Below are positions 1 to 64,000 of a stretch of 64,000 nt of DNA, in pieces; within the stretch, counting starts at the first letter, position 1; each line of letters begins with the position of its first letter. The stretch comes from Hippasteria phrygiana (taxonomy: Eukaryota > Echinodermata > Asteroidea > Valvatida > Goniasteridae), in contig JAZGUH010000227.1 in NCBI GenBank assembly GCA_037893225.1, positions 310,001 to 374,000 on the forward strand. Direction: 5' to 3'. The notes beneath the pieces were generated by a model, which did no database searches, was not told the DNA's origin, and saw nothing but the letters and a program-made list of their open reading frames with translations. A program made the position numbers and the translations under genes.

Positions 1-37
1 GTACTCTGTCATTAAATGAAACAAGAAGATTCACTCA

Positions 38-182
38 AACTTACCAAGAACGTTTCTTTGTTTCATATCAAGCAACAGTGACAATTTTAAGCAGGTAGGT
101 ATGCTTTTCACTAGCCCGGAGCAGTTTTTACTAGACATTGTACGCCAGGCTAGTGCTAAGGTCGAGGCCTGGACTTACGTCA
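38..182. repeat. Dispersed repeat with CTAGCCCGG motifs, copy 1
   Basis: Shares long stretches with 3885-4012 and 30425-30575, including a CAAGCAA.AGTGACAATTTTAA block, a CACTAGCCCGG block, a TACGCC.GGCTAGT block and the end GAGGCCT. Three copies in one window, all in the same orientation, show a dispersed repeat. No coding potential and no clear terminal inverted repeats were seen, so the class is unknown. Confidence 0.6.
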
Positions 183-1729
183 TTCTGATGTAATTAACAG
201 AATGGGGTTTTGCATTTTTTTGTTCCCGGTAAAAGGACGTTAGCGTATACATGTAATACCAATGTAACAAAACATGCTACAAGTGCATTCACCTCTCCAC
301 TCCAAAGGGACATAAACGCGCTTAGAGCCTCTTATCGGAAATATTAATAAATTTCATCTGACAAATTTAACTTTTTACGATTCTCAACTTAGAAATTCCA
401 AAAAAAAAAACTTTAAAGTCAATCTTTTTTGGAAAGTGTAATTATGCGTCAAAGTGCGCTTACGTCCTTCTGCCGGGCACACGACGAAATACAAACAATA
501 ATATTTCGTGCGGTCTTTGTTCGTTCTGCACAGCTGCGTGGGGAAATGAGTTCGAGCGTGCGTTTTCCGAGTGGTATCGAGTTCGAGCGTGCGGCTTGCG
601 TGTGGCCGGCAAACCGCACGCAAAGTCATCGCACACGCAAGCACACGAAGCAATGCTGTACCTCAACTCAAATTCCAACATCACATGTGTAAAGCGTCAG
701 GTTCAGGATTGCAATCCCGGGAAGACTTCGTGTGAAGTCGGGAAGGGGAACTTCTAAATAATTCTTAGACAACGAACCAACAAAGACAGTCGCACCTCAA
801 AGTGTAGTTTGCGAAATCTCTTTAAACTTTATTTGCTTTTCCAGATCCCAAACGGCAACTCTCTTCTTCAACCGCCAAACGCCAACTCTCTTCTTCAACC
901 GCCAAACGCTAACTGACTAAATTCTTTTAAGAACAAGTAAAACTTTAACTGTTATTCAATTCCTTTTCATAATATTATTCTCGAATCACTTTAACGCATG
1001 CACGCACGCACACATCTTTAACGCACGCAAGCAACGCACGCATGTACGCAGCTGCTTACGTGCCATGCATAATTATAGTTACTTTACAACTCTCTAAATT
1101 ATGCACGCACGCCCGCATATGTATGTGCTGCTCTCACGTGTCATGCATAATTATAGTTACTTTTAACAACACTACACATGTATCGTACTTAACCTTCCAA
1201 ACAGTGGCGTATCAAAGTTTGGAGGGGGGGGGGGGGGGGGGGCAAAATCAGAAATTTTCCTGAAAAAGTTGCTCCAACTCTTTTTGTCTTAAAAAATGGT
1301 TTTGAAAACATGTGGGGGGGGGGGGGGGCTTGTGAAGTTGATTAAAACAAAACAAACAAAAACAATCGGCAAAATGTTGGGGGGGGGGGGGGGGGGGTTG
1401 CTCCCTGCCAGATATTTTGTTTCTACCAACCGACCCTCCTTTTATGCGAAAACATTATGAGAACCATAGAAATAAAAAGAGATGCCCTAAACTGAAGTTG
1501 AATCCAATTTTGTTGGGGAGAAGAAACATTTTATTTATTTATTTTTATCATTGAAAGTACTTTTGTGGCTATGCACGGTGCGGGAACTTCGTGAAAAAAT
1601 AATGAGTACATTGTATAGCTGAAAAAAAGTGCTTTAAAGGGTTAAATGCACCATTATCAAATATGCGGGATTATACCCCACACACAAATATCATCTGATC
1701 AAAATTTACTTTCCACCCCCAACTCCCAG
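183..1729. other. Intergenic or intronic stretch without a recognised gene
   Basis: No convincing coding sequence. It holds a short tandem duplication (about 27 bp, near 850-905), an imperfect tandem duplication of about 95 bp around 1030-1165 (both halves contain CATGCATAATTATAGTTACTTT), and three poly-G runs near 1219-1242, 1313-1328 and 1379-1398. The 3' part is presumably intron upstream of the exon at 1730. Confidence 0.5.
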
Positions 1730-1873
1730 TCTTGGACTGCACTGGACGGTCCCCAGCGATCTATGGTCGCCCACCATATGAGCCACCAGGAGGGGACACA
1801 GGAGAAATTTTATGTTGCATCACATGCCCCAGCAGCTGCAGCAGAATCCACCAACATCATTGAAGGACTATGG
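1730..1873 (+). CDS. Exon: C-terminal catalytic box of a tyrosine-recombinase-like domain
   Basis: 48 codons between a polypyrimidine/AG acceptor (CCCAACTCCCAG) and a GTGAGT donor. The translation includes MVAHHMSHQEGTQEKFYVAS, resembling the last helix of phage-integrase-fold proteins, where a His/Gly-His turn precedes the Tyr nucleophile. It ends with an Ala-rich run and EGLW. The preceding R-H-R catalytic residues are not in the window, so this is a partial domain. It could be a transposon-derived (Crypton-like) cellular gene or a remnant. Confidence 0.55.
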
Positions 1874-4800
1874 GTGAGTGAGTTTTCTAATTATAAGACT
1901 TCATGCGCAAATGTTGAGAACACAAACTCACTACATGTACATGTATATATACATTGTACATGTATGTCTGTAAAACCTTCATCAGTGCATATTTTAAATA
2001 AGTGGTAGTTTCATTCTGCTAAACCCCCTTTCTGCTTCGGCCGAACTTGCGGGTATGGTCAGAAGCAGATTTATGAAGGTGGCTATGTTGGGGAGTTCAT
2101 CCTTCACAGCAGGGAGGAATTCATTCCACTGTGCCTAAAAAAGTAAATCAAGCAACATATTGAACTTTATATGTTAACTATTTATTTCATGATAATATTT
2201 ATTTAAGTACTGTACGTTGTAATTGATTGAACAGTGAGTTACACAGTAATACATGACGTACCTTGTATACACTCTGTTCTTCATCAAATTCCACTCCACC
2301 TCCAAATCCTCCAAAGCAACATCTGCAGCTTATAAAGCTGGCTCAAAAAGTACTTGGACTTCTTCATCTCCAAAGTCTGTTTGAAAAAAGCAGGTAAGTT
2401 AATTTAAATGATTAAATTAATTTATTGGTGTATATATTTATATGAATAACAAATATGAATTTTTAATGAATGTAAAATACCACCTTGCATCTCATCTTTC
2501 TTTGCAGGCCAAAACTTGAAACTGGATATTCTGAGAGCTTGAAGTGTACCAGTCTTCATATCAGAAAATCTTCCATTGAGTGAGGCCTGCAGACCTTGAA
2601 GCACTTGCACAACTGAGTTGTTGATGTTGCCTGCATCACCTAGTGGCTCTCCTTTAAATTATGTTGCATGTTCTAGGGATTTGAGCCTAGGCGTCGTCCT
2701 CCTTTAGAAATGAGATGAAACAATAAGTTCCATAATATTTACACAAAATTAACTGGAATCCTTCAATAAAATATTTCTTGTATTTTCTTAATTTTTGTAT
2801 TATTACTTTTACTTAATTGATAACTTTGTTGCTTACTTCGTTTCATATTTGGACAGTACAAACTGTGCAGACTCAATCGATGCCGCAACATCAGTCATGG
2901 TTGAGTTAGTAAGTTGTGCTGCAAAGGAGACCTTGGACAGGATATGGATTGTATCCAGCATGAAGTGGGCAAATTGTACAAGGTCTTTTCTGTGTAGCTG
3001 CCTCCGGAAGTTCTTGGCCTTTGCTTGAGCCTCACCAGTGACCCCCTGCTGCAACTCTAACTGTGAATAAATAAGAAATTCGAAAGATTAACAGTAACTA
3101 ATTTAAAATTTATAAAACTGCTGCAAACTGCTTTTGGATTAGATAATTGACCTGAAAAAATAAGACGGTCTGAGTTGCGGTCTTAACCAGCTCTTCAGAG
3201 GCATAATTAATTTACCTAATTTTTGTTAAGATCGAAATATTAGGCCCTCTTAATTTGATTTTTAAATTAAATTAAAAAGTACAAAATAATCACTTATTAA
3301 ATAGCATTGTTATACCTGATGAAGGTGACAAAGCAGTGGTGTGTAGCCATTGATCAATTGCTTCAATGCTCGTTCCACATGTGGCAACCATCTTGTGCCT
3401 CCAACACGTGTTGGAATGACAGCTGTCTGATTCATGGCCTTGGCAGCATCTTTAAGTCCACTTCGATTTTTTTTTGCTGTTCTTATAGAATAAGTACAGA
3501 TTCAGAAATAGGCTACTAAGTGATTTGTACAGCAGCACTTTGCTCACAGCATCTTTAAAGGCAAGTTCTACTCTATGGGCTGTGCAATAAACTGCCTGGA
3601 GTACAGGGAACTTGAGAAGTTTAGCCACTCCATTGATAAACGATGTGAACGAGAATAGTGTGCACATGTGCGGTACCGTACCTCGCCGTGAGCGCTCTAC
3701 TGTGCTATGATTACTACAACCCACCAATCTACTCTGTTCGTGGCACCAGCGCGCGCGGTCGATTATCGCTTGAGTATATCGCGCAAGTATCACGTTGGAA
3801 AAACCCAAATAAAAACACATTCACAATGACTCAGTTTTTGGCGATCCTGTATTTATTATTACCGAAAGCATTATTTTGATCTAAATTTTAACAGGTAGGT
3901 TACTGAATTTTTCACTAGCCCACCGGGCAACCAAGAAACCATGTTTAGGTAGCCCGGAGCGTTTTTCACTGGAATTTGTACGCCGGGCTAGTACTATTTC
4001 GAGGCCTGCTCGTACACGCAAAACTTGAGAAGACCCCTTGCTAATTTTTTTAAACAATTAAATAGACTTTCCTAATTGCTATATTTGCTTTACTATTGAA
4101 CAGAGAACCCCTCAAGAATGCCACGGAAGGTCCACATCTAACCTAGTAAGTTTGATGCATTCTACCAGTATACAATTACACAATGTAAATGTACTTTTCT
4201 ACTAACTTTATGTACTTTCCAGGTGAGAACAATGTGGTATTTAAACAAAACTTGTAGTCCGTGGGACGAGAGGTCAAAATCGCTTGAGTTTTTAAGATAC
4301 ATGATCTACACGTACCTCTTGGAATTTCATGAGTCTCGTGATGCCCTTCTTCGTTTAACCATGGTTTAGCATTACAATGACCATGACTTGCAGCGATGTT
4401 AAACTAAGAATTCTTACTTTACGACGACCCGATTGGCCCAGTAAAAAATAACAATGTCGTGGTTAGATTTAACAATGCAACGATGATATTTAACAATGCA
4501 ATGATGGCATTTAACAATTTGAAAATTTCAAAGCCCGTCCACAATGGACTTAATTTGGTTGAATTGGTAAGAGTCTTTATTAGTTTAACCAAGAATGTTC
4601 AATGCAGACATGCAGCTAGAATGTGAACAAACATTTATTGTTTCTACACTTTTGTTCTCTTTCCTTCATAAATATTTAACAGAGAACCCCTGAAGAATGC
4701 CCCAGAACTTCCACATCCAACCTTGTAGTAAGTTTATACAATTAAATGTACTTTTCTAATACATGTTAGTACTTTTCTACTGTCCAGTTGTTTCGAAACA

Positions 4801-7800
4801 AAAACATTCTACGGTATAAATTCTGCCCAAGTATCAACAAAAGAAATAGCACTCTCAAATTGGTAAAAGTACTTATAAAAAAAAACCTAAAAAGAAAGAT
4901 TTCATTCCTAAATTATCAGTAGAGGTAAAGCAAATCTATGAACTTTTACATGTAGTCTTCACAAATGATAATGTAGGGGTAATTAAAAAATTGGCAGCAA
5001 AGTTGATTTTGTACAGCAGTTTCGTTTATTAAGTCATTGAAGGTGATCAGACACCTCAAAAACAAAGCCAAACAAGACAGCTGATTAGCTACAAATTCAC
5101 AAGTTTAATTACAAGACGAATGGAGTAAAATTAGAGATGGTTGTTATACTTCTAATCATGAAAGTTAATCTTCAGTTTGTGTAGACCAAACACCGCAAAT
5201 GCGGTGTTGTTTTTTAGACTATTGTTTTTAAATACACTTTTGTACTCTTTGCTTCATAATAAGTTTAATTACATTTTAATAGAGAATCCCTGAAGAATGC
5301 CCTGGAACTTCCACGTACAAACACGTAAGTTTACCAGTATACAATTACATGCGCTTTTTTACTTACATGTATGTGACAGCCCTTTCCAAAACCAGGCAGT
5401 TCCAGCATTTAACAGAATGGCATTACATTTTTAAAATGTTCAAAAGTGGTTACGTGTTTTCAACATAATTCCCATCTCTAGACCATGGTGAGGGCTCATT
5501 TTAAAGCTCTTGAACTTTCAATGATCAGCCAAAATACCAAATTTTGATTTTGGGAAAGAGCCTGGTTTTGACAGAAAATCACATATGGGTCATTCCACCA
5601 GGTTGGGACACAGTGTGTGACATTTATCCATATCTTTAAAAGTGCTATTACACTTTATTCAGTTTTTTTATGTACATGTAACATCAGTCTTTGGGTGGGA
5701 AATATTTTTGAAAGTTTTAAATCATGTAAATTATATTTTACCAAAAATATGATTAAAAATATAATTCAGTTTGACATAACCAGTTTGACGTAACAGGACA
5801 CGTCCATATTTCCATTTTTGTGTTTTTTCAACACTTTATATATAATTATTGGAAATTCACCATGTGTACTAATTAAAAGATATACTATGCAACACAAGAA
5901 CACTTTCGTTATGGTAGTCAGTGTCCAAATATAGCAGAGACAGCAAACACAGACGTGAGAATAGACGTAACATGGACACTGTGTCCACTATTACATGTAC
6001 GTCCACACATGCATGTTTTTTTTTTTTCTTGGTGTTTTTGAGCTATTTGGACACTGGCAACCATAACAAAAAAGTGTTTTCTGGTAGCATTGAGTGTCTT
6101 TTAGTTAGTACATATAATAAGTTGCATAATTATTTATTTCATGACGAAAAATTAATGCAGTCTGGACATAACATTTAGTACTAACATGGTGCGACATGAA
6201 AATGCACATTTCCATTTTGTAACATTTTCAACATTTATATAAATAATTATGCAAACTCACTCCGTATACTAATTACAAAACATAAACTGCAACACAAAAA
6301 CAATTGTTATGATATTCAATATCCAAATGCAGCACAACAGCAGGAATATATGTATAGTCATGGTGTCCATGTTACGTCTGCACCGATTCTTAAAATTCTT
6401 GCTATTTCTGCTACATTGTATATTTGGACATTGACTGCCGTAAAAGGGTGTTTCATTGTTGCATAGTGTGTCTTTTAATTATTGTACATAATAAATGTTC
6501 CATATTTATTTATTAAAGTGTTAAAAAACCACAACAATTTTAATGTTGGTCACAGTGTCCATGTTACATCTATTTTACATTAAAAGAACCACACTTTTTA
6601 TCATATTTTTGTAAAAATATAACTTACATGATTGAAACTTTCTCAAATAATCTCACACCCAAAGACGGATGTCACATGAAATAATTGAATTAAATGTAAT
6701 GATGGTTTTAATGATATGGTCATATACACACTGTGTCCCAATCTGGTGGAATGACCCATGTACTTTATTTGATTCAGTTGGAACGTAACAAAAATTTAAT
6801 CTACATGTAGATAATGCAAATAAAGTTTTTCCAACTTCATACGCGGTTATTACCCCATGCGACAAGAAAGCCATAATGAATTCAAACTTCGAGAAGGTAA
6901 TGGTTTTGTTTACGTATGGCCAGAGCAGTTTTATTGCCAGAACAATTTAGGTTTCCGATCGTTGAGATTCGCGAAACCTGTAACTTGACATACAGTAGCT
7001 CATAACATAACCCAACTTGGTTCCCGATCGTTGCATAACAGAAATTCTCTGTCAGCAATGCTGATGCATTATCTCTTAAATGGACACTGTCTTCCATAAA
7101 TATGCTCCATGACACCGCCCTACGAATACCGCATTCAATTAGCGATCCAGCAGTTAATGCTCGCTGGGCACATTCTGGTGGTTTGCGCAAGCGTAGACCA
7201 CCCAGACCACACGCGGTAAGATAGAAGACCAAAACATTATGGTTTGGGGTAACAGACTACGTGTCACTGTCAAGGCAGATTTTGCAACTTCCATAATTGC
7301 CTTTTTAGGGAAATTCCCCAGATCATTTGAACCAATGTGAAATATGATATAGTCAGGGTTGTGTTGTTCCAACTCCCAGCACCAGTGAAGAAAATAGTTA
7401 AAATGCGACAGGGGGAGGCCTAGTCCCCACCTTGAGGTTTTGACTTTATACCATACAAGACCTTGTGTCAATCAACAGTAGCCCAAATGGGTGCCAGAAA
7501 GGAGCGCCTGTTCCAGCCCTGCCAAACGACCTTCTCATGGTAATAAATTCTTTGAAGCAGCATGGGCCTCAAATGAATTATTATATTCATTATTATATTG
7601 AAAATGTATTCAAATTTACCTAGTCAGTTTCCCTTGTGGATTGTGTGACGTATTATAAATTAAAAAGTCGTATCCTCATTGAGTGATCTCCACAATGTCG
7701 CTTCCCAGGTTGTATCGTAAAATTGGGTGTGATCCCTGGCTACACGGCATTCTGGGTTTATGACTTCTGACTAGCGCCCACTCGAACAAAGATACTGACA

Positions 7801-10800
7801 ATTTGGGAGACCGCCAACATGGGGCGGGATGGCTCGGTTGGTAGAGCGCCGGTGCGGTAGCCCGGAGGTCGCAGGTTCGAGTCCCGCTCGTGCCAGTTTC
7901 TTTGTTCACATTGAAAATGTATTCAAATTTACCTAGTCAGTTTCCCTTGTGGATTGTGTGACGTATTATAAATTAAAAAGTCGTATCCTCATTGAGTGAT
8001 CTCCACAATGTCGCTTCCCAGGTTGCCCAGCAAACATTTCACAATTGGCCCAATGCTGGCCCAGTATCGGCTGGTGAATTGGCCCAATGCTGGCTGCCAG
8101 TAACGGGCCAGTACAGTTTTGCACATTGGCGTTATATTGGCCCAGTACCGTGTGCCTTAATTGGCCCAATACCGAACCGTAACGGCCCAGTACAGGCCCA
8201 ATGGTTATCTGCCTGTACTGGGCCAATACCGTTATGCCAAAATTGGCCCAGTAAACGAACCGTAATGGCCCAGTACAGGCCCAATGGTTATCTGCCTGTA
8301 CTGGGCCAATACCGTTATGCCAATATTGGCCCAGTAAACGAACCGTAACGGCCCAGTACAGGCCCAATGGTTATCTGCCTGTACTGGACCAATACCGTTA
8401 TGCCAATATTGGCCCAGTAAACGAACCATAATGGCCCAGTACTGGGCCAGTATAAAACTGCCACTATTAATGGGGCCCCTCCTGGCAACGCTAGTATTAT
8501 GTAATTTTTTTTTGGGGGGGGGGGGGGGGGGGTTCGGGGCTGGGCTTATATATATCTACGTTGGGGGGGGGGGGGGGGGGGCGGCACGAAAGGACAATCG
8601 AGTGCCTACAAGTATTACATGTATTTAATAGCCACATGTATTTTGATGTACCCACACAAGGACTTCAAGTGGGAAAACCATCCACACAATTACAGAGGTT
8701 GACAAACACAACCAACATGCATGTAAAAAACTCAAACAGCAAGTAAAGTTTGTAAATAATTAACTATTTTATTAAAAAATAGAGCAACATTATACATGTA
8801 CTCCTACACTTAAAAGTAAACTAAGTGCTCCTAACCTTTTCAAACCCATTTCAATATTTAGAGGAACAAATTAGTAATTCGCTCAGAAAATTTCGTATTT
8901 TTATCACAATTTAAACGAACTAAAAATCTGTTGTTTTTCCCCACAGCTTACACATCGTTGACACGGCAATGGTTCTCAATACATAGAAGAATGAAATCCA
9001 GCATACTGACATGAAGCTCCTAAAAAAACAATATATGGGAAAAGCGTTATCTCTTCTGTTAAAGCTCAAGTTGCATCTTTTTGGTTGGCATAATGAGCCA
9101 GTACATGCGTAGTATAATAGCATAATATGAATGGCAAAACATTGTGGTGGTTAGATTTTATGAAGAAAAATCCACGAAAAACTGGCAGACATTTGATTTG
9201 TATGGCATTACTGAAGAAAAGTGCACTGTTTACTAAAATATATACATGTTTCAGGTTGGAAGGTGAGGTCATTTTGGAATAATAGAAACAATTTAAGGAA
9301 CAATATCATGGGAATTCCCAAAGGAAAAAGAAATAATCCCCAAGATTGAGTATCGGGTTGTCCAGCAAGTCCTGCCAATAGTGAGAATGAAATACTTGCA
9401 TGGATCTCCTCAGAAAAATATTGGAAAAGGGTTAGATCTTATGTTAAAGCTAAAGTTGCATCTATTCAGTTGGGATGAGCTAGCACACGCATTGAATAGC
9501 ATAATATGGATGAAAAAACATTGGGGTCGGATTTTACAAAATCCGTATTAACAAAATTCAGGGATGAGATTTGGGGAAAATGAAATATCCACGAAACATT
9601 TGGAGACGTTTGATTTGAATGGCATTAATGAAAAATGCATCTGTGCACTCTTTGCCAGAAATTTAAAAAACTTCCAAAAAATCTTGAGAATTCTTACAAA
9701 AAATACCGAAATCGGGCAAAGTCCGGAGAAATCTCACCCCTGAAAAATATATACGGGAAAAAATCTAAAGATCTGTACTGAATAATTACAGACATATTTT
9801 GTCCAAATTTTAATTGCCATTCTCTTGGTGTTGCTTGGCCATCTCTCTGCTTTTCCTTCCTCCGTTGCGATCTCCAGCATTCCGCAGCCACACCATAACC
9901 TCATTTTTAACATCAGCAGCTGTCCCCGACAGCGATGGAATCCTATTAATTGCATCTGAAATTGCAATTGCACAAACAAAGAGAAAGTAAATTACAATAA
10001 CACAAGACTCAACTGGCACTATTCCATAATCACTACGGTGAACAAGTGATTATGGAATAAGGAAAATATATTTCTGTGTTCCCACTAGACACCTTTTCAC
10101 ACGATGCAAAGAAACTCGCAACAATTGAGAGATTATCTCAATAATTGAGAAATGTCACAAAGGCCCAGCGTGTGGAAGGAGAGATTTTGGAGGCCAAGAC
10201 CTACGACAATATCCCCGCTAGCAGAAGATTTTGTCGTGGACATCGCGTGAATATGGTGGACCAAAAGACCCATTTGATTATTAGAGGGAATATTTTGCAG
10301 GAGGGCGGTGATCGAGACTGAGGATATTTTTTTAGATCCTCTTGAGCTGGATGTTTCACTTGTTGCCATGCATGCTGGGATTACAACATTTTGCACGCTG
10401 AGCAAATAATGAGCCGCTATATTTTACAAAACGTAGTCTACATAAAACCAAAAAATGACAGACTTTTCTATGATTGGTCATTGTTGCAATTTTCAGAAAT
10501 GGGCGGATTTGGGGGTTAGATTTTTATAGGCCTAGGCCCTAATGTTACAGGTAGAGTGACCAAGGTAATTCAATTATTTGTTTTTTTCCCTAAAACCTGA
10601 AAACTGTCAATTGCAACTCAAAAAAAAAGGCAAAAGGCAGAAATAAAGACAATTCAAGAACATGTACCAATAACGAATTTTTTTAACAGTAGGCTAGGCT
10701 GCAATGACAATTTATTTTTTAAACAATTTTTCAGAAACTATTTTGTGCCTCCAATTGGAAAATTAAGTCTAGGCATTGGCCTGTTATGGCATGCAGTGTG

Positions 10801-13800
10801 CATTAATACGTACGAGCCCCACCAAATTCACGAAGAAATAGAAGCGTACTGAAATGCACTCTTATCAGCTGAAATGATTTACAAGTATAAAAACTCACCA
10901 GTGTATACAATACGTACTTTGGCCTTCCACTCCAGCTACTTGGCAAGTAAAATGCAGCTTAAAAAATCGAGAAAACGTGACCGCTAACTGCACACTGTCT
11001 CCGGTTGCGTGTTGTAAATGTTGCACACGTGTTAAAATGGCGACGAGTCGATAGCATGCGCGCGCAAACGAACACGCATGCGGTTTCCCACAATGCTTTG
11101 CGTGCTATCCCACAAGTCTGTGCGCGCGATGTCGTACCGTGCGCCGGAATCGGTCCACTGTCGGCCCAATTATGACTGCGGAGATGTTGGCATGGTAGCG
11201 GCTGCCAGAATAAAGCCAGCATTGGCTGACTTAAGGCCGTGTACCGTCAGCCGTAAACGGTACTGCCGTTACCAGCCAGTACACTGCCAATATTGGGCCA
11301 ATGGTGTGATGTTTGCTGGGTGTATCGTAAAATTGGGTGTGATCCCTGGCTACACGGCATTCTGGGTTTATGACTTCTGACTAGCGCCCACTCGAACAAA
11401 GATACTGACAATTTGGGAGACCGCCAACATGGGGCGGGATGGCTCGGTTGGTAGAGCGCCGGTGCGGTAGCCCGGAGGTCGCAGGTTCGAGTCCCGCTCG
11501 TGCCAGTTTCTTTGTTCACATTGAAAATGAATTATTATATTGTTTGCCTTATTAATTTGTCAACAGAGAATCCATGAATACCTGGGACCTTCTACATCCA
11601 CCACCTCGGTAAGTTTGATGCAATCTAGTACAAGCATGACCAGCATGAAATAAGTTATTAGGCATAGAAACAGGGAGGGGATAGGCATGCAGTTTCAATC
11701 CTCAGATTTTTTCAAACAGTTCTAATTTAAATTGATAGTTTTTCATAAACGGTTCAGTTCATTCATGCAAAAAGAATGCATGTGGATAAATATGGCAATC
11801 ACAAACGAGCCAAAAACATGTTGTCATTCTTCCAGCAATTTATAAATGTTCACTGCACATGAGTAAAATTGTTACTTGGTAGGGCAGTGACTTTCTGTAG
11901 CATCTGAACCCATATTTTGAAAGCACTATCTATTCCCGCCAATTACAGTAGTCTTTAAAGAAGAATTAATTGACATTCACAAGTCGAAAAATAAATGGGA
12001 TTTCTCTTGGCCTTTTTGCCTCTCAAAATCAAACAAGTTGCATCACTCAGGCCTCAAATTTAAGATTTTCTAGGGCACGGCTATTTTGCCTTTGATAATG
12101 AAAAATGTCCAAAGCAAAGGGCAACAAGGCCAATGGCATTTTCTTTAAAGGACACGAAGGCCAGTCATTATTACTTCTATTAGAAATATTCTGTAAAGCC
12201 CTGTAAAACTCTACAAGCTCTGTAAAACTCCACAGATACATGTACATGTACAGTCACATAAATGTTTGTCGCTTTAACCTGCACCCCCTAGGCCCTTATT
12301 GCTAGGAACCATCCTCAATCCTCCAAAATCCTCCAAAACCACCATGAGGAATGAGGAGGGTTAGGGGTTGATCGATATTTTTGTGGCATTTTTACAAACT
12401 TGATAGTTCAGGTTATTATAAACAACACACAATACATCGGTCATACAATGAATGATGCCATGCGCCGCACGTACACAACTGGCCCGCATGCACCGTTGCC
12501 GAGCTGTGCCGGCTGCGCTAACTACGGCCGGCCCTGTCGGCGGCGCGGGTGGGTGCGGGTGGGTACGCGTGGGCCGGCAACTTGAACGAGGGCACTATAC
12601 GGCCAGGTGGGAAAAGGGCACGGCAAGACTGCGATTTTGCAAAGGGCACCACGGCAAACTTAGGCATAATTTAACAGGCGGGTCAAACAAATAATCGCGC
12701 TTGTGCACTGGAGCAAACTCATGTTTTAGTAATAGCTTAACAGTCAGTTAACGTTCTGAGCAGAGTGATTCTGGACTGACTGGCAAACAGGATTGAGAAA
12801 TCTTCTGTGATCTGGAATATCAGACGTTATCTCTGCCGACATCAGTCCCAGATGTTCAGCATGATGTAACTGATCAACGGCCAGGGCTTTCATTGGCACG
12901 ACAATAACCAGCGCTTTCTCTTGTTTCCATTCGGTTACTTCGTTTCGTTGAAACATAGCTTTGGTTCAGGAAATGGAGCAGCTTGAAAAATTACACTCTT
13001 GCCAAATCAAGTTGGTAAATTAAGAAACAAGTCATGGCCACGTACAAATTGATGAGTGACACTGATCTGATGACTTTAGCTTTCCAAAGCCTAGTTTTTT
13101 GCTGTAAAATCCATCGCTTTTTTCACGCAATCAGAATTGTTTTCCAACAAACTACGAATGGCTTGGTACCAGGAAGGAAGGCTGCACGTACACACGTACG
13201 GATACCCCTAGAACTTAAAGAGCAACTAAAACTTTTCTGATTATACTATTTTAACTGATGGATATTGTATCAGGTCCAGTAAGGCCCATAAAAATGATGC
13301 AGGTTGACTAGTTTTTTTAATGCTGTAATGCATGTGCTAAGCATGCTATGGAGGGACGTAAATGGTTCCACTACACATGCAGTGTCTAAAGTGTTACCAT
13401 CGCGCGAAACAGTCACACTGAAATAAACTTTCACAAGTTGTCAAAATTGAACATTTTAGCGGGCTGGATGGTTGGCTGGGCAGCAATTCCATTCAATGCG
13501 GCCAGCAAATATGATGCGGACGGGTATGATAAACTATTAATTTTATGGGGCTTATACATGTACATGTATGCAAATATCATCATGTACATTTAAAAAAATT
13601 GAAACAAAAAAAATTAATTATTTTAACAGAGAATCCATGAAGAATACAGAGAAGGTTCGACATCCACCATGTCTACCAGGGTAAGTGATGACAAAATATT
13701 AGTTGTTATTTGAATTATTTTCAAACTTTCCTAAATAACATGCAAGTTATTATTATTGACCAAATAAACAATATTGTTTGTGGGAAAAAAACCTGATTAA

Positions 13801-15838
13801 ATACAATAAAAATGCGTTGATTTTAAGCATAGTGGCCTCAGCTGGAAAGGTGTCAGTAAAGTCTGAAGCGTAACAGGGCTGCTATGCTTAAATGCTTTTG
13901 GGGAAACTCGGCTGTAAACAATAAAAAACAAACCAGACCAAGTGGGGGGGGGGGGAATTGCAGCATAAAGAATTAAATAGATACAGAAAAAGGGCTGGGG
14001 TAAAAAGCTTCAATATGTAGACTGTGTATTCGTTTTATTCCTTTTCTTTTAATGTGTCGCATTTCTAAAAACTACAGGCACCAGTAAGTGCATCTTTAAG
14101 TGTGGACACACAGTGCCCAAGAAAATCCCCAAACATGTACATGTACCCCAACTTACATCATGTACATGTACCCGCAATAAAAATGGTTGAAAATGGGATT
14201 TTAGATTTCCCTAATATCATGCATGCCGGTTCCTGAAAAATTTCATTATAACTCAGAAATCTATAGATATTCTGTATAATTTTTGGGTAAAACCTTTTTC
14301 AGAAGCCCATGAATAATTCGACTCAAAAACCAGCTCGCCCTTCCTCAAGGATGCTGTTTACAGTATCCCAGGAAAGACGTCTCCTTGACGAATACTGCCT
14401 GATATGGGGCATTGAACGAAGCAGGCCTGGGAAAAGCCGTACAACGAAAGAGCTTGTAAGTAATTTTTGTAATATTTCAGTATTAAAAAATTGATAAATT
14501 TTGCAAAATAGGAATACCAAAAATTGCAATTATTTGGGGGGGGCCGTTTCTTGATTACACAAAATTCAAGAGTCAATTCCTCAACAAAAAAATCAACATT
14601 CTGATTTAAATGTTGGAGTCGAGTAGAGTCAAATCCTGCCTGGAATCACCCAATCCCACGACAAGACTAAAGCCGTGCTCGCATTGAACTTAATTTTGTG
14701 AAAGTTTCCGCAAGTAATTGTTAACATTCTGTTGACCCACAAACCAAAAAGCAAAGCCAACACACAAAATGAAAGTTACTCCTCAGAAAAAAAGTCACAT
14801 GGAGACGGACATGAATGAGGTCAAACCAGTTCACACGCAAGTAGCAATGAATTGACAGGGTACAATATACCAGATACAACAGCTTTATTTTTCCCAAACA
14901 TCATCAGTAAACAATGGTGAATGAATACGTGTTGGTTTCTAGTTTACCAAATATTTTTTAGAAAAAAATAAAATGCTAAAATCTACCATAAGTTATGTTG
15001 GTTTATAGTTCTGCCACTACAGTAAAAAGAAAGACTGACAAATTCAACCCAAAAAAATCTCAACTACATGTACCTTCAAAATTAAAATCCATGTATAATA
15101 TAAGTTATCCCACGAGCGTCGAGTGAAACACAGAATAATTTAGTGCGTCCATGTCCAATATTCCACGAGGCCCATATGCGTCGAGTCAGAAGATTTGTCG
15201 ATTTTCTTTGCTGAGTAGCCTAGTTAAAATAAATATGTTCCTAACTCAAGTCAATAAAGACGACAACATTTAAGGAGGATTGAATTTGTCAACATTTTAA
15301 CTCAACGTATTACCGTCATTTTCAACAGCAGATGTGAACTTTATATCTGGAGACTGTTAACATTACACATTCAAAAAGCAAGGTAATTGACACTTACAGC
15401 GAGTGTGCAGAGCCGAGTATTACTGCTTTGTGTTGTACATACATGTACACATTTCAGTTTTTGATCTTGCAACCATGGAGTACTGGTGTGCGTCGAAACA
15501 GACATAACGATCCACATGGGATGCAAATGCACAGCTTTTGAATTACCAATGGATTGTGCAGTACCACGTTTTGTGTATCGCGCAATTAGAACAGCGCAAT
15601 TCGGAGTGGGTACATGTATATGGGCCGTGCAATATGGGTTTTTATCACATTTCAGCTGCCACAGATCGACCAATCAGCATCGAGGATTCAAGTTTGCTTG
15701 AAGATAATTTTATATACTGCTTCTTTTTAGGTGCGCCAGCTCTACGCTGAACAAGATGACCTAGTAAAAAACAAGACCTTCCAACAGGTGTACGACAAAA
15801 TGAGGAGAATTATTGCTGAAAACCCATTGGAGGAATAG
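1730..15838 (+). CDS. 3' half of a tyrosine-recombinase-like gene with tandem micro-exons (spliced, partial)
   Basis: Eight candidate exons on the + strand join without breaking frame: 1730-1873, 4104-4145, 4683-4727, 5283-5324, 11567-11608, 13630-13680, 14303-14455 and 15731-15838 (TAG). All have AG before and GT after (GTAAGT or GTGAGT at the donors), all are multiples of three and all junctions are phase 0. The first exon carries the end of a tyrosine-recombinase/integrase fold: an H-M-S-H stretch followed by T-x-x-x-x-Y (EGTQEKFY). This matches the position of the nucleophilic Tyr in families related to Crypton and ZMYM/QRICH1-type proteins. The middle is a Ser/Thr-rich linker made by five paralogous micro-exons. 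The last two exons give a basic, helical domain with a SANT/Myb-like feel (FTVSQERRLLDEYC onward) and a C-terminus NPLEE. The 5' exons lie outside the window or were not found. Whether all micro-exons are used together is unknown. Confidence 0.6.
1994..3660 (-). pseudogene. Decayed hAT-type transposase (ZNF862-like), antisense in the intron
   Basis: Read on the - strand, five blocks align in order with hAT/ZNF862-type transposases. Near 3640-3475: VYCTAHRVELAFKDAV. Near 3470-3317: VGGTRWLPHVERALKQLING. Near 3061-2845: a helical block with QLHRKDLVQFAHFMLDTIH. Near 2640-2503: VLQGLQASLNGRFSDMKTGT. At 2390-2263 an acidic block, and at 2138-1994 the dimerisation end with IPASSAEAERGFSRMK. Intron-like gaps with GT-AG borders separate the blocks. 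It is broken. A poly-A run (opposite 3463-3471) shifts the frame before the GTRWLP block, an in-frame TAA lies in the 2390-2263 block (after LFEPAL), and the reading stops five codons after SRMK, before the usual TTLRNSL extension. No terminal inverted repeats were identified. Confidence 0.7.
3885..4012. repeat. Dispersed repeat with CTAGCCCGG motifs, copy 2
   Basis: Second copy of the family at 38-182 and 30425-30575. Same order of blocks: AATTTTAACAGGTAGGT, ATTTTTCACTAGCCC, GTACGCCGGGCTAGTACT, GAGGCCT. It lies about 90 bp upstream of the first micro-exon. Confidence 0.6.
4104..4145 (+). CDS. Micro-exon 1 (14 codons, phase 0-0)
   Basis: Acceptor ATTGAACAG, 42 nt, donor GTAAGT. Encodes R-T-P-Q-E-C then a Ser/Thr-rich end (RSTSNL). 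Paralogous to the exons at 4683, 5283, 11567 and 13630: the acceptor side, the first bases AGAA(C/T)CC and the donor are all shared. Confidence 0.6.
4683..4727 (+). CDS. Micro-exon 2 (15 codons, phase 0-0)
   Basis: Acceptor ATTTAACAG, 45 nt, donor GTAAGT. Encodes RTPEECPRTSTSNLV. Closest to micro-exon 1. The flanking intron also shares words with its neighbours (AAACACTTTTGT.CTCTTT.CTTCATAA before exons 2 and 3), which shows the duplication included intron sequence. Confidence 0.6.
5283..5324 (+). CDS. Micro-exon 3 (14 codons, phase 0-0)
   Basis: Acceptor TTTTAATAG, 42 nt, donor GTAAGT. Encodes RIPEECPGTSTYKH. A TAG rather than CAG acceptor is still consistent with splicing. Confidence 0.55.
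5585..6763. mobile_element. Foldback DNA element with GGGTCATTCCACC termini
   Basis: The left end reads TGGGTCATTCCACCAGGTTG and the right end is its reverse complement with few changes (ending GGTGGAATGACCCA). Inverted similarity continues inward, for example the CTTTGGGTG and TTAAATCATGTAA blocks near 5692-5730 against 6615-6665, so the element is a long diverged hairpin. Two internal segments (about 5835-5960 and 6225-6345) are also diverged direct repeats of each other. No transposase reading frame is seen, so it is non-autonomous. Confidence 0.7.
6885..7471 (-). pseudogene. Decayed SGNH-hydrolase-like fragment
   Basis: On the - strand, 7471-7154 reads RWGLGLPLSHFNYFL, then PDYIIFHIGSNDLG, then a Trp-Ser-Ser-Ile-Leu-Pro-Arg block. 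This is the pattern of the SGNH/esterase-like domain found at the end of many transposon-derived invertebrate proteins (block III is usually GGNDLG, here GSNDLG). The reading then moves to another frame (7232 downward), where a late block with EDSVHLRDNASALL resembles the terminal D-x-V-H-L motif holding the catalytic Asp and His. At least one frameshift and upstream stops mark it as broken. The family is inferred from motifs only. Confidence 0.55.
7599..8025. repeat. Tandem duplication of an approximately 311-bp unit (unit 2 interrupted)
   Basis: The segment from about 7600 to 7712 (TTGAAAATGTATTCAAATTT through CTTCCCAGGTTG) is repeated essentially identically at 7912-8025. Between them lies the SINE unit 7713-7911. 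Its second copy appears only after the transposon, at 11321-11529. The simplest reading is one tandem duplication of [flank + SINE] followed by a transposon insertion inside unit 2. Confidence 0.8.
7713..7911 (+). mobile_element. tRNA-derived SINE, copy 1
   Basis: A tRNA-like block at 7822-7895 has an A box (TGGCTCGGTTGG) and a B box (GGTTCGAGTCC) with correct spacing and a terminal CCA-like GTGCCA. It sits in a longer unit ending TTTGTTCACATTGAAAATG. Pol III promoters of this type drive tRNA-derived SINEs. The repeat at 11321-11529 is almost identical, which argues against a solitary tRNA gene. Confidence 0.75.
8026..11320. mobile_element. 3.3-kb DNA transposon with CCCAGCAAACAT termini
   Basis: Left end CCCAGCAAACATTTCAC, right end the reverse complement (GTGATGTTTGCTGGG). 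Inverted similarity runs about 50 bp, including ATTGGCCCAAT. The uninterrupted sibling unit (CCCAGGTTG|TATCG at 7704-7718) shows the empty site directly. The occupied site reads GGTTG-element-TGTATCG, so the target duplication is the 2-bp TG. Inside are poly-G runs (8513-8532, 8563-8581) and a weak Myb-like reading frame on the - strand (about 9977-9828, VKNEVMVWLRNAGD). No complete transposase was found. The superfamily is not assigned. Confidence 0.75.
8184..8432. repeat. 83-bp tandem repeat, three units, inside the left transposon end
   Basis: GGCCCAGTACAGGCCCAATG recurs at 8184, 8267 and 8350, giving an 83-bp period with a few substitutions. Each unit carries GGCCCAGTA / TACTGGGCC words in both orientations, so each unit can itself fold. 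Subterminal repeats of this kind are typical transposase-binding regions. Confidence 0.85.
11321..11529 (+). mobile_element. tRNA-derived SINE, copy 2
   Basis: Almost identical to 7711-7911. The tRNA-like block is at 11432-11505 with the same A and B boxes. It is the displaced second half of the tandem duplication, pushed away by the insertion 8026-11320. It ends 38 bp upstream of micro-exon 4. Confidence 0.75.
11567..11608 (+). CDS. Micro-exon 4 (14 codons, phase 0-0)
   Basis: Acceptor TGTCAACAG, 42 nt, donor GTAAGT. Encodes RIHEYLGPSTSTTS. More similar to micro-exon 5 (both start RIHE) than to exons 1-3, so two subgroups exist. The SINE boundary lies only 38 bp upstream, close to where a branch point would be expected. 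Confidence 0.55.
13219..13262 (+). repeat. Solitary Kolobok-type terminal fragment
   Basis: TTAA followed by AGAGCAACTAAAAC, the same terminus as the elements at 47494 and 15848, then a diverged piece of the subterminal region (TTTTAACTGATGGATA). No partner end was found nearby, so it is a truncated copy. Confidence 0.5.
13630..13680 (+). CDS. Micro-exon 5 (17 codons, phase 0-0)
   Basis: Acceptor TTTTAACAG, 51 nt, donor GTAAGT. Encodes RIHEEYREGSTSTMSTR. The longest member of the micro-exon family. Confidence 0.6.
14303..14455 (+). CDS. Exon: basic helical domain
   Basis: 51 codons between AACCTTTTTCAG and GTAAGT. It begins KPMNNSTQKPARPSSRM and continues with LFTVSQERRLLDEYC, a pattern reminiscent of SANT/Myb-like or MADF-like helices, ending SRTTKEL. 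It joins in phase 0 to the terminal exon. The domain identity is a guess; the exon borders are clear. Confidence 0.65.
15485..15715. repeat. Dispersed repeat, copy 1 (other copies 17440-17612 and 33885-34060)
   Basis: Shares CCAATGGATTGTGCAG, GGGCCGTGCAATATGGGTT and GAGGATTCAAGTTTGCTTGA with 17440-17612 in the same orientation. A more diverged copy, mostly readable on the other strand, lies at 33885-34060. Class unknown. Confidence 0.6.
15731..15838 (+). CDS. Terminal exon
   Basis: 36 codons from TTCTTTTTAG to TAG. Encodes VRQLYAEQDDLV, a Lys-rich stretch, VYDKMRRIIAENPLEE and stop. It completes the helical C-terminal domain. The stop is only five bases upstream of the TTAA that starts the element at 15848, so the 3' UTR, if used, runs into a transposon. 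Confidence 0.65.
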   Translation: MRQLYAEQDDLVKNKTFQQVYDKMRRIIAENPLEE

Positions 15839-15847
15839 GACGTTTAA

Positions 15848-17342
15848 AGAGGAACTAAAACGGCAAAAATTTGTTTGACTTTTTTGACTTATCTGATAGT
15901 TTATGCCTCCCCAAAACTAATGTAACAAGTTTCATGATTCTGAAAAATCAAAAAAAAAGTTTTTGAGCCTTTTCTTTCTGAGCCACTTTGACTCGATTCA
16001 GAAAAGGCCGAGGTCAACTGCGTGCCGTATCGCGCAAGTATTGACGTATACGTGTAGAAACATATGTCGTCACTGTATTATACGACAATGTTTTACGTAG
16101 AGTCTGTACGTATTTTTTTGTCTAAGGCTAGTATTACTTGCTGTGCTTTTTGCTCATGATTCAGGAGTAACACTACGATAAACATATTTTAAAGTGTTGA
16201 CATCTTTGTGAGACACATTTAGAATTGGGGTTGTAGGCTTGTTCTTGCTGAAAAGCTAGTTATGAGTCTAAAGCCCTAAAGGAAAACTGACCAAGTAACT
16301 TTTCCCGAGACGATAAGTCCAGTGCGGACAGTGCGAGTCAGTAAAAGCGGCTCAGGAAAGCGTACATCCGGACCGAGCGCGAGGTCATGCTACACTGGGA
16401 CACCACGCATGCGCTTTGCATTGCTTCACTGCGGTGCGGTGCACATGGCAAGTTTCCAAATTCCAGTGCGTTGTTCTTTTTTGTCTGCAATCATGGCAGA
16501 TATTATTATTGATAGTCAGAAGTTTGATTGGTGCTAATCGATGTAGTCCTATATGTACACATCAGCCGGAAAAATGAAAAGGCATGCGTGATTTGGGTCA
16601 ATCGTGTCAATGTAGTAAGGTCACGCAAAGCGCCCTCATGCGTCCTTATATTGACAGCTCGGTTACTTCTCCCACGGTCTCGGTAAAATTTTCGGTCGAA
16701 AGTCCAAGTGCGGACAGTGGTCACATTTGACCATTTTTCATTTTACCATCGTCTCGGTAAAACCTTCCGAAGAATAAGTCCAGTGCGGACACGGCTATAC
16801 TTTCCTTTGTTTGCGGTCGGTTTTTATTGGAACCTGCGCGGTGAGTTGTGTGTGAGCTGATGCAATACTCTAGTCTGGCGACTTTGCTTATGCAGCCCTC
16901 ATAAGGACCCGCACCTTCTCAGAACCATACACACAATTTCTGTTATAAGGTACCAGACTCAATCACATGCAGCGCATGCGCTACCGTGCGTGTACAATGC
17001 ATGTTGAGTCAAGCGAGCGTGGACAGGGAGACGGCCGGGGCTCTGGCTGCTCAAGACGGCAACCGCAGGCGACGTCGTCGCGGTGGTGCGCGTGAATCCG
17101 GGGCACGATTTGGCTGTAGCATCAACCGACTCTACACATGTGCGTCACAGGGTCACGTACATACATTTAACATACATAATGAGCTTTCGCAAAACAGGAT
17201 AAATGGTTCAGAATAACAACCCTTTTTTTTTTAATAAAAAAATTCCTCTCGTCTGCAAACTAATCTCCATCAGTTAAAAGAGTATTTAAACTGTCGGAAA
17301 AGTCCAAAAAGTAAAACAATTTTTTGCCGTTTTAGTTCCTCT
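15848..17342. mobile_element. Non-autonomous Kolobok-type element (TTAA-flanked left end)
   Basis: The left end is TTAA-AGAGGAACTAAAACGGC; the right end is the reverse complement (GCCGTTTTAGTTCCTCT) followed by AAGG, so TTAA is not kept on the right. In reverse orientation it matches the outer parts of the element 47494-61101: its right 245 bp against 47494-47730, and its left part and centre against 60357-61101. The THAP-coding part is missing. A block at about 16270-16796, flanked by direct copies of AATAAGTCCAGTGCGGACA-like sequence (16312, 16771), has no counterpart there and is probably an insertion. It is a deletion derivative of the THAP element. Confidence 0.75.
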
Positions 17343-17439
17343 AAGGTGAATACATAACAAGTGTGCGTTGAGGCCAAGCAGCCCGCCGGCCGGGGATGTC
17401 TAGTCAACTTTCTGAGATTCTGAGACGCAAACGCACAGT

Positions 17440-17612
17440 TTTTAATTAAAATTGCAACCGTGGAATTACCAATGGATTGTGCAGCACTGTTTTGCGTCAT
17501 TCGGAGTGTGTATATGGGCCGTGCAATATGGGTTATTATCACACTCTCAGCTGCCACGGATCAACTAATCAGGAACGAGGATTCAAGTTTGCTTGAACTT
17601 TGAAGATAAAAT
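17440..17612. repeat. Dispersed repeat, copy 2
   Basis: Direct repeat of 15485-15715 lying just outside the Kolobok-type element. The same two conserved ends (ACCAATGGATTGTGCAG and ATTCAAGTTTGCTTGA) are present. Confidence 0.6.
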
Positions 17613-17740
17613 GTCCATCCTGGTGTTCAAACCTTTAGCAAACAAAAAAAGCTTGTAGTACAAACGTAGGTTCTGTCACATACATGTACATGAACAAGAG
17701 TTGTGTTCAAGGAGGGTTGGTTATTTTCCAAGATTTTGCA

Positions 17741-18220
17741 GCTGAATGTACAAAGGTTTACTTGACATCCAAATAAAAAATGAAATGTTACCGTTTAATT
17801 CCCAGAGACCCCGCAGAACATGTCTTTTCGCTTTCTTGTAGTGACTCCTCGACCTTGCATGATGTACGTCACCCTGAGCTGATGCGCAGCGCCCGCATGC
17901 ACCGCGCGACAACCTGTTTATGCCGGCGACCATTTCGTGAAGAATTCCCTCCCCCATGATGCGCGTGCAACCTCGAATCAATATACTACATGTATCTACA
18001 CAAAAACACGTACCGCAACCGTTATACCACTCACGAAACAGTCGCCGGCATAAACAGGTTGTCGCGCAGTGCATGATGCAGGCGCTACGCATCAGGGTGA
18101 CGTCATGCAAGGTCGAGGAGTCACTATTTGAACTCCAAGAAAGCGAAAAGACATGTTCTGCGATGGTCTCTGAAAATTAAACGGTAAAATTGTAGTTAAG
18201 TAAACCTTGGTACATTCATC
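17741..18220. mobile_element. Foldback element, about 480 bp
   Basis: The arms 17741-17965 and 18010-18220 are reverse complements with moderate divergence. Termini are GNTGAATGTAC(A/C)AAGG. Conserved inner blocks include AACATGTCTTTTCGCTTTCTTG, CAACCTGTTTATGCCGGCGA and their complements. No coding sequence. No clear target duplication was found. Confidence 0.8.
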
Positions 18221-19443
18221 TGATCATGGAACTCCACTTGTTCAGATGGTGGCGTATGTAGAATTTTAGTGGCCGTTGTAAGGTTGAATTTTGAATTTTT
18301 TGTTTGGATTGAATTTGAAACTATTCTCTATCGTACAATTGCCTGGACCCTACTATCGCCAGATCATGTCCAAATGTTAAAAAAGGCGATAAAGGGTCCA
18401 AGTTACTCGGACTAGGGTATAAGTAAAATCGTTCCCACTGATATTCGTGTGGCTACACATGTAGAACCATGGAGAAATAAGAGTAGAACCAACATGTTCA
18501 CCTCCTTCCTACTATTTAAAAGGTCAAAATCAGTCAAAATTTCCTTCCACTTCCCCTGCTATACTTTTACACAGACATGATCAGATTACATGTGGTTTTG
18601 TACTATGGCAGGAGGGTCAAAAACAATCACCTTGACTGATTTTGACCCATACAACAACATGGCTCAGAATGTATGATTGCATTTTAGGGAGGTTTTAACG
18701 GGGGAATAGCAAACTGAAATACCTGTGCAGTGTGCATGTCGTTTTCCAGTCTGGAATTTTCAAGCAAGCCGACAGTCCAACTTTAGTGTTCCTTCCTCCA
18801 TGCTTCGACTAACCATATTCCTTCCTCCATGGACTAACAGTAACAGATGATGTTGTAAAATGTATCCACAATCAGATCCCTGTTTACCGTCCATGATATA
18901 GTCATGTATAACTAGTACAAACAACGTGCATGTGCCCTGGCACACAGGCCCGATCACTCGATGTTCCCACTTGCACAGACGAATCCGTTATGCATTGCAT
19001 ACAGCGCGCCCAGCCAGCGCCACCACATGCGTGCTCCCCCCTCTCCCCTCCCTCCCTCCCTCCCTCCCTCCCTCCCTCCCCCCTCCCCCTCCCTCTCCCC
19101 CCTCCTCCCCCGCCTTGCTGTATAAAAAAGAACTCTCAGTGACTAGATAAAGTTTGCAGGATTCATTGACCACTAGGCCTTTACAGAAACACTTCAGAGC
19201 TGTAATTTTATACAGAAAATGGATTTGCAGGCTATTCATATACAGTATCAAGAAGATTACTAGCGAGTGAATGCATGGAGCAAATTGGATGATGTTTTAT
19301 TTAGCATGTGTCACGAAAAATAGAAGGCTTAATTATTTTTATGTTGCTTTTGAATATCTGGTTTGCGAAATCGAAACCGAATAATGGAATTCAAATCGAA
19401 TGTTAAAAATCCGGAAATATATCCCACCACTTAACTTGACGCA
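18221..19443. other. Gene-free stretch with a small inverted repeat and a microsatellite
   Basis: GGTCAAAATCAGTCAA (18522) and its complement TTGACTGATTTTGACC (about 18633-18648) bracket about 100 bp and may be a small MITE. A (CCCT)n/(CCTC)n tract lies at 19037-19111. If the RAG1-like gene belongs to a transposon, its far terminus should be in or left of this stretch, but no convincing RSS-like end was recognised. Confidence 0.5.
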
Positions 19444-20218
19444 TTATTCTTTGTTCTTAATTCCAGCCTGCTGCATTTCTTGATGCACTTCGGGAAATGT
19501 TGTTGTGAGATGCCGACGCATGATGCTTATCATCTTTGGAAGCTCCTCTCTCATTCCCTGCACGGCTCTGCCAGCTCGATTAAATTCAGTGTGCACCAGC
19601 TCACCGCCTTGCTCATTGAGAAGACCTAGACCAACCTGGAATCTCTGAAGTTGCTCCATGGTGTGGTCCTCCAGCATATGCAGCTTCGGAGTTATGGTTG
19701 CCTCTGGAAATGACTCGCGGTAAACATGCATGAAGTTTTTGATGCACACATCTAAAAGAACAAACAATTAGGTACAATTGTTATTAAAACAAGATCATTT
19801 CCTAATGTAAATCTAATGTGTTACTTTTGATGGCTTATTTTAAAATTAAATGTGTACCTTAGTAGAAGAAATGCAAAGTTGTACCTATTTGCTCAAGGTC
19901 TGAATGTGAAATTGCCTTTGCATGATTGATGGCTTGGTGGACATCTGCAAAGCTCAGAAACACTTCATGAAATGTGTCACCTAACTTTGCAGCCTTCCGC
20001 CTTATTCTTTCAGATGCTGCAATTGCCAAGTCATCGAGAGGCATCTGATTAGTCATCCGTTTAGGCTGAGACATCAGATCATCAATGACGGGTATCTGTG
20101 AAAGGGCACCACAGTACGCACATTTTATAATTTCAAGGTACATTTTTATATTCAATTGCACATCACTTATAATTTAATGCTTAAACTAGTCTGTAATGTT
20201 CGTTTCGACAATTGGAGA

Positions 20219-20270
20219 CTTGTTTTTTTTCTCTTATAAATCCGGGGGGGGGGGGGGGGGGGGGGGGAGA
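20219..20270. repeat. Poly-T and poly-G tract inside a RAG1-like intron
   Basis: T-rich tract followed by about 23 G residues (20244-20267), between exons 8 and 9. It would read as poly-C then A-rich on the gene strand. Its length is likely to vary and is a place where assembly may be unreliable. Confidence 0.7.
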
Positions 20271-22737
20271 GACCAAAATGTGTGTTTTTACCTGACAACA
20301 CTTGTTGACATGGTTTCCCACAAAAGACTTGCCATGATATGCCTGCCTGTGGACTTTATGCTTCTTAAGCACACCATCCAGACTACTGGCGATTGGTCCA
20401 GTGCCAAACTCAAGTTTAGTTTTGGCTTTATTTTGCTCCTGAAAAAATAACATGGGAGAAAGATACGCACTTTAAAAGAATGGCATTCCATGTTAATAAA
20501 TTAATACAAATCAAAATAAAATAACAATTACAAACCATGTCAGCAATATCTGCCTTGAGCAACTGAATGCCGTTGACCAATTCATTGTCTCCATCGCTGT
20601 GAAGGTCATTCAGGAGAGGAAGAGGAATTTCATCTTCGAGATTCTCCAGCTGAAGTCGCTTTTTTTGCAGGTCCTTCTCTACTTCCTTCTTTCTTGATGA
20701 TTCGGCTGCAATGTTGTGGTCAAAGTTGGTGGTCAAGTTGACGTCCTCATCCTCGCTTGCAATGGATTTCTGTTCAAGAATTTCCACATCTAATCGGTGG
20801 CATTCCATCTCAAAGAAATCGTATAACCTCTTATATACACCGAGGGATATGTGCAATGTTGGGATGATGACCTACATAAGAAATATACATTTGTGTGCAT
20901 GAACTTCTTTAATTCATTTGTTCATTAGTTTTGTACCCAAGTAGACAGTTCTTATAAACTGATTTGACAGCCTTTGATGACAATAGACTTACATTGTCAA
21001 TTTCAATCTGAAGCATAGGTATGCTGACCACACTGTACGAAACATCTTTGGCCCTGTTCCTCCTCTGTCCGTCATTAACGAAGAGTTGGTGCTGGTCACT
21101 GATTGATTGTAGGGATCGTCCGAATGCCTTTCCCCTCTCACACAGTGGTCGCTGCATCTGCTCTTTACTTATACGGCAGTAAATGCAGCAGTAACGGGCT
21201 ATACAAGTTAAAAATAAATGGAAGCACAAAATGCAATTGGAAATGGAATTGTTTTTATATTTGTGGACGTTATAATATTGAGAAGAAAACAATGGCTACT
21301 AACTATTTGAGCTACAAATTCCATACAACTTTGTTAGGAAAGGTTAGTCTCCGAAACTCAGTAGGCGAAACGAATGTCCTCTGGAATGAGCCAAGAAAAT
21401 AATACATATTTGAAAAAATGGTCACTAAAGATACCCCTTGCGCCAACAGTTGTCAGTACAGGTATTTTATGTGCTTATGTAAATGCTTACCTCCATTTTT
21501 GCTTGGCCAGATCAGCTACTTGGTCGAGTACCTGAGGAAGTGTTATCTGGAGGTTGTAGTAGCTGTCATCTCCTTGGAAGCATGCACATACAACCGTATT
21601 TTTGAGGCTATTGGGATGGTGTACATTGACAATTTGGAAGGCCATTTTGAAAGATGTTCCACCCTTGTCCCCACCAAATTTAACCCATATCTCATTTTTA
21701 GGTATGACACCATCATGCCATGTGAGTAAGTTGGTCCTGTGTAAAAAAAAAGAAAAAAGAAGTACTGTACTGTATATTTTTCAACCTCACATTTATGCTG
21801 TTGAAAATAATGTACTGTTAATATTCTTGTTAATTTCAGCTTGCAAACTTACTGGTCCAGCCTGTCCAAGTAGTCAAAGATCATAGCACAGATGTCGTTG
21901 ACTTTTACAAAGGGCGCTTCCTTGATTACATATCCATCAACGGCATCAGCGTTCGTGCTGGGGAACTGCAAAGGAACCATACCACCTTGGATGTAGTCTT
22001 TGAGGAGCTCCTGCTGGGTACGTCTCATTGCCCTCTCAGAGGAGACGGATGGAGTAGACATGTACCTGTAAAATGTTACCTAATTTATTCTGATTATGAA
22101 CGAAAATGCCATGTGTGTAATAAACGAATGGCTCATTACTTGCAACAATTTTGGGCATAAGACAAACATTAATATAATTGAAATGCATATCTGAAGTTTT
22201 CAAAATAATTATTGGTAAGGTCGGGCCCACATAGATCTATTTTACACAAACAAATTAATCCCGACTAATAATTTATTGCACACACCGTCTTATTTTGCGC
22301 ATCTGCTCCCAGCCTAGATGGCAGTCTCTCATCATGGCAAGCCCCTTGTTAGCAGGCATGGGTGGAATGTCCTTGGAACTTGTTTGCACATTCTGTGGGT
22401 CTTTACATGAAACTTGGCGTATGTGAGCAGGCTATAAAGAAACAAGAACAGTAATGGAGAATTTCATGTGTATGCTCCCAAATTATAAACCCCCCATTAG
22501 TCACTGTAGTGGGAAAAAATTGATGTCGTTTCTTAATTTTGGTAAATTTTTTGCAGTCTTTCACCTGGCAGAAATTGTAAATTTATGTCTTTAAAACAGG
22601 GACAGCTGTTTCAAAGCCAAATTTGCCCATTAAAATATTCTGTATCAAAACTGTAATAGCATAGACATGTTTAACCTTTAATAGTAGACCTTTTAACCCC
22701 CTACCAAAATAGACATATTGGCTGTTTATTTACTCAC

Positions 22738-23754
22738 TCTACCTCCTGTATCTAATTTGGCAACCCTTCCTTTCTGATTTAATTTGAGCCAGGTCCAGCG
22801 GTCCGTGGCTTTCTCCACTTCCAAGGGGATTGGTTGCCCACGTGGATGCTGCAGGGCACTCCTGCGGAGGATGTTAGCAGCTTCAATAACAACATCTTCA
22901 TGCTTTGGGGAAGCAACACTTTCTACGACAGTACATCTTCGTTTAGTCTGAGGGACATCCGGTAGTGGTGTTCTTTCACAGCGATGTTGCGCTAAGCTAG
23001 GAAGTTTACCGATGGCACTGCAGACACTACAAGCTACATCCAAGTTCTGAAGTTGGACACTCAGTATTCGTGGACTTTCCCTGACTTCAGTGAACTTAAT
23101 TTGTGACTGGCATGTTGGACACTTAACTATGGATGACCGATGAAATTTGAAATACGAAGATAAACAAATTGCAAAAAAATAATGTTCGCAGGTTGTTTGC
23201 AGTGACGGAGAAGAAATTATACACTGACAAATAGAACAAGTAAAAATAGAATGCTCATCAAAGTTCCTTCCGAAAATGTCTAAATATGGAGAATTATCAG
23301 ACGGTGGGTCTACAGATCTCTTCGACAGCTGTTCGAATATGTTACTTGCTGTGATGTTGTATGGCAAGCTATCTAACACAGCAGATGGGCGTTTTGTGCT
23401 AGTGGTTTTAGGTCGAGGTCCAGTTTTAGAGTTTTCACGGTATAGTTCACAAATGTTACACTTCTTGCTTCTTACATGGGGGGTCCACTTAATAGCAGGA
23501 GCACCTGGAGTTGTGTAGGTCCTAGTCCCTGCCTGTAAATGCCTTACCTTCCTGGAACAGTTGAGACAAATGTACTGTGGATGTTCATCAATCCTGTCCT
23601 CCCATGTATTTATTCCAAATATTAGATTAATCTCCTTTTTGCAACTGGAAACTTCTAATAATTTTCTAGAATCTTGCTTCTTGTGAGTCAGTCTCCTACC
23701 ACAACAACGGCACACTTTTTCTAGTATTTTTAAGTGGAAATCATAACTGCTCAT
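22738..23754 (-). CDS. RAG1-like exon 1: N-terminal zinc-binding and RING region
   Basis: 339 codons from ATG at 23754 to a GTGAGT donor at 22737. Without splicing the frame would end three codons later. CxxC15-18 and CxxC63-66 match the first zinc pair of the RAG1 N-terminus, and KWTPHVRSKKCNIC (89-102) matches its HxxxxxCxxC block. The RING is C172, C175, C188, H190, C196, C211, C214. Position 193, normally the fifth ligand (HxFC), is Phe (TTT). A basic tract after residue 258 leads into a Lys/Arg-rich end before the splice. This N-terminal half resembles vertebrate RAG1 more clearly than the core does. The start is the first Met of the open frame, 11 codons before the first Cys motif. Confidence 0.75.
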
Positions 23755-24761
23755 TGTGCAATATTAACTGCAACGGTAGTGTGTGTATGTAAAACTCAGC
23801 GAGCGCAGTGCATGTGTGTGAATTATTTGTGTACACATTAACTTTTCAATTGCGCGCGTTGTGTGACGTCATTCCCTTTCAATTGTACACGTAACTTTCA
23901 CGCAGTTCTGCGCCTCCACGTAACGCAACCCAAATAAACCCGAAATAACGATGCACAAAACGACATGAAACTGTGCTGGCCCGGCTTTAAAACTTAAATT
24001 TTTAGTGAAATATATGTATCATCAATTGTATTTTTGTACATGCGTGTTTGTACAATTGGTTTGGAATTATTTCTCGCCGACTTTTTGAAGTGATTGAATA
24101 AAGAACAGGACAAAAATAAAACACAAATGTCGACACAGAAATCGTATTTTTGTATTGTTTTTATTCGTTTCCATCCTGCTGTAGCCTAAAATCTGTTAAA
24201 TATATTGTTTCTAAGTTATATTTATGTATCGGTTCATTATAAAACAAAACTTGCTGCTCTCTAAATACAAAAACAACGATCGTTGATCGTCGCATTCGTG
24301 AGAGCCGCCATTTTGTTTTTGGCCCGTGCTTACTGGAGCAAATAAATAACCATCGTGCGTTTGTTCGGACTTTAACGCACGGTCTATGGGAGTGGAACAG
24401 CCGTGTCGACCACACTGCAGCCCTACAACACTGCCCCCCTACAACACTGCCCAAACGATCCCGCACAATCCAGCGACCACACCCGGAATATTCGTCCGGC
24501 TATACCGTCGCAATCTTGACGCGAGACCGTTCTTGCGAGTTTGGCGACAGCACCTGAACGTAAATCTTACTACCTCGCCGCCATCTTTGGAACTGACCAT
24601 GGCCCCGCGGCAAACGCCCAGACCTAGCACAATACACGATGCTGATTGGTCGCTGCGCGTCATGCATTATTCATACACCATTCATACACCGGATGTACCG
24701 GGCGCGCGCACACATACGTCATCAGCTAGTCTTGATATCAGTCTACCCCTGTTTCGCTACA
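23755..24761. other. Stretch upstream of the RAG1-like gene
   Basis: Holds the presumed promoter of the RAG1-like gene, but no TATA box or other element can be named with confidence. A CRE-like TGACGTCA sits at 23864-23871. A direct repeat CCCCTACAACACTGCC occurs at 24419-24449. No coding sequence that could be supported was found. Confidence 0.4.
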
Positions 24762-24794
24762 GTTGCAATATTCGATAATCTACGTATTTTTGTG

Positions 24795-25135
24795 CGATGT
24801 TCAAATATATATGTGCGATGTTTGACATTATGTGCGATGTTCAAATATATATGTTCGATGTTTGTCATTATGTGCGATGTTCCAATTTATATGTGCGATG
24901 TTCAAATATATATGCGATGTTTTGTCATATATGTGCGATGTTTGTCATATATGCGATGTTCAAATGTATGTGTGCGATGTTTGTTATTATATGTACGATG
25001 TTCAAATATATATGCGATGTTTGTCATATAAATTATGTGCAATGTTCAAATTTATATGTGCGATGTTCAAATTTATATGTTCAATGTTTGTCATATATGT
25101 TCGATGTTCAAATAATATGTGCAATGTTTTTCAAT
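24795..25135. repeat. Tandem array of TGTGCGATGTTCAAATATAT-like units
   Basis: About 14-15 units of roughly 20-25 bp, alternating ATGTGCGATGTTCAAATATAT and ATGTGCGATGTTTGTCATTAT forms. The opposite arm of the same element has only about four units (27002-27085), so the array length differs between arms of one element. Subterminal arrays of this kind usually bind transposase. Confidence 0.85.
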
Positions 25136-25731
25136 TTATATTCGAAAACGGAATTGTGGGATATAGTATGGTTTCCAGACCGAAATAGTATGAATATTCC
25201 TAATAAGTTACATCAGGGACCAGACTACTTAGGACGGTATATCTGTTGCACTGACCTGGCTGAAGCTAGCCCGCGATTCAGCCGGCGATTTGCAATAGGG
25301 CCCGCGATTCGCCCGATCAGAGCAGCCGCATATTAAAAACTAGAATCCATTCGACAAAAGGAGTTTTTCTTAATGAAATCGCTGGATTCAGGCAACGAAT
25401 TTTCGATAAATGTCAAAACATTACATACCAATTTTTGCATGAAATTTTAGAATAGGTATGAGCAAAGCTGTAGATATTATACTTAACATTGTTTTATGGG
25501 TCTTTTTCAATGGATTAATTAGTCGTTTCGCGAAGGCCCATTTCAAAGGCTTCTCTACATCAATTCCTTTCGGCTCAGCACAATAGCTTCTGTTTGAAAG
25601 AAAGTGTACCACACATGTTTTTAAAAATTCATATTTTTCTTTTATATTCATAATTGCCACCTTCCTGGGCACACTTAATTTCAGCAACGAGCTTATTGCA
25701 AGAATAGCTTTTGTTCCAAATAGCCGCTTAA

Positions 25732-25950
25732 AGACGGATCATTTTCATGAATATCTGGAAATGCGGTATTCGGAGTTTCGTGTGAAATGCCGTCTTTGAG
25801 AGAAAGTACCCGGGAAGGTGGGAATTATGAATATTAAAGAAAAAAAAGAATTTTTCAAAATATGTGTGGTACACTTTCTTTCAAAGACGGCACATTTCAC
25901 ACGAAACTCCGAATATCGCATTTCCAGATATTCATGAAAATGATCCGTCT
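25732..25950. mobile_element. 219-bp TTAA-flanked hairpin element
   Basis: TTAA flanks both sides (25728-25731 and 25951-25954). The termini are perfect inverted repeats starting AGACGGATCATTTTCATG and extending about 55 bp. The loop (about 25815-25880) is a diverged copy of the host element's arm sequence (compare 26484-26548: AATTATGAATAT, GTGTGGTACACTT). Confidence 0.85.
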
Positions 25951-26036
25951 TTAAAGGCAGTGTACATGATTGGTCATTGTTGCAATTTTTAGAAATGGGC
26001 GGATTTGGGGGTTAGTATGTTATAGGAAATATCATT

Positions 26037-26420
26037 CCACTGACCTGTTCAAAGTTTTGCGTTGTTAGATGGCTAAAAAAAACGAGTGAAAAACGGCGCT
26101 TGTTTTCAACTGTCCGGCGGATTTTAGTCAAGGCGCGCGTGTCTATCTGGGCCCGGATATGCCAAGGCGCCATCATGTCCGGGGCGCGCCACTTGTCCAG
26201 GTAGCCACTCCCGTCTTGACTAACGGCGACAGGGCAGTTCTCCAACGATTTCCAGCTGGAAATCGTTGGAAGACGATATAAATTTTCACTTTTCTTGACA
26301 ACGACAGCACATCTAGTGCCATAATTTCACAGGATAATTGAGACTATTAATAACTTACAGTCTACACAGGTATTTTGTAATAATTCATTAAAAAACATTT
26401 TTTGAGAATTACTAATCGTG
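26037..26420. repeat. Dispersed repeat containing CCAACGATTTCCAGCTGG
   Basis: The reverse complement of this block occurs at 58862-59195: the self-complementary CCAACGATTTCCAGCTGGAAATCG-type stretch, the GACAGCACA...GTGCCATAATTT block, CCACTGACCTGTTC and AACGGCGCT are all present. Shorter relatives of its second half are at 44490-44640, 49410-49560 and, inverted, 54960-55070 (GATGCTTGAGACTA). This is an abundant unclassified repeat. Confidence 0.65.
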
Positions 26421-27575
26421 TACACTTTTTTTAAGAAGCTATTCTTGGAATAGGCCCTTGCTGAAATTAAGTGTGCCCAGGAAGGTGGCAATTATGAATA
26501 TGAAAGAAAAATATGAATTTTTAAAAACATGTGTGGTACACTTCCTTTCAAACAGAAGCTATTGTGCTGAGCCGAGAGGAATTGATGTAGAGAACCCTTT
26601 GAAATGGGCCTTCGCAAAACGACTAATTAATTCACTAAAAAAGACCCATAAAACAATGTTAAGTATAATATCTACAGCTTTGCTCATACCTATTCTGAAA
26701 TTTTATGCAAAATTGGTATGTATTTTCTTGACATTTTCTAAAAAAATTCGTTGCCTTAATCCAGCGATTTCATTAAGAAAAAACTCCTTTTGTCGAATGG
26801 ATTCTAGTTTTCATTATGCGGCTGCTCTGATCGGGCGAATCGCGGGCCCTAGTGCGAATCGCGGGCTAGCTTTAGCCAGGTCAGTGCAACAGATAGACAG
26901 TCCAAAGTAGTCTGGTCCCTGATGTAACTTTTTAGGAATATTCATACTATTTCGGTCTGGAACCATACTATATCCCACAATTCCGTTTTCGAATATAAAT
27001 TGAAAAACATCGCACATATTATTTGAACATCGAACATATGACAAACATCGACAAACATCGCACATTATTTAAACATCGCACAAAAATACGTAGATTATCG
27101 TATATTGCAACGTTTGACATGCCATAGATTAGGCCCTAGGCCTACTCTATTTCTATTCGCCAAAAATGTGACGGTCCTGAAAATTTTTCTCGAACATTGA
27201 TGATGTACAAAATAAAAACGCTAAGTTCAGAGAAGACAGTATAGCCGTATCGAAGCCGAGCATTGAGAAATGATCCATAGTCCACGGTGCTTTTCCCCTT
27301 ACACCCAACCAGTCCAACACGTACAGCATTTGGCAAAAAATGTGCACAACACATTCTGAACTTGCTACCTCCATGAGACTTCCAACCTTGTACAAGTCAT
27401 GTGCGTCGCATGGCATCGCGCAATGAACGTGAGGGATCATTTATGCGGGGATCACACAGTCCCGATTATGGCTCCCGTTGGCGATCAGACAGCGCTACGA
27501 CACGAAAAGTGAAAAAGTCGAATTACAATCCTCAATGATCTGGAATGTCCTATCATTGTCTGAACGCAGTCGCAT

Positions 27576-29194
27576 CATGGGCGTCAACAGCTTATGAAAA
27601 GTGGGGGGGACATGAGCCCCAATTAGTGATCTGTGTCCTGGGGAGTTATCTAAGGAGAGGGGGTGTCCCCTTCAAGGGCGGATCCAGGGGGGTCCAGGGG
27701 GTCTAGACCGCTTTTTTTTTTTTTTGGGAAAAACATACAACTGACTTGTCCCCCCACACGAACACATACTTATTAAAGTGGAGGGGGGGGGGGGGGGGGG
27801 GAGGGGGATATAATATCGTTTGTTCCCCTCCCACCCCCACTTTTTGTCGTCCCCGAATAAAAATTGTAGCCCATGGGCTATATTTGATTCTTTAGCTCAG
27901 AATAGTTGATTCAATTACTTCAAACTCGAAAATGATGTTTAATAATGATGATCTTTTGTTCCCAAAACAAAATTGGTTAAAGTGGTCAGAAATTGCCTCG
28001 GATCGCACCGCAGAGCATCTAGAATCCAAACTGTTTCGGGGCCCTTAAGCGGGCCCCGAACCCCACGCCGCAAGGGTCGCGCATTTCGCATTAGTTTGGA
28101 GCACAGTATGTCCCCCCCCCCCCCCGCTTTTAAAGTTGGACCCCCCCCCCCCCCCTTTGCAAAAATCCTGGATCCACCTATGCCCCTTGCCCTTAGAGAT
28201 TGTTTGCATAATTAAGGGTGCTTAGGTGCTAAATGGTGCTATTTTTTGTTAAAGAATTGTATATTTCTTGAAGAAAAAATATTGAAATTTATACTATTTG
28301 TTCAAACTAATCCTGCTACAAAAAACTGACCCCCCCCCCCCCCCCCTGGATCCGCGATCATCCGCTCCTGAATTAAAGGTCCTAGTTCTATTATAATTCC
28401 ACGAATAATTCAAATTATATCTACTTTTTGCCTGTCCCAACATTTGTGTTAGTATTTTACATGATCATCCGAGTCATCTCAATGTTAAACTGATGAATGT
28501 TGTCTTTCACCGTACATGCGTCAGAAGTGAGACATGTGTCGCTGGCAATCCGCACTGCACCAGTGCACTTTGCGCGTACACGATGCGTCAGTAACGTTAG
28601 AAAAAAGCGACGTCGAATCGCCTGCTCGCCCCGTATAACGCTATGAACTGGGGGCGAAAATACATACGCACGCAATTGCGTGCGTATGTATTTTCGCCCC
28701 CAGTTCATAGCTTACGATCTTTGGCTTTCAGTGCGCATGTCTCAAAAAAAAGTCTCAAAAAAGTGTCGCTGGTATTCTGCACCGCACGCCGTTTGTGCAC
28801 AGTGAGCAGCGTTGGAAAACATGCCTGCGCGGCTGGCTTCTAATATGTTCCTACTGTACGGTACAGGAATATTAAGCGTCCACCTCCTCTGTCTCCGTGA
28901 GTAACGTTATAGGTCTACCTAGTAGGCATACACGGCGGCAACGGTTCGTCTGCCTCTAATTTTTGATGATTTTGATAATGAGTCGGAAAATGGCTGTTTT
29001 TATTAATATCGAGTTTGATTCTATTTGAGTCAGCAATTGATACAAAAAATCGAACATAGGCCTATGCCTGCCATTTGTTAAAAATTATTGCTCTGAAAAG
29101 TGGGGGGGACAAACGATATGATATCCCCCCACTTTCAAAAGTGGGGGGGGGGGGGGGACATGTCCCCCCCGTCCCCCACCTGTTGACGCCCATG
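27576..29194. mobile_element. hAT-like non-autonomous transposon with 8-bp target duplication
   Basis: Perfect 15-bp inverted termini CATGGGCGTCAACAG / CTGTTGACGCCCATG, flanked by identical 8-bp copies AGTCGCAT at 27568-27575 and 29195-29202. An 8-bp duplication with CA...TG ends is characteristic of hAT elements. The interior has poly-G/poly-C tracts (27783-27800, 28110-28155, 28330-28346), words like GAAAAGTGGGGGGGACA near both ends, and a 72-bp palindrome. No transposase gene. Confidence 0.85.
28640..28711. repeat. Perfect 72-bp palindrome
   Basis: Every base from 28640 to 28675 pairs with 28676-28711; the centre is GCAATTGC. On both strands it reads as the same open frame start (ATGAACTGGGGGCGAAAATA). 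No spacer at all, so it can extrude as a cruciform. Coding is unlikely. Confidence 0.95.
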
Positions 29195-30019
29195 AGTCGC
29201 ATACGTTCGTAACAGAGTCCTAACAGAGTCACACAGAGTCCTGCGGATCGGGAAAGGTCCTGAGAGGTCGGCCAAGCACTCCCGACAGTTAGGTGCCTCC
29301 CGTCGTTGTCGGGAAACTCAGCCGATTTTGTCTGGTCGGATTACAATCGTGACTATTTCGTGACAGATTCTGCTGTATCGGATCAAAATCGTGACAATGT
29401 CCTGTGTTGTCTGGACGGTGTCTCGATGGTGTCCTGTGGATTGGGACGCTGTTGTGATGAACTGGAATGATTTGGAGAAATTGTTCATTGCCGTTATTGC
29501 CGATTGAGTATAGATTGCATCCACGTGACTAACGATATTCCTTCGGGTCGCTTCCGGCAACATCGGCTCACTGTCGTGTCACTGTCCGATCTCGGTCGGA
29601 TCGCATTCGGAAGAATCGGGACGCTGTCGGGACAGATTCGGTCGTTTTTTACCGTTCGAAAGATACAAATCTGTTCAGATTCGTATTGAGAACGGGAGAA
29701 TCGGGACGAAATCGGCTGGAAACGGCTGAATCGGGACGCTTCCTGAACAATATCTGATTATTGTCGTGATTAAATAAATGTTTCTCAAAATTTTCGAATT
29801 TCCCGTCACGAATCTCACGATCTTGATCAGACTATTGACAAATTTTAATCGGGAATGGTCCTATCGAGGACTGCAGTAAAAATCGGGAATGTGTGACTCC
29901 AGCTTTAGAAAGCAGTTTATCTAAACTGAAATGGACTACCCTCGGTAAAAAACGGCATGTAAATAAAAACGGCATGTGGACACGTACCATGCGTACATGT
30001 AGATATAGCTAGCCCCACG

Positions 30020-30410
30020 CGGAAAGATTTTACTTTAATACCCCCCACCAAAATGGATCAAGAACAGCAAAACCTTGGAAAATAACCATCCCTCTTTGAT
30101 AACAACTGTCTAAACAGGTGGCACAACCTGTTATTTCAAGATTCATGTCAACAAAATCTGTCAAAAATGAGACGGAAATCAACATGTATGTGAACACTTT
30201 TGAGTGACCATACTCTGTGCCAAGAACGTCTAACAAAGAAAACACACATTTTCTTCCCTTATATTTCACGAAAATATCCCAACAAAATTATCAAACTTAA
30301 AGGTTGTGCCAAGTGTTTATAAAATTCTGGACACAGATGGATAGTTATTTTCCAAGACTTGCTCATCCTGACTAATTTTGGTGGGGGGTATTAAAGTGGA
30401 ATCTTTCCGA
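30020..30410. mobile_element. MITE with CTTTAATACCCCCCACCAAAAT ends
   Basis: The left end CGGAAAGATTTTACTTTAAT and the right end (complement of ATTAAAGTGGAATCTTTCCG) match over about 38 bp. The interior has TTGGAAAATAACCATCC on the left and the diverged complement on the right. A half copy is at 36608-36760. No coding sequence. Confidence 0.75.
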
Positions 30411-30424
30411 ACGTATGTTTTATT

Positions 30425-30575
30425 CATATCAAGCAAAAGTGACAATTTTAAACAGGTACATGTAGGTATACAATTTTTTACTAGCCCGCCGGGCAAGTTA
30501 AAGAGTGCTTTTGACTAGTCCGCAGCAGTTTTTACTAGACAATGTACGCCGGGCTAGTGCTAAGGTCAAGGCCTA
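30425..30575. repeat. Dispersed repeat with CTAGCCCGG motifs, copy 3
   Basis: Third copy of the family seen at 38-182 and 3885-4012, closest to copy 1 (ATATCAAGCAA.AGTGACAATTTTAA, AGCAGTTTTTACTAGACA). Confidence 0.6.
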
Positions 30576-30606
30576 CATGTATGTTTTGTTGGAAAACTGT
30601 ACTTAA

Positions 30607-32494
30607 AGGGACACATTGCTTTGGATTTTGCGATTTGGGCTATAAAACTAAAATGGATATGGTTGGGAAACTTTCTTAAAAGTAGAATATAAAGATTCAC
30701 ATAACTATCCCTTCAAATTGCGTGCTTTTTGCTTAATTTCGTGACTCCACAAAATGGCGGACCATGTTCACCAGTCGTATTTCCAGTCGCAGCTGGTTGA
30801 AGTACGTTCTGTTGATCTATTTTGATGTACTGTGGCACACGGCACGCACCTGATAGGTAATACAAGGCCACTGGCTGCGGCGCCAGCCTAAAAACTCTTA
30901 CAGCGTATTTCAATAGTTGCGCATTACCGTAATTTCCGGAATATAGGCCGCGGCTTATACGTTGATTCTCACGCTAAAAAATTTCCCTGCGGCTTATACT
31001 CCGGGCGGCTTATATGGCAACGTTTGAAGAATAAAATCAGTCACACAAGGTTCAAAATTCACGACGGCCACTGCCGTCGATGCCCTAAGGCTTAGTTGCC
31101 GTGATGCCCCTTGTAAAAATGCACTATTCACGGCCAGTTGTGCTGTGCTCCATTAATACTTTGGCCGCTGTGCCCTTCTTGCCGAACCAAGCCCTCAAAT
31201 TGCTCATTTATTTTAGTACCAAACCGTTGCCGGATCCTACAAAACGGCGCTTTTCGATCGCGCTGGTAATTGCCCGTGCGCGTGATGAGCGATCGCGCTA
31301 GAGCCCGCACGGCACGTGCGCCCCATGTAAAACCTTCACAAAACCTCGATTCCCCAAGCAGACTGGTTCCCGTCCGTGCATTATTTTTCTTCTTTCTCAC
31401 TGGGGCGGGAACCAGTCACAGCCTAAAAAACAAGCTCTGAATCCGCGGCCGAATCCGCGGCTAGCTTTAGCTAGGTAGCTCTTACTACAGTAACCCGAAC
31501 CCCCCAAAGCCGGCTAAGCCATGTGTGCGGTTTAGCGATGGTCCAGAGGGAGTAGCGTTGCCTGTTCAACTTAACACAACGAACCCCCACGTGCAAACGA
31601 TCGTGCATAGTGTGTGTGCTGCGATGACTCGGACACGTGGAAACCGAAGCTTTTTTCTGTTTGCGATTTATTCGACAATTGTGCCTTGCATCGCTTAATT
31701 AATTAAAACGTTCCAGACAAATTTAACTCGACAAGTCGGCTATTAAGTACAAGAATGACATGAATCATGATATAACTCATTTCTGCCCCACGGATCCAAA
31801 CTCATTTTTACTGGGTGACTTGGAAAAGGAGATCGACAACGTTGACGCTTTTTCCGCCAGCGATATAGCGCACCGTGATTTCCCGCATGGCCCGTGCGGG
31901 GCGTGAACGCAACGTGGCCGGTGAAGATGGCGGCAACGCATCGCACGGTAAAACCACTCATGCCGTCGCGCAGCATGCCCGGCACGGGCCGTGTTTCCTC
32001 CATGACTATACAACTTAAAAGTTCAGGCAGTGATGGAAATAGGATGCCGTTTACGTTCGCTCTACTCACTTGTTGGAAATAAAGGAAACCAATCTAGAGG
32101 GACCGAATAGACTTGCAAATGTACCATAAGTACCGTTCACACCTCACAAATCGTGTGGTGCGTCTGTTCGTTTTTGTCTGTTTTATCGTTGTGTAATCCA
32201 TATTGTTTATTATTTCACTGGTCAATTGGTGACTGTTGAGCTCAGATTAGTGGTTAAAGTTGTCATTGTCTTTTTTATTCCCCCCGGTATTTAGACGGTG
32301 GTATTTACTACTGGAAATAAGTCTATGTTTCGCGGGTCAGATGTCAGGGATCAGATGCCAATTTTTTGTTTTGTAATCACTATTCACTAATTACAACACA
32401 TTATACGTGGTTTTTTGCATGAACAACTCTTATAAAAGATGAGGAACATTTCCAAACAGCAAAATTTCATGACATTTGAAGGCAATGTGTCCCT
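30607..32494. mobile_element. TTAA-flanked element with AGGGACACATTGC termini
   Basis: TTAA at 30603-30606 and 32495-32498; inverted termini AGGGACACATTGC (13 bp perfect). TTAA duplication is used by piggyBac and Kolobok elements; the family cannot be chosen from the ends alone. The interior contains a CGGCTTATA-rich block (30945-31020), a known type of widespread repeat, and no recognised transposase. Confidence 0.75.
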
Positions 32495-32522
32495 TTAATT
32501 TGTTGTATATGTTGTAATGCAG

Positions 32523-32589
32523 AAAACATCTACTCCCTCTGATGTAGAAACACTGCCCCTACCCAGCAATCCATGCATCATCGCATGTG
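32523..32589 (+). CDS. Candidate exon 1 of a decayed three-exon fragment
   Basis: Between GTTGTAATGCAG and GTAAGT. Encodes KTSTPSDVETLPLPSNPCIIAC plus one base. Its phase fits the exon at 37380. Upstream exons are not found. It lies between two inserted elements (30607-32494 and 32626-32783). Confidence 0.45.
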
Positions 32590-32625
32590 GTAAGTACATG
32601 AAAGTACATGTATGGTTAGCAATAT

Positions 32626-32783
32626 TTGTACACAGGCATGCAACTTTTCCTCGGATCAGCTGATTTCCTAGTTTTTCACATCACACTTAAGGCATTGAAA
32701 ACTGAAAAACACTGTACAAAGTCTTGTAGAGATTTGATTGCCCTCGTTTATTGCTAATTCCAAGTTGCATGCCTGTGTACAAG
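32626..32783. mobile_element. Small MITE with TGTACACAGGCATGCAACTT ends
   Basis: The left end TGTACACAGGCATGCAACTT is repeated as its reverse complement at 32762-32782. About 155 bp, no coding sequence, typical of a MITE. Confidence 0.75.
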
Positions 32784-33388
32784 AAATATGTTCAAACTAT
32801 AACTAATGTTAAGCCTCTTTCCTTCCTCTCTTGTCAGGAGACCTCTAAATTTGCTGTATTAAAACCCTAAAAAAACCTAGGCATTTTTACTAGGAAGCTT
32901 CCTCAACCGGTCAAAATCCAACACTGTGCAGCATACCTATGGCACATTCTTTGGAGTTAGACAAATTAGGGCATCAAAGCTCCATGTAAAGTAATAGTGC
33001 AAGGCCCTACAGTACCGAACCCATCAAAATTAGACAAAACCTGCTGTTGGAGTTTGCAAGGCTTGGGGTAGTTAGGGTTAAGACATTGCCATGAGTCAAA
33101 TTCTAGTTGTCAATGGCCAGTTGTTTTTTTTAGTTGAAAGGCAATGCTCCAACCTGAATTGTCTTCACTGACCATGTATTCCTTACTGCAGTTGTGTTTG
33201 GTCGATCCATGGCAACCGACAGTGTGATAACCCATATTATACAACACCTGAATAAATCGTGCATTGAATTATTCGACCCATCACACGACGCGAACCCGCA
33301 CCGCCCAAAACGTTCTATCACATGGTTCTATCAAACGGTGCGCGCGCATTGATAGAACCAAAAGAACTTCCCTAATTTCACGGTCACT

Positions 33389-33641
33389 ATGGTGGCGCTA
33401 CAACAGGGCTGTCATTCACACAAGGCGGCCGAGTTTCCCGAACTGCCGCGGTTTGTTTTCCTAACAGACGACGAAATATTGGAACTCGTAGCGATGCTGA
33501 CGCTCCAAATACAAAGAGACAAATCAAATATGCAGTGAAACGATTAGATGAATTTGCAAGACACGCAGGAACAACAATTGAAGCTTTAACTGATTCGGAA
33601 CTCGAAATTTTTCTGTCGCGGTTTTATGCGGGACTGAGAAG
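33389..33641 (+). pseudogene. First exon of a tyrosine-recombinase-family (ZMYM/QRICH1/KCTD1-like) gene, frameshifted
   Basis: ATG at 33389 opens MVALQQGCHSHKAAEFPELP and continues as LTDDEILELVA. The family signature then resumes one frame over: DADAPNTKRQIKYAVKRLDE, then TIEALTDSELEIFLSRFYAG, ending LRR at a GTAAAC donor (33642). This is the helical N-terminal domain that precedes the integrase-like fold in many invertebrate proteins (NTKRQ..., ELxxFLxRFYAxxR). A single missing base near 33490-33493 would restore one frame, so this is a frameshifted copy, an assembly error or a pseudogene. No matching downstream exon was found before the elements at 33718 and 34152. Confidence 0.6.
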
Positions 33642-33717
33642 GTAAACGGCACGTTGTAACGTTACACTAAGAAATCCATGCATGCAATCTGTCGGATTTA
33701 TTCAGGCGTTGTATAAA

Positions 33718-33890
33718 ACAAATAATGAATGTTTCACATTCGTGCAATGGTAAGAATAATTTCATTCGGTGACAGATGGAATGTCCCATTCCACTCGGCT
33801 TCGCCTCGTGGAATGGAACATTTAATCTGTCACCTCATGAAATTATTCTTACCATCGCACTCATAAACATTCATTATTTGTATATTGCAC
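33718..33890. repeat. Hairpin repeat
   Basis: ACAAATAATGAATGTTT and its complement bracket nearly complementary arms (GGTAAGAATAATTTCAT, GGTGACAGAT, AATG...CATT). The centre CGGCTTCGCCTCG is a short loop. Inverted arms of about 75 bp. Adjacent to another diverged repeat at 33885-34060. Confidence 0.75.
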
Positions 33891-34359
33891 GCGGTCCAAT
33901 TCACACTCCGCGTATGCGCTGTTCTAATTCCGCGTATTGCACAATACGCAAAACGCAGAAACTGATTGATACGCGAGGGTGTGTTGTACATTTTGGTTTT
34001 GTGTACAGCTTGCGTGTTCTATCTATATTGTGCGTCAAGTTTGCTTGAAGATAAATTCATTATCCCACTCGCGCTCGTGGAACACGGAAAATGTAGTGTG
34101 TCCGTGTCTTATATGCAACTCGGCATTCGGCCTTGTTGCATATGGGACACGGGGTCGATTTCACGAAGCACTACGATTGATTGTAACTCAACTTACGATG
34201 GATAACCCATCGTAACTTACGATGCTTCTAAAAATCGATTTCACGAAACTTACGAGTTGAATTCATCACAAGTTCCATGGCAACGGTGCGCTACTCATCG
34301 TAAGTTACGATGGGTCTTGTAGTTATCGTAACTTAGGATTTGTGGTGATCATTCTAGCA

Positions 34360-34539
34360 ATGGCGCTCATGCTTATTGCCGATTTTGAGGCCAGACGAGC
34401 TCTTCGGAGAGAAAGATTATTTCGCGATCGAAGAAATCCATTAGATTCTTTGACGGGTGAAGACATTTACCAACGTTATATGCTGGGTCCCAAATTCGCG
34501 CTGCCCAATATTCGCGCGACCAACTTTCTTGGCGCGTAA
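34360..34539 (+). pseudogene. N-terminus of a Harbinger-type transposase
   Basis: ATG at 34360 leads to FEARRALRRERLFRDRRNPL then DSLTGEDIYQRYM. The RRxRxFRxRxNPLD...EE(I/L)YxRYR pattern opens HARBI1-like transposases. After YMLGP the frame diverges and stops (TAA at 34537). The DDE core is not recognisable downstream, so this is a remnant. Confidence 0.65.
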
Positions 34540-36607
34540 CATTTTGCACGTAGCACGCACTGACATCAAATTTGCTGTCATGATCGTTCGTCACATCATC
34601 TCTCTTCTGTGTGCAGTTATGTGGAAAGTAAAAGCTTTTTAAAGTATTTTGACAAAATGTAAAAAGAGAGTAAAATCTTACCATATAGACTAAATACAAA
34701 ACACCGCTTGTTTAAATTTCCCGAAAGACTACTAAAAATTCACTGCAAGCTCCCGGTCAGTGTTGCACGACCAGCTCCGACTCGTAAATGACATCTTCAG
34801 TTTACTTTTGCTAAACAACAGAGGGCGTTATCAAAAATATGGAGCCTGAGAAAAGACGTACGCCTTATAATTGTTTACGATCATTTTGCGTAGATTACCG
34901 ATATCATCATTGAGTTGTTGTTTGTCGGCATACATGTCTTAAAATTAGGCCTACTTAAAATGCATATGACCAAACTTAGTACGTTTGTCGTGTCCAAAAT
35001 CACATGCAATGTACAGGACTAAAACCATTATTTTTTTTCATCTCATTGGAGTTCGGCGACTCCTTTTATTCAACCTTTACCCCGCATGCGCGAATTTTGG
35101 TCACGTAACTTTTGGAAGAACCAATCTGACTCGTTTGCGTAGCGTGGCGGTTCTGTTGCTTCAGTTACTTTCAGTGTTCCTAACAAAATATTCCAGGTAA
35201 GATATTAGTCATACTAACAATTGTAAATACCAAAACCATGTAAAGCTTAGTTTATACTGTTAACATTTCGGTCAAAGTCTTAAGTGCGCGAATAATGGCC
35301 ACACGAGGAGTACACGCAACGGAATTTTCTAGCTTCTGGGACGAGTTGAGCCAGAGATTGAACATGTAACACAGGTAATGACACAATGAATTAAGATCTA
35401 TTGACGTCTACTTTATAATGAATAATAGACATATTTTTAATTAATGTACGTGTATAAAAGGTCATCCTAACGTTAGTGTCGATATGTCCACCACACGGTG
35501 GGTGCAAGTGCAAAATGACAGCGCCACCATTTGTTTGGCAGCAGCTAGTATAACAAAATGGCAGCGCCCAACAGTCGAAATGGAGTTGATCATAGTTCCG
35601 GATTTTTTAGAATAAAAACTGCGTGATAATAAAGCATTGCTACATCCACATATTCCAAATAGCTTGGGGGAAATGTAACCTCTGAAGGGTACATGCTTCG
35701 AGTCGGATTTCACCGAACTAAGCTAAGTTTAACATTGTTAAAACCGCTGACGTGACATGGTTGAAATGTCCAAATGATCATTGACATGATTGATGAAACA
35801 TGACAAAACATGAACACACACAATGTATCCATGTTCATTTTACTTTTTTAGACAAGACTTCAGTCATATTTCCACAAGACATGTTATGTCAGGGATGATG
35901 ACGATAATGTTTATTGTTTATTGACTAAACAAGGCCTAGGCGCCCTACTGTACACAAAGATTGGAACCAGCATTTACATGTAACGTGTTGTCATGGTTAT
36001 TATGCCTATTTTTTGGGAAATCAATTTGCGGTAGTGGGAGGGGCAGTGCAGGGGATAGGCAGAATGCACTTTTTTTGTGAAAAAGTGTGAATTTTTTCCG
36101 AATTGCCAAGTGAAATGTTTTAAAATGGTGAGGGGATTACTTGAAATCATGGAATGATACTGCACTCTGTATAAAATAACATTCACAACAGAGGATAAAA
36201 CTGTAATTTTGAATTTATTTATTTAGTTGTTTAACCTATAAACCCCTGCAAAATTATGACATTTTTTCTCCACCCAGTCACCCGCCTCTAGACATGCCAT
36301 TGTTTGGTCATGTTGACTTTTGCCTGAGAGTTGGAAAATACCTCAAGAGGGGGGAAGGGAAAAGATGTTCCCCTTTATACACCCCCCCCCCCCCCCCGGC
36401 CAAAAAAATAGTATGGCTAAACCTCACAAAAAGCAAAATGAATAAGAAATAAAAACTTAACTAAGCAAAACATTTTAGAATTTGAGAGAGATCCTGCTAG
36501 GATTCAAACTTATATCATTTGTGTAAAAAGCTGTTCTCTACAAGCCTCGGCTTGTCATAATAAGTCATAATTTGAGATATATGTATTATTGCTTTGTATA
36601 ATTTTGT

Positions 36608-36800
36608 TTTACTTTAATACCCCACCAAAATCGGTAAGGAACAGCAAATCTTGGAAAATAACCATCCATTTGTGTTCATAATTGTATAAACACTTGGCAC
36701 AACCTTTAATTTTGAGAATTTTTTCGGACATTTTAGTGTAATATAGGGGAAGAAAGTTTGTGTTTTCTGTGTTTCTGAATGATTAAAAGGCAACAAAGGC
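36608..36800. repeat. Half copy of the CTTTAATACCCC MITE
   Basis: Matches 30032-30230 of the MITE at 30020-30410 (ACTTTAATACCCCACCAAAAT, GGAAAATAACCATCC, CACTTGGCACAACCT). The far terminus is absent. It lies inside the Harbinger-like element. Confidence 0.65.
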
Positions 36801-37379
36801 ACAAACGTACAGTGCCGAATGGCTGAGGTTAAACTGATTGTTGCACTTACTCGAGTTAGCTTACTGTCGATCGCCTGCGAAGTTTAAATTTACGCTATTT
36901 TTCCTATTCTACAAAACTCACCTCCTTAGCAGACGACACACCTGTCCGAAACTTTCTTCTAATCAATTTGTTCGATTTCACTGCCTCCGCGTATTGTCCG
37001 CCATTTTAATTCAGGTGTTACCGACGACCGATTTAGAAAAAATTAGTACTGCCCATGAAACAGCCGTTACAGTCGCGCGTTGCAGAAGACTCATTCTCGT
37101 CCAAGAGTTATATTTACTTTAAATAGATTTTAGAATGCATCGCGCTTGCGATGAGTTCGTGAAATCTATCGCAGAACCCATCTTAATTAGCTACGATTGA
37201 TCGTATAGCGCCGCGATGCATCGTAAGTCCTACGATTGATCGTAAGTTACGATGAGTTTGGTGAAATCGACCCACGGACGCACTACATTGTTCCGTGTTT
37301 ACTCGTGCTCGTGGGAGAACTAATATTGTATGGCTGATATCAGAAGTGTAAAATATTGCATTGTCTTTCTTCACCGCAG

Positions 37380-38367
37380 GTGACAGTCTCCTCACCAGCG
37401 AGCTGTTCATGTTGGCCATTGACAACTGTGTTGTCAATGACTCCATCACCATCTTACAAACTGCACTTCAATTGTTGATGGCAAGCTACATGCTGCTCCA
37501 ACATGCCGCAACCTGCAGCATCCACTCTGGAGTTCATCCAAAGAAAGGTATTGTTATTTTTTGTGTCAAATGATTGCCTTGTCAACCCTTTTATTTTATT
37601 GTTAAGATACCCTGCATGGGCTGTGTGGGAGTGAGCTCAAACTGGAATATACAGGGTGGATAACAAACGAAACTCAGATGAATGTTAATTATAACTAAAG
37701 GAGGGTACGTATTAAAATAAGGGATATTTCTAATGACAGGCCCGATCTCCTCTTTCAAATGATACCTTGATCATGTCAATGTTTTCGGTTAACTGAGGAA
37801 ACAACAATTGTATGAAAGGCTGAAGTGAGGACCATTTTTAATTTTCTGTTTTGAGTGGAGTCATTTTGTGACGCAATGATTGCTGATCGATAAACACTTA
37901 ATAGCCATGTTGAACAGAACAACAGAAAGATTTTCTCATGAACTAAATGGGTGTCCCTGCAGAACAAAAAGACTTAATTGGGTGCATTTTTTCTGCATGA
38001 AATTGTATTGTTAAAATGTTAGCATCTGAAAAGATATCTTCTGTTTCTGAAAGTAGCACATAAAGAGCAACTGTAAGGAAAAAATGATGCACAAGCATTT
38101 GACCATTATTGCTGACTGCCCATTTCTGTTCCTTTGACAAGGGACTTTCTCTAAAGACATCCACTTTTGCATCCTCTGTAAAAGTATGTTTGTGAAGTCT
38201 TAACAATTTCCCCCTTGTTGTTTCATTCATTGCTTGCAGGTGCTTCTTGCGTATCAATCCAGATCGGGTGTCGAAGGTTGGGCGGTCAAGGAAAAGCTTG
38301 CAGCATTAGCCAGAAGGTGCTCAACCTCTTCAACAGCATGGCATATTTTGAGTGGACCAATAATTAA
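37380..38367 (+). pseudogene. Two last exons of a decayed gene (with 32523-32589)
   Basis: Exon 37380-37547 (acceptor TCTTTCTTCACCGCAG, donor GTATTG) and exon 38240-38367 (acceptor TTGCTTGCAG, stop TAA at 38365) join in phase with the exon at 32523. One reading gives CGDSLLTSELFMLAIDNCVV, then LLMASYMLLQHAATCS, ending ISQKVLNLFNSMAYFEWTNN. Fragments of a related protein type appear in other frames: TLEFIQRKVL at the exon junction and RINPDRVSKVGRS in the last exon. That pattern (EFIQR...INP...KV..L...L.DFEW) is one I recall from uncharacterised transposon-associated invertebrate proteins. If so, at least two small indels separate the frames. Function unknown. Confidence 0.45.
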
Positions 38368-39121
38368 GGTTAGGGCTGCACACACATTTTAAGAACTGCT
38401 TCAGTTTTTAATATGTCAGCTCTTCTGTGCAATTTTTGTAACTGTTACATACAACATTTAAATGCAGATTTCAAATGCTGTTATTGGCCTTTAAATTTTG
38501 TGTTACGTTTTCTTCAATTTAATGCCACTGCCAAAAGGTTCACCACAAAATGCATGAAAATCCTGTGCATGAAATCAATAGAAGTACATTGTACTTGTTT
38601 GAACATTTATTTTAATAAAACTTTCAAACTAAATGTAATGTACCGTATTATATGTAAATTTACATCTTATTTGAATTACACTGAATTGTTTGAATTACAA
38701 ACTTCGAAATTGCATGTTTTATTCAAACGTGATCAAAATATGATCAAAACTGATACCACGTAGGAAAAGAATTAGTGCCATGCTGCAAATAATTCGAACA
38801 TTTAAAATGGTCAAGTAGTAATTCAGTAAGAACATTGTATGCCTTGGTTTTTCTGATCAATTGGTCAAGGAAAAGTGAATAACTTTTGTACATGTTTTTC
38901 TATTAAAATATGAATCTTATTAATTTTGGCCTGTAACTAAAAAGTAGCTCAGGGACTGCAACTTTAACCCAACAAGGCAATAATACCCGAGCATAAAATT
39001 AAGACAAGTACGTGTACACATGTACTTTGATCAAATTTAAATTGCAATTTTAAATTCGGATATAATTATTTTTGTATATAAAAAAAAGTGAATTGACAAT
39101 TTCTTTTTATTTAGAGTTCAG
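38368..39121. other. AT-rich stretch, nothing recognised
   Basis: No gene, no clear inverted repeats and no homology to other parts of the window were seen. Confidence 0.4.
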
Positions 39122-39203
39122 TACAGTGGAATGCCGCTATAACGAACATTGCGGGATCCACGTATTTTGTTCGGTATAGCGATTTTCAGCGCCGGTTACT
39201 TAA

Positions 39204-40660
39204 AGAGGAAAGAAAACCAAGTTGCATTTTTCCGCTTTATTGGCTTTTCTGAGAGCTTGTATATTCTTCTGACCGAATACAAATTGGTAAAGAACGATTA
39301 AAATTTATTTCATTGGAAAAAAAATGACTAAATTTGCCCCTTGGAGTAAGCGTTTGGTCTCAATTCCTGCAAAGGACATTAAGGATGCAAATGTATGCAA
39401 AAGACCTGATGACGCGTGTGCGCTTACTTGGCCTCAGCACAGTGGACCAGCAGCGCGGCCACTGCACCACGTCTGCAGCGTGTGGCACTATCATCCACGT
39501 GTGTGTTATAACATTTTCGTCGTCAGCTGGTCGTACTTTCTTGGCAATTTTTGCCGAATTCACGGCCTTCCTAGCTTACTTTGGAGTTATTCAGAGCTCG
39601 AATGTATTACAGTTGATACGTATTATGCAGCTGAAAATCTTCAGAATCTACGCTTTACTCCTCACACGAGCCATCAGATTCTGCCATTATTCCAGAGCGA
39701 AATTTTTTTACGACCAGGTGTCATAAAAGTACGTGTACGTCTGTACGTATCGCGACGTCACTGTATGTTTTCATTTCATTTAAATGAATTGAACTGTTGC
39801 AAACTGCTTACTGACTGAATGGACCTGAAATATACAAATCAAAAAATTAGCTGGCCTGACGTTTTGAACTTAAGCAAGTTCTTTTTCAAAGGCAAATGCC
39901 TTTGGGAAAGAACTTGCTTAAGTTTGAAACGTCAGGCCAGCTAATTTTTGTATTCATTTCATTGAGACAGATACAATGCAGTTACCAGACTATGTTCGCG
40001 GCGCACACACAAACCATCCACATTTCTGCGTTTTTGCATCCCTGTGGAGACATGGCATTGTTCTCCCCTTTGTCCCTGTACTTAAGCAAACCCCCATAGT
40101 CTTTGTACACAAAATTTCTTGTGGAGACAACCTAACCTATATAATTGCCAAGTGGAGACCTATTCAGTCCCTTTGCCTCTGTTGTGTTCATGTCTTCACA
40201 GGGTACGGTATATCTCTCCATCCACACAAATTCCAAACCCAAATTTTAGTGTCAAAATATGGATGAATAAGACACAGTAAGCTTCCTGCTCCACAAAGAC
40301 CCCATTAAAAAGATAACGAAAACCTCATCAGTGCAACGTTCATGCAATAATGCACCGCTAGGAACATTAAAAATATGACAAAACTAACACATAGTACACA
40401 TGCACGCACGCAAACACAATGGGCACTCGCATAGTGACGTCATCTATCCCTACACAGCTACGTCACACGATTGGATTGTAAACACGCGGTTGACCCCGAG
40501 CTTTTCTGATTCCGAGCGAAAGAGACTCCAAAGGAAAACTTCTCTAAAATTGCCAAATCCATGCATAAACTCTTCAAACCTACTTTGTTAGGTTTATGGA
40601 GGCATAAGCTCTCAGAAAAGGCACTAAAGTAGAAACATGCAAACTGGTTTTCTTTCCTCT
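39204..40660. mobile_element. Nested TTAA-type element in the Tigger-like element
   Basis: Inverted termini AGAGGAAAGAAAACCA, flanked by TTAA (39200-39203) on the left and TTGA (40661-40664) on the right. The ends resemble those of the Kolobok-type elements here (AGAG(G/C)AACTAAAAC). No convincing transposase. Confidence 0.7.
39843..39952. repeat. Near-perfect hairpin of about 54-bp arms
   Basis: AAAAATTAGCTGGCCTGACG and its complement bound arms that pair with about three mismatches (GAACTTAAGCAAGTTCTTT on one side, AAAGAACTTGCTTAAG on the other). The loop is only a few bases. Likely a tiny foldback MITE. Confidence 0.85.
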
Positions 40661-40967
40661 TTGAGGACGACTTGAAACGTGCCGGTCAATTGGTGGCCAT
40701 TAAATTATGTACATGTAATTACATGTTCATACTTTCCAATCTTACCCAAATCTAAATCAACAGTTGGCTTTTCCCTTCTATTCCTTGGGGAGATAATAGC
40801 TGTCACTCGTCAACATCAAACTGTGGCGGTTTGGGAATTACAAACATCCCAAATGGCCAGTACATTTTTAAATCTCTTGTCCTTTTTTTAACAACAATGT
40901 TCGGCAAGTTTTGTACGCAAAATTTGAGAGCCAAGAATGGTGTTCGGTATAGCGGTGTTCCACTGTA

Positions 40968-42813
40968 CTTTGTTTCTTCTTCACATCGCCAACAACAATG
41001 TAACAAAAACATGAAGTGTGTCCAGTGTGTATTAAAAATTACATGTTATTTAAGATTTGGAAATTACTGGGTTTTTTTTGGTTTTTACTTAGTTCTCTTT
41101 GCAGGAAAATCCTTGTGGCAGAGCAGAGCTTCCCTAGTCAAGCCTACCTTGTGTTACATGGCTTTCCTTACAAGACCTGAACAGGTTGTACATGTATGTG
41201 TAAAATTTCCACACATACACAAGTCTGTGTTTACCAAATTCAAAGCCCTGGCTGAACATTATGGTATGTCAGATTAGATTATCAGATTTAGGAAAGCTGG
41301 AAGGCTCATTATCAAAACATTTAACCACAGGTTGACTCTGCTCTGCCGCCTCCCCCAAGCCTAGGATGTTTTCCTTGCCCCTAGAACTCACCACCCCCCC
41401 CCCCCCCCCCACCAAGTCCCATCGCCCTGCTCCATACTGGATTCCACCCCGTCTGCAAACCCATGCCCCAACCCCCCAGCTGGTCTACGCGGTATTTTCC
41501 CCCATCCCAAGCCACGCCCCCAAGTCACACCTACCCACCACCAAGCCACGCTGCCTCTTTTTTTATACCACTGCATTACGGCAAATTACCGTTAAAATAA
41601 CGGGAAATCCGTGCAGAAGTTACGGTCACCGTCATTTCAGGTACCCGTAACTGACCGTAATTTTACGGTTTTTCGTTGGCAACCAGTTTTACTTGGAATT
41701 TACTGTAAAATTACGGGCAATTTTTTTACAGTTTACCCCTGAAAGTAAACGCTGTGGCTTTAGAGATTTCAATGGGGACAAAAGGAAAATAAAAGAAGGG
41801 AAGTAAAGTCCGCAATAGAGGTACCCCGCATCTACATGTATGGAAAAGTACGCGTTTATATAGGGATATACTTAATTGATTTGGAAGATCACAAGGTATG
41901 GGCTTGGTATGAAGCCCTATAAGAAGCTTGTATAGTGTATGCAAATTAAGCCCGCTTAGGCCAAAACAAAATTTGTTTTGTTGTCCTCGGCCGCCCGCCC
42001 CTATTTTTCGGCCCGCGCCCAAAAATGTTTTTTTTTTTTTTTTATATTTAATTTTATCCCAAAACTCGAATTTATTTTGCTGGTTGATTCGTTCCAATCT
42101 CGTTTCCATCTTTATTTTGTTATTTGTAATGCACAAACACGACCCTACCTTTTACTCCAGTATCAGTGTGTGACTTCGCACAATAAATATCTCGATAGAA
42201 ATAAACGCGGTACAGAAATACAGAAATGCAGCGTGGCCACTCATCAAATTTCAAATTCCCAAGATTCATCCGTGTGCGAAAAATAGTGTGAAAATATATA
42301 TCCGTTTTAAAGTCTTAATTGTAATGTTTTTTGGGTCTCTATCAACATCATTTAAGCTTTTCTTCTATATAAAATGTATACATTGGTCAGTTATGTAAAG
42401 AAAATCAACGAAAACAATCTGTAATTGCTCCGTTTTTTTATGCAATGAAGCATGCTGCGACCACGTATGTTAATACAATGTTAGTGGTTTTGAAACTTCG
42501 ATATGACCCTCATAATTTTCGCAAAAAAATGCTTTATGTTTCACTAAAAATGTTTTTTTGACATTTTATTTTCTCTTTCTAAATTTAATGCTTTATAAGG
42601 TGTTTTTATCAAAATGTAACCATTTGAAGAAAATGCGTTGGTTCAAACAAACAAAATAAATTGATGACTAACCGTTTCCTCTTTGTAGTTGTACATCGGG
42701 CTAAAGGTCGTAACAGATTCACACGCCCGTGCATGTTCATGGCACAATATGCCATTAGCCATTAACATGTGACTGTGATGTACACGTGTGTACACATACA
42801 TTTCTACTACAAA
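40968..42813. other. Gene-free stretch with diverged repeats
   Basis: A C-run lies at 41394-41410. TTACGGT/ACCGTAA words cluster at 41578-41725, a common invertebrate and fish repeat style. The block at 41735-41840 (CGCTGTGG.TTT.GA.ATTTCAATGGG) is repeated in diverged form at 46745-46830. No gene could be supported. Confidence 0.4.
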
Positions 42814-42918
42814 ATGGCGGAAGGGAATGGAACTAGGAGGATCTTTAGATGTGTTAGCTTCTGCGTTGTATTCCTGCTCGTTATTTTTGTTGTAGTTCTA
42901 TTGGCAGCTTACTTTTTG
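42814..42918 (+). CDS. Possible first exon of a single-pass membrane protein
   Basis: ATG in the context AAAATGG, then MAEGNGTRRIFRC followed by about 22 hydrophobic residues (VSFCVVFLLVIFVVVLLAAY) and a GTAAGT donor at 42919 in phase 0. A short basic N-terminus then a hydrophobic segment suggests a signal-anchor. No downstream exon was found in the remaining 21 kb, which is mostly nested transposons, so this could be a gene with a very long intron or chance. Confidence 0.4.
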
Positions 42919-45900
42919 GTAAGTACCACAACAAAAATCAATGTATGTGTACTGAAAATGAAACTGTGTGGAGGGTGCACGTCTTACGTTTATGGGTCGA
43001 TGCAATTTTGAACATTTTCTTTCGGTCATAATTAGGTCTTGATTTGCAGCAACTTAAAAAAAAAATTCAGATCGTTGAAACTCGAACATGTCCAATCAGT
43101 ATTCAATAGTTAGAGTCATTTGACTTCGTTAACTGAGCATTCACTGTACCGAGTAAGATAATTCAAATTCAAAGAGTTGTAAAATTCGTTTATTTACGTT
43201 AAACTAGAACCAACGATTGATGAATATGTTTCAACGTCCTTACTGGCAGAGATTTGTTACGTTGTGAAATTTCCTTTCTGGTTCGAAATTGCTCAATAAC
43301 AGCATATTCAATAATACGCCGGGATATTTAATGTTAAAGAAACCAACTAGTGTCAACAAACATAATACCTTTCAATATTTGAAATAACACTACAATTAAC
43401 ATAAATGGAGAATATCAAATCATTTTATAATTGCCGGTGTAAAAATTACAAGGCAACGAAACAAAATTACAATAATTTAATATCTATGAGCCATAATAAA
43501 ATTTGTATAAATATTTTTTAAAGACACCTGTCTGCCTTCCTTTTCGAAACAGACTTAAACTTTAACAGTGGGACAATAATGCAAAAATGAAGAACAATTA
43601 AAGCAAATGGAAATATGCAAATGCCAACCAGCACAACAAGCGGCAAATTGTTAAATTGCTAAAATAAGCTATTATTACGTGTACCTTGAAATTGATTGTC
43701 AGCGATCAAAAAAGAAAAAAATACAAAAACCTGTGCGCTTTGATTATTTTTAAGTTGCCTGCACCAATTGCAATTAATTCAACTTCAGGACGATAAAAAT
43801 TTAGTCCTGAAAGCTAAAAAAAACAAAAAACATCGACCTTTAAAAATACTCTAAAAAAGACAAGCGAACAATTGTGAAAACAAGATGGAATGCTATGGAA
43901 ACCCTATTTTTGTCGAATTATAACAACTGATTAAATGCGATTTGCTTGAAATTGGCCAAAAACCTCATCTTATTATAAGGACAAAACTGGAAGATTGCAA
44001 ATATGTTTCTTTTCTCATTGCTTTTGGTCTGTAAAGCTGTAGATTTTCCGGCCAATTTCACCATGTTTTCGCTTATTTTAACGCCTGGCTCATTCAATTT
44101 AGATTGAAATTGAATGATCACGCAGATCGGCATTCTACAATCAAAAATAATCATTTAAATTCACTATCCGAGCATTCTGTTGTCTTTTAGCTTCACTTGT
44201 GCCTGCAAATTGGATGCAGTCAAATTGAAAGTATAGTATTGTTCATTCAATTTCGTCTGTACTATCAGTTAGGGGTTGATCGGGCAGACATTTCCATTAA
44301 TAGGCAAACATATTTAACTTTTTTTTTAAACATCTTTTCCTGCATGTCCACATTCATGCATGTCCGTATAAAAGTCCGAGTTATTTATTATTACGGAGCA
44401 ATTATAGACGTCGGGGAACTAGACTATTTCCAACGATTGTCGGCCGAATATCGCTTGAAATTGATACAAAAATCCCTCTTTTTTGTTTAAATGACAGCGC
44501 ACCAGATGCCATGATTTCACAGGATGCTTGAGACTATTATTTACTTAGTCAAGTAAGGTATTTCATAATAGTTCGGTAGTTTGGTTTTTTGATGTTTGCA
44601 AATGTTGTATATTACCTTTAATGACATACTGTAACCGATTCATCTTTGAACCTGTTTAACCTATGCAGGGATTGCATCGTGCCCTAGTCCTCAGATTCTT
44701 TACACCAATAGTTCATAAATCGTCGGCTGGAAACCAATAAACAACACAATTCGATACCACTCGCACGGATGTTACAAAGTGCTCCACTACCAAGGCCACT
44801 AGAGATCTGGACAATCACGTGCCCGTAGATGCAAGCCTACCGAAATTATCGCCAGAAAGTACTCTATGCGAGTCGGGGGATATGCTCCACTACCAGATAA
44901 CCTGTAAACATGAAGATTACAATGCCGCACCATGAAGGGGGTTTTGGTAGGCCGTCGTGAGCTCAACGTAAACGCACAGCGGGCCGAGTCGTGGACCACA
45001 ACAACGGCATGTATAACATGTGCCTTTGTCGGCTGGGCGGGTGAGCAGCGAAACTGTTGTTTTCATGTTATATTCCATGTTATGTCAATGATCGGGTGGT
45101 GGGGCAGGGTTACTTTGATGCTCCGGGAGCGATGACAGAACCCGCGAGGCCTTGCATGATAAGACATCATGGGAACTAGTGGAGTAGTGCACCACTTATA
45201 GGCAATGATTATTGGAAGAAAAAAAACCAGTCCAAACTACCAAGATCGTCTAGGCCCGACAAGCTCAGATATGTAGGCTATTGTTGTTTAAATGTTTAGA
45301 CAATTATCTCATAATCCCTTACATTAGGAGTTGTTATAATTAGGGATTCTGTCCAGTGGTGTATGATACGCAGGGGCAAACAGAAAGCGAAAATGTTTCT
45401 TTAAACTGTTAAACATCATATCGTGGGAATACACGGTCGGGGCGCTATTATGGCAGATGGAATGGTGGCGCTCCGAATAGCTTTAAACAAAATGCGACCC
45501 CCCCAAAAAACAATCAAAGAAACAAAAATTCGCACCTTGTATGCAATTTGAGGACCCTGTGTGCAATTTGATATGTGCCTCACCCGAACCAACTACTGCA
45601 CAAAACAAATGAGGACCGGGTAGCCGGTCCCGACATTGCCAAACGGTCCCTATTTATTGGTGCGTATCCGAAGTGCGGTCCCAACACCCCAACAAACAAA
45701 CAAACAAACAAACAACCCCCCCCCCCCCCCCCCCCCCCCCCCCGCAAATGATCTGTGATGCCTATCATTGTGAGGGCGGGGAAGGCAGCCGATCAACATG
45801 GAACTTAGTGATTTTTTTTTTTTTATCGAGGGTCATTTTTGTACCAAGACCGAATTTCGAGGATTTCCATTGTTAGCGATTTAATGGTTACCATATTAAC

Positions 45901-47493
45901 CAATTAAAAAACATAGTAGCTATCGGCTTGAGCTATTTTTGCGAAACTAGCTACGGAGGTAAATTTTTTGTATCTGCACTTAATAAGCTTTGACTTTTAA
46001 ATTAACACAATGATGTGGTATCTGTACAGGCCAAGTTCAAAAAGTAGACCAAAATTGATTTAACAGATATATCCCATATTCCTAAAGAAAATAATGTCAC
46101 CAAATAGGCCTAAGTATCATTATGCAGCCTAAGATCTTCCCTTTAAAATGATAGGCCACTCTCCCAGATTAGGTGACGGATTACTAGCGTTTACGTAAAA
46201 CCACTATAAAACTTCCGTGTCCAAGTTTCTGTGAAATCGGTTGATGCTGATGAGTGCTGTCTTTGGGTATATAAAAGTCGAATATGCCGGATCTAGTCGG
46301 ACCTAGCAGAATCCTCCATTTAAAACGTACAGTTTACAGGAGAAACTATGTTTGTAGAAATGTAAAGAAAATACCCGATTTAATTTGGAGCAATAAAAAA
46401 ACCTAGTAAACATGCGCAAAATTGGCAAAGTGAAAATCATGGCAGGCCGCAATACCTTCTTGGAAACTGCTTGTGTGTGCACCCAAAATTGCACATCCTG
46501 TCATGCTTGTTGCCCAGAACCACAGTATTTATTTTCTTAAAATGTTAAAAGCCGTTTCCTGATTTCTGATCGCTAAAATTCTTTCACGAGTATGTATTTT
46601 GTCATGTGTTCCTAACATGTTAAATTGAGGAATCCGGCTAGGTCCGGGATCCGCATTAGACTCCTGACGGGGTACCGGAAAAAAGGGTAACAATAGGAAA
46701 AATGGGATCTACAATGTAGTCTTTAGAATTCTTGGGACCCCACAGGGAAAACGCTGTGGAGTTTGATATTTCAATAGGAACAAAGTAGAAGAATAGTAGG
46801 GAAATAGATGTGGACAATAGTGGTACCCTATAAGGTTGCATATGTCAAGATGTGTGTCTGTGGGTTTGTTTTTGCATTCAATAGGTGACCTTTAACAATA
46901 GAGGAAAATACGGTCTCCGGTTGAGAAAGGTCCCCGGTTACAAATCGTCTACAAAACCAATGTGGGTCCTTGCCAAAAGTTTGTATGAACAATAGGAGGA
47001 TAATAGGAGGTCCCCGATTGAAGGTCTGTGCAATACTTGAGTGTGTTAGCGGGTGTAGAATGGTGCTCGTCCACATGGATCATGAGCACAACGGTCCACA
47101 TCACAAAATCCTACTAAAACTTGGACACGAGTTTCTATTTGTTTTACGTATTCACATCGTGCTCAGTGATTAGTGACCTGATCTGGGTGTGACTAACCAT
47201 TTTAACCCTCCCTTTCTCGGTGCCAAAATTGAGCCAACTACCCTATCAAAACCTATTGAGTGACAGGTTGAAACACACAAGCTGTTGGAGAGGAAGGGCT
47301 TAGGTTTTTTGTTAGGTTATGATAATTATAACAGTAGGAGGGTTAAAGAAAAGATACTATATGCTATATAATGGTACTAAGGTTGTGATATCAGTTTGAT
47401 TATTACGGGGTTTATTTGGGGTTCGATTTCGATGTTTCTTTGACTCGCCCTGTATGAAACCATTCGTCCAATATAGATACCGCATGATGTTAA
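42919..47493. other. Stretch without a supportable gene
   Basis: Contains a copy of the GATGCTTGAGACTATTATTTACTT repeat (44490-44640), a poly-C tract (45717-45743) after a short (AAAC)n run, and a diverged copy of 41735-41840 at 46745-46830. Words GGTCCCCGATTGAA recur here (47010) and at 62580. Several short open frames are not convincing. Confidence 0.4.
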
Positions 47494-47853
47494 AGAGCAA
47501 CTAAAACGCCAATTTTTCTGTGGGACTTTTGGACTTTTACGACAGTTTAAATACTCTTTTAACCGATGGAGATTAGTTTGCAGACGAGAGAAATTTTGTT
47601 ATTAAAAAAAGGGTTGTTATTCTGAACCATTTATCCTGTTTCGCGAAAGCTCATTATGTATGTAAATGTATGTACGTGACCCCGTGACGTACCGTGTAGA
47701 GTCGGTTGATGCTACAGCCAAACACTATGCATGTACGTACGTGGAGTTAATGCTGCTGGAAGAGTTTTGGTCGACAAAACTCCTCCGTTTTCCCGTCTAT
47801 TTTGTCTAATTTTGATATTATTTCAGTATGAGCATGGTTCTGAGGTAATCATT

Positions 47854-47943
47854 ATGCCTCGATCGTGTGTAGTTAGGGGTTGCACGAGAACCAGCGACAA
47901 AAACTCTGACCTAGCATTCCTGCGATTTCCAGTGTTGAATGGG
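47854..47943 (+). pseudogene. THAP zinc-finger gene, 5' part
   Basis: ATG at 47854. MPRSCVVRGCTRTSDKN then LAFLRFPVLNG is the classical THAP start: Cys-x(4)-Cys of the C2CH zinc site and the FxRFP motif. The frame is cut at codon 30 by the insertion at 47944, which brings an immediate TAG. An AG acceptor (ATTATTTCAG) lies 27 bases upstream. THAP domains bind specific DNA, in transposons usually the element's own ends. Confidence 0.75.
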
Positions 47944-50380
47944 TAGTCAGTGGGCTTACGGTCGAAAATGACTTCCCATATGCAATTTCGGGTACATTCT
48001 TTGAAAATTTCAGAATCGAAATCCACTTGATGCCATTTTTTTTAAACTCCAGAAAAAAAATTTTTTTGTCTTTATTTTCGAGCTGAAATGCTGACGACGC
48101 AATAAAACAGATATAACTACCCAAGTGACGACTTGCGGCTTTTTCGGAATCCTCCCCATTGATACTGTATAAATGGATTCGCAATTCGGTTTAATTTCGC
48201 AAACGGTTGACTACAAGTATGACTGCGCGGAGTATCAGACAACGTACAGTACGTACGTACACACACACGGTGAATGCTGTACACTCCGCTGCGCGAGTCA
48301 CGTCGAGATTTACGACAGTTTTACACAAACAAACCTTCATTCTCATTTTGTGTAAAGAAACCTTCGTGAGTAGTAAACATTATTTGATCATAACATTAAT
48401 CATTACAGATAAGAATAACGGGGATGTTTTTTTTTAAAAAGGGACGTTTTTTTGTGGTTTTTCTTAAAGGTGTTTACTTTAGTTCGTTTGACACATTTTC
48501 AAGGTTACTTTAGTTTGGTTTCTCCGTGTTGTTCTTTCGTTTTAGATTGGTGTAACGCAGCGGGAGGCGTGATTATCTCGCTGCTCTGGAAATAAGTAAC
48601 TTGTAATTTTTCCGTTTCAGTTACAAGCCTGGACCGAAGTGAAGTTAAAACATACACCATTAAGCATTTAACCAGTTTCGTGAATAATTAGCTGGCACCC
48701 CAGCTAACAATTTTACGTTGTGACAACGTTGCCACATGGTCACGTTTTCGTTGCGGCAACGTTAGGAAAATGACGTTGCAGCAACGGAAAAATGTCGACT
48801 CCCATACGCGTTGCCACAACGTTATCACGCAACGTTAAGAGGACGTTGCTACAACGTAAAAGAAACATTAACTGGTACATGATTACAACCTTGACGTCAC
48901 GTAATAAAACGACCTAATGGGCACCTAACAGCAACATATATGCACGTTTGTACGACCTTATGGGGACGTGATTACAACTTGATTATCACGTTACAGCAAC
49001 CTTATTATAAGGGACGTTTCTACAACCATTTACAAACGTTATTGCAACCTTGTGGGCACATCTCTGCAACTTTGTTGGAACCTAAAAGCAACTTTATGGG
49101 ACGTAATTGCAACTTTATTGGGGACTTCACTGCAACCTAATTGGCACGTCACTGCAACTTTTTGGGCACGTCATCGCAACTTTGTTGGAACGTAATAGCA
49201 ACTTTAGGGGACGCAATTGCAATTTTATTGGGCACGTCACTGAAACTTTATGGCACACTATTGCAACTCTGTGGACACGTTCCTGTATTATAGGGATACT
49301 TGAAGTTAATTTCTGCAAACGATAACAAATCAAATACATGTACATGTAAACGGAATTAATGTCATTCTAATTTTATTACAAAAAATGTTGAAAATGATAC
49401 AAACAAGTCAACTTTTCTTGAAAATGACAGCACGCAAGATGTCATGATTTCTGAGGATGCTTGAGACTAGTATTCACTTACAATCAAGAAACATATTTCA
49501 CAATAATTTGGGAGTTTAAATGTTGATGTTTGCAAATGTATATTGCATTCAATAAAAGAAGTAAGTTCGTAATATGACCTGACCAAACTTGAAGGTCTAA
49601 AGGCCAGGTCATACCCCAGGCCGCAAGAGCAAAAACAAACGAATTAGATATCGGAAATATTCGCTTCAAAATTCACCGGAGTTATTTTCTCACTTTTCGT
49701 AGCGCATGCCGGAATAATTTTCGTGACATTAAAAATTTGCTTTCACTTTGGCTTTCTTGCAATAATATGAACTTGTCTTTAACTGAACGAATAATAGTGC
49801 GATGGAGTGTGTATAGTGTTGACAAAATATGTTACGGGTCTGGCCAAAGGCAATTGCGACGGGCCCCTTACCGGTTTTCAACATCTATGAAAGTCCCCCA
49901 TCATACCATTATCCTCATAATAAATACCTTTTTGATCAAAAGATAAAAAGTCGACAAGTTGAAAAAAGTTGAACCATTTTGTTCTTTCAAATTAAATTAA
50001 TTCAAGTAACATACACAATGGTAAAAATTTACATTGAAGCAAAATTATACAGTAGTGTCAGTTTGAACGTCGACAGGCTGGGGAGGTGAGGTTTTTTTTT
50101 GACGAAAAATATAAATGAATTACACATTATTTTTTTAGCCGTCCTCTGTCACTGGCATTCTATATAAAACGTTTTTACATGATCGTTTTATCTTGCTACA
50201 GGGTTTATGAAACTTGTAGGGCCTACATGTAATTGAAGTACAGCTTTTCTTTTCGTGAAGGTATATCGGTTTGCAGTAAATTGCAAAAATTAAAGTTAAA
50301 ACAGACGCATTTTTAAATGGGAAACCACAAAATGGCGTCTCGTAACTTTCATAAATTTAAAAGGAGTGTATCTTTCTTAA

Positions 50381-50626
50381 TGTAAAAGAGTGAAAAACTC
50401 ACTCGCCAAAAGAGTGAATCCCTTCTTAAACCACTCCAAAAGAGTAAATCTCTTATAAAAACCACTAGAAAAGTATGAAATTCCAACTCTTTCGTGGAGC
50501 CGTATCCCTTATATATGGCTGCTCGAAAAAGTGGAAATTTTACTCTTTTCGAGTGGTTTTCACTCTTTTCGAGTGGTTTGAGAAGGGATTCACTCTTTTG
50601 GAGAGTGGGTTTTTCACTCTTTTACA
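50381..50626. mobile_element. TTAA-flanked foldback MITE, copy 1
   Basis: TTAA at 50377-50380 and 50627-50630. Ends TGTAAAAGAGTGAAAAACTC and complement. The interior is short units of CTCTTTTGGAGTGG and CTCTTTTCGAGTGG in both orientations, so the whole element folds on itself. Confidence 0.85.
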
Positions 50627-53275
50627 TTAACTAAGAGATTATTCAATGTGTTTTAAGGGTTAGGCTCTTTTCACAGACCGTTTAATAAGAAATTCCAAGA
50701 TATCCAGAGAATTGCAGGTTCATTAATCGGCAAGGTTGTAAACATGGCACGTCCCTCATCATGACGCGATCTGACAAACAAATAACAGGAAAACAATTTA
50801 TCAGATTATGATGCCTGACGGATGATACACTAATTCTCTAAACTATTCCAAAACCAAGCCCTTCTCAGAGGATGACAAAAGCCAAAAATCGGTAAAAGTT
50901 TTTTTGTCGATAAAACAAAACATACCCCAGCTAACACATAACGTTGCCACAACGTTTTGCAAAGTTGTGAAAAGGTTGTCATTTGGTAACGTTTCACGAG
51001 GACGTTAAAGCAACTTTGCTACAACATTTGACCGTTCATTTATTGGTTGTAAAAATGTTGTATATTGGTTATTTTGACAACGTCGTATAAAAGTTATCAT
51101 GTCACGTTGCATTAACGTTGTATGAAGGTTTTTTCATAACGTTGTCATTAAATTGTCAATATCACGTTGTCTTGACGTTGTAGTTAAGTATATTCACGAC
51201 GTTACTCTGTAGTTGTAATTATGACGTTGTGATAAAGTTGTATGGAGGTTATTTCATAAACGTTGTAATTAAGTTGTGATAATAACGTTGTAATAATGTT
51301 GCAGTTAAGTATTTTCACAAAGTTGCTACAATGTTGTAATCATGACGTTGCAGTAACGTTGTATCTCGGTGTTTTTATAACGTTGTGTTTATGCTGTTAA
51401 TTTAACGTTGCCATGACGTTGTAGTTAAATATTTTCACAACGTTGCAGTGTGGTTGTATTAACTAACGTTGTACTTAAGTCGTGTGTAGGTTATTTAATA
51501 AATGTTGCCATTAAGTTGTAATAATCACGTTGTTACGGCGTTATACTTAAGTATTTTCACAACATTGCTCTGATGTTGTTATAATGACATTGTGGTAACA
51601 TTGTATTTCGGTGTTTTCACAACGTTGTATTGATGTTGCAATACGTGACGTAGTGATGACGTCGTACGAAGGTTTTATCTTAACGTTGTTGTTAACTCGC
51701 AAATCACGTTTTGAAAGTGTGGTATGGTATTTTCAAAAAGTTGCTGTTATGTTGCGATTCTTAGACATATCTTTTCCGCCTATCCTTGTACCTGCATCCA
51801 TGCATCGTGTTCCGGCACTGTATGGAGCGTACCAACTTACATAAATTTGCCCGTTCTCAGAGAAAACTAATACCACGGCGCATGCGCGGCACCGAATTCC
51901 GCATCATTTGAATCGCGGTGCTCAGTTACCGAGCGAGCGGGAGCAAGCAGCCACTATTAACGGTCGCCCTCCAGTTGATGCCCGGCTAAGTCAGGCTCCA
52001 CACGTACTAATAGTATACGGTAGCTTTTCAGAGCAGCATTTCTTCAGAAGGTAGGAATTGTATATTTTCTATAAATCTTTAAATTATCAGTGACATTCTC
52101 TCGTGTAATTTCGGGAATACGATTTTTCAGTATTCTTACGTATACATGTAAAACCTTTTTCAAGCAAATCACTAAATATACTGGCAACTTTCCGAACGTA
52201 ATTTACGAAAGGACAGTCTTAATTTGTTTTTAGTTGATACTGAAAATGTTCCGTCGATTCAGATTTGTGAAGAGTACAAATCAATTAGGTGGATGGGCTA
52301 GTTTGTTATTTTGAGCATTTATAGAGGAAACAATACAAATTAGGTTCATGTAGGCCCTAACGTTCTAAGTCTTGTTTAGTTGGAAAAAGTCGTATTTTTC
52401 CCAACATGCCCAAAGGAAACTGAGTATGATACGGATCTATGCTGGCAGATTCGCAGGCATTAATGACTAACCCCCTATAGGGTGCATGTAAAATCCTATT
52501 AAAATTGGAGGATTGGGACTGCTATAGGGTTTTAAGAAACAATTGTTGGCTAGTTTTTATAGCTGTGCATGGAAGAATCTGATGATTTATTAGCAAAATG
52601 GAAAAATGTCTGACAGTGTTTAAAAACCGAGAATACCTTTGTAGTGTAGCCTACCAGTACCATTTTGATTCCAATTAAGCAATGGTCAAACCACACTAGC
52701 TTTGACAACATGAAAGAGTTAGCTGGGGTACGTACGTGCCGGTATCTTGTAATTTGATTTCTCAAAGGAAAGTAGCCCTACTGCAAATTTAACTGCAAAA
52801 TAATACAGTTAACTATTAAGATATTTCCCCCCAAATAAAGCCTGCACCATATGGTTTGTACATTAACGAGGTCGTTGTCATGGCTACGTGCGTACCATTG
52901 AGTCACAGGGCCTGGCCAAAAGTTCAGACACCAAATCATTCCAGCGTAAACACGGTCCTCTAGATTTCGCTGGAATGTCTAAGTACACGGAAATTTGACG
53001 TTCCGGTTATAGCTCAAGTGTTTGGCGTGTAGTGACCGCATTAAATATTAGAACTGTGTGTGATTGGGTAAGTTTCGTGGCTAGTCAGCGTTGCTAAGAG
53101 ATGAAAGAAGAATTGCCCTAACTTTTTGTAACAGCCTTTTTGTAAAGTGCTTTTAAAATGTTTCCTTCAAGACCATGTGGACAACAACAAACCGTGTTCC
53201 GTTGTTTTCAATTTCTATTGGTATATTAATCTTAAAATTACTCATAATGTTTTGTAATTTGTCCCCACACTGCAG

Positions 53276-53384
53276 TTATGCTTCATCTGAGTGCAATGGG
53301 TGGCAGGCTGTGACATGTTTGAACTGCATGTCTACTTCATACGGCGTTTGCGGGATGCTTTTGAATCATCTCTTGTTTTTCTCC
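53276..53384 (+). CDS. Exon-like Cys-rich segment at the centre of the nested elements
   Basis: Bounded by CCACACTGCAG and GTAAGT. One frame is open: YASSECNGWQAVTCLNC, then MSTSYGVCGML and a hydrophobic end. Four to five Cys are suggestive but no family is recognised. It is in the only part (52221-53564) not shared between arms, where an internal gene of the elements would be expected. Confidence 0.25.
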
Positions 53385-53875
53385 GTAAGTACATACAGAG
53401 TTGACTTTTCGATCACATCTGTATTCCTGTTAAGAGGATGAAAATAACTTTTAAAAGTGTAAAAGGCACACGGTTTTTGGAATGAGTAAAGTGATTGAGT
53501 GTTCTTTTTCCAGTCATGCTCTCAAAAAAAATTTGTTTGCCCTAAACATTTTCAATTGGTACCGGTATATTTTGTTTTATCGACAAAAAACCTTTTACCG
53601 ATTTTTGGCTTTTGTCAGCCTCTGAAAAGGGCTTGGTTTTGGAATAGTTTAGAGAATTAGTGCACCATCGGTCAGGCATAATAATTATCTGATACATTTT
53701 TTTCCTGTTATTTGTTTATCACTATATCAGAATCGCGTCATGATGAGGGACGTGCCATGTTTACAACCTTGCCGATGAGTGGACCTGCACTTCTAAATCT
53801 GGATGTATTGGAATTTCTTATTAAACGGTCTGTGAAAAGAGCCTAACTCTTAAAACACATTGAACAATCTCTTAA

Positions 53876-54166
53876 TGTAAAAGAGTGAAAAACTCACTCT
53901 ACAAAAGAGTGAGTCCCTTCTCAAACCACTCCAAAAGAGTGAATTTATCTCTTGTAAAAACCACTCGAAAAGAGTGAAAACCACTCGAAAAGAGTGAAAT
54001 GTCCATATAAGGGACAACTCTAAAAAGAGTTGTCCCTTATTATATGGCTCCACGAAAGAGTTGAAATTTCACTCTTTTCGAGTGGTTTTTATAAGAGATT
54101 CACGCTTTTGGAGTGGTTTGAGAAGGGATTCACTCTTTTGGAGAGTGAGTTTTTCACTCTTTTACA
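53876..54166. mobile_element. TTAA-flanked foldback MITE, copy 2
   Basis: TTAA at 53872-53875 and 54167-54170. It is the arm-A' counterpart of copy 1: the sequences outside both TTAA sites also correspond in reverse complement. The interior differs slightly in the number of GAGTGG units. Confidence 0.85.
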
Positions 54167-57084
54167 TTAAATTTATGAAAGTTACGAGACGCCATTTTGT
54201 GGTTTCCCATTTAAAAATGCGTCTGATTTAACTTTAATTTTCGCAATTTACTGAAAACCGATGTATACCTTCACGAAAAGAAATTAGATGTACAAGTTTC
54301 ATAAACCCTGTAGCAACATAAAACGATCATGTAAAAACGTTTTATATAGATTGTCAGTGGCAGAGGACGGCTTCAAAATAATGTGTACCTTATTTACGTT
54401 GTCATTTTTTTGTTTGTTAGATTTAAAACTCACCTCCCTATATAGCCTGTCGACGTTCAAACTGAAACTACTGTATAATTTTGCTTCAATGTATTTTTTT
54501 ACCATTGTGTATGTCACTTGAATTAATTTGATTTGAAAGAACGAAATGGTTTAACTTTTTTCAACTTGTCGACTTTTTATCTTTTTATCAAAAAGGTATT
54601 TATTATGAGGATAATGGTGTGATGGGGGACTTTCATAGATGTTAAAAACCGGTAAGGGGCCCGTCGCAATTGCCTTTGGCCAGACCCGTAACATATTTTG
54701 TCAACACTATACACACTCCATCACACTATTATTCGTTCAGTTAAAGACAAGTTCATATTATTGCAAGAAAGCCAAAGTAAACGCAAATTTGTTATGTCAC
54801 GGAAATTATTCCCGCATGCGCTACGAAAAGGGAGAAAATAACTCCGGTGAATTTTGAAGCGAATATTTCCGATATCTAATTCGTTTGTTTTTGCTCTTGC
54901 AGCCTAGGGTATGACCTGCATGGCCTTTAGGTCAGGTCATATTACGAACTTACTTCTTTTCTTGAATGCAATATACATTTGCAAACATCAACATTAAAAC
55001 TCCCAAATTATTATGAAATATGTTTCTTGATTGTAAGTGAATAATAGTCTCAAGCATCCTGAGACTATTAATTGCAGAAATTAACTTCAAATATCCCTAT
55101 TATGTTACAGGAACGTGTCCACAGAGTTGCATAGTGTGCCATAAAGTTGCAGTGATGTGCCAATTATTAAGTTGCAGTGACGTGCCCAATAAAATTGCAA
55201 TTGCGTCCCATAAAGTTGCATTACGTTCCAACAAAGTTGCAGTGACGTGCCCAAAAAGTTGCAGTGACGTGCCAATTAGGTTGCAGTGACGTCCCCAATA
55301 AAGTTGCAATTACGTCCCCAATAAAGTTGCAATTACGTCCCATAAAGTTGCTGTGACGTGCCCAAAAAGTTGCAGTGACGTGCCCAAAAAGTTGCAGTGA
55401 CGTTCCCAATAAAGTTGCAATTACGTCCTATAAAGTTGCTTTTAGGTTCCAACAAAGTTGCAGAGATGTGCCCACAAGGTTGCAATAACGTTTGTAAATG
55501 GTTGTAGAAACGTCCCTTATAATAAGGTTGCTGTAACGTGATAATCAAGTTGTAATCACGTCTCCATAAGGTTGTAGAAACGTGCATATACGTTGCTGTT
55601 AGGTGCCGATTAGGTCGTATTAACGTGCCGTCATGGTTGTAATCAAGTACTAGCAAACGTTTCTTTTACGTTGCAGCAACGTCCTCCTAACGTTGCGTGA
55701 TAACGTTGTGGCAACGCGTATGGGAGTTGACATTTTTCCGTTGCGGCAACGTCAATTTCCTAACGTTGCCGCAACGAAAACGTGACCATGTGGCAACGTT
55801 GTCACAACGTAAAATTGTTAGCTGGGAAGACTGTGTCCTTTCGTGAATTACGTTCGGAAAGTTGCCAGTGTATTTAGTGATTTGCTTGAAAAAGGTTTTA
55901 CATGTATACCTAAGAATACTGAAAAATCGTATTCCCGAAATTACACGAGAGAATGTCACTGATAATTTAAAGATTTATAGAAAATATACAATTCCTACCT
56001 TCTGAAGAAATGCTGCTCTAAAAAGCTCTACTAGTAGTACGTGTAGCCTGACTCAGCCTGGCATCAACTAGAGGGCGACCGTTAATAGTGGCTGCTTGCT
56101 CCCGCTCGCTCGGTAACTGAGCACCGCAATTCAAATGATGCGGAATTCGGTGCCGCGCATGCGCCGTGAAAAATACTTATAAGTATAACGCCGTAACAAC
56201 GTGATTTTTACAACTTAATGGCAACATTTATGGAATAACCTACAGACGACTTAAGTACAACGTCGGTTAATACAACCACACCGCAACGTTGTGAAAATAT
56301 TGAACTACAACGTCATGGCAACGTGAAATTAACAGCATAAACACAACGTTATAAAAACACCGAAATACAATGTTACTGCAACGTCATGATTACAACATTG
56401 TAGCAACTTTGTGAAAATACTTAACTGCAACATTATTACAACGTGATTATCACAACTTAATAACAACGTTTAGGAAATAACCTCCATACAACTTTATAAC
56501 AACGTCATAATTACAACCACAGAGTAACGTCGTGAATATACTTAACTACAACGTCAAGACAACGTGATATTGACAATTTAATGACAACGTTATGAAAAAA
56601 CCTTCATACAACGTTAATGCAATGTGATATGATAACTTTTATACGACGTTGTCAAAATAACCAATATACAACATTTTTACAACCAATAAATGAACGGTCA
56701 AATGTTGTAGCAAAGTTGCTTTAACGTCCTCGTGAAACGTTACCAAATGACAACCTTTTCACAACTTTGCAAAACGTTGTGGCAACGTTATGTGTTAGCT
56801 GGGACGTACAGTAGCCTGAGTAGGGGCCTACTTGAAGTTTGAACACTTTGCATTAATTTTCATATATATAGACTGTACATGCGTAAACCGTAAACGTAGT
56901 CCTTTTGTAGATGTAGGCCGAAGCAAAGTGAAAGTAGAAAGCTATAGAGATGTAACTAACTTATAGTCCTCAAGGCCTGCACACAAATTATTGGTTGTCA
57001 TGCACAACGACGAGCCTGCTGCCAAAATCAAGCCAACAGATTTCATTACATGTATGTGCATAAAATGTCAAAAACAACTAAATA

Positions 57085-57420
57085 ATGAGAAATTCACACC
57101 CTAAGCAATTGTCTTCGTATGAAACACTTTTGCAAAAGGTTCAGACAAGAGCTGATTTTGGCAATCCTGATGTTATCAATATCTTGAAAAGACTTAGGGG
57201 CAAGTCAAGCTTGAGAAAGGTGATAAATGGCACAACAATTGAAAGTGCTAAAATTGAAAGAGATGAAAAGGTGGCAAAATAATGACCCCCAGATAAAGAA
57301 AAAAACAGATCAGTCAAATCGTCGTGTTTCGAGTGTTTCTTCTGTCAAGGAACTTACCCTTCCAAATATGCTTGCCAAAGTGCCAACAGTGGGAATGAAA
57401 TTAAAGAAGTTGAAACAGTA
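57085..57420 (+). other. Doubtful Lys-rich reading frames
   Basis: Two overlapping + frames (57085-57282, starting MRNSHPKQLSSYETLLQKVQ, and 57227-57421) together give a Lys/Arg-rich sequence. Just upstream, 57025-57080 reads KPTDFITCMCIKCQKQLNNE with a CxxC. It may be the relic of one coding region broken by a frameshift, but no family is recognised. Confidence 0.2.
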
Positions 57421-57547
57421 GTAATAATGATTTATGGAAGTTACGGCTTGCAGATGTTATAATCTCGCAGACTGTATCATACAACAGTTCAAGAGTACAA
57501 GACAACGTTTGTGTCACGTTTAGCAAAATTTGAGTCTACTCTCTTAA

Positions 57548-57865
57548 TGAAAAGGAGTGAAAAACTCACTCTCCAAAAGAGTTAATATCTTATCAAACCA
57601 CACAAAAAGAGTGAATCTTTTAAACCAACTCCAAAAGAGTGAAAACCACTCCATGATAAGAGTGATATTTCCACTCTTTTGAGGAGCCATGAGGGACAAG
57701 TCTAAAAAGAGTGGTCCCTTATAAGACTCCTCAAAAGAGTGGAAATATAACTCTGTTGGAGTGGTTTTCACTCTTTTGGAGTGCTTTTTATAAGAGATTC
57801 ACTCTTTTGGAGTGGTTTAATAAGGGATTCACTCTTTTGGAGAGTGAGTTGTTCACTCTGTTACA
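57548..57865. mobile_element. TTAA-flanked foldback MITE, copy 3
   Basis: TTAA at 57544-57547 and 57866-57869 (context CTCTTAAT...ATTAAGAGAG). Same family as 50381 and 53876, an independent insertion outside elements A and B. Confidence 0.85.
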
Positions 57866-58277
57866 TTAAGAGAGTACCTTATCAGATTTTCGTCGAGAGT
57901 TTTAAAGTCCATATGCTGCAGTAGGTCTATCTCTATGGATGTATCACAACTTGCCCAGTTAGAAATACAAATATTGGTATATCATACAGTCGTGTCAGTC
58001 AAGTCTGTAACCAGATTGCCGAAGCTGACCTCACCCAGACATCCCCAGATCTTGTCGTTGATGTCCCAAGTACATGCATTAAACTTGTCAAATGCGACAC
58101 AACGGGCAGTCTAAAACCGCGCACCAGTCCATCTTACAAGTCTTTTTCAGAGTTCAGTGCATGATGACTTATAGTTTGGAACGTGGCTAGATAAAACAGA
58201 CCACGACACAATGTTCCTCTAGCACCAAACGCGTCAAATAACATGACATAGTCCGAGTCCGCAGAGGATGCAGATGA

Positions 58278-58627
58278 TAAAGGCACAATTCCTATTTCGG
58301 TGAGGCCACTCATGCAAATGTCAGTGGTGAAACTATCAGTGCTGGAGCTGTCGGTGCTGAAAATGTCGGTGCTGAAAATGTCGGTGCTGAAAATCAAGTC
58401 CTGTCTGATGCAGCATGTGGTACTAGTCCATTTGCCTTCTCACTTTTAAATGAATGTCTGGTGACATCTGATGACGTAACAAAAGTAGGAAATGAAGACC
58501 AACATGTACCAGTATGGTCTGCATGTAATTCACTACGAAACCAACCACAGTTTATTGAATTTGCATCACTAGCATTGATAAAGTTTACACACTCAATGTA
58601 CATAAAAGTATATTCATTAAATAAGTA
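58278..58627 (+). other. Open frame without ATG, with three VGAEN repeats
   Basis: The + frame is open for 116 codons to TAA at 58625, including the 15-bp unit GTCGGTGCTGAAAAT three times in a row (58349-58393), then DAACGTSPFAFSLLNECL and further. No start codon and no known family. It may be the end of a decayed coding region within the 12.2-kb insertion. The opposite strand is also open, so the coding strand is not certain. Confidence 0.25.
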
Positions 58628-58861
58628 ATCCTTTACTTTGACTTTCCAGACTACTTTTTCTAACTGAAAGGTTAGGCTTACCTCTTGAAAGAGGCTTGGG
58701 ATATCAAGTTTGTCTTTTGATATCTAATCTGGAGGTAGCACCAATCGTAATAAGTATATATATGTTCAGTGATATGTCATATTTAAATGTAGTGTACACG
58801 ATTGGTAATTCTCCATTTTTGTTTAATGAATTAATACGAAATATCTTACTAGACTGTAAGT

Positions 58862-59195
58862 TAATAGTAGTCTCAATCATCCTGTAAAATTATGGCACCA
58901 GGTGTGCTGTCGTTGTCAAGAAAATTTGAAATTTATATCGTCTTCCAACGATTTCCAGCTGGAAATCGTTGGAAACTGGCCTTTAGCCTTTAGTCAAGGC
59001 GCGCGTGGCTACCCGGACGAGTGGCGCGCTGGACATGCTAGCCTTTAGGGCGCGTCACGTGTCCAGCTTGTAGCCACGTGCGCCTTGACTAAAAGCTATC
59101 ATCCGCCCGACGGTTAAAAATGAGCGCCGTTTTCTCTCGGTTTTTTTGCCATCCAGCAACGCAAAACTTTGGAACAGGTCAGTGGGGGCCATGTT
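58862..59195. repeat. Inverted copy of the CCAACGATTTCCAGCTGG repeat
   Basis: Reverse complement of 26037-26345, with all main blocks in reversed order. An additional partial inverted duplication of the GGCGCG.CACG...CTTGACTAAA block makes 58985-59095 a small hairpin. Confidence 0.65.
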
Positions 59196-60147
59196 GAGGG
59201 GCATGGGATGTAATAATTGCTGAATAAACTGCACAATGAGATGAGGACAAACGTTGTGAGTATTAACTTTTAGTCTGTTTTGTGTTAACTTAATTTCTTT
59301 CAATAGCACTGCATCCACTTATCATTGCTTACTGCACTAAAACTTGGTCCCAAGCTGAATTTGACCCATTGTGCAAAAACAATGACTGTTCAGCCAAACA
59401 TTGCCGCCTGTGAACAAATGACCTATCGTTGGAAAGAGGAGATATGTGGCTTTAAGATGATACTAGGCACTTTTATGTACCTAACACAATTTTGACCAAA
59501 TTCGACATGATTATTTTGTTGCGTTTTTTTTGATACGCCCTGTATGTCTCAAAAGTCAATTATTTTGCCATTTGCATATGTACAGTGTGCAGTATATATG
59601 TTAAAAATGGCTGCCATTTTGAAGTTCAAAATGGCTACGCTATAGGGCGTGGGGGAAATGGGATCAGGCGGTTTTAGACTTGAGGTACCCGAGATGTATA
59701 TGGGCTCCGACAAGCCTACATTAGGAAATATGCCCCCTTTTTTATGAAAAAGGTGTGATTCACCCCCAAAGGGGAACAACAATTTATGATTTCACATAAA
59801 AAAACACACCAAGATTGCCCGTTACAGCTCGATTTTTTGTTAACGACATTTCCCCCCACTTGTATAAAATGTTGCCCCAACCCCCAAAAAGGCAAAATTC
59901 TCAAAAAAAAAATTCGTGATGTAGCACTTGGGTAAGCTGTCCAAATGAGAAAAAGAAAAGTAAAATTATCTGAATAAGTTTTTGCACGCGAAGCCCCCAC
60001 TTTTTAAAGTCATGGCCCCGCCCACAAAAGAGTCAGAAAAAATGGCATCAAGTGGTTTTGAACTTCTTGAGGTATACATTAGTGATTCTGAGAGTTTCAA
60101 AGAATGTACCCGAAAATGCATATGGGCCACCACAAGCCCACTGACTA

Positions 60148-60507
60148 GGAGTTCAAAGGCGACAGTGGGTCCGCTTTGTAGACAATACAAGATCTGATTT
60201 TCGGCTGTCGAAATGGTCGAAAATATGTGCACCTTTTTGTGCAGAACGTTTCGCCAAAGACTGTATTGATGATAGTGTTAGTATGAAAACTCGGCTGGGT
60301 TTGAAGGCACAATTCCGTTTGAAGGCTGGAGCCATTCCAACTCTAAAGGCACCGAGCATTCCAATCCTGTACCGGACTCACGCGCACCAGACCACAACGA
60401 TGTTCCCTGCGGTTGCCGGCTCGAGCAGCCAGAGCCCCGGCCGTCTCCCTCCCTGTCCACACTCGCTTGACTCAACATGCATTGTACACGCACGGTACCG
60501 TAAATAG
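60148..60507 (+). pseudogene. THAP zinc-finger gene, 3' part
   Basis: Resumes in the same orientation 12.2 kb away. GVQRRQWVRFVDNTRSDFRL is the middle helix region, and ICAPFCAERFAKDCIDD gives the remaining Cys and the AEHF-like turn (here C-A-E-R-F, so the final His ligand is Arg). GAIPTL matches the closing AVPTLF-type motif. After that the frame continues into a Pro/Ser-rich tail to TAG at 60505. GGG (47941-47943) and GGA (60148-60150) look like a short target duplication; counting one copy joins the halves in frame (LNG then VQRRQW). Confidence 0.75.
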
Positions 60508-61105
60508 ACTGCGTGCGATTGAGTCTGGTACCTTGTAACAGAAATTGTGTGTATAGTTCTGAGAAGGTTCGAATCCTTATTAGGGCTGCATAAGCAAAGT
60601 CGCCAGACTTGGGTATAGCATCAGCTTACACACAACTCACTGCGCAGGTTTCAATAAAAGCCGACTGCAAACAAAGGAAAGTATGACTCATAACTAGCTT
60701 TTCAGCAAGAACAAGCCTACAACCCCAATTCTAAATGTGTCTCACAAAGATGTCAACACTTTAAAATATGTTTACCGTATTGTTACACCTGAATCATGTG
60801 CAAAAAGCACAGCAAGTAATACTAGCCATAGACAAAAAAATACGTACAGACTCTACGTAAAACATTGTCGTATAATACAGTGACGTCATATGTTTCTACA
60901 CGTATACGTCATTACTCGCGCGATACGGCAGGCAGTTGACCTCGGCCTTTTTTGAATCGATTTAAAGTGGCTCAGAGGGAAAAGGCTCAACAACTTTTCT
61001 TTTTTTTCAGAATCATGAAACTTGTTACATTAGTTTTAGGGAGGCATAAACTATCAGATAAGTCCAAAAAGTGAAATTGTTTTTGGAGTTTTAGTTGGTC
61101 TTTAA

Positions 61106-62605
61106 TTTAACCGTTTTTGCAGTGTATTAACTTCCTAGCATAGTATTCGACCTAAGCAAGCCTCACTCTTACGTCCAAAAGGGATAAGAACAAAATACTT
61201 GAATCAATTGTAAAGGTTTAGTTACGCAAAATGGATGCCGATTGATGTAAAAAAAAAAGAGAGTCCCATGTCTGCTAAACGTTGTCTTTATAACTACGTG
61301 CATAATTAAATTTAATTTAAATTAAATTAAATTGAATGCAACACGGTTAAGGAATGGACGTGTTTGTTGGCATTTGTTTTGATTTGTTTATTAAATGGCG
61401 TATTAATGCAAATCAAGGCAGAGAGGGGACGTGAGTTAAGATTTGAAGGTTTGAATGGTAAAGATGAAAATCAGATAACGATTTGCGGTATCACCGTGTG
61501 GCAACTCTCTTGGCAACCTCTTCCATCTCTCCCTTTCTCCACAATGACACGCCTCAATGATCATCCAGACCCCCTTCCTTTGACTCCTCGGTTGTACCTT
61601 TACGCTTCACTGCACGATTTCGTCGGTTGCATTCTTCATCGCTTCCAGTCATTACATAACTCCCTTCATCGTTGGCATTCCACAGTCTCCTATACAGAGT
61701 ACCGAAGTGATGACGACAATGCAATGTTTGGAGCCAGAATACTTTTTTTTTTTTTTTGAGCCAGTTGTCGTGCCCACTGACGTCAATCTTTGGTACTCTA
61801 TACTGTACGAAACATCGAGTTTCCCTGGTTCTTTTCAGAAACCCCACAAACTCACACACGTAAAAAAACAAATTCAAAGAATAAAATCGAATTTGTTCGA
61901 TGGAAGTACTTTTCAGTGTTGTAGTCGAGTACATTTCCATGAGTACGAGTACCAGTACGTTTGGGTTGGTTATCCTTTATGACTGAGGACTTGGGCCGAG
62001 TCCTCGGGAGAATTTCGTGTACAAGCTTATGGGAGCTGTTCGGAAAAAGTTAGAGTACAAACAAAGAGAACTAATGAAGGGGCCTATTCATGGTCCTCAT
62101 AAGTATGGTAAAACACGACTGTGTGAGTTTGCATAGCTATTCAAACCGTGGACATTTAACAAAGAGGACAATAGGGTCCACGATTAAATCAAGGTCCACG
62201 ATTGAAAATCGTATACAAAACATATAAGTGACGTCATCGATCGAAAGTACCAAAGTAACAATTTGTATTCGCTTGACCTTTGCCCGGGAGTTACGAGAAG
62301 TGCAATGATAAGGGAATACAATTCGAAAATAGAAATATTTTTTTACAAATATAACAAGGCTTGATGACGCTTGAAAGGGCGCCCCGGAGCTGCATATCAA
62401 AGAAAGTTTCTTTTTTATTTGAAATACATTGCCAAACTTTTACCAAAGTGACGTCAAACACTCGTTAGACAAGAAAAACATTATTTTGTGAAGTTTCAAA
62501 ATGATGACGTCACTTTGTACACGATTTTCAAGCAGTGACCTTTTTCAACCGGGGACTCTATTGCCCTCTTTGCTTAATGGTCCCCGATTGAATGCAACCC
62601 CCCCC

Positions 62606-62636
<31 letters not shown>

Positions 62637-64000
62637 AAGTGTGTAAACACCGGAAATCGCTGCGGAGAATTATCGTCAAGAAAAAAAACAGAAAACTTAG
62701 AATCCGTCTAAAATCAATATGTGATCGGGAATCAGCCCAATCACCCTAATAACTGCATACAACAATTGGGCAAGGCTTACCCAACTATCCTTCATTGGGA
62801 ATCCTACTGATAGCAAAACTTCGTACTCCGTACCTTCGTATCAACCAAGGGTCCGAACCTTGGCCTTAGCCTTGGGGGTCAAAGCCTTGGGGTCAAAGTC
62901 TCAGCTTAATATGATTGTTTTGTATGTTGAACGATAACGACTCCTTTTTTAAATCGCTTTGTCATTTTCGATGGAGTGCCCCCCCCCCCCCCCCCCCCCC
63001 CTAGTGGCCTGCAATTTTCTTCACTGTGAATGACAAGAATGCGTTATGCGCAGCTGTGACAACAAACCCAGTCGATTTTACTCCCGCTGTACTTTATGGT
63101 AAATTGTTCACTTCCAGTGCAGTCCACCTTTTGTGGCTCCATAATACCCACATAAACTTCCTGTACGTTTTGGCGTATATTCCTGTGACCATTCAGTGTG
63201 CGTGGTTATGTCAATAATCGAGACTTAATTAAGGATACACTCCAAATTTCCCCAATAGATTAGGCCTATGATTAATTTGAACCGTAATAAAACATTGTTT
63301 GTTTGTTTGGTGTTTGTTTAATTTCAAAGTTTACATGCGTATTTAGCCAGGTATGGATCGTTTGTCTCGTAAACACTCAGAGGGCCTACAAAGCAACTTT
63401 GATGCATTCATCGTGGCAACGTTTGGATATGGTGTAGTCCTTATCAAAGGGTCAACTTCCCTATCAGGACGGCAACATGCAAGGGCCCTACGTGGTTTGT
63501 ATAGATCGACACTCGTCTTTATGCATAAAACCCACTTATATTTAGTTCGGAAATATTTACCCGCCAAATATAAGCCAGTCAACTATATAACAATTGCTAA
63601 TACAACGAAGAGAACAATCCAAGTTTATATACAGTCCATAAATAAGCACATGAATACTACTGTTTTACGGTGGGCTTCTATTGCTAAACCTGCATTTGGT
63701 TCGCACGGTTTTAGCCCTGATTTTGATCAATTTCCAAATCAGACAAAAATGCGTTTCTAAGAAAAAAGTTCACTAATGGTTGGGAAGGGATATATATATG
63801 TATATTGTTTTTAACGACGGGTGAAAAGAACAGTCTTTCAACACTACACATTCCTATACGGTGTACATGCGCCCATAAATCCCAGTGCACATACATATGA
63901 TAAAGCGCACATACATATGATAAAGCGCCCTTTGGGTTTTATATTCATTCGGTCGAGCAATTATGAAGTCATGGTTCGCCATCAACCATTTCGATATTTT
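61106..64000. other. End of window, no supportable gene
   Basis: Poly-C tracts at 62588-62622 (followed by an (AC)n run) and 62979-63001. An open frame of 135 codons at 63353-63760 (+) and one of 131 codons at 61364-61759 (+) match nothing I recognise and lack clear splice or codon-use support. A (TTTG)n run occurs at 63296-63310. Confidence 0.4.

Follow-up and report, generated by a model that had tools for sequence, protein, structure and literature searches.

The DNA analysed here, a stretch of 64,000 nucleotides from the sea star Hippasteria phrygiana (the window), very probably carries a Chapaev element, a DNA transposon of the cut-and-paste type, in decayed form; less damaged relatives of this element encode a single transposase in ten exons. 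The preserved part of the element is located on the minus strand at 19099..24405. Its 5' end lies at 24405 and its 3' end has been lost beyond 19099, as defined by alignment with a sister copy on contig C564 of the same genome.

The gene of the window copy consists of ten exons on the minus strand, running from 23754 to 19444 and comprising 969 codons including the final stop. All nine introns begin with GT and end with AG, and the reading register is kept across the joins. This confirms the preliminary description of ten in-frame GT-AG exons with about 968 codons. The motifs named there were recovered at the same positions (WHDG at residue 465, GGDKGG at 480, FGD at 550 and NEQGGE at 912), and the reproduced residue numbers indicate that the two models are very likely the same. 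The model is far above chance, with two proteins of Asterias amurensis aligning over 100% and 98% of the chain. In addition, the exon borders lie close to residues at which the tblastn pieces of one sister element break.

Exon 1 (22738..23754, minus strand as all exons) encodes RAG1-type zinc fingers ('Chapa' / RAG1_imp_bd) followed by a RING, as indicated by Pfam matches below cut-off and by a profile of relatives. Exon 2 (22286..22431) is placed by the gene model and tblastn, and the DUF1280 core begins in exon 3 (21853..22065; gene model and Pfam). Exon 4 (21491..21736), within DUF1280, contains WHDG and GGDKGG with Asp482, the proposed first catalytic Asp, in a column at least 90% conserved among 39 relatives. 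The FGD of exon 5 (21304..21380) contains Asp552, the proposed second catalytic Asp, which is invariant in the 39 relatives and aligns with an Asp of a RAG1L protein of the same genome. YCCIYC in exon 6 (20993..21198) corresponds to the C(2)C motif by the gene model and the alignment of relatives, and TLHISLG in exon 7 (20536..20871) to the LH motif by the gene model and its position. Exons 8 (20292..20438) and 9 (19885..20095) follow from the gene model. Exon 10 (19444..19751) contains KLHMLEDH, the H(4)H motif, and NEQGGE with Glu913, the proposed catalytic Glu (gene model and conservation). CxxC pairs start at residues 15, 63, 99, 173, 212, 242 and 571 of the protein. Note that the intron between exons 8 and 9 contains a run of 24 G (window 20244-20267).

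Pfam identified the core of the window protein as DUF1280 (PF06918; E=8.4e-20; score 71.8 bits, cut-off 25), a domain equated with the Chapaev transposase in a passage of PMC3985635. A Transib/Chapaev-type core had been suggested for this gene. The Chapaev part of this assignment stands, while the Transib/RAG1 part does not, with no match to the RAG1 core family PF12940. The HMM search of the spliced translation proposed at that stage matched DUF1280, left PF12940 unmatched and returned RAG1_imp_bd and RING below their cut-offs. When the read-through protein (with X at the stop) was compared with ~5.8 billion proteins, two homologs were found, both from Asterias amurensis (P0001 and P0002; 47% and 43% identity, covering 100% and 98% of the query), and a profile search led to the same pair. 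Starting from the Asterias core, a search collected 39 proteins (the query counted), with echinoderms, Branchiostoma, Sycon, Lineus and Hydra among their sources. A Pfam scan at E<=0.01 detected DUF1280 in 37 of these 39 and RAG1_imp_bd in 13, and precomputed Pfam assignments placed both domains together in 12 of the 39. In a tree of 40 proteins, the window copy grouped with proteins of Asterias, Amphiura and Antedon (5 rows, 100/100).

We propose Asp482, Asp552 and Glu913 as the DDE triad. These residues correspond to Asp494, Asp564 and Glu934 of P0001, of which Asp564 is invariant in the 39 relatives and the other two are each at least 90% conserved. For the first Asp and the Glu, the assignment relies on conservation and order only, since neither falls within a significant RAG1 alignment. 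Along the alignment, C(2)C is followed by LH and then by H(4)H; in the window copy, all three and Glu913 are located beyond a premature TAA (see below). A section of PMC4079192 names the DDE residues, together with C(2)C, LH and H(4)H, as characteristic of Chapaev, and one of PMC12730594 names C(2)C and H(3-4)H as characteristic of a wider clade with Transib and RAG1.

The host genome (944 Mb) was searched at the DNA level, and the 40 candidates scored out of 1375 included a near-full-length sister on C564 and a partial sister on C1006, each about 94% identical to the window copy. The complete C564 element (F0b) measures 6733 bp, and over its positions 1-5222 the window is 94.8-95.6% identical to it. 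These three copies have the 5' end CACGGCTG in common and different DNA outside. The 5' terminal inverted repeat of the window copy, CACGGCTGTTCCAC, occupies 24392..24405 (minus strand) as an exact match, and the flanks of the three copies diverge beyond it. Sister elements of the same genome end in CACGGCTG...CAGCCGTG.

The best exon-1 matches in the genome supplied two more families, F1 and F2. Six of seven elements were followed to both ends (three F1, two F2 and F0b); the seventh, on C461, has Ns at its 5' end and was left out. All six complete elements have CAC...GTG ends and exact 4-bp target duplications, each different (GGTA, TGTC, TGGC, ACTA, TGCT and GCTG). The inverted ends are identical over 12 bp in F1 and over 13 bp in F2; in F0b they agree at 14 of the first 15 bp. 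A 4-bp target duplication is what PMC4079192, in the relevant passage, expects of Chapaev. The relatives therefore display the CAC/GTG inverted ends and the 3- to 4-bp target duplication that define Chapaev, and the window copy displays the 5' end only. A scan for exact 10-mer inverted repeats around the window copy turned up no pair that was convincing or flanked by a target duplication, because the 3' end is lost, as learned from the sister copies. For the same reason, the 3' inverted repeat and the target duplication of the element rest on the relatives.

Over 8.8 kb, identity among the three F1 copies is 99.6-99.7%, and their flanks differ, which suggests recent movement. In one F1 copy all ten tblastn pieces were free of stops; in F2 some pieces contained stops, perhaps from read-through introns. 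DUF1280 matched at least 103 places in the genome, counted exon-wise. Exon 1 gave 83 matching rows, 29 of which cover at least residues 12-330, and 17 of these 29 have no inner stop. A scan of viral contigs found no relative. Six Chapaev exon-1 copies with equal scores and one TGA each were observed at C76:1857889-2672178; in two pairs among them the spacing is exactly 55,499 bases, which would fit a duplication of the surrounding segment.

We next consider the damage to the window copy. A premature in-frame TAA is present at codon 553 in exon 5 (21344..21346, minus strand), directly after FGD and the proposed second catalytic Asp. Both Asterias homologs and the C564 copy have Tyr at this position. 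The Asp552 of the preliminary description already counts exon 5, the exon with this stop. A zinc-ligand position of the RING is occupied by Phe194 (23173..23175, minus strand), where both sister copies (C564 and C1006) and both Asterias proteins have Cys. Finally, the 3' end is missing: homology to the complete C564 sister stops at 19099, ~1.5 kb before that sister's 3' end, at a pyrimidine-rich stretch, and a search of the window for C564 element positions 5223-6733 found only short scattered matches. With these three lesions, the gene can no longer be called nearly complete, as it had been. We also searched for splice models that skip the TAA, allowing one exon of at least 20 nt between exons 4 and 6 and considering models with up to two stops. 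No model without an inner stop retained the Asp of FGD, and the relatives keep the exon 5 reading. The TAA is the sole stop within the ten exons, as would be seen if it were a sequencing or assembly error or a polymorphism in an otherwise whole transposase. Such an origin, itself compatible with Chapaev identity, is very unlikely, as the loss of the RING ligand and the missing 3' end would remain.

The pattern of substitutions bears on whether the host has instead domesticated a Chapaev transposase, perhaps as a truncated 552-residue zinc-finger/RING protein without catalysis. In favour of this, nine of the ten exons have no stop, the transposon's 3' end is missing, and the TAA leaves the entire N-terminal module and the first part of the core. 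Relative to the C564 sister, coding sites are slightly less diverged than non-coding sites (76/2878 versus 89/2307 differences; p=0.016). However, the differences are spread evenly over codon positions (24, 22 and 30; chi-square p=0.50), the RING zinc ligand is lost, and sister copies have frame breaks of their own. Domestication is thus highly improbable. Comparison with the C1006 copy gave 13, 13 and 19 differences by codon position and 39/711 at non-coding sites. F0b has frame-breaking indels, and the window copy is less damaged in frame than F0b. An even spread over codon positions is what a copy free of selection on its protein would show. Its decay appears close to that of an unselected copy, and the slightly lower divergence of coding sites makes some past selection possible. 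Judging from its lesions, the window copy looks dead and probably can no longer move.

The N-terminus of the window gene is, at the level of sequence, a set of RAG1-type zinc fingers with a RING. When the profile of 39 relatives was compared with the PDB, RAG1 (6oem_A) scored best across the zinc fingers and RING (E=2.9e-19), and within the top 60 of 251 matches all other RING proteins ranked below it. A three-sequence profile placed RAG1 and BRCA1 nearly level (6.1e-6 versus 6.7e-6). With exon 1 of the window alone, RING (E=7.8e-4) and RAG1_imp_bd (E=0.015) both scored under the Pfam cut-offs, and a comparison with the PDB returned 24 sequences at E<=10, with BRCA1 first, other RINGs following and RAG1 not among them. 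Thus the RAG1-style N-terminus of the preliminary description is supported by the profile of relatives and appears only weakly in exon 1 by itself. RAG1_imp_bd was not found at E<=1 in the two Asterias homologs. It scored 0.01 in exon 1 of F1 and gave no match at E<=0.1 in exon 1 of F2, where zf-AD scored 0.0041.

The genome also contains RAG1L loci. All nine PF12940 matches in the genome lie on four other contigs, outside the window; a separate comparison with residues 390-968 of the window protein found no match to PF12940 at E<=1. The best PF12940 locus, on C182, has RAG1_imp_bd (1.7e-13), RING (3.9e-9) and RAG1-core frames in a row. This locus (C182:1010233-1016145) is split over several reading frames, reflecting introns or decay. 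Its N-terminus and RING aligned with the Chapaev profile by hhalign (E=3.8e-12 and 2.6e-11), and direct BLASTP against window exon 1 gave E=3e-6. The Chapaev profile aligned with one RAG1-core piece across the second Asp and C(2)C (probability 70%, E=4.2e-5). Against four more such pieces, taken from three contigs, it reached probabilities below 5% (E=0.0096 to 0.58); among these four, the RAG1L piece with a GDGMGD stretch did not align with GGDKGG of Chapaev. Strong N-terminal and mostly weak core alignments thus argue, on sequence grounds, that the front halves of Chapaev and RAG1L are related and the back halves only remotely so.

A true RAG1 or RAG1L gene of the RAG/Transib lineage shares with the window gene the order of N-terminal zinc fingers and RING, which is as in RAG1 and in this genome's RAG1L, but such a gene is extremely improbable here, given a DUF1280 core with PF12940 confined to the four other contigs, a clear alignment with the Chapaev profile for only one of five RAG1-core pieces, and 4-bp target duplications in six of six complete sister elements versus the 5 bp almost always seen for RAGL elements, as stated in a passage of PMC7204232. 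Identity as a RAG1 or RAG1L gene is accordingly refuted at the family level, and we regard the locus as a disabled transposon copy.

The earlier observation that no RAG2-like gene lies beside the gene is correct within the preserved element. Outside the gene, 19099-24405 contains only ~0.35 and ~0.65 kb, leaving no room for RAG2L. In the 3' parts of three complete sister elements, Met-started ORFs reached only 62-109 aa (60-aa threshold; judged by length). Elsewhere in the window, a Pfam comparison of five long ORFs gave nothing at E<=0.01.

These features suggest how the Chapaev element would move. The transposase of the less damaged relatives would combine 'Chapa' zinc fingers and a RING with a DDE core of the RNase H type (Asp482, Asp552 and Glu913 in window numbering). 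The core is expected to bind the CACGGCTG ends and cut there, and the excised DNA would be joined to the target with a 4-bp stagger, generating the 4-bp target duplications. Judging from RAG1, the N-terminus most likely has a regulatory role, acting through RING dimerisation or ubiquitin ligase activity and nuclear import. In the window copy, translation should halt at codon 553, upstream of C(2)C, LH, H(4)H and the Glu.

Two other repeats were observed next to the element. A 251-bp repeat at window 24429-24679 lies 24 bp from the Chapaev end, and 28 further near-full copies (93-96%) were present among 40 places scored. These copies often occur as same-strand pairs 5.7-8.5 kb apart, resembling the LTRs of retrotransposons; among the 40 places scored, there was no second copy on the window contig. 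At window 24762-27111, long nested inverted repeats with arms of up to 255 nt (96% complementary) form a foldback-like structure, with TGTGCGATGTT-type units repeated in its outer part.

Taken alone, the window copy is a fossil from a transposon group that was already known, and its relatives are of more use. Near-identical 8.8-kb relatives with stop-free exon matches, defined ends and target duplications share one genome with a RAG1L that has the same N-terminal module. Such relatives would permit laboratory tests of what the RAG1 N-terminus does in a transposase that does not belong to the RAG/Transib lineage, and the origin of the RAG1-type module could be traced by a tree. One genome thus holds Chapaev with a RAG1-type N-terminus together with RAG1L loci, one of them with the same N-terminus and RING. 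It is conceivable, if unlikely, that the front module was exchanged between the Chapaev and RAG1L lineages by recombination in one genome, rather than deriving from one ancient fusion followed by repeated loss.

Chapaev transposons with a Chapa domain and RING were reportedly described by Kapitonov and Jurka in 2007. According to passages of PMC4411706 (Kapitonov and Koonin 2015), the N-terminal region of RAG1 contains the 'Chapa' domain, named after Chapaev transposons, and two Chapaev subgroups have a RING finger after this domain, like RAG1. The link between a RAG1-like N-terminus and a Chapaev core is thus already published, and the window copy adds one more, decayed member to a known group. 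With the Chapa-RING Chapaev elements it shares the RAG1-type zinc-finger N-terminus, the RING, the DUF1280 core and, by way of its relatives, CAC...GTG ends and 4-bp duplications; it differs in being truncated and stop-bearing, and the likeness is drawn from published descriptions. N-RAG-TP of Aplysia, a transposon described in a passage of PMC8355894 as composed entirely of a RAG1 N-terminal-like sequence, would by that description have this part in common with the window element, which also has a core. The Asterias amurensis proteins P0001 and P0002 are homologous to the window protein from end to end and have the same motifs; unlike the window copy, they are free of stops, carrying Tyr where its codon 553 is TAA and Cys at the RING ligand position. 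RAG1 and RAG1L (ProtoRAG, TransibSU) share the N-terminal zinc fingers and RING, and the second Asp and following C(2)C align with this genome's RAG1L. They differ from the Chapaev element in core family, in the lack of RAG2L from its preserved part, and in having 5-bp rather than 4-bp duplications.
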